Part shown: positions 1-64,000 of the stretch, in pieces | How positions within the stretch are numbered: the first letter of the stretch is position 1 | Layout: each line of letters begins with the position of its first letter | Source: Catellatospora sichuanensis | GTDB taxonomy: Bacteria; Actinomycetota; Actinomycetes; Mycobacteriales; Micromonosporaceae | Reading direction: 5' to 3' | DNA: 64,000 nt | NCBI RefSeq assembly: GCF_007483665.1 | Contig: NZ_VIQO01000010.1 | Span: 62,001 to 126,000 of the forward strand | Notes under the pieces: generated by a model | Databases searched by the model: none | What the model was told of the DNA's origin: nothing | What the model saw: only the letters and a program-made list of their open reading frames with translations | Translations under genes and position numbers: made by a program

Positions 1-60
1 GGCGGGGGCCGCGCCGGGCTCGACCCGCTGGGTGGGCTCATCATGCGCGAGGCTGTCCAC
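1..60 (-). CDS. 5' end of an unidentified gene, divergent from metG
   Basis: Twenty codons are visible from a GTG at 60-58 before the gene runs off the left edge. They begin V-D-S-L-A-H-D-E, and 18 of 20 codons end in G or C, as in real genes here. A TATGAG hexamer sits 7 bases upstream of the GTG on this strand, resembling the leaderless promoters elsewhere in the window. Too little is visible to name the product. In other actinobacteria rsmI and a protein O-mannosyltransferase gene lie near metG, so the latter is a guess only. Confidence 0.4.
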
Positions 61-170
61 GTTATCCCTCATACCTGGTCATTTCACTCCAGTCGGACAC
101 CTGACAAGGGGATTTGCCGGGCGTGTCGTACGAGGTGACAACCGGTGCATGGGCCAGCGGCGGCCTTCAC

Positions 171-176
171 TACGCT
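171..176 (+). promoter_or_regulatory. -10 element of metG, leaderless type
   Basis: TACGCT lies 8 bases before the metG ATG at 185. There is no convincing Shine-Dalgarno sequence, so transcription probably starts at or next to the start codon. Confidence 0.5.
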
Positions 177-184
177 GGTTAGTC

Positions 185-1960
185 ATGAGTCACGTTCTCG
201 CCGCGGTCGCTTGGCCTTATGCGAACGGCCCCCGCCACATCGGTCATGTCTCCGGTTTCGGAGTGCCCTCCGACGTTTTCAGCCGGTACATGCGCATGGC
301 AGGCCACGACGTGCTCATGGTGTCGGGCACCGACGAGCACGGCACGCCGATCCAGGTGCAGGCCGACGCCGAGGGCATCACGCCCCGGGAGGCGGTCGAC
401 AAGTACAACCGCATGATCGTCGAGGACCTGCACGGGCTGGGCCTCGCCTACGACCTGTTCACCCGGACCACCACCCGCAACCACTACGCGGTGGTGCAGG
501 AGCTGTTCACCGCCCTGTTCGACAACGGGTACGTGATCGCGAAGACCACCCAGGCCGCGATCTCCCCGTCGACCGGCCGCGGCCTGCCCGACCGGTACAT
601 CGAGGGCACCTGCCCGATCTGCGGCTACACCAGCGCCCGCGGCGACCAGTGCGACAACTGCGGCAACCAGCTGGACCCGATCGACCTGATCGACCCCAAG
701 TCGAAGATCAACGGCGAGACGCCGGTGTTCGTCGACTCGGAGCACTACTTCCTGGACCTGTCGGCGTTCGCCGAGGCGCTGGGCGGGTGGCTGGACACCC
801 GCGAGGGCTGGCGGCCGAACGTGCTGCGCTTCTCCAAGAACCTGGTGGCCGACCTGCGGCCCCGCGCGATCACCCGGGACCTGGACTGGGGTGTGCCCAT
901 CCCGAAGGAGGGCTGGGACACCAAGCGCTTCTACGTCTGGTTCGACGCGGTCATCGGCTACCTGTCGGCCTCGATCGAGTGGGCGCGCCGGTCGGGCGAC
1001 CCGGAGGCGTGGCGCCGGTGGTGGCAGTCCGCGGACGGCCGGTCGTACTACTTCATGGGCAAGGACAACATCGTCTTCCACTCGCTGATCTGGCCGGCGA
1101 TCCTGCTCGGCTACGACGGCAAGGGTGACAAGGGCGGCAAGCCGGGCGAGCTCGGCGAGCTGGGCCTGCCCACCGAGGTGGTGTCCAGCGAGTACCTGAC
1201 GATGGAGGGCCGCAAGTTCTCCTCGTCGCGCCGGGTCGTCATCTACGTGCGCGACTTCCTGGAGCGCTACGACGCCGACGCGCTGCGCTACTACATCGCG
1301 GTGGCCGGTCCGGAGACCACCGACACCGACTTCACCTGGGCCGAGTTCCTGCGCCGCAACAACGACGAGCTGGTGGCGGGCTGGGGCAACCTGGTCAACC
1401 GCACCGTCTCGATGGCGGTGAAGAACTTCGGCGCCGTGCCGATGGCCAGTGACCTCACCGCGGAGGACACCGCGCTGCTGGAGACGGTGCGCGGCGGCTT
1501 CGCCACGATCGGCGGCCTGCTGGAGAACCACAAGCAGAAGGCCGCGATCAACGAGGCGATGCGCATCGTCGGCGAGGCCAACAAGTACCTGTCGGACCAG
1601 TCGCCGTGGAAGATCAAGGCGGAGGAGGACCGGCCGCGGCTGGCCACCATCCTGCACACCGCGCTCCAGGCGATCACCGACTGCAACACGCTGCTGACGC
1701 CGTTCCTGCCGCACGCCGCGCAGAAGATCCACCTGCTGCTGGGCGGGGAGGGTGTGCACGCGCCGATGCCCTCGATCGTCGAGGTGTCCGACCTGGACGG
1801 CGGCCCCGGCTATCCCGTGCTCACCGGCGACTACACCGTCGGCGCGAAGTGGGAGCCGCGCGAGCTGCGCGCCGGCACGCCGCTGAGCGCGCCGACCCCG
1901 GTGTTCAAGAAGCTGGACCCGTCCATCGTGGACGAGGAGCTGGCCCGGCTGGAGGGCTAG
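185..1960 (+). CDS. metG: Methionyl-tRNA synthetase
   Basis: Class I aminoacyl-tRNA synthetase that charges tRNA-Met in the cytoplasm. The 591-residue product has the HIGH signature at 18-21, a zinc knuckle made by Cys143, Cys146, Cys156 and Cys159, and a KMSKS-equivalent KFSSS at 344-348. The frame stays open further upstream, but the ATG at 185 begins exactly at the conserved [16 protein letters not shown] start and follows a TACGCT -10 element, so it was chosen. The length is normal for the short form without the C-terminal dimerisation domain. The stop codon shares the palindrome CTAG with the stop of the convergent next gene. Confidence 0.97.
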
Positions 1961-3189
1961 AGCGGGTAGCGGATGTCGACGTCCTGGGCGTCGGTGACCT
2001 CGGTCGCCGGCGCCCAGGCCTCGTACACGCCCCGTTCGTAGCACTGGGCCCCGAGCGCGGCCACGTTCGTCGGGTCGGGGCGGCACAGACGCAGCCGCAC
2101 CCAGTTGCTGTCGGCCGTGAGCACGGTGCAGGGCGCGCCGCGCCAGTGCGCGTAGCGGGTGCGCCGCAGCAGCGACTCGACCGGGTAGCGGGCGGCCCGG
2201 CTCATCGCCAGCACCCGGAACTCCTCCGGCGGGTCGGCGACGGCCTCGTACTCCTCGCCTCGGAACGTGCCGACGAGCCTGCTGTGCACGGTCTCGGTGC
2301 GTGGGATGGGCAGGTACTCCTGGTCTGCGCTGATCTCGCGGAGCGGGTGCAGCAGCCGCCGCCACTGCGGGCCCACCAGGCGCAGCCAACCGCGCTGCTC
2401 GGGCTGGAAGGTGTAGAGCACGATCTCGGTGCCGTCCGGCACGTACGCGACCAGCGCCGCATGTGCGGGCATCGGCAGGTCGGCGAAGTCCGCGGTGATC
2501 CATTCGGGGATCAGCTCGCTGCTGCTCGGCGCGAATCCGGTGCCCAGCACCGCCGCGCCGACCCGGTCGTGCGGCGGCATGGCCACCAGCCCGGCCACCG
2601 CGTCCCCGGTCGACGGCTGATAGTCGCGCGGATCGACGGCCCGCCAGCGCAACAGGTAGGCGATCTCGTCGGCGGGGTCCTGCGCGCCGGTGCCGTTCGC
2701 GCCGAGTACGGCCAGCTCGGCGGGGGTCCGCAGGTGCGCGAGGTCCCACTCGCGGTAGCAGAAGCCGTGCGGCAGGCGGCCGCGCAGCAGCGCGGTGACT
2801 CCCGTGGGGTCCAGCGGCATGACCATCCTGGTGCCCCGGCGCACGGTGGCGCTGCCCCGCACGGTGCCGATCAGCTCGGCGGCCTGCCGGTCGCGTGGCG
2901 GGCGCTGGCTCAGCCGATGCACGTGCTCCCAGCTCACCGCACGCGACAGCGGTGCGCACAGCGGCGACTCCGGGTGCGTCGCGGGCAGCGCCTGCGCGCC
3001 GGCGGCGACCTCGGCGGCCGGCACGAACCGGTGGTACGCCCAGCGGGCAGGGTTGTCCAGGCGCAGGAAGCCGGGCGCGGGAGTTTCGCTGAACAGTTCG
3101 TACGCAGCGCCACCGGCGATCGCGTCCGCGGCGTAGGCGCGGCCGTCCACGAGGACCGTGCCGCGGTCGGTGTCATTGACGGTCGTCAC
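1957..3189 (-). CDS. Conserved-looking protein of unknown function, 410 aa
   Basis: I do not recognise a family. The product is 410 residues, soluble, with no signal peptide or membrane segment, and rich in Arg, Trp and Tyr. The first 55 residues (G-R-A-Y-A-A-D ... F-V-P-A-A-E-V) loosely resemble the last third (G-E-E-Y-E-A-V ... W-A-P-A-T-E-V), so an old internal duplication is possible. The start is a GTG at 3189 followed by T-T-V-N-D-T-D; the frame remains open far upstream, but that part overlaps tatD and the P450 gene and is antisense noise. It converges with metG, sharing CTAG at 1957-1960. Codon use matches the neighbours, so it is likely a real gene. Confidence 0.75.
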
Positions 3190-3330
3190 GGGCTTTGACG
3201 CTAATGCCCGCGTGTGCCCCGCAGATGAACACGGACTGAACAGACGGCCGCGCGCGGGGTGATCGACCTCGCAGCGGTACGGGGTGCTCACCGACCGCAG
3301 TGCGGGTCGGCGGGGTGGGATCATGGGCGG

Positions 3331-4185
3331 GTGACGAACGAACGCGCCGCGCGGGCCGCCGAACGCCGCTGGGAGTCCTTCCCGCCCGCTCCGGAGGCAC
3401 TGCCCCACCCCGTGCTGGACAGCCACACCCACCTGGACATCGTCGCCGAGGACGGTGGCGACCCGGCCACCCAGATCGACGCCGCCGCGAAGGTGGGCGT
3501 GGACCGGCTGGTGCAGGTGGGCGTCGATGTGCGGTCCTCGCGCTGGGGCGTGGCCTGCGCCGCGGCGCATCCCGCCGTCGTCGCGACCGTGGCGCTGCAC
3601 CCCAACGAGGCACCTCGGCTGTCTGATCTGGATGCAGCGCTCGCGGAGATCGCGTCGTTGGCCGAGGACCCCCGGGTGCGCGGCATCGGCGAGACGGGCC
3701 TTGACTTCTTCCGTACCAAGGACGAAGGGCTGAAGCCGCAGGAACGCAGCTTCCGCGCCCACATCGCGCTGGCCAAGCGGGTCGGCAAACCGCTGGTCAT
3801 CCACGACCGGGACGCCCACGCCGACGTGCTGCGGGTGCTCGACGACGAGGGCGCGCCGCAGACCGTGGTGATGCACTGCTTCTCCGGCGACGAGGCGTTC
3901 GCCGCCGAGTGCGTGCGGCGCGGCTTCGTGCTGTCCTTCGCCGGCACGGTGACCTTCAAGAACGCCCCGCAGCTGCGCGCGGCGGCCGCGCTGACCCCGC
4001 CGGAGCAGATCCTGGTCGAGACGGACGCGCCGTATCTGACGCCGATGCCGCACCGGGGGCGGCCCAATGCCTCCTACCTGATCCCGCTGACCGTGCGGGC
4101 GCTCGCCGAGGCCAAGGGCATGCCGCTGGCCGAGATGTGCCAGGCGATCTCGGCCAACGGCGACCGGATCTTCGGCCCCTGGTGA
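3331..4185 (+). CDS. TatD family metal-dependent hydrolase
   Basis: TIM-barrel metal-dependent hydrolase of the TatD/YcfH family; characterised members are 3'-5' DNA/RNA exonucleases or tRNA/DNA quality-control enzymes. Metal ligands are visible in order: H-T-H in L-D-S-H-T-H-L-D near residue 30, the Glu in G-I-G-E-T-G-L-D, His in V-I-H-D-R-D, His in M-H-C-F-S-G, and Asp in V-E-T-D-A-P-Y-L. The 284-residue length from the GTG at 3331 is normal plus about 20 residues at the N-terminus. A GATCAT hexamer lies 6 bases upstream of that GTG. The metG-tatD order is conserved in actinobacteria. Confidence 0.93.
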   Translation: MTNERAARAAERRWESFPPAPEALPHPVLDSHTHLDIVAEDGGDPATQIDAAAKVGVDRLVQVGVDVRSSRWGVACAAAHPAVVATVALHPNEAPRLSDLDAALAEIASLAEDPRVRGIGETGLDFFRTKDEGLKPQERSFRAHIALAKRVGKPLVIHDRDAHADVLRVLDDEGAPQTVVMHCFSGDEAFAAECVRRGFVLSFAGTVTFKNAPQLRAAAALTPPEQILVETDAPYLTPMPHRGRPNASYLIPLTVRALAEAKGMPLAEMCQAISANGDRIFGPW

Positions 4186-4200
4186 GTCTCGCGACGGTGT

Positions 4201-4206
4201 TAGCCT
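4201..4206 (+). promoter_or_regulatory. -10 element of the P450 gene, leaderless type
   Basis: TAGCCT is 7 bases before the ATG at 4214, with no Shine-Dalgarno sequence between. The P450 gene therefore seems to have its own promoter although it starts 28 bases after tatD. Confidence 0.5.
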
Positions 4207-4213
4207 CGTCGAT

Positions 4214-5542
4214 ATGACGACGGTCGCCATCCCCTCGCCGCCCGGCCTGCCCCTGCTCGGGCACCTGCTGGAGATGAACCGGGACATGCCCGGCTTCCTG
4301 CAGCACGCGGCCCGGACCACCGGCCCGGTCAGCCGGGTGCGGATGGGGCCACTGTCGATGGTGCTCGTCGCCGATCCGCTGCTGGTACACGACATGCTGG
4401 TCAGGCGGCCGCAGGAGTTCGCCAAGTCGTGGCGTACCGCCCGGCTCATCCAGGGCCACGTCGGCGACGGTCTGCTCACCCGCGAGGGCGGCGAGCACCG
4501 CCGGCACCGGCGGCTGATGCTGCCGAGCCTGCACACCCAGCGCATCTCCCGGTATGGCGAGATCATGGTCGGCGAGTCGCGGCGGCTGGCCGATTCCTGG
4601 GCCGACGGGCAGCAGGTCGAGGTCGTCGAGCAGATGACGCAGCTGACCCTGCGCATCGTCGGCGCGTCGCTGTTCACCGTGGACGACGACGGCGCGGAGG
4701 TCTTCGCCGCGGTGCACGACTTCGTCAACTCGCTCAACGCGTACCTGCTGTCCTTCGGGCTGCTGCCCGGCTGGCTGCCGACGAAGACCCACCGCTGGCG
4801 CAAGGCGAGCGTCGCCCGCATGGACCGGCTGTCGTACGAGCTGATCCGGCAGCGCCGGGAGCGCGGCGGCGACGGTGGTGACCTGCTGTCCATGCTGATC
4901 AACGCGAGGGACCCGGAGGGCGGCCCGGCGCTGACCGACGCCGAGATCCGCGACGAGCTGCTGACCATGTTCTTCGCCGGGCACGAGACCAGCGCCACCG
5001 CGCTGACCTGGGCCTGCTACGAGCTGGCCCGGCATCCGGAGATCGCCGAGAAGCTGCGCGCCGAAGTGGCCGAGGTGCTCGGTGAGCGCCCCGCCACCAT
5101 GGCGGACCTGCCGAACCTGCCCTACCTCGGCCAGGTGGTGAAGGAGACGCTGCGGCGCTGGCCCCCGGGCTGGCTGTTCGACCGCACCCCGGTCGCCGAG
5201 ACGGAGCTCGGCGGGCACACCGTCAAGCCGGGGCAGGTCCTCTTCTTCAGCCCATACGTGATCCACACCGATCCGGCCTACTGGCCGGAGCCGGAGGAGT
5301 TCCGGCCCGAGCGGTTCGCGCCCGGCGTGGAGATCCCGCGCGAGGCGTACCTGCCGTTCGGCGACGGCCCGCGCATCTGCGTCGGCAACCGCTTCGCCGA
5401 GGCCGAGATCGCGCTGGTGCTGGCCACGCTGGTGCCCCGGGTGAGGCTGGAGCCGGTCTCCGACCAGCCGGTGCGGTTGTCCGGCCAGGCCACCATCCGG
5501 CCCAGGGGCGGGCTGCGGATGACGGTGCGCAAGGCGGGGTGA
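4214..5542 (+). CDS. Cytochrome P450 monooxygenase
   Basis: Soluble heme-thiolate monooxygenase, 442 residues. Seen: the oxygen-binding I-helix motif A-G-H-E-T at 255-259, the ExxR pair Glu311/Arg314 (K-E-T-L-R), the P-E-R-F meander, and the heme-binding loop F-G-D-G-P-R-I-C-V-G-N-R with the axial ligand Cys389. The AGHET form and the overall layout resemble the CYP102/CYP4-like branch more than the antibiotic-tailoring CYP105/107 type. No ferredoxin or reductase gene is adjacent, so the electron donor and substrate are unknown. It sits between tatD and rsmA, where many actinobacteria have the resuscitation factor gene rpfB. Confidence 0.95.
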   Translation: MTTVAIPSPPGLPLLGHLLEMNRDMPGFLQHAARTTGPVSRVRMGPLSMVLVADPLLVHDMLVRRPQEFAKSWRTARLIQGHVGDGLLTREGGEHRRHRRLMLPSLHTQRISRYGEIMVGESRRLADSWADGQQVEVVEQMTQLTLRIVGASLFTVDDDGAEVFAAVHDFVNSLNAYLLSFGLLPGWLPTKTHRWRKASVARMDRLSYELIRQRRERGGDGGDLLSMLINARDPEGGPALTDAEIRDELLTMFFAGHETSATALTWACYELARHPEIAEKLRAEVAEVLGERPATMADLPNLPYLGQVVKETLRRWPPGWLFDRTPVAETELGGHTVKPGQVLFFSPYVIHTDPAYWPEPEEFRPERFAPGVEIPREAYLPFGDGPRICVGNRFAEAEIALVLATLVPRVRLEPVSDQPVRLSGQATIRPRGGLRMTVRKAG

Positions 5543-5557
5543 CCCCGGGCCGCCGGA

Positions 5558-5563
5558 TAGCCT
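5558..5563 (+). promoter_or_regulatory. -10 element of rsmA, leaderless type
   Basis: TAGCCT precedes the GTG at 5570 by 6 bases. The G-rich spacer is too close to the start to act as an ordinary ribosome binding site. Confidence 0.5.
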
Positions 5564-5569
5564 GAGGGG

Positions 5570-6427
5570 GTGACCGTTGAACAGGCAAGACTGCTCGGCC
5601 CGGCGGAGATCCGGGAGCTGGCCGCGCGGCTCGGCGTCGCGCCGACCAAGAAGCTCGGGCAGAACTTCCTGCACGACCCCAACACCATCCGGCGCATCGT
5701 GGCCGCCGCCGAGCTCGATCCGGCCGACGTCGCCGTCGAGGTCGGGCCCGGCCTCGGCTCGCTGACGCTGGGCCTGCTGACGGCCGCCGCGCACGTGCAC
5801 GCCGTGGAGATCGACCCGCCGCTGGCCGCCGCGCTCGGCGCGACCGCCGCCGAGCGCGCCCCCGGGTTGGCCGACCGGCTCACCATCCACAATGGCGACG
5901 CCATGCGCGTCACCGCGGCCGAGTTCGATCCGCCGCCCACGGCGCTGGTGGCGAACCTGCCGTACAACGTCGCCGTGCCGGTGGTGCTGCACCTGCTGGC
6001 CGAGCTGCCGGGTATCCGGCACGGCCTGGTCATGGTGCAGAAGGAGGTCGCCGATCGGCTCACCGCCCCGCCCGGCAGCAAGATCTACGGCATCCCGTCG
6101 GTGAAGCTCGCCTGGTATGCCTCCTCCCGCCAGGCGGGCAAGGTGCCGCCCGCGGTGTTCTGGCCGGTGCCCAACGTGGACTCGGGCCTGGTCTCCTTCA
6201 CCCGCCGCGAGCCGCCCCGCGACGACGTCGCCCGGGAGGCGGTGTTCGCCGTGGTCGACGCGGCGTTCGCACAGCGGCGCAAGACGCTGCGGGCCGCGCT
6301 GGCCGGCTGGGCGGGCAGCCCTCCGGCGGCGGAGGCGCTGCTGCGCAAGGCCGGCATCGACCCGTCGGCCCGCGGCGAGCAGCTCGACGTGCACGCGTTC
6401 GCCGCCCTGGCGGCCGCGAAGCACTGA
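5570..6427 (+). CDS. rsmA: 16S rRNA (adenine-1518/1519-N6) dimethyltransferase RsmA/KsgA
   Basis: Uses S-adenosylmethionine to dimethylate two adjacent adenines in the 3' terminal hairpin of 16S rRNA during 30S maturation. The 285-residue product has the family N-terminus K-K-L-G-Q-N-F-L at 27-34, the SAM-binding motif E-V-G-P-G-L-G at 57-63 and the catalytic N-L-P-Y-N at 129-133, followed by the C-terminal helical domain with A-Q-R-R-K-T-L-R. The GTG start is fixed by the TAGCCT element 6 bases upstream. It precedes ispE, as in mycobacteria, but a 183-base gap with a large palindrome separates them. Confidence 0.97.
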
Positions 6428-6434
6428 CTTTGAT

Positions 6435-6495
6435 CGACGCTGGCCTATCTCATCGAATTTACGTAGATCGAATTCGATGAGATAGGCCAGCGTCG
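6435..6495. repeat. Long perfect palindrome, family A copy 1
   Basis: Arms 6435-6459 and 6471-6495 are perfect 25-base inverted repeats around an 11-base loop, starting 8 bases after the rsmA stop. The arm core is GACGCTGGCCTAT, then CTCA, then TCGAA. A second copy with the same core and a different, still-paired 4-base insert is at 15738-15802. There is no T-run, so it is not a standard intrinsic terminator, though it could stop transcription or act as an RNA stability element. Confidence 0.85.
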
Positions 6496-6597
6496 ACGTA
6501 AGGCGGGACCGGGGACGGGCGGTGGGGCGGCGCAGGGCGGTGGGCGGGGGTCGTGGGAGCGGGGTGCTGCGCCGCCGGGTGATCCGGGTGGGGCCAG

Positions 6598-6603
6598 TAC
6601 GCT
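6598..6603 (+). promoter_or_regulatory. -10 element of ispE, leaderless type
   Basis: TACGCT is 7 bases before the GTG at 6611. Confidence 0.5.
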
Positions 6604-6610
6604 GGTCGGC

Positions 6611-7567
6611 GTGACAGAGGCATGGACGCTCGGCGGCGACGACGATGACCTGGCGGGAGCCTTGTCAGGACCGGTCCGGGTGAGAGTGCCCGCGAAGATC
6701 AACCTGCACCTCGGGGTCGGCCCGCTGCGGTCCGACGGTTACCACGAGCTGCACACCGTGTACCACGCCATCTCCGTGTACGACGAGGTCACCGCGCGGT
6801 CCGGGGACACGCTGAGCCTGACCATGCAGGGCGAGGGCGTCGGCGAGCTGGAGCTGGACGACAGCAACCTGGTGATCCGGGCCGCGCACGCGCTGGCCGC
6901 CACCGCCAAGGTGCCCGCCCACGCCCGGTTGCACCTGCGCAAGACGATTCCGCTCGCGGGCGGCCTGGCCGGCGGGTCCGCCGACGCCGCCGCGACCCTG
7001 GTCGCGCTGGACGCGCTGTGGGGCACCGGCCTGGGCCGGGACGAGCTGGCCAGGATCGCCGCCACGCTCGGCTCCGACGTGCCGTTCCTGCTGTACGGCG
7101 GCACCGCGCTGGGCACCGGCCACGGTGAGGCGGTCAGCCCGGTGCTGGCCCGCGCCAACCGGTGGCACTGGGTGGTGGCCTTCGCCGACGGCGGCCTGTC
7201 CACCCCGCGGGTCTACGGCGAGCTGGACCGGATGCGTGCCGCCGGCACCGCACCCGCCCCGCTGAACAGCAGCGACGACCTGCTCAGCGCGCTGCGCCAG
7301 CGGGATCCCGCGGTGCTCGGCGCGGTGCTCGGCAACGACCTGCAGGCGGCCGCGCTGTCGCTGCGGCCCTCGCTGGCCGAGACGCTCGACGTGGGCGACA
7401 AGGCGGGCGCGCTCGCCAGCCTGGTCTCCGGCAGCGGCCCGACCTGTGTCTTCCTGGCCCGTGACGAAGCCCACGGGGCAGACCTCGCCCAGGCGCTGCG
7501 GGAGTCGGGGCTGTGCCGCGGGGTGCAGCAGGCATACGGAGCAGTGCACGGCGCCCGGATAGGCTGA
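6611..7567 (+). CDS. ispE: 4-diphosphocytidyl-2-C-methyl-D-erythritol kinase
   Basis: GHMP-family kinase that phosphorylates CDP-methylerythritol in the MEP pathway to isoprenoid precursors. Seen in 318 residues: the substrate-binding motif P-A-K-I-N-L-H-L near residue 26, the ATP-binding glycine-rich loop P-L-A-G-G-L-A-G-G-S-A-D-A-A at 114-127, and the C-terminal G-S-G-P-T loop. The first 20 residues are an acidic extension (D-D-D-D) that many homologues lack. The GTG start is supported by the TACGCT element 7 bases upstream. The next gene begins 7 bases after its stop. Confidence 0.96.
   Translation: MTEAWTLGGDDDDLAGALSGPVRVRVPAKINLHLGVGPLRSDGYHELHTVYHAISVYDEVTARSGDTLSLTMQGEGVGELELDDSNLVIRAAHALAATAKVPAHARLHLRKTIPLAGGLAGGSADAAATLVALDALWGTGLGRDELARIAATLGSDVPFLLYGGTALGTGHGEAVSPVLARANRWHWVVAFADGGLSTPRVYGELDRMRAAGTAPAPLNSSDDLLSALRQRDPAVLGAVLGNDLQAAALSLRPSLAETLDVGDKAGALASLVSGSGPTCVFLARDEAHGADLAQALRESGLCRGVQQAYGAVHGARIG
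7560..7565 (+). promoter_or_regulatory. -10 element of the ABC-F gene
   Basis: TAGGCT overlaps the end of ispE and lies 9 bases before the ATG at 7575, so the ABC-F gene can be transcribed on its own with almost no leader. Confidence 0.45.
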
Positions 7568-7574
7568 CCTCACC

Positions 7575-9377
7575 ATGGCCAATATCATCAATCTGGACCG
7601 GGTCGGCAAGGGTTACGGCCCGACCGGTCCCCTGCTCACCGACGTCTCCCTGGGTCTCGACGACGCCGACCGGATCGGCGTGGTGGGCCTCAACGGGGCC
7701 GGCAAGTCGACCCTGCTGCGGATGCTGACCAAGGCCGAGGACCCCGATTCCGGGCGCGTCACCCACCGCCGCGACCTGCGCGTCTCCGCGCTGCCGCAGG
7801 CGCTGGACCTGGCCCCGGACCTGACCGTGCGGGATGTGGTGTTGGGCGACGCCTGGCTGCCCGCCGCGTTCGAGGCCGAGCACGAGTGGGCCGGCGACTC
7901 CGGCGTGCGCAACATCCTCGACGGCCTGGGCATGCCCGGTCTCGGGCTGGACCAGCCGGTCGGGCCGATGTCCGGCGGCGAGCGGCGGCGTATCGCGCTC
8001 GCGGCGCTGCTGGTGCGCCCGACCGACCTGCTGATCCTCGACGAGCCCACCAACCACCTCGACATCGCGGGCGTCAACTGGCTGGCCCGCTACCTCAACG
8101 AGAGCCTGCGCGGCGCGCTGGTCGTGGTCACCCACGACCGGTGGTTCCTCGACGCGGTCTGCAACCACATCTGGGAGGTCGCCGACCAGCAGGTGCGGGC
8201 GTACGACGGCGGCTTCGCCGCGTGGATCCTGGCCCGCGCCGAGCGGGAGCGGGTCGCCGCGGTGACCGAGTCCCGCCGCCAGAACCTGCTCCGCAAGGAG
8301 ATCGCCTGGCTGCGACGCGGCCCGCCGGCCCGCACCTCGAAGCCGAAGTTCCGCATCGACGCCGCGAACGCGCTGATCGCGGACGTGCCCGAGGCCCGCG
8401 ATCAGGTCACCCTGGCCAAGCTGGCCACCGCCCGCCTCGGTCGCCAGGTGTACGACCTGGAGAACGTCACCCTGTACGCCGGGCCGAAGCTGATCCTGGA
8501 CGACGTGACCTGGCACGTCGGCCCCGGCGACCGGATCGCGCTGCTCGGCGCGAACGGCGCGGGCAAGTCGACGCTGCTGCGGCTGCTGGCCAGGGTCACC
8601 GACGCGGCAGGCTTCCGCGCCGGTCAGACGGTACGCCCCGCGTTCCTGTCCCAGGAACTCGCGGAACTGCCGGGCGAGCTGCGGCTGTTGGAGGCCGTCG
8701 AGCAGGTGGCCCGGCGGGCCAAGCTCGGCGACCGGGAGCTGTCGGCGTCGCAGCTGGCCGAGGTGTTCGGCTTCACCGACCGCCGGGTGTGGACCCCGGT
8801 GTCCGACCTGTCCGGTGGCGAGCGCCGGCGGCTGCAGATGCTGCGCCTGCTCGCGGGCGAGCCGAACGTGCTGATCCTCGACGAGCCCACCAACGACCTG
8901 GACACCGACACGCTGGCCTCGCTGGAGGACCTGCTCGACACCTGGCCCGGCACGATGGTCGTGGCCAGCCACGACCGCTACCTGGTCGAGCGCGTCTGCG
9001 ACAAGGTGTTCGGCCTGTTCGGCGACGGCAAGATCCGGCACCTGCCGGGCGGCGTCGACGAGTACCTGCAGCGCGTCGACCACGAGGCGGCGCGGGTGGG
9101 CGGGGCTTCGGCAGGGTCGGTCAAGGAGCTGAAGGCCGAGCGCACCGGCGGGCCGAGCGCGGCCGAGGTGCGTGCCGCGAAGAAGGAGGTCTCGCGGGTC
9201 GAGCGGCAGATCGACAAGCTCGACCAGCGGGTGGCGAAGGTGCACGCGCAGATGGCCGAGCATGCCACCGACTTCGCGAAGATCGCCGAGCTGGACGCGA
9301 GCCTCAAGGCGCTGCAGGACGAGCGCGGGCTGCTCGAGGACGAGTGGCTCAACCTCGCGGAGCTGATCTCCGAGTAG
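7575..9377 (+). CDS. ABC-F family ATPase (Uup/EttA-like)
   Basis: Cytoplasmic ATPase with two nucleotide-binding domains and no membrane segment; the family acts on ribosomes, in translation or antibiotic protection. In 600 residues: Walker A G-L-N-G-A-G-K-S-T near 36, signature S-G-G-E-R-R-R, Walker B D-E-P-T-N-H-L-D, then an interdomain linker, second Walker A G-A-N-G-A-G-K-S-T, signature L-S-G-G-E-R-R-R, and D-E-P-T-N-D-L-D. The last 80 residues are a charged coiled coil (E-V-R-A-A-K-K-E-V-S ... R-V-A-K-V-H), which is the Uup-like C-terminal domain. It follows ispE, a conserved actinobacterial arrangement. Confidence 0.95.
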   Translation: MANIINLDRVGKGYGPTGPLLTDVSLGLDDADRIGVVGLNGAGKSTLLRMLTKAEDPDSGRVTHRRDLRVSALPQALDLAPDLTVRDVVLGDAWLPAAFEAEHEWAGDSGVRNILDGLGMPGLGLDQPVGPMSGGERRRIALAALLVRPTDLLILDEPTNHLDIAGVNWLARYLNESLRGALVVVTHDRWFLDAVCNHIWEVADQQVRAYDGGFAAWILARAERERVAAVTESRRQNLLRKEIAWLRRGPPARTSKPKFRIDAANALIADVPEARDQVTLAKLATARLGRQVYDLENVTLYAGPKLILDDVTWHVGPGDRIALLGANGAGKSTLLRLLARVTDAAGFRAGQTVRPAFLSQELAELPGELRLLEAVEQVARRAKLGDRELSASQLAEVFGFTDRRVWTPVSDLSGGERRRLQMLRLLAGEPNVLILDEPTNDLDTDTLASLEDLLDTWPGTMVVASHDRYLVERVCDKVFGLFGDGKIRHLPGGVDEYLQRVDHEAARVGGASAGSVKELKAERTGGPSAAEVRAAKKEVSRVERQIDKLDQRVAKVHAQMAEHATDFAKIAELDASLKALQDERGLLEDEWLNLAELISE

Positions 9378-9415
9378 CGCCCGCACTGGCGGATCGCGGG
9401 TCAGGGGAGGCCTGA

Positions 9416-9421
9416 TAGCCT
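9416..9421 (+). promoter_or_regulatory. -10 element upstream of the DUF4383-like pair
   Basis: TAGCCT lies 40 bases before the ATG at 9462, so this transcript would have a leader of about 33 bases carrying GGAG near 9451. It contrasts with the leaderless genes just before it. Confidence 0.4.
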
Positions 9422-9461
9422 CACGCATCCCCTGACCCCTCGTACCCGTCGGAGCTGCGAC

Positions 9462-9923
9462 ATGGCTTCCCACATGCCCGTCAACCACTCCCTGCGCCCG
9501 CTCTACCGCGGGCTGGCCCTGCTCGCCGGGCTGTTCGTGCTGGCGTTCGGCGTGCTCGGCTACCTCGACAGCCAGGGCGAGCCGCTGCTCCACCAGGGCA
9601 AGGCCAGCGCGTTCGGGCTGAAGACCAACCCCGCGTTCTCGTACGCGAGCATCGCCGCCGGTGTCGCGGTGCTGCTGGCCACGCTGGTCGGCCGCAACCT
9701 GGACCGCTTCGTCGACATGTGGGTCGGCATCGGCTTCCTGATCGCAGGCACCGTGATGATGGCGCTGATGCGCACCGAGTCGAATGTGCTCAACTTCACG
9801 ATGACCACCTGCATCGTCTCGTACCTCATCGGCGCGGTCCTGTTCACCGCCGGCATGTACGTCAAGGTCGGCTCTGCCGCCAAGGCCGCCGCGGAGGAGA
9901 AGCACCGCCACGGCGCGGCCTGA
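9462..9923 (+). CDS. DUF4383-like membrane protein, copy 1
   Basis: Integral membrane protein of 153 residues with about four transmembrane helices (roughly 19-36, 60-76, 86-104 and 114-132). Features of the family are the N-terminal M-P-V-N-H, a short exposed loop with G-L-K-T-N-P-A-F-S, and G-R-N-L-D-R-F between helices 2 and 3. Function is unknown. The start chosen is ATG 9462; M-P-V-N-H at 9474 is equally possible because copy 2 starts M-H-L-P-V-N-H. Copy 2 follows at once and is clearly a tandem duplicate. Confidence 0.85.
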   Translation: MASHMPVNHSLRPLYRGLALLAGLFVLAFGVLGYLDSQGEPLLHQGKASAFGLKTNPAFSYASIAAGVAVLLATLVGRNLDRFVDMWVGIGFLIAGTVMMALMRTESNVLNFTMTTCIVSYLIGAVLFTAGMYVKVGSAAKAAAEEKHRHGAA

Positions 9924-9973
9924 TTTGCCATGATTCGGTCCCGCCGGGACACTCCCGGCGGGACACTGGGGTC

Positions 9974-10468
9974 ATGCATCTACCGGTCAATCACCGACTA
10001 AGGCCCCAGTGGCGCTTCCTGGCGGGACTGTCGGGTGCGTACCTGCTGGTGTTCGGCATCGTCGGGGCCATCCGCACCGCCGGTGAACCGTTCTTCGACC
10101 GCGGCGACACCGAGGCGCTCGGGCTGAAGACCAATCCCGCGTTCGCCTGGCTGTCCATCATCGTCGGCGCGGTCGTGCTCGGCGGCGCGATCATCGGCCG
10201 CAACATCGACCACTTCATCAACATCTGGGGCGGCGCGGTCTTCCTGCTGGCCGGGCTCGTGATGCTGACGGTCATGCAGACGCCGCTGAACAAGCTCAAC
10301 TACGAGATCTCGACCTGCGTGGTCTCGTTCATCATCGGCACGATCATGCTGATCGCCGGGATGTACGGGAAGGTCGGCACGCCGGCCCAGTCCATCGCCG
10401 AAGAGGTCCTGCGCCACAGCACCCGCCCCGGCGACAAGTTCGCGGTCAAACCGCACGCCAACAAGTAG
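9974..10468 (+). CDS. DUF4383-like membrane protein, copy 2
   Basis: Membrane protein of 164 residues, paralogous to the preceding gene. The two share L-P-V-N-H or M-P-V-N-H, G-L-K-T-N-P-A-F, G-R-N-I-D-H-F / G-R-N-L-D-R-F, and T-C-V-V-S-F / T-C-I-V-S-Y at matching places, with four predicted helices. The 50-base gap between the two contains a short inverted repeat of CCCGCCGGGA. The start ATG 9974 was chosen because it matches the paralogue; no strong ribosome binding site is visible. Function unknown; membrane location inferred. Confidence 0.85.
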   Translation: MHLPVNHRLRPQWRFLAGLSGAYLLVFGIVGAIRTAGEPFFDRGDTEALGLKTNPAFAWLSIIVGAVVLGGAIIGRNIDHFINIWGGAVFLLAGLVMLTVMQTPLNKLNYEISTCVVSFIIGTIMLIAGMYGKVGTPAQSIAEEVLRHSTRPGDKFAVKPHANK

Positions 10469-10563
10469 CTGTGACATGCTCGCCGGCTACCGCGGCCTTG
10501 ATCGGCGCCATCCTGCGCTGCGCTCCGGACGACACCGAGCGGCCGCTACCGCGGGCGACGGAG

Positions 10564-11244
10564 CTACTTGACGCCCTTGCGGGTCAGCAGGGCGGGCTTG
10601 GGCTCCAGTTGGGCCAGACCGTTCCAGCACAGGTTGACCAGGTGCGCGGCCACCGTCTCCTTGCGCGGCTTGCGCACCTCCAGCCACCAGCGGCCGGTCA
10701 GCGCGACCATGCCCACCAGCGCCTGCGAGTAGAGCTCGGCCAGTTTCGGGTCGTAGCCCCGCGTCTTGAACTCGGCGCCGAGGATGTGCTCGACCTGGTG
10801 CGCGACGTCGTTGAGCACCGAGGAGAAGTTGCCCGACGAGGACATCACCGGCGACTCGCGCACCAGCACGCGGAAGCCGTTGGTCTCCTCCTCGATGTAG
10901 TCCAGCAGCGCCAGCGCCGCCTGCTCCAGCAGCTCCCGAGGGTGTCCCGCGGTCAGCGCGGAGGTGACCCGGGTCAGCAGCGAGGTGACCTCACGGTCCA
11001 CCACGACGGCGTACAGGCCTTCCTTGCCGCCGAAGTGCTCGTAGACCACGGGCTTGGAGACCTTGGCGCGGGAGGCGATCTCCTCGATCGAGGTCGCGTC
11101 GAAACCGCGCTCGGCGAACAGCTGACGCCCCACGGCGATCAGCTGTTCGCGGCGCTGGGAGAAGCTCATGCGTACCCGTGAGCCGGTCTTCGGCGGCGCG
11201 GCCTGCCGTCCGGCCGGCCGCGCGTCACGGGAGTCGTCTGCCAC
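10564..11244 (-). CDS. TetR family transcriptional regulator
   Basis: TetR-type repressor of 226 residues with an N-terminal helix-turn-helix: R-R-E-Q-L-I-A-V-G-R, then I-E-E-I-A-S-R-A-K-V and the recognition helix S-K-P-V-V-Y-E-H-F-G-G-K-E-G-L. The C-terminal ligand domain follows. The GTG at 11244 gives a 25-residue basic N-terminal tail and has CAGGAT 6 bases upstream, a weak leaderless -10; the inner ATG at 11169 (M-S-F-S-Q-R-R) is the alternative. It lies 119 bases downstream of the desaturase gene on the same strand, so it may control that gene through the palindromes at 12397-12425. This regulatory link is inferred. Confidence 0.9.
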   Translation of the reverse strand: MADDSRDARPAGRQAAPPKTGSRVRMSFSQRREQLIAVGRQLFAERGFDATSIEEIASRAKVSKPVVYEHFGGKEGLYAVVVDREVTSLLTRVTSALTAGHPRELLEQAALALLDYIEEETNGFRVLVRESPVMSSSGNFSSVLNDVAHQVEHILGAEFKTRGYDPKLAELYSQALVGMVALTGRWWLEVRKPRKETVAAHLVNLCWNGLAQLEPKPALLTRKGVK

Positions 11245-11363
11245 GCCCCCATCCTGCCAGGAGGACGGGGGCGACGCTGGTGGGGCATCCTCGGCGGCCC
11301 GCCGTCCGGGCGAGCCTTCGGGACGAGCCGCCAGCGGAGTCGGTCCGCCGGTCGTCTCGACGG

Positions 11364-12353
11364 TCACCGGGCCAGCTTGGGCTCGGCGTCGCGGTCGAGC
11401 ATCTTCGCCTTGAGCCGGTCGGCCTTGGGCCACTTGACGTTCGTGGCCCAGCCGAACTTCTCGAAGAACCAGATCACCCGGGCCGAGATGTCGATCTGGC
11501 CGCGCAGCACGCCGTGCCGGGCGCTGGTCGGGTCCGAGTGGTGCAGGTTGTGCCAGCTCTCGCCGAAGGACAGGATCGCCAGCGGCCAGAAGTTGGAGGC
11601 CTTGTCGCCCTCGCGCATCTCGAACGGGCGCTCGCCGTAGACGTGGCAGACCGAGTTGATGGCCCAGGTGACGTGGTGCAGCAGGCCGATGCGGACCAGG
11701 CCGGCCCAGAAGAACGCGGTCAGCGCGCCCTGCCACGACCAGGTCACCAGGCCGCCGACGACGGCCGGCGCGAACGCGGTGGTCAGCGACAGCAGGCCGA
11801 ACAGCTTGTCGACCTTGGCGATGTCCTTGTCGGCCAGCAGGTCGGGCGCGAAGCGGGTGCGGTTGGACAGCTCGCGGGCGAACAGCCAGCCCACGTGGGC
11901 GTGGAACATGCCCTTGGTCAGGCCCTTGAACGAGTTGCCGAAACGCCACGGCGAGTGCGGGTCGTCCTCGAGGTCCGAGTACTGGTGGTGGCGGCGGTGG
12001 TCGGCGACCCACTGGGTCGGCGAGCCCTGCACGGCCATCGCGCCCGAGACCGCCAGCGTCACGCGCAGCCACCGCGTCGCCTTGAACGAGCTGTGCGTCA
12101 GGTAGCGGTGGTAGCCGACCGTGATGCCCAGCCCCGTCACCACGTACATCACCGCGAAGATCACCACGTCGGTGGCGTTCAGCCAGCCGCCCCAGGCGAC
12201 CGGGACGACCGCGAACAGCGCCAGGAACGGCAGGACCACGAAGGCCCAGAGCCCGATCAAGGTGCCCTTCGACTGGGCTCCCTCGGTCAGCGGCTTCTGT
12301 CCGCGCGCAGATGCCGCGGTGCCGGTAGGCGTGTCAATGGCTGTCGTGGTCAT
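11364..12353 (-). CDS. Acyl-CoA/fatty-acid delta-9 desaturase
   Basis: Membrane di-iron desaturase that introduces a cis double bond into saturated acyl chains. In 329 residues the three histidine boxes are visible: H-R-Y-L-T-H near residue 84, H-R-R-H-H near 121, and H-N-L-H-H near 260, with two hydrophobic hairpins (about 30-75 and 185-215). The start ATG at 12353 has GAGG 4 bases upstream; a frame extension of 10 residues upstream is unlikely. Its promoter region carries two TACG..CCGTA half-palindromes, probably a repressor site. The TetR gene follows on the same strand. Confidence 0.93.
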   Translation of the reverse strand: MTTTAIDTPTGTAASARGQKPLTEGAQSKGTLIGLWAFVVLPFLALFAVVPVAWGGWLNATDVVIFAVMYVVTGLGITVGYHRYLTHSSFKATRWLRVTLAVSGAMAVQGSPTQWVADHRRHHQYSDLEDDPHSPWRFGNSFKGLTKGMFHAHVGWLFARELSNRTRFAPDLLADKDIAKVDKLFGLLSLTTAFAPAVVGGLVTWSWQGALTAFFWAGLVRIGLLHHVTWAINSVCHVYGERPFEMREGDKASNFWPLAILSFGESWHNLHHSDPTSARHGVLRGQIDISARVIWFFEKFGWATNVKWPKADRLKAKMLDRDAEPKLAR

Positions 12354-12396
12354 GGCACCTCGCTGGAGCTGGGTGGAAGGCACGGGTTTGGGCTAC

Positions 12397-12425
12397 CTAC
12401 GACACCGTAACCTACGGGACCGTAG
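12397..12425. promoter_or_regulatory. Tandem palindromes upstream of the desaturase gene
   Basis: CTACGACACCGTA at 12397-12409 and CTACGGGACCGTAG at 12412-12425 are two similar inverted repeats 2 bases apart, starting 44 bases before the desaturase ATG. The second has perfect 6-base arms (CTACGG/CCGTAG). This is a typical layout for a TetR dimer pair, and the TetR gene at 10564-11244 is the natural candidate. Binding is inferred. Confidence 0.55.
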
Positions 12426-12604
12426 TTTGACAGAGTCGCCTGCGGGAATTTCCCTGCGGCCCGCGCGTGCGCGGTATGGCGGGTCGTCCTGGGGCCACCC
12501 CCTCTGGGTGACTGTCAGGCCAGGTCGGAAGGTGTTTCGGCACGCCGCGAGCCTGGGCTGCGGGCCGCCCGGAAGTGGGCGACCGGCGAAGGCGGGGTAG
12601 GCGC

Positions 12605-12610
12605 TAAGCT
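12605..12610 (+). promoter_or_regulatory. Possible -10 of the tRNA-Gln gene
   Basis: TAAGCT is 15 bases before the first base of the tRNA. No clear -35 is seen. Confidence 0.35.
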
Positions 12611-12625
12611 GTCAGGCGACCCCGG

Positions 12626-12697
12626 TCGGCTGTGGTGTAATTGGCAACACTCGCGCCTTTGGAGCGCGCTTTCCAGGTTCGAGCCCTGGCAGCCGAG
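12626..12697 (+). tRNA. tRNA-Gln (anticodon TTG)
   Basis: A full cloverleaf can be drawn: acceptor arms TCGGCTG and CAGCCGA, anticodon stem CGCGC/GCGCG with loop CTTTGGA giving anticodon TTG (reads CAA), T-arm CCAGG/CCTGG with loop TTCGAGC, and discriminator G73, as expected for Gln. CCA is not encoded. It lies directly upstream of glmU, as in other actinobacteria. Confidence 0.95.
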
Positions 12698-12732
12698 CTT
12701 AAGCAATTGTTCGGATCGACGTTAGGCAGCTC

Positions 12733-14169
12733 GTGACTCGTACGGTGATCGTTCTCGCTGCGGGCGAGGGTAAGCGGATGAAGTCGGATCTGCCGAAGAT
12801 GCTGCATCCGCTGCTCGGCCGCTCCCTGGTGGGCCACGTGCTCGCCGCCGCGGACCCGCTCGGCGCACAGCGCACCCTGGCCGTCGTCGGCAACCGCGCA
12901 GACCAGGTCACCGCGCACCTGGCCGAGATCGCGCCGGACGTGGCGACCGCACTCCAGGCGCAGCAGAACGGCACCGGCCATGCGGTGCGCATCGCCGTCG
13001 AGGCGCTCGGCGAACTGGACGGCACCGTGGTCGTGCTCAACGGCGACGTGCCGCTGCTGCGCGCGCAGACGCTGCAGGACCTGGTCGAGGCGCACGAGTC
13101 GGCGGGCGCGGCGGCGACCGTGCTGGGTGCGTCGGTGCCCGATCCGACCGGCCTGGGCCGGCTGGTCCGCGACGCCGACGGCGGGCTGTCCCGCATCGTC
13201 GAGGAGCGCGACGCGACGCCGGAGCAGCGGGCCATCCGCGAGATCAATGCGGGCATCTACGCCTTCGACGCGGCCGCGCTGCGGACCGCGCTGGCGAAGC
13301 TGACCACCGACAACGACCAGGGCGAGGAATACCTCACCGACGTCTTCGAGCTGTTCGTGACGCAGGGCTCGCCGGTGCGCGTGCACCTGGCCGCAGACGC
13401 GACCGAGACGCTGGGCTGCAACGACCGGGCCGAGCTGGCGTCGCTGCGGGCGCTGCTGCGCGACCGGATCAACCTCGCGCTGATGCGCTCCGGGGTGACC
13501 ATCGTCGACCCGGCCACGACCTGGGTCGACGCCACGGTGACGGTGGAGCGCGACGCGCTGCTGGAGCCGAACGTGCAGCTGCGCGGGGCGACGACCGTGG
13601 GCACCGGCGCCGTGGTGGGCCCGGACGTGACGCTGGTGGACACCGTGGTGGGCGAGCAGGCCCAGGTGGTGCGTGCACACGCGGTGCAGGCCGAGATCGG
13701 CCCCAACGTGTCCGTGGGCCCGTACGCGTACCTGCGTCCGGGGGCGCGGATCGGCCGCAAGGGCAAGGTCGGCACCTTCGTCGAGATCAAGAACGCGTCC
13801 CTGGGCGAGGGCACCAAGGTGCCGCACCTGACGTACGTGGGCGACGCGACGATCGGCGAGCAGACCAACATCGGCGCGGGCAACCTGTTCGCGAACTACA
13901 GCGGCAGCACCAAGAGCCACACCGTGATCGGCTCGCACGTGAAGACGAGCTGCGACACCACGTTCGTGGCGCCGGTGCGGATCGGCGACGGGGCGTACAC
14001 GGCGGCCGGTTCGGTGATCGACAAGGACGTGCCGCCGGGCGCTCTCGCGGTGGCGCGGGCACACCAGCGCAACATCGAGGGTTGGGTGCGCCGGTCCCGT
14101 CCGGGCAGCGCGGCGGCCGAGGCGGCCGAGCGGGCCGAGTCGGCGGAGCGCCCGGCTGACGAGGGCTGA
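12733..14169 (+). CDS. glmU: Bifunctional UDP-GlcNAc pyrophosphorylase / glucosamine-1-phosphate acetyltransferase
   Basis: Makes UDP-GlcNAc for peptidoglycan: acetylates glucosamine-1-phosphate (C-terminal domain), then adds UMP (N-terminal domain). In 478 residues the uridylyltransferase signature L-A-A-G-E-G-K-R-M-K-S-D-L-P-K is at about 6-20 and N-G-D-V-P-L-L holds the metal-binding Asp. The left-handed beta-helix repeats begin near 255 and include the acetyl-transfer region (F-V-E-I-K-N-A and H-L-T-Y-V-G-D). A low-complexity Ala/Glu tail of about 25 residues ends the protein. The GTG start follows the tRNA by 35 bases. A strong terminator follows the stop. Confidence 0.97.
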   Translation: MTRTVIVLAAGEGKRMKSDLPKMLHPLLGRSLVGHVLAAADPLGAQRTLAVVGNRADQVTAHLAEIAPDVATALQAQQNGTGHAVRIAVEALGELDGTVVVLNGDVPLLRAQTLQDLVEAHESAGAAATVLGASVPDPTGLGRLVRDADGGLSRIVEERDATPEQRAIREINAGIYAFDAAALRTALAKLTTDNDQGEEYLTDVFELFVTQGSPVRVHLAADATETLGCNDRAELASLRALLRDRINLALMRSGVTIVDPATTWVDATVTVERDALLEPNVQLRGATTVGTGAVVGPDVTLVDTVVGEQAQVVRAHAVQAEIGPNVSVGPYAYLRPGARIGRKGKVGTFVEIKNASLGEGTKVPHLTYVGDATIGEQTNIGAGNLFANYSGSTKSHTVIGSHVKTSCDTTFVAPVRIGDGAYTAAGSVIDKDVPPGALAVARAHQRNIEGWVRRSRPGSAAAEAAERAESAERPADEG

Positions 14170-14185
14170 CCCTCGGCGAAACTGC

Positions 14186-14217
14186 AAAAGGCTCGGCCCT
14201 GCGGGGCCGAGCCTTTT
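14186..14217 (+). terminator. Intrinsic terminator of glmU, bidirectional
   Basis: A perfect 14-base stem (14186-14199 with 14204-14217) with a TGCG loop, flanked by A4 on the left and T4 on the right. It ends glmU transcripts and can also end the convergent HTH gene at 14235. Confidence 0.9.
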
Positions 14218-14234
14218 CGTCTACGTGGGCCGGA

Positions 14235-14474
14235 TCAGCGGCGGCCGGGCTGCTCGTCCTCGTCCTCGAGCCAACCGCGCTTGGCTGCCTCGGCCCCGAG
14301 GGAGAACTGGTTCTTCGCGCCGGTGGCCTGCTTGAGGTTGGCGATGTGGTCGTGCACGGCGCGCTCGCTGAGGAAGACCAGCTTGGTGATCGTCTGCACG
14401 GTGAAACCTGCGGCGAGCAGCAGGAGGATCCGACGCTGAACGAGCGTCGGTTCTCCGGACCGGTCCCGGGCCAT
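14235..14474 (-). CDS. Single-domain LuxR/GerE-type helix-turn-helix protein
   Basis: A 79-residue protein made almost only of a LuxR-type HTH: L-V-Q-R-R-I-L-L-L-L-A-A-G-F-T-V-Q-T-I followed by the recognition helix L-S-E-R-A-V-H-D-H-I-A-N-L-K and K-N-Q-F-S-L-G-A-E-A-A. The usual G-x-S/T-N-K-E-I-A text is altered (V-Q-T-I-T-K-L), so DNA binding is likely but not assured. The start is ATG 14474 with AGAAAGG 9 bases upstream. The frame is open further upstream without coding character. It is convergent with glmU and divergent from prs, so it could act on prs; target unknown. Confidence 0.75.
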   Translation of the reverse strand: MARDRSGEPTLVQRRILLLLAAGFTVQTITKLVFLSERAVHDHIANLKQATGAKNQFSLGAEAAKRGWLEDEDEQPGRR

Positions 14475-14701
14475 CGAGCGCAGCCTTTCTGTACGGACAC
14501 TTGTGCTTAACGAAGGTAGCGCCCGTCGTCGGGGCCGGGCAAGGCACCCTGGTGTCACCTGCGTGAACTCCGGGGCAAGCGGTCTGTCCGTGATCTGTCG
14601 CACCCAGGAACAGCCTTGCTGGCTGGTTGGCGAACCGCCGGGAGAGGATGAACCGAAAAGGTGATACTGACCGCAGACCATCGTGAAGGGGCGGCAAGCC
14701 G

Positions 14702-15682
14702 ATGGGCAGCATCGTCACTGAGAACCGCAAGAATCTGATGCTTTTCTCGGGCCGGGCCTACCCCGAGCTCGCGAAGGAGATCGGCGAGGTGCTGGGCGTG
14801 GGGGTGACCCCGACGACGGCGTATGACTTCGCCAGCGGTGAGACGTTTGTCCGTTACAAGGAGTCCGTCCGTGGTTCGGACGCCTTCATCGTCCAGTCCA
14901 TGACCCAGCCGGTGAACAACTGGATCATGGAGACCCTGCTGATGATCGACGCGGCGAAGCGCGGCTCGGCCAAGCGCATCACCGTGGTGCTCCCGTTCTA
15001 CCCGTACGCCCGCCAGGACAAGAAGCACCGCGGCCGGGAGCCGATCTCCGCCCGCCTCATCGCGGACCTGCTCAAGACCGCCGGCGCCAACCGCATCCTC
15101 ACCGTCGACCTGCACACCGCGCAGATCCAGGGTTTCTTCGACGGCCCGGTGGACCACCTGTTCGCGATGGATATCCTGGCCGACTACGTACAGGCCAACT
15201 ACGGCCACCGCGAGCTGACCGTGGTGTCGCCGGACTCGGGCCGGGTGCGCGTCGGTGAGCGCTGGACCGACCGCCTCGGCGGCTGCCCGCTGGCGTTCAT
15301 CCACAAGACCCGCGACCCGCTCAAGCCCAACCAGGTGGTCGCGAACCGGGTCATCGGCGAGGTCGCCGGCCGCACCTGCATCCTGGTCGACGACATGATC
15401 GACACTGCGGGCACCATCTGCAAGGCCGCGGACATCCTGTTCGACAACGGCGCCGCGGACGTCATCGTGACGACCACGCACGCCGTGCACTCCGACCCCG
15501 CCACCGAGCGGCTGAAGAACAGCCGTATCAGCGAGGTCATCGTTACCAATACGCTGCCGCTGGGCTCGGACAAGCAGTTCGACAAGCTGACCGTGCTGTC
15601 CATCGCCCCGCTGCTGGCCCGCGCGATCCGCGAGGTCTTCGACGACGGCTCCGTCACCACCCTGTTCGGCGGTCTCAGCTGA
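14702..15682 (+). CDS. prs: Ribose-phosphate pyrophosphokinase (PRPP synthetase)
   Basis: Transfers pyrophosphate from ATP to ribose-5-phosphate to make PRPP for nucleotides, His and Trp. The 326-residue product has the flexible catalytic loop F-Y-P-Y-A-R-Q-D-K-K-H-R-G-R-E-P, the metal-binding D-L-H-T-A-Q-I-Q-G-F-F, and the PRPP-binding motif L-V-D-D-M-I-D-T-A-G-T-I. AAGGGG about 10 bases upstream supports ATG 14702. It is part of the conserved glmU-prs-rplY-pth cluster. Confidence 0.97.
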   Translation: MGSIVTENRKNLMLFSGRAYPELAKEIGEVLGVGVTPTTAYDFASGETFVRYKESVRGSDAFIVQSMTQPVNNWIMETLLMIDAAKRGSAKRITVVLPFYPYARQDKKHRGREPISARLIADLLKTAGANRILTVDLHTAQIQGFFDGPVDHLFAMDILADYVQANYGHRELTVVSPDSGRVRVGERWTDRLGGCPLAFIHKTRDPLKPNQVVANRVIGEVAGRTCILVDDMIDTAGTICKAADILFDNGAADVIVTTTHAVHSDPATERLKNSRISEVIVTNTLPLGSDKQFDKLTVLSIAPLLARAIREVFDDGSVTTLFGGLS

Positions 15683-15737
15683 CCAGCCCGCTTCGACCGG
15701 GCCTGCCGTGCGTGTCCGGTCCGAGCCCCCGTTTTTG

Positions 15738-15802
15738 ATAGACGCTGGCCTATGACGTCGAATCCGCGCGCCCATTTTTCGATGTCATAGGCCAATGTCT
15801 AT
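15738..15802. repeat. Long imperfect palindrome, family A copy 2
   Basis: Arms 15738-15762 and 15778-15802 pair over 25 bases, with two G-U type pairs and one mismatch; the loop is 15 bases. The arm shares GACGCTGGCCTAT with copy 1 at 6435-6495, followed by GACG instead of CTCA, then TCGAA again. The opposite arm changes with it, so base pairing is kept while the sequence varies. It lies 55 bases after prs. Confidence 0.8.
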
Positions 15803-15933
15803 GCGGGGCGAAGTTCCGCCCAAGGGGCGGGTCGGTTTGCCGGATCTTCGGCAGGTGGGCGCAGCCCTCGCCGATAAACCGGGAGCAGGGGTGACATGGG
15901 CCGCCCCGCCGGGGATCACCGAAAGTGATCGGG

Positions 15934-15939
15934 TACAGT
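15934..15939 (+). promoter_or_regulatory. Possible -10 of rplY
   Basis: TACAGT in GGGTACAGTAATCG fits the actinobacterial -10 consensus and lies about 145 bases upstream of the rplY start. No clear -35 is seen. Confidence 0.4.
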
Positions 15940-16082
15940 AATCGGGTTGCCACGGCGAGGGTGCCCTGCGGGTCGAAAAGCCTGTTGATGGCGCCGTGAT
16001 CGACGCGGTGCTCCGGGTCATGTTACCCCGCGCGCCCTCGTTCGCTCGGCCTGACAGAGACCCGTTGAGCAGGAGATGAATC

Positions 16083-16709
16083 GTGTCTGAAGTTAAGATC
16101 AGCGCCGAGCCGCGTACCGAGTTCGGCAAGGGTGGCGCCCGTCGCACCCGTCGTCTGGGCCTCGTGCCCGCCGTCATCTACGGCCACGGTGAGGCCCCGC
16201 GCCACATCGCGGTGCCCGCCCGCGAGTTCGCCGCCGCCATCCGCCACGGCGGCATCAACACCGTCTTCGAGCTCGTCTCGCCCGACGGCACCAAGACCCT
16301 GGCGCTGCCGAAGGCCATCCAGCGCGACCCGCTGAAGGACACCTTCGAGCACATCGACATGATCATCGTCAAGCGCGGCGAGCAGGTCACCGTCGACGTG
16401 CCGGTGCACCTGGTCGGCGAGGCCGCCAAGGGCACGCTGGTCATGCACGAGCACGACAAGATCTCCATCATCGCCGAGGCGCTGCACCTGCCGGAGTTCG
16501 TCGAGGTCTCCATCGAGGGCCTCGAGGCCGGTGCGCACATCACCGCCGGTGACATCACCCTGCCGAAGGGCTCCCAGCTGGCTGTCGACGCCGACACCAT
16601 GGTCGCCGTGGTGAACGCGGCCCCGACCGCCGAGCAGCTCGAGGGCGAGACCGCCGAGGCACCCGAGGCCGCCGAGGCCGAGGCCGAGGCCGTGTCCGCC
16701 CAGGCCTGA
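16083..16709 (+). CDS. rplY: 50S ribosomal protein L25/general stress protein Ctc
   Basis: 5S rRNA-binding protein of the large subunit. The 208-residue product is the long Ctc form: an N-terminal L25 domain ([14 protein letters not shown], then V-I-Y-G-H-G) over about 1-90 and the C-terminal beta domain to about 185 ([11 protein letters not shown]). It ends in an Ala/Glu-rich tail, [13 protein letters not shown]. The GTG at 16083 has AGGAG 8 bases upstream. It precedes pth, as in most actinobacteria. Confidence 0.97.
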
Positions 16710-16726
16710 TCGCTTTAGCGTTCGAC

Positions 16727-16767
16727 CGTGGCGTCCTTCATGCTGTAAGAGCATGAAGGACGCCACG
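16727..16767. terminator. Perfect hairpin between rplY and pth
   Basis: An 18-base perfect stem (16727-16744 with 16750-16767) closes a 5-base loop, 18 bases after the rplY stop. No T-run follows, but the stem is strong enough to be a GC-type terminator or an RNA-stability element. It ends 22 bases before the pth start. Confidence 0.7.
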
Positions 16768-16788
16768 AGCGTATTCAGGGGAGTGTGC

Positions 16789-17382
16789 ATGGAGCAGGCC
16801 GCACCGTGGCTGATCATGGGCCTGGGCAATCCGGGGACGCAGTACGCAGGCAACCGGCACAACGTCGGGTTCTTCATCGCCGACCTGCTGGCCGAACGCA
16901 CGGGCGTGAAGTTCGGCCGGCACCGCAAGGCCGTCGCCGACGTCGCCGAGGCCCGGCTCGGGTTCGGTGTGGACGCGCCGCGCCTGATCCTGGTGAAGCC
17001 GCTGACCTACATGAACCTGTCCGGCGGTCCCGCCGCGGCGCTGAGCCAGTTCTACAAGGTGCCGCCCGAGCAGATCATCGCCGTGCACGACGAGCTGGAC
17101 ATCCCGTACGGACAGCTGCGGCTGAAGGTGGGCGGCGGCGAGGGCGGCCACAACGGGCTGCGCTCGATGACCAAGTCGCTGGCCACCAAGGAGTATCTGC
17201 GGGTGCGGTTCGGCGTGGGCCGCCCGCCCGGCCGCCAGGACCCCGCCGACTACGTGCTGTCCGACTTCTCCGCCGCCGAACGCAAGGAACTCGACTTCCT
17301 GGTGGACCGGGCGGCGGACGCGGTCGAGGCGATCGTCAAGGGCGGTCTGGCCGCGGCGCAGCAGACGTACCACACCGCCTGA
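16789..17382 (+). CDS. pth: Peptidyl-tRNA hydrolase
   Basis: Frees tRNA from peptidyl-tRNA dropped by ribosomes. The 197-residue product has the family motifs [17 protein letters not shown] with the catalytic His, L-T-Y-M-N-L-S-G, the catalytic Asp in V-H-D-E-L-D, and [11 protein letters not shown] 16789 was chosen because AGGGGAG lies 5 bases upstream. An upstream in-frame ATG at 16753 lies inside the hairpin arm and would be a poor start. Confidence 0.96.
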
Positions 17383-17497
17383 TCCCCGACAGCCGGCCGC
17401 CGTCACATTTGCCGCATTCTCGCGTTGTAACCGTCAGGCGCACCTGCCAGCCCGTTTCCGCAGGTCGGTGTCGCCGGGTAGGTGACGGGGGGCATTC

Positions 17498-19141
17498 ATG
17501 GAGCAGCGCCGAGACGACGATCGGCGCGGCCCACGGCCCTACCCGCAGCGACACCGGCACATCGACGCCTCGGGTGCGCTCTCCTATACCGCCACCCCCA
17601 CGCCCGCGGGCCCGGCGCCGTTCAGCCCCGCGCCGGTGGGCCTGGTCGCGGTACGCCCGCAGACGCCGCAGCACCGGCCCGCCGCGAGCCGCCGCCCACT
17701 GCACCGGGGCAGCACCCACATCGGCCTGCCGATGCGCGTGCTCGACCGCCGCAAGGGCTGGGAGCAGCGATACCTGCGCACCCTGCTCGGCTCGGACCTG
17801 CTCGTCGGCGCGGCCGCCGGTGTGCTCGTCTACATGCTGCGCTTCGGCACCTCGATCACCCCGTACACCAGCACGTACGCCCTGCTGTCGCTGGCGCTGC
17901 CGTTCGCGCTGCTCGCGTCGCTGTCGCTGACCCGGGCCTACGACAAGCGCTACCTGTACGTGGGCACGCAGGAGTACGACCGGGTCATGCGCGGCGGGCT
18001 GTGGCTGATCGCGACCGCGGCCGTCGGCTCGTACGCCCTGGAGCTGCCCACCGCCCGCTCGTACGTGCTCATCGCGCTCCCGGCCGCCACCGGGACGCTC
18101 GTGCTGACCCGGTTCGCGATCCGCAAGCGGCTGCACCGGCGCCGCGAGCGCGGCGACTGCCTGCGCCGGACCATCGTGGTCGGGCACGAGCTGGCCATCA
18201 TCGGCCTGACCAGGCAGCTGTGCCGCGAACGCTTCCACGGCCTGGAGGTCGTCGGCGCGTGCGTGCCGCGGGGCAGCGACGGCCGCGTCGGCCTGCCGGT
18301 GTACGGCACCTTCGACGACGTCGCGCCGGCCGTGCGGGCCGCGGGCGCGGACACCGTGATCGTGCTCAGCTGCCCCGAGCTCGACGGGCACGCGCTGCGC
18401 CGGATGGCCTGGCAGCTGGAGCGCGACGAGATCGACCTGATCGTGGCCAGCGCCCTGATCGACGTGGCCGGCGGCCGCACCACCATCCGCCCGGTGGACG
18501 GGCTGCCGATGTTGCACGTGGAACATCCGCGGCTGTCCGGCGGCAGCCGGGTGATGAAGGAGCTGATGGACCGGGCCGGGGCGGCGCTGCTGCTGGTGAT
18601 GTCCGCGCCGCTGCTGCTGGTGACCGCGATGGCGCTGCGCATCGACTCCCAGGGGCCGGCTCTGTTCAAGCAGGTACGAGTCGGCAGGGACGGCCGCGAA
18701 TTCGTCATCTACAAGTTCCGTACCATGTACACCGATGCCGAAGCGCGGCTGGCCGAGCTGAAGCATCTCAACGAGCACGACGGAGTGCTGTTCAAGATCC
18801 GGGATGATCCGCGGGTGACCGCGATGGGCAAATGGATGCGCCGCTATTCGCTGGACGAGCTGCCGCAGTTGCTGAACGTGCTGCTGGGGCAGATGTCGCT
18901 GGTGGGGCCCCGGCCGCCGTTGCCCTGCGAGGTCGCCGCGTACGCCGACGACGTACGGCGCAGGCTGGCGGTGAAGCCCGGAATGACAGGACTCTGGCAG
19001 GTCTCCGGGCGATCCGACCTGCCGTGGGAGGAGGCGGTCCGGTTGGATCTCCGCTATGTCGAGAACTGGTCGATGTCCATGGATCTGCTCATTCTCCTGC
19101 GTACGCTGACCGCCGTCGCCCGTAGCTCTGGAGCGTACTGA
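17498..19141 (+). CDS. Polyprenyl glycosylphosphotransferase (exopolysaccharide initiating sugar transferase)
   Basis: Membrane enzyme that moves a sugar-1-phosphate from a nucleotide sugar to undecaprenyl phosphate, the first step of surface polysaccharide assembly. In 547 residues: a Pro/Arg-rich cytosolic N-terminus (1-85), about four helices (92-200), a Rossmann-like CoA-binding region (about 225-330), a further hydrophobic segment (about 362-382), and the catalytic WbaP-type domain with K-F-R-T-M-Y-T-D-A, D-E-L-P-Q-L-L-N-V, S-L-V-G-P-R-P-P and K-P-G-M-T-G-L-W-Q-V-S-G-R. The last base of its TGA is the first base of the next ATG, so the two genes are translationally coupled. No glycosyltransferases are adjacent. 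Confidence 0.93.
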   Translation: MEQRRDDDRRGPRPYPQRHRHIDASGALSYTATPTPAGPAPFSPAPVGLVAVRPQTPQHRPAASRRPLHRGSTHIGLPMRVLDRRKGWEQRYLRTLLGSDLLVGAAAGVLVYMLRFGTSITPYTSTYALLSLALPFALLASLSLTRAYDKRYLYVGTQEYDRVMRGGLWLIATAAVGSYALELPTARSYVLIALPAATGTLVLTRFAIRKRLHRRRERGDCLRRTIVVGHELAIIGLTRQLCRERFHGLEVVGACVPRGSDGRVGLPVYGTFDDVAPAVRAAGADTVIVLSCPELDGHALRRMAWQLERDEIDLIVASALIDVAGGRTTIRPVDGLPMLHVEHPRLSGGSRVMKELMDRAGAALLLVMSAPLLLVTAMALRIDSQGPALFKQVRVGRDGREFVIYKFRTMYTDAEARLAELKHLNEHDGVLFKIRDDPRVTAMGKWMRRYSLDELPQLLNVLLGQMSLVGPRPPLPCEVAAYADDVRRRLAVKPGMTGLWQVSGRSDLPWEEAVRLDLRYVENWSMSMDLLILLRTLTAVARSSGAY

Positions 19142-19920
19142 TGCCCCCGGTGGAAGACGGCGCGTTCGCCGTATGGCTGGCCCGACAGGCCGGCGACCTG
19201 CTGCTCGCCCTGCGTGACGAACTCGGTTTCGACGACCCGGCGGGCCTGCGGGCCGCCGGTGACAAGCGCTCGCACGACCTGCTCATGACCCAACTGGCCC
19301 GCTGGCGGCCCGCCGACGCGGTGCTGTCCGAGGAGGGCGTGGACGACCCCGTCCGGCTCACCGCCAACCGACTGTGGATCATCGACCCGCTCGACGGCAC
19401 CCGCGAGTTCGGCGAGCAGGGCCGCGCCGACTGGGCCGTGCACGTCGCGCTGTGGCGGCGTACCGGGCAGACCACGGGCGTGCTCGCCGCGGGAGCCGTC
19501 GGCCTGCCCGCGCAGCAGCGCGTACTCGGCAGCGTGCCGGCCGCGCCGTACCCGCCGCTGTCCCCGCAGGTCGCCGCCGGCGGCCCGATCCGCATCGCGA
19601 CCAGCCGTACCCGCCCGCCGGCGTTCCTGGCCGCGGTGGCCGAGCAGGTCGGCGCGCAGCTGGTGCCGATGGGCTCGGCCGGCGCCAAGATCGCGGCCGT
19701 GGTCACCGGCGAGGTCGACGCCTACATCCACGGCGGCGGCCAGTACGAGTGGGACTCGGCGGCCCCGGTCGCCGTCGCCGCCGCGGCGGGCCTGCACACC
19801 TCGCGCATCGACGGCTCGCCGCTGGTCTACAACCAGTCGGACGCGAGCCTGCCCGATCTGATCGTCTGCCGCCGCGATCTGGCCGCTGACCTGTTGTCGG
19901 CCGTGTCACAGCATTCTTGA
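19141..19920 (+). CDS. CysQ-like 3'(2'),5'-bisphosphate nucleotidase
   Basis: Inositol-monophosphatase-fold enzyme. CysQ members hydrolyse 3'-phosphoadenosine-5'-phosphate left after sulfation or sulfate reduction. In 259 residues the metal site is seen as S-E-E-G near residue 62, D-P-L-D-G-T near 82, and W-D-S-A-A-P near 205. The first motif is adjusted but the catalytic acids are present. It overlaps the sugar transferase by 1 base and is followed 61 bases later by cysD. The cysDN neighbourhood favours PAP phosphatase over inositol phosphatase. Substrate is inferred. Confidence 0.88.
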   Translation: MPPVEDGAFAVWLARQAGDLLLALRDELGFDDPAGLRAAGDKRSHDLLMTQLARWRPADAVLSEEGVDDPVRLTANRLWIIDPLDGTREFGEQGRADWAVHVALWRRTGQTTGVLAAGAVGLPAQQRVLGSVPAAPYPPLSPQVAAGGPIRIATSRTRPPAFLAAVAEQVGAQLVPMGSAGAKIAAVVTGEVDAYIHGGGQYEWDSAAPVAVAAAAGLHTSRIDGSPLVYNQSDASLPDLIVCRRDLAADLLSAVSQHS

Positions 19921-19981
19921 TCGGCAAGCGCGACCGCGTGTACGGTAGATTCCCGAGTAATTCACTAGGAAAGGTCTGGAT

Positions 19982-20908
19982 ATGATCCAGCCTGCGTCTG
20001 AGCAGCCGGCTGCGTACCGGGTCTCCCACCTCGACGCTCTCGAAGCCGAGAGTGTCTTCGTGATGCGGGAGGTGGTGGCGGAGTTCGAGCGTCCGGTGCT
20101 GCTGTTCTCGGGTGGCAAGGATTCGATCGTGATGCTGCGCCTGGCGCAGAAGGCGTTCGCTCCGGGCCGGATCCCTTTCCCGGTGATGCATGTCGACACC
20201 GGTCACAACTTCCCCGAGGTGCTCGAATACCGCGACCGCCGGGTGCAGGAACTCGGCCTGCAGTTGATCGTGGCATCGGTGCCGGAGGCGATCGCGAACG
20301 GTCTGGTCACCGAGCCGGCGGGTGGTTCGCGCAACCGGATCCAGACGCCGGTGCTGCTCGACGCGGTGGACAAGTACCGGTTCGATGCGCTGTTCGGCGG
20401 CGCGCGCCGGGATGAGGAGAAGGCCCGCGCCAAGGAGCGGGTCTTCAGCTTCCGGGACGAGTTCGGGCAGTGGGACCCGAAGAACCAGCGTCCTGAGCTG
20501 TGGTCGCTCTACAACGGGCGGCATCACCCCGGTGAGTCGATCCGGGTGTTCCCGTTGTCGAACTGGACCGAGCTGGACATCTGGCACTACATCGCGCGGG
20601 AGGCGATCCCGCTGCCGTCGATCTACTACGCGCACGAGCGCGAGGTCGTGTCCCGCGATGCCATGTTGTTCGCGGTCAACGAGTTCATCGCGGCCAAGCC
20701 GGGCGAGAACGTCTTCAAGGCCCGCGTGCGCTACCGCACCGTCGGTGACGCCACTCTGACGGCTGCGGTGGCATCCGAGGCGGACACGGTGGAGAAGGTG
20801 ATCGCGGAGGTCGCCGCGACCCGGGTGACCGAGCGTGGCGCCACGCGCGGGGATGACAAGGTCAGTGAAGCGGCGATGGAAGACCGCAAGCGTGAGGGGT
20901 ACTTCTGA
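19982..20908 (+). CDS. cysD: Sulfate adenylyltransferase subunit 2
   Basis: ATP-pyrophosphatase-fold subunit that makes adenosine 5'-phosphosulfate from sulfate and ATP, driven by the CysN GTPase. The 308-residue product has the PP-loop S-G-G-K-D-S at 43-48 and the family text H-V-D-T-G-H-N-F-P-E and G-G-A-R-R-D-E-E-K-A-R-A-K. AAAGG upstream supports ATG 19982; TACGGT near 19940 could be a -10. Its stop overlaps the cysN start (TGATG). Confidence 0.97.
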   Translation: MIQPASEQPAAYRVSHLDALEAESVFVMREVVAEFERPVLLFSGGKDSIVMLRLAQKAFAPGRIPFPVMHVDTGHNFPEVLEYRDRRVQELGLQLIVASVPEAIANGLVTEPAGGSRNRIQTPVLLDAVDKYRFDALFGGARRDEEKARAKERVFSFRDEFGQWDPKNQRPELWSLYNGRHHPGESIRVFPLSNWTELDIWHYIAREAIPLPSIYYAHEREVVSRDAMLFAVNEFIAAKPGENVFKARVRYRTVGDATLTAAVASEADTVEKVIAEVAATRVTERGATRGDDKVSEAAMEDRKREGYF

Positions 20909-22209
20909 TGACCGCTGTTGCCGAGCCCACGACCGAGGCCGCCCGTCCCGAGGGCCGGGTCGATCTGCTGCGTTTCGCGACGGCGGGGTCGGTCGACGAC
21001 GGTAAGTCGACGCTGATCGGCCGGCTGCTCTTCGACACGAAGTCGCTGTTCGAGGACCAGCTCGAAGCCGTCGAGGCCGTGTCCGCTGCGCGTGGTGACG
21101 AGTACACCAACCTGGCGCTGCTGACCGACGGCCTGCGGGCCGAGCGGGAACAGGGCATCACGATCGACGTCGCGTACCGCTACTTCGCGACCCCGCGGCG
21201 CAAGTTCATCATCGCGGACACCCCGGGGCACATCCAGTACACCCGCAACATGGTCACCGGCGCCTCGACCGCGGACCTGGCCCTGGTGCTGGTGGACGCG
21301 CGCAAGGGCATCGTGGAGCAGTCGCGGCGGCACGCGTTCCTGTGCTCGCTGCTGCGCGTGCCGCACCTGGTCCTGTGCGTCAACAAGATGGACCTGGTCG
21401 ACTTCGACCAGGCCGTCTACGACCGCATCGTCGACGAGTTCACCTCGTTCGCGGCCAAACTCGACATCACCGATCTCGCGATCATCCCGATCAGCGCGCT
21501 CAACGGCGACAACATCGCCACCCGCAGCACCAACATGCCCTGGTACGAGGGTCCGTCGCTGCTGCACCACCTCGAGCACGTGCACATCGCGTCCGACCGC
21601 AACCTCGTCGACGTGCGCTTCCCCGTCCAGTACGTGATCCGGCCGCAGTCGACCGTCGTGACGGACTACCGCGGGTATGCCGGACAGGTCGCGTCGGGCA
21701 TCCTCAAGCCCGGTGACGAGGTCATGGTCCTGCCCTCGGGGATGACCACGAGGATCGCCGGCATCGACACCGCCGACGGGCCCGTCGCCGAGGCGTTCCC
21801 GCCCATGAGCGTGACCGTGCGGCTCGAAGACGAGATCGACATCTCGCGCGGAGACATGATCTGCCGACCGCACAACGCGCCGACCCCGGCGCAGGACATC
21901 GAGGCGCTGGTCTGCTGGATGGACGACAAGCCGCTGACGGTCGGTGCCAAGTACGCGGTCAAGCACACGACCCGTACGGCCCGCGCGATCGTCAAGGGCC
22001 TGCAGTACCGCCTCGACGTCAACACCCTGCACCGCGACGAGACCGCCGGCCAGCTCGGCCTGAACGACATCGGCCGCATCCGGCTGCGCACCACGATCCC
22101 GCTGATGGCCGACGAATACCGCCGCAACCGCACCACCGGCGGGTTCATCATCATCGACGAGGCCACCAACCGCACCGTCGCCGCCGGCATGATCATCGAA
22201 GCCGCCTGA
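20908..22209 (+). CDS. cysN: Sulfate adenylyltransferase subunit 1 (GTPase)
   Basis: EF-Tu-like GTPase partner of CysD. In 433 residues: G1 G-S-V-D-D-G-K-S-T at 27-35, G3 D-T-P-G-H at 104-108, G4 N-K-M-D at 159-162, then two beta-barrel domains. It is the CysN-only form with no fused CysC (APS kinase) domain, and no cysC lies in the window, so PAPS formation must be encoded elsewhere if it occurs. Translation is coupled to cysD through TGATG. A terminator follows. Confidence 0.97.
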   Translation: MTAVAEPTTEAARPEGRVDLLRFATAGSVDDGKSTLIGRLLFDTKSLFEDQLEAVEAVSAARGDEYTNLALLTDGLRAEREQGITIDVAYRYFATPRRKFIIADTPGHIQYTRNMVTGASTADLALVLVDARKGIVEQSRRHAFLCSLLRVPHLVLCVNKMDLVDFDQAVYDRIVDEFTSFAAKLDITDLAIIPISALNGDNIATRSTNMPWYEGPSLLHHLEHVHIASDRNLVDVRFPVQYVIRPQSTVVTDYRGYAGQVASGILKPGDEVMVLPSGMTTRIAGIDTADGPVAEAFPPMSVTVRLEDEIDISRGDMICRPHNAPTPAQDIEALVCWMDDKPLTVGAKYAVKHTTRTARAIVKGLQYRLDVNTLHRDETAGQLGLNDIGRIRLRTTIPLMADEYRRNRTTGGFIIIDEATNRTVAAGMIIEAA

Positions 22210-22229
22210 CCAGGCAACACACCGCACCA

Positions 22230-22267
22230 CGAAACCGCACCCGCCCGCCCGGGCAGGTGCGGTTTCG
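22230..22267 (+). terminator. Terminator hairpin after cysN
   Basis: Arms 22230-22241 and 22256-22267 are perfect 12-base complements (CGAAACCGCACC and its partner) around a GC-rich 14-base loop, 20 bases after the cysN stop. Confidence 0.75.
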
Positions 22268-22302
22268 CGTATACACAGCCCTCACCCCCACCCCCGTCCG
22301 TG

Positions 22303-22368
22303 CAAGCTGCACTTTCGGGGAAAGTGCAGCTTGGGATGGCTGCTTTCGCGCACTTTCCCCGAAAGTGC
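22303..22368. repeat. Double palindrome, family B copy 1
   Basis: A 14-base perfect stem at 22303-22316/22320-22333 with a GGG loop, followed by a second copy of its core at 22350-22368 in opposite orientation (GCACTTTC-CCC-GAAAGTGC). The core TTTCGGGGAAAGTGCA also occurs, with one change, at 31232-31283. It lies between the convergent cysN and GNAT genes. Confidence 0.8.
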
Positions 22369-22395
22369 AGCCGACCCTGTCCGCGACGGTCGGGG

Positions 22396-22839
22396 TCAGC
22401 CGTCGATCGTGTAGCTGACGTAGCCGTCGACCTCGTGGAAGCCGAGGTTGCGGTAGAGCGTGCGGGCGGCGGTGTTGTCGTGCTCGGTCTGGAGGGAGAC
22501 TCGGCGGGCGTTCGCGGCGCGGGCGGCTGCCACGGCATGCGTCACCAGGGCCCGCGCGTGGCCGCTGCCCCGGTGCTCCGGCGGCACGTACAGGTCGCGG
22601 ATCATCCAGAACGTGCCCAGCGTCAGCGACGCAGGCACCACCAGCACGGTGAGCAGGCCACACGGCCGCCCAGCGGTGAAGGCGGCACTGATCCGCAGCC
22701 CCGGTGAGCCCGCCTGCTCCTGCAGCCACTGCCGGGTCGCGCCGTATCCCCGCTGCTGTCCGTAGTGCGCCCGGTAGTCGTCGAACAGCTCCGCGACCGC
22801 GCCGAACGCCGCGTCGGACGGGCCCACCCAGGCGATCAT
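22396..22839 (-). CDS. GNAT family N-acetyltransferase
   Basis: Acetyl-CoA-dependent acetyltransferase of 147 residues. The acetyl-CoA pyrophosphate-binding motif is H-R-G-S-G-H-A-R-A-L near residue 92, preceded by the beta strand R-D-L-Y-V and followed by L-Q-T-E-H-D-N-T-A-A-R-T-L-Y-R-N-L-G-F, typical of the family C-terminus. The substrate cannot be told. Its ATG overlaps the TGA of the SPFH gene (ATGA at 22839-22836), so the two are co-translated. Confidence 0.92.
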   Translation of the reverse strand: MIAWVGPSDAAFGAVAELFDDYRAHYGQQRGYGATRQWLQEQAGSPGLRISAAFTAGRPCGLLTVLVVPASLTLGTFWMIRDLYVPPEHRGSGHARALVTHAVAAARAANARRVSLQTEHDNTAARTLYRNLGFHEVDGYVSYTIDG

Positions 22840-24227
22840 CCGCGCGACACCGCCGACCGGATCGCGGTGACCGCGGCGGCCAGCTCTGCGACGATGCCGG
22901 CCAGGCTGCCGCCGTCCGCGCCGGACAGGTTGACCGTACGCAGCTCGTCCGGTTTCGGCAGCTTGGCGACGATCTCCGGCAGGCGCGCGATCAGCTCGGC
23001 TTGGACCGCCTCGGGTGAGCGCCCGTTGGCGATGTCCTGGCTGACCCGGTCGCGCTCCAGTTCCAGCAGCGCGGCGGCGTGCAGCTGCTCGGCGCGGTCG
23101 CGGGCGACGGCGAGATCGTGGTCCAGGGTGAGGCGCTGCAGTGTCTGCTCCAGCTCCAGGCGCAGCCGGCGCATCTCGGTCTCCTGCGCGTGCCGCTGCT
23201 GCTCCAGCTCCAGCTCGTGCAGGGTGGTCTCACTGGCCTGGCTGGCCAGCGCACGGGCGTCGGCCTGCTCGCGCTCGCCTCGGCGCAGCCGCTCGGCGGC
23301 GTCCCGGTCGAACGCGACCGCGGCGTTGCGGGCCTTGAGGTCGGCCAGCTCGCGGTCGTTCTCCAGGCGCTGCAACTGGTCCAGGCGCTGGGAGGCCAGC
23401 TCCCGGCCGGTGATGATCTCCTGCGCGCCCAGCTCCGCGAGCCGGGCGAGCTGGCCCTGCTCGGAGCGGAACGGCTTCTGCAGGTTCTCCCAGAGCCGCG
23501 CGGAGGTGACCACGGCCTCCTTGATCTGCACGGTGACGATGCGCAGGCCGAGGCCGGTGTCGCTGTCGCCAGCGCCCTGTGCTTCCTGATTCGACTCTGC
23601 GACGCCGCGCAGCCGGGCGGTCAGCTCCTCGATGATGGGCTGCTTGTCGCTGAGCACCTCGTGCACGCTCATGGTGGCGACCTTGTCCTTGATCGCCGCT
23701 TCGGCCTGCTCCTTCAGCTGGAGGTTGACCAGTCGCATCGGGTCGGAGGCGTCGCCGAAGTCGAGCTTGCGGTAGGCGGTGGCGATGTCCTGGACGATCC
23801 ACTGGACGTACGCCTGGACGAGCACGCCCTGCAGTTCGCGGCAGATGCAGAAGGCGTTGAGCAGGATGGTCTGCATGGTGCCGGGCACCACGAGGTAGGA
23901 GTCGGTGGCCGACCGGTATCGGAACGACGTGCCGAGGCCCAGGTGCAGCGGCTTGTCGCGGCCGCGCCGGGTGTGCACGACGAACGCGTTCGGCGGGACG
24001 AGCACGGTCTTCCACGGGCCGAAGCCGGTGACGCGTACGTCGACGGCGGTGGGCGGGGTGGTCGCCGCCTCGGCGGCGCTGCGCCGGGCCCGGTTGCTGG
24101 TGTCGCCGCCACCGCCCGGTGCCGGGGCCTGGGCCATGGGGGCCTTCTTGACCCGCAGGTCCTGCTCGAGCTGTGCCGACTGGGCCACGACCTGGTCGAG
24201 GTAGACGTTGCGTTCCGCGGAAGCCAT
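22836..24227 (-). CDS. SPFH/Band 7 domain protein
   Basis: A 463-residue protein with an SPFH-like core (about 65-260, including W-I-V-Q-D-I-A-T-A-Y-R-K-L-D-F and D-K-V-A-T-M-S-V-H-E-V-L) and a long charged coiled coil (about 265-410, rich in E-L-E, Q-R-H and R-R-L). There is no clear N-terminal membrane segment, unlike classical flotillins; the first 55 residues are polar with a G-G-G-G stretch. The ATG at 24227 follows CAGGAT by 7 bases, a weak leaderless -10; M-P-R-M at 24236 is an alternative start. It is coupled to the GNAT gene. Likely a scaffold or membrane-associated oligomer; role unknown. Confidence 0.8.
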   Translation of the reverse strand: MASAERNVYLDQVVAQSAQLEQDLRVKKAPMAQAPAPGGGGDTSNRARRSAAEAATTPPTAVDVRVTGFGPWKTVLVPPNAFVVHTRRGRDKPLHLGLGTSFRYRSATDSYLVVPGTMQTILLNAFCICRELQGVLVQAYVQWIVQDIATAYRKLDFGDASDPMRLVNLQLKEQAEAAIKDKVATMSVHEVLSDKQPIIEELTARLRGVAESNQEAQGAGDSDTGLGLRIVTVQIKEAVVTSARLWENLQKPFRSEQGQLARLAELGAQEIITGRELASQRLDQLQRLENDRELADLKARNAAVAFDRDAAERLRRGEREQADARALASQASETTLHELELEQQRHAQETEMRRLRLELEQTLQRLTLDHDLAVARDRAEQLHAAALLELERDRVSQDIANGRSPEAVQAELIARLPEIVAKLPKPDELRTVNLSGADGGSLAGIVAELAAAVTAIRSAVSRG

Positions 24228-24401
24228 GCGCGGCATCCTGCCGCATGCCCGCAAGACCGTCCACTGTGGTGTCGGGAAGGACACCTTTGCCACCGTGGCG
24301 GAGCACGCCCGCATCTGCGGTGGCATGGCGGCGCACCGGACGACGAGCCGTCCTGGCTCACCTGCCCGGCGGTGCCGCGCGGTGGTACCTGCGAAGCGGC
24401 G

Positions 24402-24534
24402 TGGGGGGGTGGGGGGGGGGGGGGGGGGCCCCCCCCCCCCCGCCCGGGCGGGGGGTGGGGGGGGGGGGGGGGGGCCCGGCGCGCGGGGGCCCCCGCGCCC
24501 CCGGGGGCGGGGGCGCCGCCGGGTGCGCCCCCCT
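24402..24534. other. Poly-G/poly-C homopolymer tract, probable sequence or assembly artefact
   Basis: The tract contains G18 at 24411-24428 joined to C13 at 24429-24441, then another G18 at 24457-24474, followed by blocks of G5-C5. Nothing else in the window has homopolymers like this. G18-C13 would be a self-complementary hairpin. It looks like low-quality read ends or a collapsed join rather than genuine sequence, though it could form a G-quadruplex if real. Confidence 0.75.
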
Positions 24535-24625
24535 AACCGAGCACGCCGTGACGGGTTGTGGCCGCGTCGGGTCTGCCACGGGCGGTACGGTCGCCGGCGC
24601 TCAGGGCCGCTACGCAGGCCGAGTT

Positions 24626-24674
24626 AAGAAGGGCACCTTCTTCTACGCGGAGCGTTAAGAAGGTGCCCTTCCTT
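24626..24674 (-). terminator. Terminator-like hairpin after galK, family C
   Basis: AAGAAGGGCACCTTCTT at 24626-24642 pairs with 24657-24674 across a 14-base loop; each arm is itself nearly palindromic. It begins 5 bases beyond the galK stop on the minus strand. A related hairpin ends the alpha-glucosidase gene at 32919-32954. Confidence 0.7.
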
Positions 24675-24678
24675 GCGC

Positions 24679-25764
24679 TCAGGACAGGCGGTGGGCGCCG
24701 GGGGAAGGGAGGGCGGTGAAGGTGGCAGGTGGGGTGAAGCCGCGGGCGGCGAAGGCGGCGGTGACCGCTTCGGCGACGGTGCCGGCCTTTTCGGCTTCGA
24801 CCAGGGCCAGGACGCAGCCGCCGAAGCCGCCGCCGGTCATCCGGGCGCCGTACGCGCCGGCGGTCAGGGCCGTCTCGACGGCTTCGTCCACTTCGGGCAC
24901 GGTGATCTCGAAGTCGTCGCGCATCGAGGCGTGCGAGGCGGTCATCAGCGGGCCGATCTCGCGCAGCCGGCCGTCGCGCAGCAGCGCGATGGTGTCGAGC
25001 ACGCGGGCGTTCTCGGTGATGACGTGGCGGGAGCGGCGGATCAGCAGCTCGTCGTCCAACCGGGACAGGTCGTCCAGGGTAGCGTCGCGCAGCGCGGGCA
25101 CGCCGAGCAGTGTCGCGGCCCGCTCGCAGGCGGCGCGGCGGGCGGCGTACTCGCCGTCGACGAGCTGGTGCGGGGCGCGGCTGTCGATGACGAGGATGGC
25201 CAGGCCCTGACCGGCCAGGTCCAGCGGGACGTGTTCGGTGGCCATGCTGCGGCAGTCGAGGAACAGCGCGTGGCCCTCGCGGCACAGCGTCGAGGCGGAC
25301 TGGTCCATCACCCCGCAGGGCATGCCGACGTACACGTTCTCGGCGCGCTGGGCCAGCAGAGGCCGCTGCTCCAGTGGGATGTCGAGCCCGCCGAGGTCGG
25401 CCAGTGCCGACAGCACCGCGCATTCGAGGGCCGCGGACGAGGACAGCCCCGCGCCGCCGGGAACGTCGGAGTCGATGGACAGCCGCGCGCCGGGCACCTC
25501 GTGGCCGGCGTCGCGCAGCACCCAGACCACCGCGGCGACGTACGCGGCCCAGCCGGTGACCGGCTCGGACAGGTCGAAGCTGACCGTCTCGCCGGTCAGC
25601 GTCGAGGTGACGGTCCACTCCGGACGGTCGAGCCGGGCCGCGGTGACAACGGTCCGCTGCGGCAGCGCGAACGGCAGCACGAAGCCGTCGCAGTAGTCGG
25701 TGTGCTCGCCGATCAGGTTGATCCGGCCCGGCGCGGCCCATACACCCTGGTCCATGACCGTCAC
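24679..25764 (-). CDS. galK: Galactokinase
   Basis: Phosphorylates galactose at C1 in the Leloir pathway. In 361 residues: the galactokinase signature G-R-I-N-L-I-G-E-H-T-D-Y near 13-24, the GHMP ATP loop P-G-G-A-G-L-S-S-S-A-A-L-E near 107, and motif 3 M-T-G-G-G-F-G-G-C near 312. The start is a GTG at 25764 that overlaps the galE stop (GTGA); an inner ATG three codons on is possible. Order galE-galK on the minus strand; galT is not adjacent. A terminator hairpin follows. Confidence 0.96.
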   Translation of the reverse strand: MTVMDQGVWAAPGRINLIGEHTDYCDGFVLPFALPQRTVVTAARLDRPEWTVTSTLTGETVSFDLSEPVTGWAAYVAAVVWVLRDAGHEVPGARLSIDSDVPGGAGLSSSAALECAVLSALADLGGLDIPLEQRPLLAQRAENVYVGMPCGVMDQSASTLCREGHALFLDCRSMATEHVPLDLAGQGLAILVIDSRAPHQLVDGEYAARRAACERAATLLGVPALRDATLDDLSRLDDELLIRRSRHVITENARVLDTIALLRDGRLREIGPLMTASHASMRDDFEITVPEVDEAVETALTAGAYGARMTGGGFGGCVLALVEAEKAGTVAEAVTAAFAARGFTPPATFTALPSPGAHRLS

Positions 25765-26735
25765 AGCCCGCTCCGGAAGAAGGTCCAGGCGTCGGCGACG
25801 ATGTCGCGCAGGTCGGGCTTGACCGGGGTCCAGCCGAGCTCGGTGCGGGCCTTGTCCGACGAGGCGACCAGCTCGGCCGGGTCTCCGGGGCGGCGCGGGG
25901 CCATCTCCACCGGCAGCGGGTGCCCGGTGACCTCGCGGACCGCGTCGACGACCTCCTTGCAGGAGAAGCCGGTGCCGCTGCCGAGGTTGTAGATCCGATG
26001 CTCGCCGGGGCGGGCCGCCTCCAGCGCCAGCAGGTGGGCCTGGGCCAGGTCGCCGACGTGGATGTAGTCGCGGATGCAGGTGCCGTCGGCGGTCGGGTAG
26101 TCGTCGCCGAAGATGGCGAGCTTCTCCCGCTGCCCGGCCGCGACCTGGAGCGCGATCGGGATCAGGTGGGTCTCCGGGTCGTGCCGCTCACCGATCATCG
26201 AGCCATCCGGCAGCACCAGCGCGCCGGCCACGTTGAAGTAGCGCAGGCTGACCGCGGCCAGCTCATGGGCGTGCGCCTCGGAGGCGATGGCCAGGTCGAC
26301 GGCGAGCTTGGTGGCGCCGTACGTGTTGACCGGCCTGGTGATCGCGGTCTCGGTCAGCGGCAGCTCGGACGGGTCGCCGTAGGTGGCCGCGGTGGAGGAG
26401 AACACCAGGCGCTTCACCCCGGCCGCGCGCATCGCGTCGAGCAGCGCCAGCGAGCCGACGGTGTTGTTGTCCCAGTGCAGCTCGGGCTGCGCCATCGACT
26501 CCCCGGCCGAGATCAGCCCGGCGAAGTGCAGCACCGCGTCGAACCCGGCCTCGGGGGTGAGCACGGTGGCGGCGTCGTGGATGCGCGCCTGGACGAGGCG
26601 GGCGCCCGCGGGCACCTGGGAGGCGTCGTTGCGGGACAGGTCGTCGAGCACGACGACCTCGTGGCCTGCGTCGACGAGCAGCCGCGCCACAGCGCTGCCG
26701 ACGTATCCAGCGCCCCCGGTGACCAGTACCTTCAT
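25761..26735 (-). CDS. galE: UDP-glucose 4-epimerase
   Basis: Short-chain dehydrogenase-fold enzyme that interconverts UDP-glucose and UDP-galactose. In 324 residues: the NAD-binding G-G-A-G-Y-V-G-S at 7-14, the catalytic S-S-T-A-A-T-Y-G near 114-121 and Y-G-A-T-K near 139 (YxxxK), and R-Y-F-N-V-A-G. GAGGAGC about 6 bases upstream fixes ATG 26735. It overlaps galK by 4 bases. The 227 bases upstream, shared with the divergent CorC-like gene, show no other feature beyond that gene's promoter. Confidence 0.97.
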   Translation of the reverse strand: MKVLVTGGAGYVGSAVARLLVDAGHEVVVLDDLSRNDASQVPAGARLVQARIHDAATVLTPEAGFDAVLHFAGLISAGESMAQPELHWDNNTVGSLALLDAMRAAGVKRLVFSSTAATYGDPSELPLTETAITRPVNTYGATKLAVDLAIASEAHAHELAAVSLRYFNVAGALVLPDGSMIGERHDPETHLIPIALQVAAGQREKLAIFGDDYPTADGTCIRDYIHVGDLAQAHLLALEAARPGEHRIYNLGSGTGFSCKEVVDAVREVTGHPLPVEMAPRRPGDPAELVASSDKARTELGWTPVKPDLRDIVADAWTFFRSGL

Positions 26736-26950
26736 GTAAGACGCTCCTCGAACTGCTCGTGCGGGCCAGCGTAGCCCGCGCCGCGGCGGTAGTGTCGTAT
26801 CGCTATCTCATCACATTCAAACATAAAGCAACAGGCTCCAACGTTCCCGGTGGGCTGCCGGCTTGCGCCGGACACCCGCGAAATCCCGGAAATCGCGGTG
26901 CCCGTGCTGGCCGTGGCGCTCGTCATGCGGGAACGGTTATCCGGGAACGC

Positions 26951-26956
26951 TAATAT
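26951..26956 (+). promoter_or_regulatory. -10 element of the CorC-like gene, leaderless type
   Basis: TAATAT is 6 bases before the ATG at 26963. It is the best -10 match among the leaderless promoters in the window. Confidence 0.6.
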
Positions 26957-26962
26957 GCGCCC

Positions 26963-27949
26963 ATGTCCGTGCCCCGGCAGAACACCCCCCGCCAGCGGGA
27001 GACCCATGGCCGCGAGCCGCGCCGTCGGGAGCCCCGGTTACGTCCGCCCGGGCGGATGGCCCGTGCCGTGGCACCGGCCATCGTACGGGCCGCCGACGCG
27101 CTCACCCGCTGGACGAGCCGGGTGCTGGGGGTCGAGGCGACCGCCGGGCGGGAGCAGATCACCGAGGCCGAGCTGCGCGAGCTGATCGCCGTGAACACCG
27201 CGCTGGACCCGGAGGAGCGGCACATCATCAGCAAGGCGCTGTCGCGCTCGGCGGCCACGCTGCGCGAGGTGATGGTGCCGCGTACCGAGGTGTGGTTCCT
27301 GGCGGTGGGCATGACGGTCGCGGAGGCGATCGCCGAGGCGCGCGAGGCCGGGCACACCCGCATGCCGATCGCGGACGGCAGCCATGACGACGTGGTGGGC
27401 TTCGTCCACCTGCGCGACCTGCTCTGGGACGAGCGGCCGGATCGCTCGGTGGGCGAGCTGTCCCGCGAGATCAAGAGGCTGCCCGCCAGCAAGCCGGTGC
27501 TCGCCGCGCTGTCGGAGATGCGGCGTGAGCGGCACACCATCGCCGTGGTCGTCGACGAGTACGGCGGCACCGCGGGCATCGTGACCCTCGAGGACCTGAT
27601 CGAGGAACTGGTCGGGGAGATCCACGACGAGTACGACGACACCCCCGCCGCCCACACCCCGGGCGGCCCCGCGCCGGACGAGGTCGACGGCATGCTCAAC
27701 CTCGCCGACTTCGCCGAGCGCACCGGCATCACGCTGCCCGCCGGCCCGTACGAGACGGTGGGCGGCTTCCTGATGAGCGCGCTGGGCCGGCTGCCCGCGG
27801 CCGGGGACAGCGCCACGCTGGAGGCCTACCGGCTGACTGTGCTGGCCCTCGACGGCCGCCGTGTCGCCCGGGTCCGGCTGACCCCGGTGGACCTGGGCCC
27901 GGTGGACCCGATCGGGGTGGACCCAGCCCCGCTGCCCGACCCAGCCTGA
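26963..27949 (+). CDS. HlyC/CorC-type CBS-pair protein lacking the DUF21 membrane domain
   Basis: A 328-residue protein with an Arg-rich N-terminus (1-35), a helix that matches the end of a DUF21 domain (about 36-52), a CBS pair (about 88-215, with V-M-V-P-R-T-E-V-W-F-L at the start and V-D-E-Y-G-G-T-A-G-I-V-T-L-E-D-L-I at the end) and a CorC_HlyC C-terminal domain (about 230-310). Full-length members carry about 180 residues of DUF21 helices first; here they are absent, yet a good leaderless promoter sits directly before the ATG, so this short form is the real product. E. coli CorC is similarly short. Linked in other bacteria to magnesium/cobalt efflux. Confidence 0.88.
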   Translation: MSVPRQNTPRQRETHGREPRRREPRLRPPGRMARAVAPAIVRAADALTRWTSRVLGVEATAGREQITEAELRELIAVNTALDPEERHIISKALSRSAATLREVMVPRTEVWFLAVGMTVAEAIAEAREAGHTRMPIADGSHDDVVGFVHLRDLLWDERPDRSVGELSREIKRLPASKPVLAALSEMRRERHTIAVVVDEYGGTAGIVTLEDLIEELVGEIHDEYDDTPAAHTPGGPAPDEVDGMLNLADFAERTGITLPAGPYETVGGFLMSALGRLPAAGDSATLEAYRLTVLALDGRRVARVRLTPVDLGPVDPIGVDPAPLPDPA

Positions 27950-28033
27950 CCGCGCGAGCGGCGGCCTCGGGGACCTGGCCCGGTCGGCGTGCCCGCGGCT
28001 ACGCGCGCCGAGGCCGGGTGCCGGACCGCGAGG

Positions 28034-30588
<2,555 letters not shown>

Positions 30589-30629
30589 GAACTAGCTAGC
30601 ACAGTTTGCCGGCCGCAGCGACGGGCAGT

Positions 30630-30657
30630 CTGGCGCCGCAGGCGCCAGGCAATTTTT
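30630..30657 (+). terminator. Intrinsic terminator of trpS
   Basis: Perfect stem CTGGCGCC/GGCGCCAG (30630-30637 with 30641-30648), loop GCA, then GCAATTTTT. The T-run runs straight into the GGAGG of the next gene, so read-through would be needed to express that gene from the trpS promoter. Confidence 0.9.
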
Positions 30658-30667
30658 GGAGGCGTCG

Positions 30668-31189
30668 GTGGAGCGCACCATCGGTATCGCGATCGGCATC
30701 CCGCAACCGTGGGGTGCCGAACTCGACGCGGCCCGCGCGTCCACCGGCGACCCGCTCGCGGCGCTGATCCCCTCGCACGTCACCCTGCTCGGCCCGACCA
30801 TGCTGCCGGTCTCCGCCGACCTGGACCGCCGCCTCGACGAGCTGCTGCTGAGCGTGGCGGAGCAGAACGCCCCGTTCGCCATCCAGCTGCGCGGCACCGG
30901 CACCTTCCGGCCGGTCAGCCAGGTCGTGTTCGTCGCGCTGGCGACGGGCATCGGGGAGTGCGAGCAGCTGGCCGGCGGGATCCGCACCGGTCCGCTGGCC
31001 CGGGAGCTGGCGCATCCGTACCACCCGCACGTGACCATCGGGCACGACGTGCCGGGACCCGCGCTCGACGACGTCTTCGAGCGCATGGCCGACTACTCGG
31101 CCCGGTTCGAGGTCGGCCACTTCACCCGGTACGAGCACAACGGCAGCGGCAGCTGGCAGCCCATCCGCGACTACGCGCTGCGCGGCTGA
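30668..31189 (+). CDS. 2H phosphoesterase (2'-5' RNA ligase family)
   Basis: A 173-residue member of the 2H superfamily, recognised by two H-x-T motifs: S-H-V-T-L-L-G-P near 37 and H-P-H-V-T-I-G-H near 121. Family members hydrolyse or ligate 2',5' or 2',3'-cyclic phosphodiester bonds in RNA. The GTG at 30668 has GGAGG 5 bases upstream; a TTG at 30656 would overlap the trpS terminator. It follows trpS but sits behind a terminator. Substrate unknown. Confidence 0.9.
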   Translation: MERTIGIAIGIPQPWGAELDAARASTGDPLAALIPSHVTLLGPTMLPVSADLDRRLDELLLSVAEQNAPFAIQLRGTGTFRPVSQVVFVALATGIGECEQLAGGIRTGPLARELAHPYHPHVTIGHDVPGPALDDVFERMADYSARFEVGHFTRYEHNGSGSWQPIRDYALRG

Positions 31190-31231
31190 TCGTCGCCTCG
31201 CGCCGCTCCACCTCGCCAAGATCGCCTGCGG

Positions 31232-31283
31232 TTTCGGGGAAACTGCACGAACGATGACCTCGTTTCGTGCAGTTTCCCCGAAA
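31232..31283. repeat. Long perfect palindrome, family B copy 2
   Basis: Arms 31232-31251 and 31264-31283 are perfect 20-base inverted repeats around a 12-base loop. The arm begins TTTCGGGGAAACTGCA, the same core as at 22303-22368 apart from one base. It lies between two convergent genes. Confidence 0.85.
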
Positions 31284-31340
31284 GTGCACAGCAGAACGGC
31301 GCGTCGGGCGACAGGCCCGGCGGCCGTCGGCGGTGGCGGG

Positions 31341-31781
31341 TCAGGAGCCGGTGAGGCGGGCCGAGATGCGGGCGAAGCCGGCCTTCAGCTCGGCGGCGCT
31401 CGGGGCCTCGGCGATGTGGTCGTCGTGGTCGTGGTCATGGTCGTGCTCGTCGTCGTCCGTGTCGTCGTCGAGCACGTCGTCGATCTCGTCGGCCTCCTGC
31501 GCGGCCAGGTCCTGCGCGTTGGCGATCTCCGCGCGGATCTGATCCAGGGAGGTCGCCGGCAGCAGCGGTTCGACCACGGCCATCAGGTCCTCGTCGGCGA
31601 CGACGTGCTGCGCGAGCGCGAGCGCGTGCGGACGCTCGTACGGCCCGCACACCACCGGCTCCCACTCCTCGTCGTCGTCGAGCGGCCCGAAGGTGATGAT
31701 CCAGGGAAGGTCGAGCTGCGGCGCTCCGGCCGGCAGCTCCAAAGTCACGAGTGCACCCACCCGACCATCATCGAGCTTCAC
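31341..31781 (-). CDS. Acidic protein with His/Asp-rich segment, unknown function
   Basis: A 146-residue, very acidic protein. Residues 1-95 look folded (L-P-W-I-I-T-F-G-P-L-D-D-D-E-E-W), followed by a run of Asp and alternating H-D (about 103-122) and a short helical tail. The H-D run could bind divalent metal, but it may be plain low complexity. The GTG at 31781 overlaps the end of the YihY gene by 14 bases, so the two are probably co-translated. I do not recognise a family. Confidence 0.7.
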   Translation of the reverse strand: MKLDDGRVGALVTLELPAGAPQLDLPWIITFGPLDDDEEWEPVVCGPYERPHALALAQHVVADEDLMAVVEPLLPATSLDQIRAEIANAQDLAAQEADEIDDVLDDDTDDDEHDHDHDHDDHIAEAPSAAELKAGFARISARLTGS

Positions 31782-32838
31782 GATGCTTTTCGGGGGTCTT
31801 CCGGGTATCCGGCGCGTCGGAGTCGTCCGGACCCTCCAGCCGCGCGGCCCGGTCCGAGGCGTCGTCCTCGGTCTCCGCCTGCACCGCCTCGGCCTCGGCC
31901 TTGGCGATGTCGCCGGGCGGCACCCACTCCAGGTGGTGCTTGCGCGGGCGGCCCCAGGCCAGGTCGAACACCTTGCCGTTGGGGGAGGTGGCCGCGTAGG
32001 AGACCGCCCACAGCACGATCTGGTTGAACAGGTACAGGTACAGCAGCAGACCGACGGACGCGGCGACCGCGACGTACGCCGGGTTGTTCTCGGTGCGCTC
32101 GACGAAGTACTTGCCGACCGAGTTGAGCAGGGTGAGGCCGACCGCGATGATGCCGATCGCGGGCAGCAGCCGCCGGGGCGTCATGTGCACGCGCGGCAGC
32201 ACCGTGATCAAGGCGAACCCGATCATCGCGTTGACCAGGAGCGTCACCGCGTAGACGGACACCTTCAGCCAGAACGCGCCGCTGGTGCCCGGCAGCAGGT
32301 CGAACAGCGTCGCCAGGCCGTCGATCGCGGTCAGCGAGATGCCCATCAGCAGGCCCAGCGCGATCAGCATGCCGAAGTCGGTCAGCCGCAGCACGAGGAA
32401 GTTGCCCGGGTGCTGGTCCAGCCCCCAGATCGCGCGCTGCGACGAGCGCCAGGCATCGACCCAGCCGATCCCGGCCAGCACCAGGCTGATCAGACCCACG
32501 GTGCCGATGGAACCGGCCGCGGTGCGCAGCTGCTCGGTGTTCATCGCCGGGAAGTACGTGGTGAGGAACTTGTCGACCTCGGCCACCAGGTCGGCGTCGC
32601 CGGAGAAGACCTTGACCAGCACCGCGTACGCCACCATGGCCAGCGCGAACGCGGCGAAGAAGGCGTAGTAGGCGATCGCCGCGGCCAGCCGCCCGGCCAG
32701 CACGTCGGCGTAGCGCTCCTTCATCCGCCACAGGTGGTCGAACGCGGCGGACCGCTTACGAGCCCGGTCCACCGACGCGTCATAACGGGCGCCGACGACC
32801 TCGGTCATCCGCTGCACCCAACCCACCACAGCCACCAC
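31768..32838 (-). CDS. YihY/virulence factor BrkB family membrane protein
   Basis: Inner-membrane protein of about 356 residues with six or so helices between 55 and 290. The family features are the first helix A-A-A-I-A-Y-Y-A-F-F-A-A-F-A-L-A, the amphipathic W-R-S-S-Q-R-A-I-W-G-L-D, and the last helices V-G-L-L-L-Y-L-Y-L-F-N-Q. The 60-residue C-terminal tail is acidic. The start is uncertain: the GTG at 32838 has GAGGAT 6 bases upstream, while ATG 32808 (M-T-E-V-V-G) is 10 codons in. Despite the old RNase BN name the family's role is unsettled. Confidence 0.88.
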   Translation of the reverse strand: MVAVVGWVQRMTEVVGARYDASVDRARKRSAAFDHLWRMKERYADVLAGRLAAAIAYYAFFAAFALAMVAYAVLVKVFSGDADLVAEVDKFLTTYFPAMNTEQLRTAAGSIGTVGLISLVLAGIGWVDAWRSSQRAIWGLDQHPGNFLVLRLTDFGMLIALGLLMGISLTAIDGLATLFDLLPGTSGAFWLKVSVYAVTLLVNAMIGFALITVLPRVHMTPRRLLPAIGIIAVGLTLLNSVGKYFVERTENNPAYVAVAASVGLLLYLYLFNQIVLWAVSYAATSPNGKVFDLAWGRPRKHHLEWVPPGDIAKAEAEAVQAETEDDASDRAARLEGPDDSDAPDTRKTPEKHREAR

Positions 32839-32918
32839 CCCCTCATCCTCCCCGACCCCCGCACCACCCCGCCGCCCGATCCCCCACCAGCGTTGATCGA
32901 TGCCCAAAAGGAAGGAAG

Positions 32919-32954
32919 GGCCCCTTCTCACCTATAAAGCGATGAGAAGGGGCC
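32919..32954 (-). terminator. Terminator-like hairpin after the alpha-glucosidase gene, family C
   Basis: Perfect 12-base stem GGCCCCTTCTCA (32919-32930) with 32943-32954 around CCTATAAAGCGA, flanked by A- and T-rich edges. It lies 16 bases beyond the stop of the minus-strand alpha-glucosidase gene and resembles the hairpin at 24626-24674. Confidence 0.75.
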
Positions 32955-32969
32955 CTTCTTTTCACCAGG

Positions 32970-34568
32970 TCAGGCGGTGAGCCAGACGGTGGTGTCGGCG
33001 GGGATGCGGCCGTCTTCGTGGAGGGGGCCGCTGGACAGCAGGACGTCGCCGGTCAGGTTCAGCTCGGCCAGGTCGACGGCGCGGTCGGCGATGTTGACGA
33101 CCACCACGACGCCGGGCTCGCGGACGAAGGCCAGCACACCCTCGGGCGCGTCCAGCCAGGTCAGCGTGCCGCCGCCGAGCGCGGGCAGCTCCTTGCGCAG
33201 GCGCAGCGCCGCGCGGTAGAAGTTCAGCGTCGAGTCCGGGTCGGACTCCTGCGCCTGCGCGGTCAGCGCCTCCCACTTCGCCGGCTGCGGCAGCCACGGC
33301 GTGCCCAGGCCGTCCGGGTTGAACCGGAAGCCCTCGGCCGCGGTGCCGCCCCACGGCAGCGGCACCCGGCAGCCGTCGCGGCTCTCCCCGGTGCGCTTGA
33401 ACGACGGGTCCTCGCGCAGCTCGTCGGGCAGGTCGAGAACCTCGTTGAGGCCCAGCTCCTCGCCGTTGTAGAGGTACGCGGAGCCGGGCAGGGCCAGCAT
33501 CAGCAGGGTGGCGGCGCGGGCCCGGCGCAGGCCCAGGTCACCGTCGCCGTAGCGGGTGACGTGGCGGAACTTGTCGTGGTTGGACAGCACCCAGGTGGTC
33601 GGCGCGCCGACCAGGGCGGCCTCGGCCAGCGACTTGTCGATGATGGTGCGGAACGACGACGGGTCGAAGTCGGCCATCATGAAGTCGAAGTTGAAGGCCT
33701 GGTGCAGCTCGTCGCGGCCGATGTAACGGGCCAGCCGCTCCGGGGACTCCACCCACGCCTCGGCCACGGCCATCCGGCCGCCCGGGTACTCGTCCAGGAT
33801 GGGCCGCCACTCGCGGTAGATGTCGTGCACGCCGTCCTGGTCGAAGTACGGCAGGCGCTCGCTGCCGAGCATCTCGACCTGGCGGCCGCCCTCGTCGGAG
33901 GTGCGGCCCACCGACGGCAGGCCCGCCTCCTTGATCATGCCGTGCGCGACGTCGATCCGGAACCCGTCCACGCCCCGGTCCAGCCAGAACCGCAGCACGT
34001 CGCGGAACTCCGCACGCACCTCGGGGTTCTCCCAGTTCAGGTCGGGCTGCTCGGGGGCGAACAGGTGCAGGTACCACTGGCCGTCGGCCACCCGGGTCCA
34101 GGCCGGGCCGCCGAAGATGGACTCCCAGTCGTTGGGCGCCAGCTCGCCGTGCTCCCCCTGGCCCTCGCGGAACATGTACCGCTCGCGCTCGGCCGAGCCG
34201 GGCGCGGCCGCCAACGCCGCCTGGAACCAGGCGTGCTGGTCCGAGGAGTGGTTGGGAACCAGGTCGACGATGATCCGGATGCCCAGCGCGTGGGCGTCCT
34301 TCATCATGTCGTCGAAGTCGGACAGGGTGCCGAAGCGCGGGTCCACGTCGCGGTAGTCGGCGACGTCGTAGCCGCCGTCGGCCAGCGGCGAGGTGAAGAA
34401 GGGGCTCAGCCAGATCGCGTCGACGCCGAGTTCGCGCAGGTACGGCAGCTTGCCGCGCACGCCCTGCAGATCGCCGGTGCCGTCACCGTCGGCGTCGGCG
34501 AAGCTGCGCGGGTAGATCTGGTAGACGACGGCGTCACGCCACCAGTCGTCGTTTGCCTGCGTGGTCAC
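32970..34568 (-). CDS. GH13 alpha-glucosidase
   Basis: Cytoplasmic glycoside hydrolase of 532 residues that should cleave alpha-glucosidic bonds in maltose or isomaltose-type oligomers. Conserved GH13 regions: I D-L-V-P-N-H-S-S-D, II G-F-R-I-D-V-A-H-G with the nucleophile Asp, III V-A-E-A-W with the acid/base Glu, IV V-L-S-N-H-D. The N-terminus D-A-V-V-Y-Q-I-Y-P-R-S-F is typical of GH13 subfamilies 17/30. No signal peptide. The GTG at 34568 has AAAGGA 8 bases upstream and overlaps the stop of a 65-codon ORF (GTGA). It lies with a LacI gene and malEFG, so it likely breaks down imported oligosaccharides. Confidence 0.94.
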   Translation of the reverse strand: MTTQANDDWWRDAVVYQIYPRSFADADGDGTGDLQGVRGKLPYLRELGVDAIWLSPFFTSPLADGGYDVADYRDVDPRFGTLSDFDDMMKDAHALGIRIIVDLVPNHSSDQHAWFQAALAAAPGSAERERYMFREGQGEHGELAPNDWESIFGGPAWTRVADGQWYLHLFAPEQPDLNWENPEVRAEFRDVLRFWLDRGVDGFRIDVAHGMIKEAGLPSVGRTSDEGGRQVEMLGSERLPYFDQDGVHDIYREWRPILDEYPGGRMAVAEAWVESPERLARYIGRDELHQAFNFDFMMADFDPSSFRTIIDKSLAEAALVGAPTTWVLSNHDKFRHVTRYGDGDLGLRRARAATLLMLALPGSAYLYNGEELGLNEVLDLPDELREDPSFKRTGESRDGCRVPLPWGGTAAEGFRFNPDGLGTPWLPQPAKWEALTAQAQESDPDSTLNFYRAALRLRKELPALGGGTLTWLDAPEGVLAFVREPGVVVVVNIADRAVDLAELNLTGDVLLSSGPLHEDGRIPADTTVWLTA

Positions 34569-34762
34569 TGGCAGTCCTTTCCAAGGGTGGCGCGTGAGCG
34601 GCTGCGCCGGCGGTCGGTCGTGAGGGGAGCAGGGCCGCGGCCGGTCGTGGAAGCCGCCGCAGCCGGCTGAGAGAGCGATTTCTCGCCGGCCGTGCCGGAG
34701 GCGCCGGACAGCAACAGGACCGCCGCGTCGATGACGGCGGCGGCGCGGCTGTTGCGGCGCAT
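34565..34762 (-). CDS. Small ORF translationally coupled to alpha-glucosidase, 65 aa
   Basis: An ATG at 34762 preceded by GGAGGAAAC, one of the best ribosome binding sites in the window, opens a 65-codon frame whose TGA overlaps the alpha-glucosidase GTG (GTGA at 34568-34565). The product is basic: an N-terminal hydrophobic stretch (A-A-V-I-D-A-A-V-L-L-L-S-G-A) and an Arg/Ser-rich second half. No family is recognised. It may be a leader ORF that drives translation of the enzyme, or a small protein in its own right. Confidence 0.6.
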   Translation of the reverse strand: MRRNSRAAAVIDAAVLLLSGASGTAGEKSLSQPAAAASTTGRGPAPLTTDRRRSRSRATLGKDCQ

Positions 34763-34828
34763 GTTTCCTCCAGGAGCGAGCGCTCGCGGGCTGAGCCGTG
34801 ATGCTCAGGTGTGGCGCGAGACCCATGA

Positions 34829-34858
34829 AGGATGTCCTGCAAGTTGCGCAAGAGTCAA
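34829..34858 (-). promoter_or_regulatory. Candidate promoter and LacI operator for the alpha-glucosidase transcript
   Basis: On the minus strand TTGACT (34858-34853) is followed after 18 bases by CATCCT (34834-34829). Between them lies CTTGCGCAACTTGCAGG, containing the palindrome TTGCGCAA and a TTGCA repeat that resembles the TTGCAAG sites in front of malE. A repressor here would block the polymerase. Inferred only. Confidence 0.4.
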
Positions 34859-34901
34859 GCAGACGATTTCAGAAAGTTTCAATCGTCATACTGACGCTCA
34901 G

Positions 34902-35918
34902 TCACGCGCTATGGGCGGCCGTGGATCCCCGAACGACCAGCTCCGGTCGGAAAATGTACTCCGAGTGCGGCGCGGGGTGCCCCTTGATCTCGTCCACGAG
35001 TGCCCGTACGGCTGCCACGGCCATCGCCCGCACCGGCTGGCGCAGCGTGGTCATGGGCGGGTCGGTGAAGGCGATCAGCGGCGAGTCGTCGTAGCCGACC
35101 ACCGAGACGTCCGTGGGCACCTGCAGGCCGCGCTGCCGCACCGCGCGGATCGCGCCCAGCGCCATCAGGTCCGAGCCGCAGACGAAACCGGTCACGCCCT
35201 TGTCCAGCAGACGCGACGCGGCCGCGTCGCCGCCCTCCACGCCGAACAGGGACAGCGAGATCATCTCGTCGATCTGCGCGTCGCTGAGGTTGAGCAGGCG
35301 GCGCATGCCGGCCCGGTAGCCCTCGATCTTGCGCTGCACCGGCAGGTAACGGTCCGGGCCGGAGATCAGGCCGATCCGTTTGTGGCCGAGTGCCACCAGG
35401 TGGGCCACGGCCAGCTCGCCGGCGGCCCGGTCGTCGCAGGAGATGAACGGCGCCTCGATGTTCTCGGCGTAGCCGTTGACCAGCACGATCGGCAGCGGCC
35501 GGGCAAGCAGCTTGCGGTAGCGCTCGGGGTCGCTGGTCGAGTCGGCGTGCAGGCCTGAGACGAAGACGATGCCGGAGACCTGCCGGTCGAGCAGCATCTC
35601 GACGTACTCGTCCTCGGTCACGCCGCCGGGGGTCTGGGTGCACAGCACCGGGGTGAAGCCCTGCTGAGCCAGGGTCGTCTCGATGATCTGGGCGAACGCC
35701 GGGAAGATCGGGTTGTCCAGCTCCGGCACCACCAGGCCGACCAGGCCCGCACTGCGCTTGCGCAGCCGGGCGGGGCGCTCGTAGCCCAGCACGTCGAGGG
35801 CGGTCAGCACGGCCTGCCGGGTGTCGGCGGAGACGCCGGGCCGGTCGTTCAGCACCCGGGAGACGGTGGCTTCGCTCACCTCCGCCTGCTGGGCGATGTC
35901 AGAGAGTCGTGCGCGCAT
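34902..35918 (-). CDS. LacI family transcriptional regulator
   Basis: A 338-residue sugar-responsive repressor. The N-terminal HTH is L-S-D-I-A-Q-Q-A-E-V-S-E-A-T-V-S-R-V-L with the hinge V-L-T-A-L-D-V-L-G-Y, and the periplasmic-binding-like domain follows (about 60-330). It is divergent from malE and upstream of alpha-glucosidase, the arrangement of malR/aglR in Streptomyces, so its inducer is probably maltose or a related alpha-glucoside. Candidate operators are TTGCAAG/CTTGCAA at 35963-35987 and the site near 34845. Confidence 0.94.
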   Translation of the reverse strand: MRARLSDIAQQAEVSEATVSRVLNDRPGVSADTRQAVLTALDVLGYERPARLRKRSAGLVGLVVPELDNPIFPAFAQIIETTLAQQGFTPVLCTQTPGGVTEDEYVEMLLDRQVSGIVFVSGLHADSTSDPERYRKLLARPLPIVLVNGYAENIEAPFISCDDRAAGELAVAHLVALGHKRIGLISGPDRYLPVQRKIEGYRAGMRRLLNLSDAQIDEMISLSLFGVEGGDAAASRLLDKGVTGFVCGSDLMALGAIRAVRQRGLQVPTDVSVVGYDDSPLIAFTDPPMTTLRQPVRAMAVAAVRALVDEIKGHPAPHSEYIFRPELVVRGSTAAHSA

Positions 35919-35962
35919 GGCGGCACTCTAGCCGAAGACAGCCCGATGTTGATATGGGCACG

Positions 35963-36001
35963 TTGCAAGGTCTTCCATTGCTTGCAAAGGCTTGCTAACC
36001 T
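35963..36001 (+). promoter_or_regulatory. Operator and -10 region of malE
   Basis: TTGCAAG (35963-35969) and CTTGCAA (35981-35987) form an inverted repeat with an 11-base spacer, just before TAACCT (35996-36001), a good -10. The leader to the malE ATG would be about 175 bases. LacI-family binding is inferred. Confidence 0.5.
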
Positions 36002-36066
36002 CCCGGCAACAAACTCCGTAACACGGATCACAACCCCGGCAACGGGGTGCTGTGGTGCGTCACCGA

Positions 36067-36086
36067 TTCTGGAAGACCTTCCAGAA
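36067..36086. promoter_or_regulatory. Perfect inverted repeat in the malE leader
   Basis: TTCTGGAAG and CTTCCAGAA are separated by 2 bases. The site lies about 65 bases downstream of the predicted -10, so it is either a roadblock-type operator or an RNA hairpin in the leader. Confidence 0.45.
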
Positions 36087-36182
36087 CGGGGCGCGTCGAC
36101 CCCTCTCGGCCGCCCGGGCGCGTGGATTAGCCCGAGCGGTCACCCCCGGGTCACCTGGGTGACCCTTCTCGAAGGAGTGCTC

Positions 36183-37433
36183 ATGCGCATCCGTACCGCG
36201 GGTGTGATCGCCGCCGCCGGGCTGCTGATGCTCGGTGTCGCGGCTTGCGGCGGAACCAACGAGCCGGCCGCCACCCCCAGCAAGGACAAGGGCAACGGCA
36301 AGCTCGTGCTGTGGACCGACCCGACGCGTGCTCCCGTCCTCAAGCCGTTCGCCGAGGCGTTCGGCAAGGAGAACGGCGTGACGGTCGAGGTCAAGGAGAT
36401 CAGCGAGAACCAGCAGCAGACCTTCATCACCGCCTCGCAGCAGGGCAGCGGCCCGGACATCATGGTCGGCGCGCACGACTGGATCGGCAACATGGTGCAG
36501 AACGGCGCCATCGACCCGGTGCAGCTGACCGCTGACCAGAAGGCCGCCTTCCACCCGAACGCGATCAAGGCCGTGACCTTCAACGGGCAGATCTACGGCG
36601 CGCCGTACGCGATGGAGAACGTGGCCCTGATCCGCAACACGGATCTGGTGCCCACCGCGCCCGCCACGATCGAGGACCTGATCAAGGCCGGCAAGGACCT
36701 CAAGGCCGCCAAGAAGGTCCAGGAGATCCTCTGCGTGCCGTTCGGTGCGGCCGGCGACGTGTACCACACGTACCCGCTGTTCTCGGCGGCCGGCGGCTCG
36801 CTGTTCGGCACCACCGCCTCCGGTGACCCGGACCCGTCCAAGGTCACGGTGAACACCCCCGAGTCGATCGCCGCGCTGGAGAAGATGAAGGCGCTCGGCG
36901 AGAAGGGCGAGGGCGCGATCAAGACCTCGATCGGCAACGAGAACGGCATCCCCAGCTTCGTGCAGAAGAAGTGCGCGTTCCTGATCTCCGGCCCGTGGTC
37001 GATGAACGACGTCAAGAAGGCCGGCTTCGGCTTCGACATCAGCGCGGTCCCCGGCTTCGCGGCCGGTGGCCAGGCCAAGCCGTTCCTCGGCGTGCAGGCG
37101 TTCTACGTCGCGGCCAAGGGCAAGAGCAAGGTGCTGGCCCAGGAGTTCGTGGCCAACTACGTCACCAACAAGGACGTGGCCCTGGCGCTGTACAAGGCCG
37201 ACCCGCGCCCCGCGGCGCTGACCGCGGCCGCCGACGCCGTGAAGGCGCTGGACCCGAACGCGGAGAAGTTCGTGCAGGCCGGCGCCAACGGCATCCCGAT
37301 GCCGGCCATCCCGGCCATGGGCGCGATCTGGGGCCCGATGGCCAACGCCGAGGTGGCGGTGGTCAAGGGCGGCGACGCCAAGACCGCGGCCGAGGCCGCA
37401 GCCAAGGCCATCACCGCCGAGATCAACAAGTAG
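36183..37433 (+). CDS. malE: Maltose/maltooligosaccharide ABC transporter substrate-binding lipoprotein
   Basis: Extracellular sugar-binding lipoprotein of 416 residues. The signal peptide ends in the lipobox L-G-V-A-A-C-G-G near 20-26, and the mature part is a type I solute-binding fold (L-V-L-W-T-D-P-T-R, then A-H-D-W-I-G-N and S-G-P-W-S-M-N-D). GAAGGAG lies 5 bases before ATG 36183. malF follows 9 bases after its stop. No ATPase gene is nearby; in Streptomyces such importers share the MsiK ATPase encoded elsewhere. Confidence 0.94.
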   Translation: MRIRTAGVIAAAGLLMLGVAACGGTNEPAATPSKDKGNGKLVLWTDPTRAPVLKPFAEAFGKENGVTVEVKEISENQQQTFITASQQGSGPDIMVGAHDWIGNMVQNGAIDPVQLTADQKAAFHPNAIKAVTFNGQIYGAPYAMENVALIRNTDLVPTAPATIEDLIKAGKDLKAAKKVQEILCVPFGAAGDVYHTYPLFSAAGGSLFGTTASGDPDPSKVTVNTPESIAALEKMKALGEKGEGAIKTSIGNENGIPSFVQKKCAFLISGPWSMNDVKKAGFGFDISAVPGFAAGGQAKPFLGVQAFYVAAKGKSKVLAQEFVANYVTNKDVALALYKADPRPAALTAAADAVKALDPNAEKFVQAGANGIPMPAIPAMGAIWGPMANAEVAVVKGGDAKTAAEAAAKAITAEINK

Positions 37434-37442
37434 TCCTGCCTC

Positions 37443-39083
37443 ATGACCACTGAGGTGACGGGTGCGGGGAGCGCGAGCTCCCCGCACCCGGGGCCGTCCG
37501 GGCAGGCCCCCGACCAGCGCTCCCGGGGTGGGCGTCGCGGCGACGCGGAGCAGGTCCGCCGCACCCGCGAGCTGTCCACCGGCTTCATCGTGTCGCGTAT
37601 CGCGGTGCTGGGCATCGTCGCCGCACTGCTGATCTACGCGCTCCCGCCGCTGATCCAGACCGAGGCCTGGACGGCCCTGGTCGTCGTCGGCGTGGTCACG
37701 GCGCTCGTCGCCTACCTCTACCTGACCCCGCGCCACATCCCGGCGAAGTACCTGGTGCCGGGCACGATCTTCCTGATCGCCTTCGCCATCGTGCCAATCG
37801 TGCTGACCTTCGTCACCGCCTTCACCAACTTCGGCGACGGGCACCGGGGCACCAAGGAAGAGGCGATCCGGGCCATCGAGACCAGCTCGGTGACCCAGGT
37901 GCCGGGCTCGCCGGAGTACTACCTGACCATCGCCGAGCGCGACGGCGAGATGGTGTTCCTGCTGGTCGACCCGGCCACCAAGGCCGTACAGGCGGGCACC
38001 GCCGCGGGCCTGACCCCGGTCGACGGGGCCGAGGTGTCGCTGACGGGCAAGGTGCTGACCGCCGCCGGGTACACCGTGATTCCGACCGCGCAGGCGGCCG
38101 AGCGCGATGCGGAGATCGCGGCGTTCTCGGTGCCGACCCCGGGTGGCGCGGTCAAGGCCACCGGCCTGAGCCGGGCCTTCGAGGGCAAGGCGGACAAGTC
38201 CTACGACGCGGCCTGCGACTGCGTCACCAGCCCCAGCGGCGGCAGGTGGGTCGCGGACGAGGTCGAGGGCTACTTCGTCGACGCCGAGGGCAAGCACCTC
38301 GACCAGGGCTGGAAGGTCGACGTCGGGTTCGCCAACTTCACCAAGGCGCTGACCGACCCGACCATCTCCGGGCACTTCCTCAACGTGCTGATCTGGAACT
38401 TCGTCTTCGCGCTCAGCGCGGTCGCGACGACGTTCGCGCTCGGCATGATCGTGGCGCTGGCGCTGCACTCGCCCCGGGTGCGCGGCACGAAGTTCTACCG
38501 GATCCTGCTGATCCTGCCGTACGCCATGCCGGGTTTCGCCATGCTGCTGATCTGGCGGGACATGTTCAACACCGACTTCGGGCTGATCAGCAAGCTGTTC
38601 GGGGTGCACGACTGGCTGGGCACGCCGACCACGGCACGGCTCGGGCTCATCGTGATCAACCTGTGGATGGGCTTCCCGTACATGTTCCTGGTGATCACGG
38701 GTGCGCTGCAGGCCGTGCCGCGGGAGCTGACCGATGCGGCCCGCATCGACGGCGCGTCCGCGTGGGCCGGGTTCCGGCGGGTCACCCTGCCGCTGGTGCT
38801 GGTGGCGCTGACCCCGCTGCTGATCTCCTCGTTCGGCTTCAACTTCAACAACTTCAACAACATCAAGCTGGTCACGAACGGCGGCCCGTACGCGATCGAC
38901 AACAGCACCGTCGGCGCGACCGACCTGCTGATCAGCTACACGTACCGGGTCGCGGGCTTCGACTCCGGCGTGGCCGACTTCGGCTTCGCCGCGGCCATCT
39001 CGGTGTTCATCTTCGCGATCGTGGCCACGGTCTCCACTGTGGCGTTCTGGCGCAGCCGGGCGCAGGAGGAGGTGTACTCGTGA
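37443..39083 (+). CDS. malF: Maltose ABC transporter permease MalF
   Basis: A 546-residue permease. The first 50 residues are a polar tail; about three helices follow (50-145), then a large extracytoplasmic domain (about 150-315, the MalF P2-like loop), then the core helices with the EAA loop D-A-A-R-I-D-G-A-S-A-W near 440 that contacts the ATPase. The length and P2 loop fit MalF rather than the shorter UgpA type. Its stop overlaps malG (GTGA). Confidence 0.94.
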   Translation: MTTEVTGAGSASSPHPGPSGQAPDQRSRGGRRGDAEQVRRTRELSTGFIVSRIAVLGIVAALLIYALPPLIQTEAWTALVVVGVVTALVAYLYLTPRHIPAKYLVPGTIFLIAFAIVPIVLTFVTAFTNFGDGHRGTKEEAIRAIETSSVTQVPGSPEYYLTIAERDGEMVFLLVDPATKAVQAGTAAGLTPVDGAEVSLTGKVLTAAGYTVIPTAQAAERDAEIAAFSVPTPGGAVKATGLSRAFEGKADKSYDAACDCVTSPSGGRWVADEVEGYFVDAEGKHLDQGWKVDVGFANFTKALTDPTISGHFLNVLIWNFVFALSAVATTFALGMIVALALHSPRVRGTKFYRILLILPYAMPGFAMLLIWRDMFNTDFGLISKLFGVHDWLGTPTTARLGLIVINLWMGFPYMFLVITGALQAVPRELTDAARIDGASAWAGFRRVTLPLVLVALTPLLISSFGFNFNNFNNIKLVTNGGPYAIDNSTVGATDLLISYTYRVAGFDSGVADFGFAAAISVFIFAIVATVSTVAFWRSRAQEEVYS

Positions 39084-39928
39084 TCAAGTGGCTCAGAGAC
39101 GTCGGCTGGCGCTACGCGGTGGTGCTGGTGGTATGCGCGTTCGCGCTGTTCCCGGTGGTGTTCGTGGTGTCCGCCGCGATCAACCCGCTGGGCACGCTCG
39201 GCTCCACCGGGCTCATCCCGGAGGGTGCCAGCCTGAAGAACTTCGTCGACCTGCTGACCGGTGACCACCCGTTCACCAAGTGGTTCCTGAACTCGGTGAT
39301 CATCGCGCTGATCTCGGCCTTCGCGGGTCTGCTGATCAGCGTGGCGGCGGCGTACGCCTTCAGCCGGATGCGGTTCCGGGGCCGCCGGGTGGGCCTGCTG
39401 TCCATCCTGCTCATCCAGATGTTCCCGCAGTTCCTGGCGATCGTGGCCATCTTCATCGTGTTCACCGAGGTCACCGAGCTGTACCCGGCGTTCGGCTTCA
39501 ACAAGCCGTGGGGTCTGCTGGTGCTGTACCTGGGCGGCGCGCTGGGCGTGAACACGTACCTGATGAAGGGTTACCTGGACACGGTGCCCAAGGAGATCGA
39601 CGAGTCGGCCACCATGGACGGCGCGTCGCATGTGCAGACCTTCTTCCGCATCATCCTGCCGCTGGTCGGCCCGGTGCTCGCGGTGACGGCGATGCTCTCC
39701 TTCATCGGCACCATCAACGAGTTCCTCATCGCCAACGTCTTCCTCCGCGACACCGAGGCCAAAACCCTGGCCGTCGGCATGTACGGCATGTTGACCGACA
39801 AACGCGACGCCAACTTCGGCATGTTCGCCGCCGCCACCCTCCTGACGGCGATCCCCACCGTCAGCCTCTTCCTCTGGCTCCAGAAGTACATCGTCAGCGG
39901 CCTGACCGCCGGCGCAGTCAAGGGCTGA
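39080..39928 (+). CDS. malG: Maltose ABC transporter permease MalG
   Basis: A 282-residue permease with six predicted helices and the EAA loop E-I-D-E-S-A-T-M-D-G-A-S near 175. The GTG at 39080 overlaps the malF stop by 4 bases and has GGAGGAGG just upstream. It pairs with MalF to form the membrane channel. Confidence 0.95.
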   Translation: MIKWLRDVGWRYAVVLVVCAFALFPVVFVVSAAINPLGTLGSTGLIPEGASLKNFVDLLTGDHPFTKWFLNSVIIALISAFAGLLISVAAAYAFSRMRFRGRRVGLLSILLIQMFPQFLAIVAIFIVFTEVTELYPAFGFNKPWGLLVLYLGGALGVNTYLMKGYLDTVPKEIDESATMDGASHVQTFFRIILPLVGPVLAVTAMLSFIGTINEFLIANVFLRDTEAKTLAVGMYGMLTDKRDANFGMFAAATLLTAIPTVSLFLWLQKYIVSGLTAGAVKG

Positions 39929-39934
39929 CCTTCC

Positions 39935-40005
39935 GCCGCGTTGATCATGAACTTATGGCACGGCTCGACGGTGTGTCGCTGCCACAACTTCATGATCAAC
40001 GCGGC
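39935..40005. repeat. Long near-perfect palindrome after malG
   Basis: Arms 39935-39960 and 39980-40005 pair over 26 bases with two mismatches and a 19-base loop. The arm contains GCCGCGTTGATCATGAACTT. It starts 6 bases after the malG stop and may end the malEFG transcript. A 13-base piece of the arm, TAAGTTCATGATC, recurs inside rlmA near 52674. Confidence 0.8.
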
Positions 40006-40109
40006 GAGGTGGGGCAGCAGGAACAGCAGTGTCGCGACCTCGGGTTCCGGTGAACGGGACTGCGGGCTGAAACGTCGACATCCTCTGAAAACGGAAGGAT
40101 GGCGCGACA

Positions 40110-41939
40110 ATGCGTCTCATCGAACAGCCGCATCATGACGGCTCTGCCCTGTACGTCTCGGACGGCGCACCGGCGCTGGGTGACGTGGTCACCGTGTGGG
40201 TGCGGGTGCCTGCGGCGGCCGGAGTGGAAGCGGTGCACCTGCGGAGCACGCCGGACGGGGAGCCGTGGTTCGTGGCGGCCGAGGTCGATCCGGATCGGAC
40301 CGGCTCGGCGGTCGGTGGCTACGGCGCGACCGACGTCTGGTGGCGGGCCGCGCTCACCGTGCGCAATCCGGTGACGAACTACCGTTTCCACCTGCGCACC
40401 GCTGCCGGTGACACGTACTGGCTGACCGCGGGCGGGGTGGTCGGGCACGAACTGCCCGACGACACCGATTTCCGGGCCGTCGCCTACGACGCGCCCCCGG
40501 CCTGGTCCGCGGACGCCGTGCTGTACCAGATCTTCCCGGACCGTTTCGCCCGCTCGGCGCACGCGAAGCCAATGGCGGAAGCGGACCTGCCGGACTGGGC
40601 GCTGCCCCGCGACTGGGACCGTGACGAGGTCATCGGGCAGGGTCCGGGCACCGCCGAGCAGCTCTTCGGCGGCGACCTGGACGGCATCACGGAGCACCTG
40701 GACCACATCCAGGCGCTGGGCGTGAACACCGTCTACCTGACCCCGGTCTTCCCGGCCCGGTCCAACCACCGCTACGACGCGTCCACCTTCGACCAGGTGG
40801 ATCCGCTGCTGGGCGGGGACGCGGCGCTGGCCCGGCTGGCCGAGGCCGTACATGCGCGCGGCATGCGGCTGATCGGCGACATCACTTCCAACCATTGCGG
40901 CGACGCCCATGAGTGGTTCACCCGCGCCTCGTCCGATGTGGATTCTGCCGAGCGCGAGATGTTCTATTTCGACGCAGACACCGGTGACTACGAGGCCTGG
41001 TGCGGGGTGAAGAGCCTGCCCAAACTCAACTGGGCGAGCCCGCTGGTGCGGCAGCGGATGACCGCCGTGCTGCGGCGCTGGCTCGCGCACTTCGACGGCT
41101 GGCGGGTGGACGTGGCCAACATGACCGGCCGCCGTGCCGCGCAGGACGACGCCCACGAGGTGGCCGCGCTGATCCGGCGGGCCCTGCCCGCCGACGCGAT
41201 GCTGGTCGGCGAGCACATGCACGACGCGACCGGCGACCTGGATCGCGACGGCTGGCACGGGGCCATGAACTATCTCGGGTTCACCCGCCCGGTCTGGGCC
41301 TGGCTGCGCGGTGACGCGCCCGGCTTCGCCAACTTCTTCGGCACGCCGGGCGATGTGCCGAGCCGGGACGGGGCGGCCGTGCACGCCACCATGCGGGCGT
41401 TCGCGGCGCGGGTGTCCTGGCGGTCGCTGGTCCACTCGTGGAACATCCTCGACTCGCACGACTCGGCCCGCATCCGCACCGTCACCGGATCGGCGGCGCG
41501 GCACCTGGTCGCGCTGGGCATGCAGGTCACGCTGCCGGGAACCCCGATGGTGTACGCCGGCAGCGAGTTCGGCCTGACCGGCTGGAACGGCGAGAACGCG
41601 CGCACCCCGATGCCGTGGAAGCGCGACCGCGACGAGCAGACACTCGGGGCGTACCGGGAGTTGCTGGCGTTGCGGGCCGCGGAGCCCGCGCTGCGCCACG
41701 GCGGGCTGCGCTGGCTGCATGTGACCAGCGATACCATGGTCTACCTGCGGGAATTCGAGCAGAATGCACTTCTGGTGGCAGCTTCGCGGGCGGCCGGTGA
41801 GGACTTCTCACTCGCCCTGGGCGCGCGGGCTGTCGGCGTCTTCGCTGCTACGGACCTTGAACCGGACGGCATGGGTCGGTTGACCCTGCCGGGTGACGGT
41901 CCGGGACTGCGCGTCTGGCGCCTGGAGCCACCCCGCTGA
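40110..41939 (+). CDS. GH13 alpha-amylase family enzyme (neopullulanase/cyclomaltodextrinase-like)
   Basis: A 609-residue intracellular enzyme with an N-terminal beta-sandwich (about 1-120, W-V-R-V-P-A-A-A and N-Y-R-F-H-L-R) typical of the neopullulanase/CDase group, then the catalytic barrel starting V-L-Y-Q-I-F-P-D-R-F. GH13 regions: I D-I-T-S-N-H-C-G-D, II G-W-R-V-D-V-A-N with the nucleophile, III L-V-G-E-H with the acid/base Glu, IV L-D-S-H-D. No signal peptide. It follows malEFG and should act on imported maltodextrins or cyclodextrins. Confidence 0.94.
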   Translation: MRLIEQPHHDGSALYVSDGAPALGDVVTVWVRVPAAAGVEAVHLRSTPDGEPWFVAAEVDPDRTGSAVGGYGATDVWWRAALTVRNPVTNYRFHLRTAAGDTYWLTAGGVVGHELPDDTDFRAVAYDAPPAWSADAVLYQIFPDRFARSAHAKPMAEADLPDWALPRDWDRDEVIGQGPGTAEQLFGGDLDGITEHLDHIQALGVNTVYLTPVFPARSNHRYDASTFDQVDPLLGGDAALARLAEAVHARGMRLIGDITSNHCGDAHEWFTRASSDVDSAEREMFYFDADTGDYEAWCGVKSLPKLNWASPLVRQRMTAVLRRWLAHFDGWRVDVANMTGRRAAQDDAHEVAALIRRALPADAMLVGEHMHDATGDLDRDGWHGAMNYLGFTRPVWAWLRGDAPGFANFFGTPGDVPSRDGAAVHATMRAFAARVSWRSLVHSWNILDSHDSARIRTVTGSAARHLVALGMQVTLPGTPMVYAGSEFGLTGWNGENARTPMPWKRDRDEQTLGAYRELLALRAAEPALRHGGLRWLHVTSDTMVYLREFEQNALLVAASRAAGEDFSLALGARAVGVFAATDLEPDGMGRLTLPGDGPGLRVWRLEPPR

Positions 41940-42100
41940 CAGGCGGTGGCGGCACGCGGTTCGACCCCGTGTGCCGCCACTTGCCGTAAACGTGTCGACA
42001 CGCCGTGTGATCGTGAGAAATTCACATGATCGCCTGGTGGTATGTCCTTTTCGGGCGTGTCGCCCCCGCGACTCACGCAAGATCGCATGAACCGGGGTCT

Positions 42101-42106
42101 TACGCT
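42101..42106 (+). promoter_or_regulatory. -10 element, leaderless type
   Basis: TACGCT is 7 bases before the GTG at 42114. This decides between that GTG and in-frame ATGs further upstream. Confidence 0.55.
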
Positions 42107-42113
42107 GACGCCC

Positions 42114-42962
42114 GTGCCCAAGCCGCCGCTGCGCCCCGAAGCGCTCGCCCGCCGGATCTTCCGGGGAGCCGACGCGCTGGAGTCCGGTCTGCTCACCCGC
42201 GCCCAGCTGCGCAGCTCCGCCTGGCGGCCGCTGTTCCGCGGGGTGTACGCCGACCGCGACCTGACCATCACCCACCGGCTGCGCTGCCTGGCCGTCAGCG
42301 ACTTCCTGCTGCCCGAGGACGGAGTCGTCGCCGGCCGCTCGGCCGCCAGCCTGTACGGCGCACCGTACGGGGCGGACGAGGCGGTGGAGATCCTCACCCC
42401 GGGCCGGTTCGGGCCGATGGCGGGCATCGTGGTGCACCGGGGGCCGGTGCCGGAGAAGGACGTGACCCGGCGGGTCGACGGCATCCGGGTCACCACGCCG
42501 CAGCGCACCGGCTGGGACCTGGCCCGCTGGCTCGACGTGGTGGAGGCGACGGCGCTGCTCGACGTCATGGTCGCCCGGGGTGCGGTGAGCGTCGGCGCGC
42601 TGACGGAGTACGCCCAGGCCCGGATCGGCAAGCCCGGCTGGGGGCGGCTGCTGAAGGCGGCGCAGCTGGTCGACCCGGCCGCGCGGGGGCCGCACGAGAG
42701 CCGGGTACGGGTGCGGCTGGCGCTGGCCGGGTTGCCGGCCCCGGTGGTGAAGTACGTGCTGGCCCGGGACGGGGAGCCCGCGGTGCGGCTCGACCTGGCC
42801 TGGCCGGACCACCGGCTGGCCGTGGACTGCGCGGAGGTCCCCGCGCCCCCGCTCGGCGCTGACTGGCTGGTGCTGCCCGCCGGTCCGCAACTGGTGGCCG
42901 ACGGCTACGACCCCCTGGTCCGCGACGTCAGGGCCGCCCTGCGCGCCCGCCGCCCGCGCTGA
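42114..42962 (+). CDS. AbiEi-antitoxin-like / DUF559-related protein
   Basis: A 282-residue protein of a type common in actinobacteria. Residues 20-95 resemble the winged-helix N-terminal domain of AbiEi antitoxins (S-G-L-L-T-R-A-Q-L-R-S-S-A-W-R-P-L-F-R-G), with G-R-S-A-A-S-L-Y-G and a V-T-T-P-Q-R-T-G-W-D-L-A-R segment. The C-terminus starts like the Vsr-type DUF559 nuclease (R-L-D-L-A-W-P-D-H-R-L-A-V-D) but then lacks the usual E-Y-D/E-G and downstream motifs, so it is probably not an active nuclease. No AbiEii toxin gene is adjacent. The GTG start follows from the TACGCT element. Confidence 0.75.
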   Translation: MPKPPLRPEALARRIFRGADALESGLLTRAQLRSSAWRPLFRGVYADRDLTITHRLRCLAVSDFLLPEDGVVAGRSAASLYGAPYGADEAVEILTPGRFGPMAGIVVHRGPVPEKDVTRRVDGIRVTTPQRTGWDLARWLDVVEATALLDVMVARGAVSVGALTEYAQARIGKPGWGRLLKAAQLVDPAARGPHESRVRVRLALAGLPAPVVKYVLARDGEPAVRLDLAWPDHRLAVDCAEVPAPPLGADWLVLPAGPQLVADGYDPLVRDVRAALRARRPR

Positions 42963-42968
42963 CGACGA

Positions 42969-43033
42969 AAGATCGCTGTTTCGTGTCTGGATCTGTGGTC
43001 TGACCACAGCTTTCGACACGAAACAGCGATCTT
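42969..43033. repeat. Long palindrome with nested hairpin, family D copy 1
   Basis: Perfect 19-base arms (42969-42987 and 43015-43033) enclosing a second hairpin TGTGGTC/GACCACA. The arm core GATCGCTGTTTCGTG recurs with one change at 51891-51951. It lies between convergent genes. Confidence 0.85.
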
Positions 43034-43071
43034 GAAACCGCTCGCACGGCCGCGGGTCGCGCGGCCTTCGG

Positions 43072-43428
43072 TCAGCGCCAGAAGACGGCGACGGCGGCGT
43101 TGACCAGGGTGAGGCCGATGATGGCCAGGAAGTGGCCCTTGTTGACCGTCTCACGCTTCTTGAGGTACGGGATCAGCACCATGATGAAGATCATGATGGC
43201 GATGACGCCCTTGACCGCCAGCTTGACCGGGTCGGGCTGGATCTCGCGGCCCAGCGGCGCGGCCAGCGCGACGCCGGTGACCACCTGGATGACCGCGCCC
43301 CACAGCATGACGGCGTTGATGTAGATGCGTCCCGTGTAGTACTGCACCAGCGCGCCGCCCAACAGCAGGGCGAAGCCGACCAGGTGCGCGTACCGCAGGA
43401 TCAGTCGTACTGCTTCCATTGCGTCCAC
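43072..43428 (-). CDS. Small four-helix integral membrane protein
   Basis: A 118-residue membrane protein with four predicted helices (about 8-27, 36-55, 65-83 and 96-115), ending in V-F-W-R. The GTG at 43428 has TACCCT 8 bases upstream; ATG 43419 (M-E-A-V-R-L) is three codons in. No family with known function is recognised; conserved Arg and His near the first helix (R-Y-A-H-L-V-G) are notable. Confidence 0.75.
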   Translation of the reverse strand: MDAMEAVRLILRYAHLVGFALLLGGALVQYYTGRIYINAVMLWGAVIQVVTGVALAAPLGREIQPDPVKLAVKGVIAIMIFIMVLIPYLKKRETVNKGHFLAIIGLTLVNAAVAVFWR

Positions 43429-43729
43429 GATCGCCGAGGGTACGCGAGCAGGTGTCGCCGACATCACGCCCCAGTCCCAACCAGGCATGGACCTGAAAGA
43501 ATGCCCGGTTCGTGCCCTGCTGCGCAGTTACCGGGGCCTATTGTCGACGCTGCTTCGTGATTCTTTACACGTCCTGGTCACGCGGGGGTAACGACCGTTC
43601 AACAACCCTGCACGATTGTCGTTCGAACGGCGACGTGAAGGATATGTTGCTGGACGAGGTTCACCGTGCCGCCATCTGCACACAGGTGGAAAGACCATGC
43701 GCGGTGTCTTTATGGGAGAGGAGACCGTC
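43429..43729. other. Divergent promoter region before the nucleoside transport locus
   Basis: About 300 bases. AGGGTA at 43437-43442 (TACCCT on the minus strand) serves the small membrane protein gene. A perfect CGTTCGAACG palindrome at 43620-43629 could be an operator for the BMP gene. A clear -35/-10 pair for the BMP gene was not found. Confidence 0.45.
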
Positions 43730-44818
43730 TTGCGCCCTGTGCGTGGGATGAAGATTGTCGCGCTTGTCGCGTCTGCGGGCCTCGCGTTCGCCGCAGCCGC
43801 CTGTGCCAAGCCGACCGAGGAAACGCCGGGCACCGGCACCAGCGCCGCTGCGAAGTTCAGCGCGTGCATGGTGACCGACACCGGCGGTATCGACGACCAC
43901 TCGTTCAATGCCTCGTCCTGGGCGGGCCTGCAGGCCGCCAAGGCCGCGAACCCGGCGATCGACCCGAGCTACACCGCGTCGACGGCCATGGCCGACTACG
44001 ACCCCAACCTGGCCAACTCGGTCACCAAGGGTTGCAAGTACATCCAGGCTGTCGGTGGTCTGATGGGTGACGCGACCAAGAAGGCCGCGACCGCCAACCC
44101 GACCGTTCAGTTCTCGATCGTCGACGCCGACAACCTCGGCCTGGCGAACGTGTACCCGATCCAGTTCCAGACCCAGCAGGCGGCGTACCTCGCCGGCTAC
44201 CTGGCGGCGGGCTACTCGAAGTCGGGCAAGGTCGGCACCTACGGCGGCATGAAGATCCCGCCGGTGACGATCTTCATGGACGGCTTCGCCGACGGTGTGG
44301 CCGCCTACAACAAGGCCAAGGGCAAGAACGTCCAGGTGCTCGGCTGGGACAAGGCCAAGCAGGACGGTCTGTTCAACAGCGGCAACGACGCCTTCGTCAG
44401 CCAGGACCAGGGCAAGCAGAAGTCCGACGCGCTGGCCGCGCAGGGCGCTGACGTGATCTTCCCGGTCGCGGGTGGCTCGGGCCTCGGTTCCGCCGCCAAC
44501 GCGGGCAACAAGTTCGTCGTGATCTGGGTCGACGCCGACGGCTTCGACACCACCAAGTACGGCAACGTCATGCTGACCACGGTCGTCAAGAACTCGACCG
44601 ACGGTGTGAAGGAGGCCGCGACCAAGGCCGCCGGCACCCCGGGCACCCTGCTGACCGGCGGCTTCATGGGCACGCTGGCCAACAACGGCGTCTCGCTGGC
44701 CCCGTACCACGACTTCGACAGCAAGATCGACCCGGCTCTCAAGGCCGAGGTCGAGACGCTGAAGCAGGACATCATCTCCGGCAAGATCGTGGTTGAGTCC
44801 CCGGCCCAGCCGAAGTGA
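43730..44818 (+). CDS. BMP family nucleoside-binding lipoprotein
   Basis: A 362-residue lipoprotein of the Bmp/PnrA/Med family, which binds purine and other nucleosides for ABC import. The signal peptide has lipobox F-A-A-A-A-C near 20-25. Family text: V-T-D-T-G-G-I-D-D-H-S-F-N, Y-L-A-G-Y-L-A-A-G-Y, and V-I-F-P-V-A-G-G-S-G. The start is a TTG at 43730 preceded by GGGAGAGGAG at a 6-base spacing; an ATG at 43697 would lengthen the signal peptide and has no such site. It is followed by a terminator hairpin, then the ATPase gene. Confidence 0.93.
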   Translation: MRPVRGMKIVALVASAGLAFAAAACAKPTEETPGTGTSAAAKFSACMVTDTGGIDDHSFNASSWAGLQAAKAANPAIDPSYTASTAMADYDPNLANSVTKGCKYIQAVGGLMGDATKKAATANPTVQFSIVDADNLGLANVYPIQFQTQQAAYLAGYLAAGYSKSGKVGTYGGMKIPPVTIFMDGFADGVAAYNKAKGKNVQVLGWDKAKQDGLFNSGNDAFVSQDQGKQKSDALAAQGADVIFPVAGGSGLGSAANAGNKFVVIWVDADGFDTTKYGNVMLTTVVKNSTDGVKEAATKAAGTPGTLLTGGFMGTLANNGVSLAPYHDFDSKIDPALKAEVETLKQDIISGKIVVESPAQPK

Positions 44819-44829
44819 CACCCGGTCGT

Positions 44830-44858
44830 CCTCTCCGGTGAGATCATCACCGGAGAGG
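44830..44858 (+). terminator. Hairpin after the BMP gene
   Basis: Perfect 12-base stem CCTCTCCGGTGA/TCACCGGAGAGG with loop GATCA, 11 bases after the stop. It probably makes the binding-protein mRNA more abundant than the downstream transporter mRNA, a common arrangement. Confidence 0.8.
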
Positions 44859-44981
44859 GCGGCCTCGCTTTCCTCAACCGGCCGCTGTCCCCGCCACGGA
44901 ATCCGTGGTCGAGATGGCGGCCGGACCGGTTGAAGCTCAGTGCGGACCGGGGAGTGCGCTCCCCCCGGGGCCGCCCACATA

Positions 44982-46660
<1,679 letters not shown>

Positions 46661-46664
<4 letters not shown>

Positions 46665-48025
46665 CGTCGCACGAGCCGATCGAGGCCGAACCCGGCGCCA
46701 CCGCCGCGTCGCCCGACAAGAGCCCGGCGCTGCCGACCCCCGACGTGGACCAGTACCACGTCAACCCGGCGGAGAAGCCCGCCCGCCACCGCGTGCCCGA
46801 GAAGGGCAAGCCCTCGTTCGCGAACATCCTGCGCGAGGAGCTGTGGGCGAACAACAACTTCACGGTCACCCTGCTGGCGATCGTGCTCGCGCTGATCTGC
46901 GGCGGCGTGCTGATGGTCATCGGCAACGCCGAGGTCCGCGACCAGTGGCAGTACCTGCTCTACCAGCCGGGCAAGACGCTCGGTGACACCTGGGCGTTCG
47001 TCAGCACGGCGTACGTCGACATGTTCAAGGGCGCCATCGTCAACCCGGACACGGTGAACCGCTGGTACTGGAACATGACCACCTGGCAGCAGGTGTTCTA
47101 CCCGATCTCGGAGACGCTCACCAACGCCGCGCCGCTGATCTTCACGGGCCTGGCGGTGGCGGTGCCGTTCCGCGCGGGCCTGTTCAACATCGGCGGCCAG
47201 GGCCAGGCGATCATGGGCGCTCTCGCCGGCGGCACGGTCGGCCTGGCGCTGTCCCTGCCCGCGATCGTCCAGGTGCCGCTCGGCGTGCTCGCGGGCGTGC
47301 TGCTCGGTGGACTCTGGGGCTACCTGGTCGGCGTCCTCAAGGCACGGACGGGCGCGCACGAGGTCATCCTGACGATCATGCTGAACAACATCGCGTTCCT
47401 GTTCCTCGGCTGGTTCATCCTGCAACAGGGGATCAAGGACCCGGCCCGGCCGGACGCGATCAGCAAGCCGATCCAGGAGTCCGGCCGGCTGCCGCAGCTG
47501 ATCCCGGACCCGCTGCTGCGGGCCAACCTCGCCATCGTGCTGGCCGTGCTCGCCGCGGCCGGGGTGGCCTGGCTGCTCAAGCGCGGACGGTTCGGCTTCG
47601 AGCTGCGCGCGGTCGGCCACAACCCGCACGCCGCGGCGACCGCCGGCATCAAGGTCGGCACGACCGTGGCGCTGACCATGGCGCTCGCCGGCGCGCTCGC
47701 CGGGCTCGGCGGCACCAGCGTCGCGCTGGGCACCGCCCCGGCGCTGACCATCGACATGATCGGCCAGATCGGTTTCAACGGCATCCTGGTCGCGCTGCTC
47801 GGCCGGGTCCGCCCGTGGGGTGTGGTCGGCGCGGGCCTGCTGTTCGGCGCCCTCCAGGCGGGCGGCAACGCGATGCAGACCTTCTCCGGTGTCTCGGTGG
47901 AGCTGGTCGTCGTGATCCAGGCACTGATCGTGCTCTTCGTCGCCGCCCCGGCGCTGGTGAAGGCGATCTACAGGCTGCGCAGGTCGCCGGCTGCCGCCGC
48001 GCAGGCCGGATTGGCGAAGGGGTGA
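46661..48025 (+). CDS. Nucleoside ABC transporter permease 1
   Basis: A 454-residue BPD_transp_2-type permease. An unusually long cytosolic N-terminus (1-65, Pro/Glu-rich) precedes about ten helices. Family text: [11 protein letters not shown] and [12 protein letters not shown]. It corresponds to NupP/BmpF-type subunits and pairs with the next gene. It overlaps the ATPase gene by 4 bases. Confidence 0.93.
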
Positions 48026-48027
48026 GC

Positions 48028-49296
48028 GTGACAACCTCCACGATGGACGTCGAGCTGGCGGTGCCGGAGGCCTACTGGACCCGCACCCGCAAGACCGGTG
48101 CGGTGATGATCGTCCTGGGCCTGCTGGCCACGATCGTCTTCGGCGCGCTGGCCAGCTCCGAGAACGCGCGGTTCGCGCTCGGCGAGAACGTGTCCGGCGC
48201 CGGATTCGACATCCCGGGCACCGCCGGCGCGATCATCTTCGGGCTGATCGCGCTCGCGGCCGGGGTGGCGCTGCTGGTCACCGGCAAGCACTTCGGCGTG
48301 CTGACCGGTGTGGCGCTGATGGGCTTCATCATCTCGGCGCTGTGCTGGCAGATGTCGGTGTCGACGGTGTCGCACACCATGCCGCTGGGCTTCATCGCCG
48401 CGGCCACCTTCACCGCGGCCATCCCGCTGATCTTCGGATCGCTCGGCGGTGTGCTCTGCGAGCGCAGCGGCGTGGTCAACGTGGCGATCGAGGGACAGCT
48501 GCTCACCGGCGCGTTCTTCGGCGCCCTGTTCGGCACGCTCACCGGCAGCTTCTGGCTCGGCCTGCTGGCCGCCGCGCTCGGCGGCGCGCTGCTGTCGGCG
48601 ATCCTGGCCGTGTTCGCCATCAGGTACCTGGTGGACCAGGTGGTCGTGGGCATCGTGCTGAACGTGTTCGCGGGCGGCCTCACCGCGTTCTTCTACGAGC
48701 AGGTGATGCGGCCCGACACGGACGCGTACAACTTCCCCGGCAAGGTGCCGAGCTGGCCGATCCCCGGGCTGTCCGAGATCCCGATCATCGGGCCGGCGCT
48801 GTTCAACGGCAACATCTTCAGTTACGGCTCGCTGATCGCGGTGGCCGTGATCACGATCGCGCTGTTCCGCACCCGCTGGGGCCTGCGCACCCGTGCCGTC
48901 GGTGAGCACCCGGCCGCGGCGGACACCGTCGGCATCCGGGTGCTCGGCCTGCGCTACGCGAACGTGCTGCTCGCGGGCCTGGTGGCGGGCTTCGGCGGCG
49001 CGTACTTCTCGATGCTGTCGACCACCGGTTTCAGCAAGTACATGGTCAGCGGCGCGGGCTTCATCGCGCTGGCGGCCATGATCTTCGGCCGGTGGCACCC
49101 GGTCGGGGCGTTCTTCGCGTCGCTGTTCTTCGGCTTCTTCGGCGCGCTGACCGGCTTCCTGAACAGCATCAGCAGCCCCATCCCCAGCCAGTTCCTGAGC
49201 ATGCTGCCGTACCTCGCGACGATCTTCGCGGTGGCCGGGCTGGTGGGACGCGTCCGCGCGCCCGCGGCCGACGGCAAGCCGTACGTCAAGGGCTGA
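48028..49296 (+). CDS. Nucleoside ABC transporter permease 2
   Basis: A 422-residue permease of the same superfamily (NupQ/BmpG-type). Two to three helices precede the core, which carries C-E-R-S-G-V-V-N-V-A-I-E-G and V-V-G-I-V-L-N-V-F-A. The GTG at 48028 has AAGGGG 5 bases upstream; another GTG at 48022 overlaps the previous stop. The C-terminus is short and polar. Confidence 0.93.
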   Translation: MTTSTMDVELAVPEAYWTRTRKTGAVMIVLGLLATIVFGALASSENARFALGENVSGAGFDIPGTAGAIIFGLIALAAGVALLVTGKHFGVLTGVALMGFIISALCWQMSVSTVSHTMPLGFIAAATFTAAIPLIFGSLGGVLCERSGVVNVAIEGQLLTGAFFGALFGTLTGSFWLGLLAAALGGALLSAILAVFAIRYLVDQVVVGIVLNVFAGGLTAFFYEQVMRPDTDAYNFPGKVPSWPIPGLSEIPIIGPALFNGNIFSYGSLIAVAVITIALFRTRWGLRTRAVGEHPAAADTVGIRVLGLRYANVLLAGLVAGFGGAYFSMLSTTGFSKYMVSGAGFIALAAMIFGRWHPVGAFFASLFFGFFGALTGFLNSISSPIPSQFLSMLPYLATIFAVAGLVGRVRAPAADGKPYVKG

Positions 49297-49300
49297 CAGC

Positions 49301-49306
49301 TAGGCT
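49301..49306 (+). promoter_or_regulatory. -10 element upstream of cdd
   Basis: TAGGCT begins 4 bases after the permease stop and about 70 bases before the cdd ATG, so cdd-deoA can be transcribed separately from the transporter. Confidence 0.45.
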
Positions 49307-49376
49307 GGATGGTCCGATCTTGCGTGGCGCCCGGCCGGGCGCCACGCCGGACGGGCGAGCGTGGAAAGGGGCCGTG

Positions 49377-49784
49377 ATGGACGTCGACTGGGAGATGCTG
49401 CGCGAAGAGGCGGTGCGCGTGATGCACCGCGCCTACGCGCCCTACTCGAAGTTCCCGGTGGGCGCCGCGGGGCTGGTCGACGACGGCCGGGTCGTGGTCG
49501 GCTGCAACGTCGAGAACGCCGCGTACGGGGTGGTGCTGTGCGCCGAGTGCGGCATGGTGTCCCAACTGCACGCCACCGGTGGCGGCAAGCTGGTCGCGAT
49601 GGCATGCGTGAACGCCTCCGGCGATCCGCTGCTGCCCTGCGGACGCTGCCGGCAGCTGCTGTGGGAGCAGGGCGGTCCGCGCATGCTGATCGACGCCGAG
49701 GGCGGCCCGCTGACCATGGCGGAGCTGCTCCCGCACGGGTTCGGCCTGGCCGAGCTGGAAGCTGTCAACGGAGGAGTGCAGTGA
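49377..49784 (+). CDS. cdd: Cytidine deaminase
   Basis: Zinc enzyme that deaminates cytidine and deoxycytidine to the uridine forms. The 135-residue product is the tetrameric type, with zinc ligands in L-C-A-E-C and P-C-G-R-C-R-Q and the catalytic Glu in C-A-E. Family N-terminus: A-Y-A-P-Y-S-K-F-P-V-G-A-A. AAAGGGG upstream supports ATG 49377 (a GTG one codon earlier is possible). It links nucleoside uptake to salvage with deoA. Confidence 0.95.
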   Translation: MDVDWEMLREEAVRVMHRAYAPYSKFPVGAAGLVDDGRVVVGCNVENAAYGVVLCAECGMVSQLHATGGGKLVAMACVNASGDPLLPCGRCRQLLWEQGGPRMLIDAEGGPLTMAELLPHGFGLAELEAVNGGVQ

Positions 49785-49910
49785 GCGAGCCGATCATGGG
49801 TGCGGTCGTCCGTGCCGGAGCCGAGCGGAACGGGGCGAGGGCATGAGCGGACACCGTGCGCGAATCATGAGTGTTCGCCATGCCGCCGACGAGCGCAGCG
49901 AGGAGAAGGC
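49785..49910 (+). other. Chain of mini-ORFs between cdd and deoA
   Basis: Two tiny overlapping frames fill the gap: GTG 49781 (M-S-E-P-I-M-G..., 21 codons) and ATG 49842 (M-S-G-H-R-A-R..., 23 codons). Each overlaps the next start by ATGA or GTGA, and the last hands over to the deoA ATG. They may relay translation or may be remnants of a dispersed repeat (GAGCGCAGCGAGGAG at 49890-49904). No function is claimed. Confidence 0.35.
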
Positions 49911-51188
<1,278 letters not shown>

Positions 51189-51192
51189 TTCC

Positions 51193-51870
51193 GTGGCACT
51201 GCCCGCACCGGACCCCCTCGCCGTGCGCGCCGCCAGCTTCCAGGAGCTGACGCGGCTGGGCGTCCCGCTGCCACCGGACTCCTACCCGTTGGTATGGGAA
51301 CCGGGGGACACCGTCGAGCTGCGTCCCACGGGCGAGCTGGAGGCCCGCGCGGCGATCCTGCATGTGGCGATGGAGCGCGTCTTCGGCATGCCACCCGCGG
51401 AGGCCGAGAAGTGGCTCGACGCCAACGCCCTCATCCCCGACGTGACCGAGCCGGAGTGGGCCTGGATCGTCGACGAACTCGGCGACCGGCAGTCCTTCGT
51501 GCTGCACCTGGACGCGCTCGCGGGCATCTGCTGGGTGCTCGGCGTCATCAAGACCCTCGACCCGCTGCTGGTGCCGCCGCGGCTCATGGAGTCCCTGCCC
51601 GACCTGCACGCGGGCGAGACCTTCACCGCCTGGCAGGCCCGCATCCTGGCCGCGCCGCGTGACCCCACGGTCGTCGCGGCCGCGCTCGACCTGCACTACT
51701 GCCTCGACTGGTCGTTCCAGGAGCTGGAACGCCAGGGGCTGCCCGTGCCCGGCGAGCTGAACGCCAACGCGATCGGCCAGCGCCGCTGGGCGCTGGAGTG
51801 GTCGTCGGTGTTCCTCGGCGAGTTCCACGACCCGCCGGGCGGCTGGGAAGAGGTCGACCTGTCGGTCTGA
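51193..51870 (+). CDS. DUF4272 domain protein
   Basis: A 225-residue cytosolic protein that matches the DUF4272 pattern: L-E-A-R-A-A-I-L-H-V near 52, W-A-W-I-V-D-E-L, an L-D-A-L-A-G-I-C-W-V-L segment, and the C-terminal L-D-L-H-Y-C-L-D-W / R-R-W-A-L-E-W. The function is unknown. The GTG start follows deoA by 4 bases, so it is probably in the same operon. Confidence 0.82.
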   Translation: MALPAPDPLAVRAASFQELTRLGVPLPPDSYPLVWEPGDTVELRPTGELEARAAILHVAMERVFGMPPAEAEKWLDANALIPDVTEPEWAWIVDELGDRQSFVLHLDALAGICWVLGVIKTLDPLLVPPRLMESLPDLHAGETFTAWQARILAAPRDPTVVAAALDLHYCLDWSFQELERQGLPVPGELNANAIGQRRWALEWSSVFLGEFHDPPGGWEEVDLSV

Positions 51871-51890
51871 CCGGCCGGGACCTCTCGCAA

Positions 51891-51951
51891 GATCGCCGTT
51901 TCGTGTCGGAAGGTGGGGTTGGGCCGCAGGTTCTGCCACGAAACCGCGATC
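51891..51951. repeat. Imperfect palindrome, family D copy 2
   Basis: Arms 51891-51911 and 51931-51951 pair over 21 bases with three mismatches. The core GATCGCCGTTTCGTG matches family D copy 1 at 42969-43033 apart from one base. It lies between the convergent DUF4272 and rlmA genes. Confidence 0.7.
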
Positions 51952-51993
51952 ATGCCGGGTGGCGATCGCGGAGCGACAGGTCCGCGGCGGCGG

Positions 51994-52932
51994 TCAGCGC
52001 GGGCGGTAGGTTCCGATGCGGACCGCGGCCGTGCAGGTCGCCGGGGCCGTGGCACGGGCATGGTCGTGGAAGGCGTTGGGTCCCATCGCGATCAGGTCCT
52101 CGGCCTGGGCGGCGGTCAGGTCGAGTCGCCACTCCAGCACCTGCTCGCCGATCGGGGTGAAATCACGCAGCTCCTGGGCGAGGCGTTCGGCTTTGGACGG
52201 GTGCACCGACAGCAGGCCGAGCTGTTCGCGCAGCTCCGTGAGATGCCGTTCGGTCGGAGTGACCACCACCAGCAGGCCGCCCGGTTTGAGCACGCGGCGC
52301 ATCTGCGCGCCGTGCCGCGGGGCGAACACGTTGAGCAGCAGGTCGACACTGGCGTCCGCGAGCGGAAGGGTGCCCCAGGTGTCGGCCAGCACCGCCCCGG
52401 CCCGCGGGTGGGCCTTCGCCGCGCGCCGCAGCGCCGCCCTGCTCACATCGAACGCCAGCCCTTCGGCCGCCGGCCAGGCATCGAGCACCGCGGCCAGGTA
52501 ATACCCCGTTCCCGCCCCCAGGTCCACCACCAGCGGTCGCCCGGTGGCCCGCGCCTGCCCGCCCGATCCTCCCGTGTCCTGGCCCCACTCGGCCCGGGCC
52601 CGGTCCCGGCTCTCCGCCGCCTCGCGTTGGTGATCACGGGCGTGCGGTGGCGACACGCCGTCCACCACGTCCCTAAGTTCATGATCGACCAGGTGGGTGA
52701 GGGCGGTGGCGAGGGGGAGGTAGTGGTGGGCGGCGAGGAAGGCGGTGCGGGCGGCGACCATGGCGGGGGTGTCGCCTTCGGGGAGCTTGCGGCCGGTGGC
52801 GAGGTGGACGTAGCCGTACTTGTTGAGGTCGAAGCTGTGGTGGCGGGGGCAGCGCAGGGTGGCGTCGGCGCGCGCCAGGGGGGCGGCGCAGACGGGGCAG
52901 CGCAGCGCGTCAGTCATCTCGGCGGTGAGCAC
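51994..52932 (-). CDS. 23S rRNA (guanine-N1) methyltransferase RlmA-type
   Basis: A 312-residue SAM-dependent methyltransferase. The N-terminus holds a zinc finger (C-P-V-C near 13-16, a Cys near 28 and His near 31-32), followed by L-N-K-Y-G-Y-V and [10 protein letters not shown], diagnostic of the RlmA/TlrB family; the SAM motif is [11 protein letters not shown] near 137. TlrB members give tylosin/macrolide resistance and RlmA members housekeeping methylation. An extra stretch of about 40 charged residues (about 85-125) sits between the zinc domain and the SAM motif. The start is a GTG at 52932; ATG 52917 is also possible. Confidence 0.88.
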
Positions 52933-52938
52933 ACCGAA

Positions 52939-52944
52939 TATCTT
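52939..52944 (+). promoter_or_regulatory. -10 element of add, leaderless type
   Basis: TATCTT is 7 bases before the GTG at 52952, on the plus strand of the 19-base gap shared with the divergent rlmA gene. The two promoters must overlap. Confidence 0.55.
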
Positions 52945-52951
52945 GGTGCAT

Positions 52952-54019
52952 GTGACTCCGACCTATGACGAGATCGTGAAGGCGCCCAAGGCACTGCTGC
53001 ACGACCACCTCGACGGCGGCCTGCGCCCGGCCACCATCGTCGAGCTGGCCGCCGAGATCGGGCATGAGCTGCCCGCCACCGATCCGCGGGAGCTCGGCGA
53101 GTGGTTCGTCTCCGCCGCCGACAGCGGATCGCTGGAGCGTTACCTGGAGACGTTCTCGCACACGGTGGCGGTCATGCAGACCGCGCCGGCGCTGCGCCGG
53201 GTGGCCCGCGAGTGCGCGCTCGACCTGGCCGCCGACGGCGTGGTGTACGCCGAGGTGCGGTTCGCGCCGGAGCAGCACCTCACCGCCGGGCTGACGCTGC
53301 CGGAGGTGGTCGAGGCGGTGCTGGACGGGTTCACCGAGGGCAGCGCCGCGGCGGCCGCGGCGGGCACCCCGATCCGGATCGGCACGCTGCTCACCGCGAT
53401 GCGGCACGCCGCGCGCTCGATGGAGATCGCGGAGCTGTCCACGGCGTACCGCGACGCGGGCGTGGTCGGCTTCGACATCGCCGGGGCGGAGGCCGGTTAC
53501 CCGCCCACCCGCCACCTGGACGCGTTCGAGTATCTCCAGCGGGAGAACTTCCACTTCACCATCCACGCGGGCGAGGCGTTCGGGCTGCCCTCGATCTGGC
53601 AGGCGCTGCAGTGGTGCGGCGCCGACCGGCTGGGTCACGGCGTGCGCATCGTCGACGACATCGAGCCGGGTACCGGCACGCTGGGCCGGCTGGCCGGGTA
53701 CGTGCGGGACAAGCGCGTGCCGCTGGAGCTGTGCCCCTCGTCGAACGTGCAGACCGGCGCGGCCGCCTCGATCGCGGAGCACCCGATCGGGCTACTGCGC
53801 GACCTGCGCTTCCGGGTGACGGTGAACACCGACAACCGGCTGATGAGCGGCACCTCGATGTCGCGGGAGATGGCGCTGCTGGTGGAGGCGTTCGGCTGGG
53901 GCTGGGCGGAGCTGCAGTGGTTCACCATCAACGCGATGAAGAGCGCGTTCATCCCGTTCGACGAGCGGCTCTCGATCATCAATGAGGTGATCAAACCGGC
54001 TTACGCGAAGCTGCTCTGA
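52952..54019 (+). CDS. add: Adenosine deaminase
   Basis: Zinc TIM-barrel enzyme that converts adenosine and deoxyadenosine to inosine. In 355 residues: the metal pair L-H-D-H-L-D-G-G near 18, H-A-G-E-A near 195, R-L-G-H-G near 220, and the catalytic Asp pair region V-N-T-D-N-R near 287. The GTG at 52952 begins V-T-P-T-Y-D and is fixed by the TATCTT element. It completes the nucleoside salvage set with cdd and deoA. Its 3' end overlaps the convergent kinase gene by 29 bases. Confidence 0.95.
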
Positions 54020-54602
54020 CCAGCAGCCGCGCGCGGCGCTGCACTGCCGCGGCGGTGGTGGGCCGGCAGCCCAGCTCGCACTGCCGGCCCAGGGTCAGCG
54101 GATCCTCCCGCCACAGGCGCAGCCCGCGGCGCACCAGGACCATGGGCGGCTTGCGGTGCTCGGCCAGGTCGCGCACCAGCCGCCGGGCGAAGGTGACGGT
54201 GCGCGGGCGGTGCAGCGCCAGCGCGTCGGCCAGCACCCCGGCCTGCGCGCATGCCCCGACGAGTTCGGCGGCGAAGATGCCCTCGGCGATGAACAGGGGT
54301 GCGCCCTCCAGCCGGAACGGCCGATCGCCGATTCGGGCACTGAGGCTGATGTCGTACACGGGCACCTGAGTGTGACCGGTCTGCGCCAATTGTGTGACCG
54401 CAGTCATAGCCGCGTCCAGGTCCCAGGAAAAAGGGGACTCCCAGTCGACCATCTCGTTCACTCGGGGGAGTGTCGGGTCGGTTCCTTCCTTGTAAAAATC
54501 ATCAAGGCACAGAACCGGGAGACCGGTTTGACGAGCTACGTACGATTTGCCCGATCCAGACGGACCGGCAAGAAGGATAACTCGGGCGCTTTGGACACTC
54601 AC
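53991..54602 (-). CDS. P-loop kinase of the uridine kinase family
   Basis: A nucleotide-binding kinase of about 203 residues: Walker [11 protein letters not shown] near 11-20, then [17 protein letters not shown] and Y-D-I-S, all typical of uridine kinase-like enzymes. It has no UPRT domain. The GTG at 54602 (V-S-V-Q-S-A-R-V) has GGAG 9 bases upstream; ATG 54659 would add 19 residues. Placement beside add and the transport locus suggests a nucleoside substrate, but that is inferred. Confidence 0.85.
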
Positions 54603-54836
54603 CGTGCGTGACTCCAAGGAAACTGCGGGCTGAACTGTGCGGTTGGCCTGCAAGAGCATCCCATCCGGTGTCGGATTCCGGGCAGCCTGGGCTTTCCTCT
54701 TTTCACCGGGCGTGATGGAATCTCGGGGGTCCGTCCCTAGCTCGCCGGGATGGGCTGTGTACGGTGCCCGGCGCGACCCCCGCGCCATCCGCACTTTCGC
54801 GGATCTCGATGGTGGTACCGACAGGAGGGCGGTGAC

Positions 54837-57800
54837 GTGAGCAAGCGGCCAGGAACGCAGAACAACGCGGTCCTTTCGCGTCTCCGACGGCCAGTGAGCC
54901 GGCTCCGGGACATGCCGATCTGGTCCAAGCTGGGCCTGATCATGATCGTTCCGACTCTGGCCACGATCGTCGTTGGCACCAACGGTCTGTTGGACAACCT
55001 CGACACAGCGACCGGCGCCGACCGCACGCGGATTCTCTCCGTGCTGGTGAAGGAGTCAGGCGCACTCGTCGACGACCTCCAGAACGAGCGTGCCGCAGCG
55101 GTCATGCTGCTCGGCACGCCCAACACCCCGCCGGCGTCCTACGAGAACGCCGGCAAGCTGGTCGAGGAAGCCAAGAAGCCGTACGCGCAGCAGCGCGGCG
55201 CGCTGGTGGACGTCGACGACAGCCTCCGGGACCTGCTCGTGCAGATCGACTCGGGCCTTTCCAGCCTGCCCTCCGTGCGGGAGCAGGTGAAGGACCGCAA
55301 GATCAAGCAGTCTGACGCGGCGATGCGCTACCAGGTGATCATCGATTACCTGCTGCAGATCCGTGACAGCGCCGCCCAGATCGCCGGTGGCGGCGACCTC
55401 GGTGACGGCCTGCGCGCGGCGAGTGCGATCGCCACATACAAGGAGTTCCTCTCCCAGGAACGTGTCATCGTGCACCGGGCATACATGCTCGGTGGCCTGA
55501 ACACGGGTCTGCGCAAGGACTTCATCGCCACGCTGACCGGCCAGGAGCAGGCGCGCGACGCCTTCGAATCGGTCGCCGGCGACGCGGACATGGACCTGTT
55601 CAACAGCCAGGTGACCGGCCCGACGCTGCGCAAGTCGTCGAAGTTCCAGGCCGACATCGAGGCGCTGCTGGGCGAGTCGCTCAGCTCGCTGAACTTCTCC
55701 GCGGCCGAGTGGGACCAGAGCATGCGCGACCACGGCGGCGTGCTCCGCAAGGTCGAGATCCAGCTGGACTCCGACGTCGAGGTCACCGCGAGCGACCTGC
55801 GTGACGAGGTCACGCAGCAGGTTCTCGTGCAGACCGGTCTGCTGCTGGGCATGCTGCTGCTGGCGATCCTCTTCGCCTGGCTGGTGGCCCGCTCGATGGC
55901 CCGGTCGCTGCGCGAACTGCGTCACGGCGCGCTCAGCATCGCCCAGTACGGTCTGCCGCAGGCGGTCGCCCGACTGCGCGACCCGGCGCTGTCCTCACAG
56001 CTGTCGCCGGTGCAGGTGGCCAACCAGATCGCCGAGCCGCTGCCGGTGCGCAGCAAGGACGAGTTCGGGCAGGTGACCGAGGCGTTCAACGCGGTCCACC
56101 TGGAGGCGGTCCGCACCGCCGCCGAGCAGGCCGCACTGCGGTCGTCCGTCGCGACGATGTTCGTCAACCTCGCCCGTCGTTCGCAGATCCTGGTCGACCG
56201 GCTCATCGGTCACCTGGACCGCCTCGAGCGCGGTGAGGAGGACCCGGACCGGCTGGCCGAGCTCTTCCAGCTGGACCACCTGGCCACCCGAATGCGCCGG
56301 AACGACGAGAACCTTCTGGTGCTCGCCGGTGCCGACTCCACCCGTGTGCAGCGCGAGCCCGCGGCCCTGCTGGACGTGCTCCGTGCCGCCCAGTCCGAGG
56401 TCGAGCACTACACCCGGATCGAGTTCGGGGTCATCGACCGTGACATCGAGGTCGCCGCGCACGCGGTCAACGACCTGGTGCACCTCATCGCCGAGCTCTT
56501 CGACAACGCGACCGCGTTCTCCCCGCCGGACTCGACCGTCATGGTCGAGGCACGCCGGGTGGGCGACCGCGCCGTGCTGTACGTCGAGGACCACGGCATC
56601 GGCATCTCGCCGGACATGCTCAACGAGATCAACGAGAAGCTGGCCAGTCCGCCGCAGGTGGACGTGGCGGTCTCCCGGATGATGGGCCTGGTCGTGGTCG
56701 CGCGGCTCGCCGCGCGGCACGGGGTCAAGACGGAGCTGCGGCTCTCGGCCGACCGGGGCATCATCGCCGACGTCACGCTGCCGACCGCGGTGCTCGTGCC
56801 GCGGGCGCTGGCGGGTCGCGGCGCGGGCGCTCCGTCGCGGGAACTGCCCGGGTTCGCCCCGGCCCCCAACATGCGCCAGCAGGCTCCGGCGGCCCCGCCG
56901 CAGCGCTCGTCCTCCTTCGCGCCGCTGGCGCTGGAGTCGGGCTCTGGGGCGAGTGCACCGGCCGGGGCAGGCCGTGGATTCAACGGCGGCAGCGGCGGGC
57001 GGCTCTTCGACGCGCCACCCGCTCCGCCCGCACCGGAACTGCCCGTCAGCGCGCCGCCCTCGCGGGCCGGCATGCCGGCGTGGTCGGACCTGACCGGCGT
57101 CAACGGCTCCGACGCGTCGCGCTCCGGCGCCGGCTTCGGCGAGGCGTTGCCGCAGCGCCGGGTGGAACGCCCGGTGGACACGGACCGGCCGGAGTCGTTC
57201 GGTGGGCCGCAGATCCCGCGGCAGCCGTCGTCGCCGCAGGAGGAGCGGGCGAACCCGTCCTGGAACCAGCAGAGCTGGGCCGGGCCGGTGGCACCCACTT
57301 CGTCGCCGCAGGCGCCGAGCAGCCCGTACACGAACCCCGGTATGCCGATCTCGGCCGTCCCGGTCTCCGCGGTGCCCGTCTCGGCCGCGCCCGTCTCGGC
57401 AGCCCCGATCGACGTTCCCGCGTCCGCCGTGCCGCCGACCTGGCCGCCGGTGAGCCGCGAGGACAACCCGTCGGTGACGCCGGACATGACGGCCGAGATG
57501 CCGCGCATTCCGGACGAGTACCCGGTCGTGGACACGCGTATCCCGTTCGCCGACGAGACCATGGAGCTGCCGATCTTCCGGGAGCTCGAGTCGGCCTGGT
57601 TCAGCACACGGCGTACGGCAGTCGATGCGCCAGCTCAGGACGAGAAAACTGCCCCTCCCGCGAACGTCCCCCCAGACACTACGATCACCGCACAGTTCCC
57701 CGCCGTTGAACGTAACGGGCACGGGAGCAACGGTGCACCGAAGGTCAGCAGCACAGCGGCGGGAGCTTCCGACCTGCCGAGCAGGGACGTGAGCATGGGG

Positions 57801-58157
57801 AGTACGCAGTCTGGCCGAGAGGCCGCCGGCTACGAAGTTCCGGCGCCCTACCGGCCGAGCTGGCAGACGGCCGCCGACGACGGATGGGCGGCCGCCACGG
57901 CGATCGCCAACAACACGACACCCTCGGAATCGACGGCCGCGGGGCTGCCCAAGCGCACCCCGATGGCACAGCTGGTTCCCGGCGGTGTGGAGAAGGGCGC
58001 TACCACCGTGCAGCGCCGCACGCCGGAGGGCGTCCGCGGACTGCTCTCCGCCTACCACCGCGGGGTGCAGCGCGGCCGCACTCAGCACAAGGACGATGAT
58101 GTGATTCCGGGCTCCACCGAGACCGGAAGCCAGTCTGGCAAGGAGCAGGAGGCATGA
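54837..58157 (+). CDS. Nitrate/nitrite-sensor type histidine kinase of a conservon (CvnA-like)
   Basis: A 1106-residue membrane kinase. TM1 at about 32-52, an extracytoplasmic NIT-like helical domain (about 55-325), TM2 at 331-352, a HAMP-like linker, a helical segment with [11 protein letters not shown], and an HATPase domain with the N-box E-L-F-D-N-A-T-A-F at 553-561 and D-H-G-I-G at 585-589. Residues 650-1106 are a Pro/Ala-rich tail with P-V-S-A repeats. Its end carries S-A-W-F-S (919), D-D-G-W (1014), T-A-A-G-L-P (1033), L-V-P-G (1046) and H-R-G-V-Q-R-G (1074), all matched in the 898-residue protein at 61203-63899. The GTG at 54837 follows AGGAGGG. It overlaps the Roadblock gene (ATGA). 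Confidence 0.93.
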
Positions 58158-58558
58158 CCACTACGCAGGATCTTGGTTGGCTGTTGGCCAACTTCGCCGA
58201 CCGGGTGCCGGGCGTCGCCCATGCGGTCGCGGTGTCCGCGGACGGCCTTTTGCTCGCGTCTTCCCGGGACCTTCCCCGGGACCGGGCCGACCAGCTGGCC
58301 GCCATCTCATCCGGTCTGGTGAGCCTCACACAAGGTGCCGCCCGCTGTTTCGAGGGTGGCGCGGTGTTGCAGACTGTCGTGGAGATGGACAACGGGTTCC
58401 TTTTCCTGATGTCCATCTCCGATGGCTCCTCGTTCGCGGTGCTCGCTTCGCGAAGCTGTGACGTGGGCCAGGTCGGGTACGAGATGGCGCTCCTCGTGGA
58501 CCGGGTGGGCGACGCGCTCACCCCGGCCCCGCGTAGCGCCGCAGGCGTGCTGGGCTGA
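58154..58558 (+). CDS. Roadblock/LC7 domain protein (CvnB-like)
   Basis: A 134-residue Roadblock/LC7 protein, the second member of the conservon. The family pattern is [22 protein letters not shown] (broken here only for reading) and [12 protein letters not shown]. Such proteins bind small GTPases and act as their regulators. Its ATG overlaps the kinase stop. Confidence 0.95.
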
Positions 58559-58616
58559 GGCAAAACCGTCCCGGAGGGTCCGGGGACGGCACTGGGGAAG
58601 GGGGTGAACGGCGACG

Positions 58617-58994
58617 ATGCCCGACAGAGAAGAACCGACCGGTGCATTGGTACGGCCGTACGCCGTGACCCGTGGCCGCACCCGGCCGCGATTGGAGATC
58701 GCGATCGAGGCGCTGGTGGAGACGACCGTACGTGGTCGCTCCGCTGGCACCTCCGGTCGCGGCGGCCACGGGAAGGAACATCAACACATCGCGTCCCTCT
58801 GCGACGGCAAGGTGCAGTCGCTTGCGGAGATCGCGGCACGGATGCGGCTGCCGCTCGGTGTCGCCCGTGTCCTCATCGCGGACATGGCGGCAGACGGCCT
58901 GGTCGCGGTATACGAGCCGACGTCGTTTGAGAGTAACGACGCGGTAGGCACTGAACTGCTGGAGAGGGTACTCAGTGGACTTCGGAGGCTCTGA
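58617..58994 (+). CDS. DUF742 protein (CvnC-like)
   Basis: A 125-residue DUF742 protein with the usual L-V-R-P-Y-A-V-T-R-G-R-T near 11, and a winged-helix-like C-terminal half (S-L-A-E-I-A-A-R-M-R-L-P-L-G-V-A-R-V-L). In conservons it sits between the Roadblock and GTPase genes, as here. About 25 residues (R-S-A-G-T-S-G-R-G-G-H-G-K) form a polar insert. Its last 20 bases overlap the GTPase gene. Confidence 0.93.
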   Translation: MPDREEPTGALVRPYAVTRGRTRPRLEIAIEALVETTVRGRSAGTSGRGGHGKEHQHIASLCDGKVQSLAEIAARMRLPLGVARVLIADMAADGLVAVYEPTSFESNDAVGTELLERVLSGLRRL

Positions 58995-59592
58995 CATGTC
59001 ACACCGCCCGGCGCAACAGCCTGGCGGTCGTGTGACATCGGCGAAGATTGTCATCGCCGGCGGCTTCGGCGTCGGTAAGACGACGCTCGTTGGGTCCGTT
59101 TCGGAGATCACGCCGCTGACCACTGAAGCGATTATGACTTCGGCCGGTGTCGGCGTGGATGACACGCGCTCGGTCCCCAACAAGACCACCACCACGGTGG
59201 CCATGGACTTCGGCCGTATCTCCATCGATCGCGACCTGATCCTGTACCTGTTCGGCACGCCTGGCCAGACGCGTTTCTGGTTCATGTGGGACGAGCTGGT
59301 GCGGGGCGCGATCGGCGCGGTGGTCATGGTGGACACACGCAGGTTGGCAGACTGCTTCGCGGCGATCGACTTCTTCGAACACCGCAAGCTGCCCTACCTG
59401 ATCGCGATCAACCAGTTCGACGGGCAGCAGTACCACAACGCCCAGGACGTACGGGACGCGCTGGCGATCTCGTCGGACGTGCCGGTGGTCAGCTGCGACG
59501 CGCGTAACCGCGAGTCGACCAAGCAGGTGCTGATCTCCCTGGTGGAGTACGTGCTCTCGATGCGGCGTACCCGCACCGGAGCCTCGGCCTGA
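58975..59592 (+). CDS. Conservon GTP-binding protein (CvnD-like)
   Basis: A 205-residue Ras/Arf-like GTPase. P-loop G-G-F-G-V-G-K-T-T near 29-37, switch region with T-T-T-T-V-A-M-D-F-G, and G3-like F-G-T-P-G-Q-T-R-F. The GTG at 58975 begins M-D-F-G-G, the normal start of this family, and has GAGAGGG 6 bases upstream inside the DUF742 gene. It ends the conservon operon; a bidirectional terminator follows. In Streptomyces this GTPase interacts with the Roadblock protein. Confidence 0.95.
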   Translation: MDFGGSDMSHRPAQQPGGRVTSAKIVIAGGFGVGKTTLVGSVSEITPLTTEAIMTSAGVGVDDTRSVPNKTTTTVAMDFGRISIDRDLILYLFGTPGQTRFWFMWDELVRGAIGAVVMVDTRRLADCFAAIDFFEHRKLPYLIAINQFDGQQYHNAQDVRDALAISSDVPVVSCDARNRESTKQVLISLVEYVLSMRRTRTGASA

Positions 59593-59702
59593 CATAGCAA
59601 GCACGCACAGGCCCGCCGTCCCCAAGACAGCGGGCCTGAAGTGCTGTCCCCCGGGACCAGCCGACCGCCCGCCCACGCCCCCCCTTCCCCCAACTATAAA
59701 AC

Positions 59703-59737
59703 ACTCGCCCCCTCAAACACTGTTTGAGGGCGCGAGT
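59703..59737. terminator. Bidirectional terminator between the conservon and the binding-protein gene
   Basis: A 17-base stem (59703-59719 with 59721-59737, one mismatch) centred on AAACACTGTTT, followed by CTTTAAG on the plus strand and preceded by TATAAAA, which gives a T-run on the minus strand. It separates two convergent genes. Confidence 0.85.
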
Positions 59738-59787
59738 CTTTAAGACAGGAGGCAGGCCGGGCCCAGGAGCCCGGCGGGCCGGGGAGG

Positions 59788-60990
59788 TCAGCTGAGGCGG
59801 ACCCAGGCGCCCTGGCGGACGATGAAGGGGGTGAGGGCGTCGGCTTCGATGCCGCCGTGGGAGATGGGCTGGAAGGCGTACGCCCCGCTGATGCCCTCGA
59901 TCGGACCGCCCTCGAGCCGTCCCCGCAGGCGCTGCGGGTCGGTGCTGACGGCCCGCCGTGCGGCGGTGGCCATCAGCGTCAGCGCGTCCGCGCCGTACGG
60001 GGCGAAGCCGGTGAACGAGCCGTACTGCTGGATGTAGCGGTAGATGAAGGTGCGCTGGGCGCGTCCGGAGGGCGTGGTGGCCACCGTGGGGGCCCCGGCG
60101 AGCACGGCGGGGTGCACGACGTAGGCACCCTCCATCGCGCGGCTGTTGGGGCCGTTGAGGGTCTCGTCCGCACCGGCGCCCGCGTCGAGGAACACCTTGC
60201 CGGCGTAGTCGGCGTTGCGCAGCGCGGCGACCGCGGCGGCGCTCACCGGGGCCTGCGCCCAGATGATGACCGCGTCCGGCTCGGCGTCGGCGACCCGTGC
60301 GGCCGCGCTGCCGTAGGCCCGGCCGGACTTGGGCAGGCGCACGGTGTCGACGATCTCGCGCCCGCTGGCGAGCATGGCCCGGGGCAGTGCGCGCACTCCC
60401 GCGTCGCCGTGCCCGTCCGCGGTCGCCAGGATGGCCACCTTCTTCAGGCCGAGCTTGCGGATCTCGCGGCCCATGATCGCTGCTACGTCCGAGGCGTTCG
60501 GGCCGAGCTGGTAGACGAACTTCCGGTTGGGCAGCGGCACGGTCATGTCGTCACCGCTGTTGAGGCAGAGGAACGGGACCTTGCCCGGCTCGGCCACCGA
60601 GATGATCGCGCGGGCCGTCTCGACGGTCGCGCCGCCGATGATCGCGCTGACCTTGTCCTGTTCGATGAGGTCCTTGGCCTGCTGCATCGCGGTCGCCGCG
60701 TTGCCGCCGTTGTCCTTGAAGATCAGCCGGAGGTAGAGGCGGCCCTCGCCGTACGGGATGCCGACCGAGTTGATCTCGTCCGCGCCGACTCTCAGCGCCT
60801 GCTCCTGCAGCTTGCCGAAGGTCGAACCGGGGCCGGTGAGCTCCAGGTTGATGCCGAGCACGAGTTCCCCGGTGGCGCCCGCGGCGCTTGCGTCGGGCTC
60901 GGCGCAGGCGGCCAGCAGCGCTGCGGCGGCCAATCCGAGTCCGCCGGTGAGGGCGCTGCGTCGGGTCAGTCCACCTGTGGCGCTGTTCAT
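59788..60990 (-). CDS. Tat-exported substrate-binding lipoprotein, branched-chain amino acid/urea ABC type
   Basis: A 400-residue periplasmic-binding-fold protein of the type 1 (LivJ-like) group. The N-terminus has a twin-arginine motif (L-T-R-R-S-A-L-T-G-G) and a lipobox L-L-A-A-C near 27-31, so it is a Tat lipoprotein. Family text: L-G-I-N-L-E-L-T-G-P, L-I-E-Q-D-K-V-S-A-I-I-G-G and F-V-Y-Q-L-G-P. ATG 60990 has GGAAAGG 6 bases upstream. No permease or ATPase gene is adjacent, so it is an orphan binding protein; a sensory role is possible. About 110 bases of its leader hold only short inverted repeats (CTCAGG/CCTGAG at 61085-61104). Confidence 0.9.
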   Translation of the reverse strand: MNSATGGLTRRSALTGGLGLAAAALLAACAEPDASAAGATGELVLGINLELTGPGSTFGKLQEQALRVGADEINSVGIPYGEGRLYLRLIFKDNGGNAATAMQQAKDLIEQDKVSAIIGGATVETARAIISVAEPGKVPFLCLNSGDDMTVPLPNRKFVYQLGPNASDVAAIMGREIRKLGLKKVAILATADGHGDAGVRALPRAMLASGREIVDTVRLPKSGRAYGSAAARVADAEPDAVIIWAQAPVSAAAVAALRNADYAGKVFLDAGAGADETLNGPNSRAMEGAYVVHPAVLAGAPTVATTPSGRAQRTFIYRYIQQYGSFTGFAPYGADALTLMATAARRAVSTDPQRLRGRLEGGPIEGISGAYAFQPISHGGIEADALTPFIVRQGAWVRLS

Positions 60991-61202
60991 GAACGTGCCT
61001 TTCCGCGGTGCAAGGGGTGCATGGGCGGTGGCGCGAGCCACTGCCGCACACGTATCGTGCTGGCCCGCCGGAGCGGGGGTCAAGCTCAGGGACTATGGCC
61101 TGAGACACACGGTCATGCTCGTGCGCCTCGCTCGGTGCCATCCTCCGTTTCGCTGGGGACGGCACCGCGCGACCGCTGTCGCAGGCGACGCGAAGCCGCA
61201 GC

Positions 61203-63899
61203 TCAGCGGTAGTTGGCCGCCCGGTAGTTGTAGTCGTCCCGGTCGTCGCGCGCGTCCTGCTCGCGGCTGAAGTCCCAGCCGTTGGCCGACTCCCGGCCCG
61301 GACGGCCGCCGACGGCGAAGCCGCCCTGGCCGGGGCCGCCGCCGAGTTCCTGGTTGCCGCGGCGCCAGCCACGGAAGTAGTTGCTGGTGTGCGCGGCGAT
61401 GCCGGCGGCGTCGCGGACTATGCGCAGCGGGCGCTCCTCGCGCTCCGGCGTCGAGCCGGGCACCAGGTTGGCCGCCGGCACGCGACGGGGCAGGCCCGCG
61501 GTGGTGTCGTTGCCGACCTGCGGACGGGCCGCCTGCTCGGCGGCGCGCCAGCCGCTGTCCATGGTCGAGTTCCAGGTGGTCTCGGCGCTGGTTTCCGGAC
61601 CGCTGAACCAGGCCGAGGAGACCGACGCGAAGATCAGCAGGTCGTCGTCCTCGCCGGAGGCCGGGCTGGACGCCCGCTCGCTGCGGCGCGGCTTGGGCCG
61701 CGCGCCGGTCAGCGCGCTGTCGTCGACCAGGCGCAGTGGGGGCTCTTCGCGCCCGCCGCGGCCGTTGCGTCGGGCCGACTCGTCGACCAGCCGCAGCGAC
61801 GGGGACTCGGGCAGCACCAGGTCGTCGTCGAGCCACGGCGGGGTGATCCGCCCGTCGGCGGGGCGCGCGGGCTCCTCCGGCTCCGGGTTGAGCGGCCAGT
61901 TGGCGCGCGAACCGGCGGGGGCCGCGGGCTGCTGCGGTGCCATGCCCAGCGGGTCGGCCGGCATCCGGGTGATGTCGATCGGCACGTCGGTCGCGGACGG
62001 CGCGTTGAAGCGCGGGCGCTCCCCGGTGTCGCGGAGGCTGTCCTGCTGGAAGCCGCTGCGGGCACGCTCGGCGAGTTCGTTGGCCAGCCGCTCGGCGGCC
62101 GACGGCTGGTAGCCGCGCTGGGCGCGGTCGTCCAGGTCGCCCGCCCGGTCCACGGCGGGCTGCTGGTAACCGCCGCGGGGGCCGCGGTCGTTCGCGGGCT
62201 CGACAGGCTGCTGGTAACCGCCGCGGTGGCCGCGGTCGTTCATGGGCTCGGCGGGCTGCTGGTAACCACCACGCGGGGCGCGGTCGTTCGCGGGCTCGGC
62301 GGGCTGCTGGTAACCGCCGCGGGGGGCGCGGTCGGCCCGGTCGCTCGGCAGGTCGGCAGCGAGCTGCTGGTATCCGCGCGGCGCGTCGTCCACGGGCTCG
62401 GCGGGCTGCTGGTAGCCGCGCGGCGCCTGCTCGGCGAGGTCGGCGGCGGGCTGCTGGTAGCCGAGATGTCCCTGCTCGACGGTCTCGTCGGGCAGGTCCG
62501 CGGACGGGGCCTGGTTGAACCCGCGCGCTGCGCGCTCGCCGCTGATGACGGCGTTGGTCAGGGTCGGCACGAACGGCTTGCCCGCGTCGGCCGGCGGCCG
62601 CGAGGTGCGCTGCGCCGGGATGGGGGCCTGCCGCGGCGGGATCGGGGTGGGCATCTGCCGGGTGGGCGCGGCAGGGGCCTCCTGGCGCGCCGCCACGGGC
62701 ATGGCGACCATCGGGGTACCCGCGATCGGGGTCGGCTCGAAACCGGGCGGCACGGGCGGCGTGGAGGGCGCCCACGCGGGGCGGTCCACCGGCGGCGGCG
62801 CGAGCGGCGTGCTCGACACCGGCTCGGGCGCGGTCGGCGGGGCCTGCACCGGGCGCGGCTGCGCCGGGGCGGCGTTCACGGCGGTCGGCTGCACGCGGCG
62901 GCGGGCGCCGGTCGCGGCGGCCATCGCGGGCGGTGCCGAGGTGACCGGGACACCGGTCCGCCGAGCGGCGGGCTGGGCGGGCGCGGCGACCGGCGGCGGG
63001 GCCATCCGGTCGGCGAGCGTGTCGATGAGGGCGGCGCCGGCGGCGTCGGAGGAGCGCACGGCGGCCACGCTGTGGCGCACGGAGTCGGCCACGGCGGCGG
63101 TCAGCTGCTTGCCGATGCCGTTGCGGCGGGGGGTCTCCGCGATGGCGACGCGCAGCGCGGTGACCGCCTCCAGGGCGGTGCCGCTGTCGCAGACGCCGTC
63201 GGCGACGAGCCGGGCGGCGACGGTCTCGGCGGTCGCGCCGTTGTCACGGTTGCGGGAGCCGGACTGCCCGGCGAGCATGCCCGGCTCGGGCAGCGCCTCG
63301 AGCACGGCCAGGGCGACCGGGGCGGCGGGGTCGGGGTAGGCGCGCAGCGCGGCGGGATACAGCTCGCGCAGCACTTCGCGCAGGGCCACCGCGGCGGCGT
63401 GCCGGCCGACGGCCAGCGCCGCGTGCGCGGCCAGCACCGGCTTGAAGGCGACGAACTCGCGGGGCGCGGGACCGACCACTGCGGACAGCGCACCGGCCTG
63501 CAGCGCGCGGGCGAGCCCGACGGCACGGCGTTCGTCGGGGGAGGAGTTGGCCTCGTCGAGAGACTCGTCGTCGGCGAACCGGTCGGCGAAGTCGTCGGCG
63601 GACTCGTCATCGGTGTACGCGATCGCCCGGCCTGCCGCGGCGAGCAGCGAGATGACCTGCTGGTCGTCGCTGTCCGCGGCCACCGTGACCATCGTCGAGC
63701 CGCCGAACCTCTCCGCCAGCAGCGACGTCACCAGCGCGTAGCCGGCAGGATCGTCGTTGATGACGCAGAACTCCAGCAGCCTGCCGGAGTCGTCGACAAC
63801 GGCGACGGTCAGCCGGTTCACGGCCGCCGCAAGGTTGTCCCCCGCGTCGACCTCCGGAGCTGTCGACGCGATACCGCAGTACACCCGCACGAGCGCCAC
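61203..63899 (-). CDS. 898-aa protein: IS110-transposase-like N-terminus, repeat region, conservon-kinase-like C-terminus
   Basis: Residues 4-110 follow the pattern of the N-terminal RuvC-like (DEDD) domain of IS110 transposases (V-Y-C-G-I-A ... V-A-V-V-D-D-S-G ... N-D-D-P-A-G-Y ... A-G-R-A-I-A-Y ... D-F-A), but the first catalytic Asp of G-I-D is Ala here, so nuclease activity is unlikely. Residues 120-300 are helical (A-V-G-L-A-R-A-L-Q-A-G, V-A-L-R-E-V-L-R-E-L-Y). Residues 310-700 are Pro-rich with seven G-Y-Q-Q repeats. The end (762-848) carries S-A-W-F-S, D-S-G-W, T-T-A-G-L-P, L-V-P-G and R-G-W-R-R-G, matching the tail of the sensor kinase at 54837-58157. The GTG at 63899 has GGAGGAGG upstream. 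Function unknown. Confidence 0.85.
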   Translation of the reverse strand: MALVRVYCGIASTAPEVDAGDNLAAAVNRLTVAVVDDSGRLLEFCVINDDPAGYALVTSLLAERFGGSTMVTVAADSDDQQVISLLAAAGRAIAYTDDESADDFADRFADDESLDEANSSPDERRAVGLARALQAGALSAVVGPAPREFVAFKPVLAAHAALAVGRHAAAVALREVLRELYPAALRAYPDPAAPVALAVLEALPEPGMLAGQSGSRNRDNGATAETVAARLVADGVCDSGTALEAVTALRVAIAETPRRNGIGKQLTAAVADSVRHSVAAVRSSDAAGAALIDTLADRMAPPPVAAPAQPAARRTGVPVTSAPPAMAAATGARRRVQPTAVNAAPAQPRPVQAPPTAPEPVSSTPLAPPPVDRPAWAPSTPPVPPGFEPTPIAGTPMVAMPVAARQEAPAAPTRQMPTPIPPRQAPIPAQRTSRPPADAGKPFVPTLTNAVISGERAARGFNQAPSADLPDETVEQGHLGYQQPAADLAEQAPRGYQQPAEPVDDAPRGYQQLAADLPSDRADRAPRGGYQQPAEPANDRAPRGGYQQPAEPMNDRGHRGGYQQPVEPANDRGPRGGYQQPAVDRAGDLDDRAQRGYQPSAAERLANELAERARSGFQQDSLRDTGERPRFNAPSATDVPIDITRMPADPLGMAPQQPAAPAGSRANWPLNPEPEEPARPADGRITPPWLDDDLVLPESPSLRLVDESARRNGRGGREEPPLRLVDDSALTGARPKPRRSERASSPASGEDDDLLIFASVSSAWFSGPETSAETTWNSTMDSGWRAAEQAARPQVGNDTTAGLPRRVPAANLVPGSTPEREERPLRIVRDAAGIAAHTSNYFRGWRRGNQELGGGPGQGGFAVGGRPGRESANGWDFSREQDARDDRDDYNYRAANYR
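62160..62459 (-). repeat. In-frame tandem repeats coding for G-Y-Q-Q-P units
   Basis: CTGCTGGTA (Tyr-Gln-Gln on the minus strand) occurs at 62160, 62208, 62256, 62304, 62364, 62406 and 62451. The first four are spaced exactly 48 bases (16 codons), the others 60, 42 and 45. Units read R-G-G-Y-Q-Q-P-A-E-P-A-N-D-R-x-P. A degenerate eighth unit lies near 62110. Copy number may vary between strains. Confidence 0.9.
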
Positions 63900-64000
63900 G
63901 GACTCGTCCTCCTCCCGGACCCCTCGTGTGCCAAAGACTGATGTTCCCTGGTTAGGGGTCAGTCGCGCCAGTCCACAGCGCCAGAGATCTTGCCAATAAT

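Follow-up and report, generated by a model that had tools for sequence, protein, structure and literature searches.

A domesticated IS110-type transposase carrying the tail of a conservon kinase, a candidate conservon component of Micromonosporaceae

Introduction

The window analyzed here, a stretch of 64,000 nucleotides from Catellatospora sichuanensis, encodes a conservon and, close to it, a protein of 898 amino acids that ends in the same way as the sensor kinase of the conservon. This raises the question of what a protein that is not a kinase does with the tail of a conservon kinase. The way in which conservon G-protein systems transmit their signal is described as poorly understood (PMC13343842), and the components named for them are CvnA to CvnF and MfpA (PMC13343842, PMC8510531, PMC13015309). 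The initial annotation of the window had suggested that the 898-aa protein might be an unnamed member of this signalling system, linked to it by location and by tail, with the Roadblock/GTPase pair as a candidate partner.

Results

Organization of the locus

The conservon of the window is complete and shows the order kinase, Roadblock, DUF742 and GTPase (54837-59592, Pfam; Table 1). The kinase contains a NIT domain (PF08376, E 1.2e-34). The gene of the 898-aa protein is convergent with the conservon, and a gene of the periplasmic-binding-protein type is located between the two. This gene is an optional neighbour: it was found in only 24 of 81 Micromonosporaceae loci, which rules it out as a constant part of the locus.

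Table 1. Features of the conservon locus and of the two tail-bearing proteins, in window positions.
Feature	Position	Strand	Evidence
Conservon sensor kinase (CvnA type), 1106 aa: NIT, HAMP, HATPase, Pro-rich linker, tail	54837..58157	+	ORF, Pfam
Roadblock/LC7 protein (CvnB type), proposed tail partner	58154..58558	+	PF03259, E 1.9e-22
DUF742 protein (CvnC type)	58617..58994	+	PF05331, E 1.9e-30
Small GTPase (CvnD type)	58975..59592	+	PF03029, E 2.8e-33
Periplasmic-binding-protein-type gene, between conservon and dead transposase	59788..61083	-	PF13458, E 9.3e-41
898-aa protein: catalytically dead transposase core of IS110 type, linker rich in Pro, tail of conservon-kinase type	61203..63899	-	ORF, translation
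898-aa protein, residues 1-300: RuvC-like DEDD domain and following helices, IS110 ancestry, catalytic residues lost	63000..63899	-	
898-aa protein, residues 306-750: Pro/Ala-rich linker, 80 Pro and 73 Ala in 445	61650..62984	-	
898-aa protein, tail block 1, residues 751-765, DDDLLIFASVSSAWF	61605..61649	-	
898-aa protein, tail block 2, residues 774-790, TTWNSTMDSGWRAAEQA	61530..61580	-	
898-aa protein, tail block 3, residues 799-816, TTAGLPRRVPAANLVPGS	61452..61505	-	
898-aa protein, tail block 4, residues 829-848, RDAAGIAAHTSNYFRGWRRG, predicted helix (low confidence)	61356..61415	-	
898-aa protein, C-terminal extension VGGRPGRESANGWDFSR, in lineages without second Roadblock gene	61263..61313	-	
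Kinase tail block 1, residues 907-922	57555-57602	+	
Kinase tail block 2, residues 1007-1022	57855-57902	+	
Kinase tail block 3, residues 1032-1050	57930-57986	+	
Kinase tail block 4, residues 1060-1081 (blocks 1-4 span 57555..58079)	58014-58079	+	

The tail shared by kinase and 898-aa protein

The initial annotation had described ordered motifs common to both C-termini. The two genes are located where it had placed them, and four blocks recur in the same order in both proteins. Block 1 extends further to the left than had been noted (LLIF...SAWF versus LPIF...SAWF). The alignment of tail against tail with hhalign, which the annotation had named as a check, was significant: 22 large-protein tails matched 20 kinase tails (blocks 2-4) with E 4e-22 and 36% identity over 75 columns, block 3 being favoured and blocks 2 and 4 unselected, since the tails for both alignments had been excised around the GLPxRxPxxxLVPG block by a regular expression. 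Block 1 is not part of the tail profiles and was recognised by eye and with a short pattern.

A profile built from kinase tails only was used to search 21 genomes. In the genome of the window it retrieved the kinase (6e-40), followed by the 898-aa protein (4e-15) and by four matches at 0.03-0.1. The 898-aa protein reached 54 bits with this profile, compared with 14 bits for the top of 2000 shuffled C-terminal stretches. When each tail profile was run against 8141 six-frame ORFs from 81 loci at E <= 1e-3, the matches comprised 76 ORFs from the large-protein family and 61 kinases; 6 others can be read, from their position, as fragments of these genes that were truncated at contig ends or interrupted by frame breaks. 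Counted by motif, the tail is present in 76/81 large proteins and 61/63 kinases; the five large proteins and two kinases that miss it are incomplete at contig ends or disrupted in their reading frame, and in L065 and L075 the tail sits in another ORF. A chance likeness of Pro-rich tails is ruled out by the shuffles and the six-frame control, and the tail common to the kinase and the 898-aa protein is real and above chance. It is the only part that the two proteins share.

Distribution of the tail

The large-protein tail profile found a match in 67 of 150 genomes of the order (E <= 0.01). With the kinase tail profile, which covers blocks 2-4, matches were obtained for 53 of the 148 genomes searched in the class (E <= 1e-4). 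From these matches 40 carriers outside the large-protein family were picked by hand, 17 from other families of the order and 23 from Micromonosporaceae. Every one of the 40 is a kinase of the HATPase type, and the tail did not turn up among them in unrelated Pro-rich proteins, an occurrence that the initial annotation had named as refuting. A Roadblock gene is a neighbour of 38 of these kinases and a GTPase gene of 24 (one weak, 6e-5). At 14 of the 40 loci the Roadblock gene is found without a GTPase or DUF742 gene nearby, as a pair of kinase and Roadblock alone. In the 16 kb examined at the tail kinases L293 and L294 there is no Roadblock gene, and none lies within about 1.5 kb of L286.

In the best 29 further loci of the class search, a Roadblock gene adjoins the tail carrier in every case; the kinase region is visible in 19 of these carriers, while the remaining 10 are long ORFs that immediately precede the Roadblock gene. 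Block 1 (SAWF-like) was present in the long ORF in 13 of the 29 loci and is therefore less constant than blocks 2-4. Some kinases contain tandem copies of the tail (L217, L221). Judged from these profile matches, the tail is a widespread mark of actinobacterial conservon kinases, and the family of the 898-aa protein is the sole non-kinase carrier among the carriers examined, which make up a minority of the matches. The genome of the window has eight Roadblock matches at E <= 1e-10 and only one kinase with a strong tail, and thus not every Roadblock goes with a tail. The co-occurrence of tail and Roadblock in kinases may simply reflect conservon membership.

An IS110-derived N-terminus with a broken active site

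At E <= 1 the Pfam matches of the 898-aa protein consist of a weak match to PF01548 and an acetyltransferase at 0.24. The PF01548 match spans nearly the whole profile and is sub-threshold at full length (E 0.053); residues 1-300 give E 0.0064, still under the curated cut-off. Within the family, 11 out of the 20 members compared with PF01548 match it at E <= 1, the strongest at 1.2e-10, and a profile of the family N-domain aligned with six IS110 transposases over 216 columns (hhalign, E 3.5e-19). Used as a query, the family profile picks up IS110 transposases with E-values as low as 3e-26. Of 198 genomes searched in the phylum, 14 besides the genome of the window gave matches, and the matches examined are IS110-like, some of them broken. 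By these profile comparisons, residues 1-300 of the 898-aa protein derive from an IS110 transposase and correspond to its RuvC-like DEDD domain and the following helices. The AlphaFold model of the N-domain is poor (mean pLDDT 44); its order of strands and helices fits the IS621 plan and carries little weight.

IS621 consists of a RuvC domain (1-122), a coiled coil by which it dimerises (123-188) and a Tnp domain (189-326), with D11, E60, D102, D105 and S241 (PMC11208158). In 78 aligned members of the family the first D is kept in 0, the E in 3, the third residue in 8 and the fourth in 3, compared with 10, 9, 12 and 12 in 12 IS110-like sequences aligned alongside, some of them incomplete. The DEDD set is broken in 78/78. 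The serine Tnp domain (PF02371) gave no Pfam match in the 898-aa protein at E <= 1 and was present in one IS110 control (1.4e-13). An active IS110 transposase is ruled out by the broken DEDD set and the undetected serine domain, and the protein is catalytically dead as a transposase. The N-domain is acidic around the former active site. A search with Rfam at gathering thresholds gave no match near the gene, one tRNA being the sole hit, and a search of viral contigs gave no confirmed match.

A fixed gene of Micromonosporaceae

The gene was found in 80 of 81 Micromonosporaceae genomes. In the exception (G047) a tail kinase is present and no dead transposase was detected. In a search of 298 genomes of the order, the 54 Micromonosporaceae genomes listed all scored E 9.1e-74 or better, and the best score outside Micromonosporaceae was 2.5e-27 among the matches listed. 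The open frames from outside mostly measure 120-480 aa, a size in keeping with IS110 transposases or fragments of them. Of three longer ones (533, 576 and 853 aa), the one examined (L154) is what remains of an IS110 transposase and continues into a Pro-rich frame. In a tree of the N-domain, calculated with rows under 400 aa and L118 excluded, the family is separated from IS110 at 100/100 by a very long branch.

Second domesticated copies occur only in G080 (L121, with tail) and G082 (L343, rearranged, with the tail in another frame), weaker second matches (E 1e-10 and above) being outside this count; the second match in G063 (L342) is a true IS110 transposase. The several copies at variable sites that mark a mobile IS110 element were not found: in most genomes the gene has the same neighbours. 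The dead transposase is a long-fixed, non-mobile gene of the family.

Linkage to the conservon

In 66 of 81 loci the conservon GTPase gene lies downstream of the dead transposase gene and is convergent with it. This adjacency was seen in 63 of 72 loci with at least 6 kb of room and in 3 of 9 with less. Nine of the 72 roomier loci lack an adjacent conservon, and one of these is the paralogue L121. The genomes of the other eight all contain a tail carrier beside Roadblock, DUF742 and GTPase genes elsewhere (8/8). The kinase region of this distant carrier is visible in seven of them and is cut off by a contig end in G022; in G023 the distant tail-bearing conservon is about 15 kb away from the dead transposase. 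Co-occurrence of the two genes is near total, and the earlier claim that the 898-aa protein belongs to the conservon system by location and tail is supported as a claim of membership only. As a long-fixed dead transposase that carries the tail of the kinase beside a conservon, the protein is probably an unrecognised part of the signalling system.

A second Roadblock gene

At 18 loci a Roadblock gene is located directly 3' of the dead transposase gene on the same strand. The two genes mostly overlap or are a few bases apart (119 bases in L123), with ORF starts set mechanically. In a Roadblock tree, for which one CvnB row in five was retained (13 in total), these second Roadblocks group together at 100/100 in a single clade that includes neither CvnB nor the Roadblocks encoded in kinase-Roadblock pairs. 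With a bootstrap that had not settled, this separate clade rules out a recent descent from either group. We also considered that the dead transposase gene was born by insertion of IS110 into a kinase-Roadblock pair, which the Roadblock tree neither supports nor excludes.

In the N-domain tree 17 of the 18 loci with a second Roadblock branch outside a 60-row clade (98/96). This clade contains 59 rows without a second Roadblock gene, some of them cut too short to show it, and L114, which has one. From this placement the simplest history is an ancestral second Roadblock that was apparently lost later, in a single loss only if L114 branches first within the clade. The second Roadblock gene was absent from the whole of 9/9 tested genomes that have none at the locus and present in 3/3 controls, which rules out that the gene has moved elsewhere. 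The closest Roadblock remaining in these nine genomes is CvnB of the conservon itself (E 1.5e-31 to 3e-30), compared with 1e-60 to 1e-68 for the true second Roadblock in the three controls. In one control (G055) another Roadblock was marginally closer to the second Roadblock than CvnB (7e-32 versus 4e-31).

The presence of the second Roadblock gene is also reflected in the large protein. Its median length is 832 without the gene (56 rows) and 600 with it (18 rows), and a W[DE]F motif in the last 60 residues occurs in 56/56 and 1/18, respectively; these counts exclude L065, L082, L098, L113, L115 and L118, which are cut or have a broken frame, and the second paralogue L121. L114 is the one locus with both the second Roadblock and the C-terminal extension.

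The IS110-derived N-terminus, the wide spread of the tail in kinases and the dedicated Roadblock gene were all absent from the initial annotation.

Discussion

The homology to IS110, the loss of catalytic residues, the shared tail, the linkage, the co-inheritance and the Roadblock gene of the old branches are the basis of the reading that we prefer, with a probability of roughly 0.55: a dead IS110 transposase has been domesticated as a fixed conservon component and would serve as a Roadblock-docking adaptor in Micromonosporaceae. The first 300 residues, which retain the RuvC-like domain and the helices through which true IS110 recombinases dimerise, would form a platform, probably as a dimer, and the long Pro-rich linker would present the four-block tail. 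The most likely target of the tail is a Roadblock protein. In Myxococcus the Roadblock protein MglC is bound by a C-terminal helix of RomR that follows a disordered Pro-rich region and has a key tryptophan (PMC12719032). In a two-hybrid assay CvnA9 was found to interact with both CvnB9 and CvnC9 (as cited in PMC8510531). From these precedents, from the tail as the sole shared part and from the Roadblock genes recurring beside both kinds of carrier, we infer docking of the tail on Roadblock. The ancestral partner would have been the own Roadblock protein encoded directly downstream, and in Catellatospora it would be CvnB of the adjacent conservon. The adaptor may compete with the membrane kinase for the Roadblock/GTPase switch, or bridge the switch to the kinase.

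A different role would be that of an effector, in which the dead IS110 core has kept its ability to bind nucleic acid and the role of the tail is limited to placing this core under G-protein control. The protein would then be a nucleic-acid output arm, comparable to MfpA of the mycobacterial mfp conservon, which mimics DNA and acts on gyrase. Recombinases of the IS110 family bind DNA under the guidance of RNA (PMC11208158) and are related to RNA binders with a Nop domain (PMC12045711), and a lineage-specific fifth conservon component has a precedent in MfpA, which is described only from Mycobacteriaceae (PMC13015309). However, the Tnp domain by which IS621 recognises its bridge RNA (PMC11208158) was not detected in the 898-aa protein, the surroundings of the former active site are acidic, and no Rfam match was found near the gene at gathering thresholds. 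We regard the effector role as unlikely. Somewhat more doubtful is a combination of both roles, in which the core would still recognise DNA or RNA and, connected by the tail and a Roadblock dimer, act as a nucleic-acid-bound platform under the direct control of a Ras-like G protein. If true, this would be a one-step output from a membrane kinase to the nucleoid, unique to Micromonosporaceae and recruited from the bridge-recombinase (IS110) lineage.

The tail could also be a targeting signal for membrane, septum or pole that is read by a factor outside the conservon, so that both proteins merely co-localise. The shortness of the tail, its basic end, its partial helix in a low-confidence model and the tandem copies in the kinases L217 and L221 would fit such a signal, but the tail goes along with Roadblock genes, among them the dedicated one next to the carrier that is not a kinase, and we consider this explanation improbable. 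Quite improbable, too, is a partner other than Roadblock, with the tails binding each other, the catalytic part of the kinase, the GTPase or DUF742. The occurrence of the tail on both a kinase and a dead transposase and the adjacency of the conservon GTPase in 66/81 loci would be in line with it; against it stand the 14/40 tail-kinase loci that have a Roadblock and neither a GTPase nor a DUF742 gene nearby. That the tail of the 898-aa protein is a copy of the neighbouring kinase gene, acquired by local recombination and without joint function, is very improbable, as the two types of tail have distinct signatures across the family (e.g. PQANLVPGS/GYFRGW in one type) and are therefore both old and separately constrained.

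As a Roadblock-docking adaptor the 898-aa protein can be compared with several known systems. With IS110/IS621 (PF01548 and PF02371) it has in common the RuvC-like DEDD domain and the following helices, and an LREFYPAAL-like motif of actinobacterial IS110 relatives is also present in its family. Unlike these elements it has lost the DEDD residues, shows no detectable serine Tnp domain, sits at a fixed locus and has gained a Pro-rich linker and a conservon tail. In function it stands outside the IS110 transposases and probably works like a signalling adaptor. We know of no other IS110 transposase that has been turned into a signalling protein. Among the matches listed, the open-licence literature in PubMed Central contains no article that joins IS110 or transposase domestication to conservons, Roadblock proteins or small GTPases, and the word transposase does not occur in two conservon papers (PMC13343842, PMC8510531).

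The operon of the window corresponds to the CvnA-D conservons (Cvn8 and Cvn9 of S. coelicolor) in having kinase, Roadblock, DUF742 and GTPase in order and differs from them by its extra convergent component. CvnE and CvnF are described as accompanying kinases without a NIT domain (PMC13343842); the kinase of the window has one, and it is by this NIT criterion that the 898-aa protein is set apart from them. With MfpA it shares the position of a lineage-restricted fifth conservon component with a nucleic-acid-related fold. MfpA, in contrast, is described as a pentapeptide-repeat DNA mimic (PMC13015309); the distinction follows this description and Pfam, which gave no pentapeptide match in the 898-aa protein at E <= 1. 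The layout of RomR, with a folded N-domain, a long Pro-rich disordered region and a C-terminal helix, is the same as that predicted here, but RomR has a receiver domain (PMC12719032), which is not among the Pfam matches of the 898-aa protein, and the likeness is one of layout.

The dead transposase would provide a concrete extra conservon component for a whole family of antibiotic producers. For the kinase, a recent preprint states that the longer C-terminal region shows no notable conservation in Actinobacteria (PMC13015309). The kinase tail found in 53/148 genomes of the class is at odds with this statement and can be mutated. As a defined element, the tail may physically connect kinase and Roadblock far outside Micromonosporaceae as well. 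The tail itself is short, basic at its end and partly helical in an AlphaFold model of low confidence (mean pLDDT 46), which places the helix at residues 826-852 of the 898-aa protein.

Genes flanking the dead transposase

Immediately upstream of the dead transposase lies a gene on the same strand, and this neighbour was kept in 77 of the 81 dead transposase loci in Micromonosporaceae. The encoded protein matched NF050072, the family of the SecA2 export chaperone SatS, distantly and far under the cut-off (E 1.6e-7). The gene of the periplasmic-binding-protein type between the conservon and the dead transposase was present at this position in 24 of the 81 loci, and homologues were also located close to other kinases with the C-terminal tail (loci L232, L234, L296, L302 and L311). 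The PF13458 protein may supply a ligand to the NIT domain of the kinase.

Features outside the conservon and the dead transposase
Feature	Position	Strand	Family or source
Periplasmic-binding-protein-type gene	59788-61083	-	PF13458
Upstream neighbour of the dead transposase	L235 260-1093 = G000:C6:125959-126792, just beyond the window end	- (as dead transposase)	
tRNA gene	12626-12697	+	Rfam

Variants of the conservon and of the dead transposase

Fourteen loci (L233, L234, L297-L305, L308-L310) contain a tail kinase paired with a Roadblock gene, and no GTPase or DUF742 gene was found nearby; these pairs are a reduced form of the conservon. Within the conservons of L218 and L220 a DUF742 gene was not detected beside Roadblock and GTPase. 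Three tail-bearing kinases belong to genus g13: for L293 and L294 a Roadblock gene was not found nearby, and for L286 none was present within about 1.5 kb on each side. The conservon kinases of L217 and L221 carry a tandem pair of tail modules.

L121 (G080:C22) and L343 (G082:C127) each represent a second copy of the dead transposase in their genome. The L121 protein looks intact and has the tail; neither a conservon nor a Roadblock gene adjoins it. L343 is rearranged, with the N-terminal part fused to other sequence and the tail in a different frame. A true IS110 transposase is encoded at L342 of another Micromonosporaceae genome (G063:C133). Its start, IFCGIDWAERHHDVAVVDQAG, appears similar to the beginning of the domesticated protein, and L342 is a candidate for the type of transposase from which the latter could have arisen.

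Across the window, Rfam yielded a single match, the tRNA gene.
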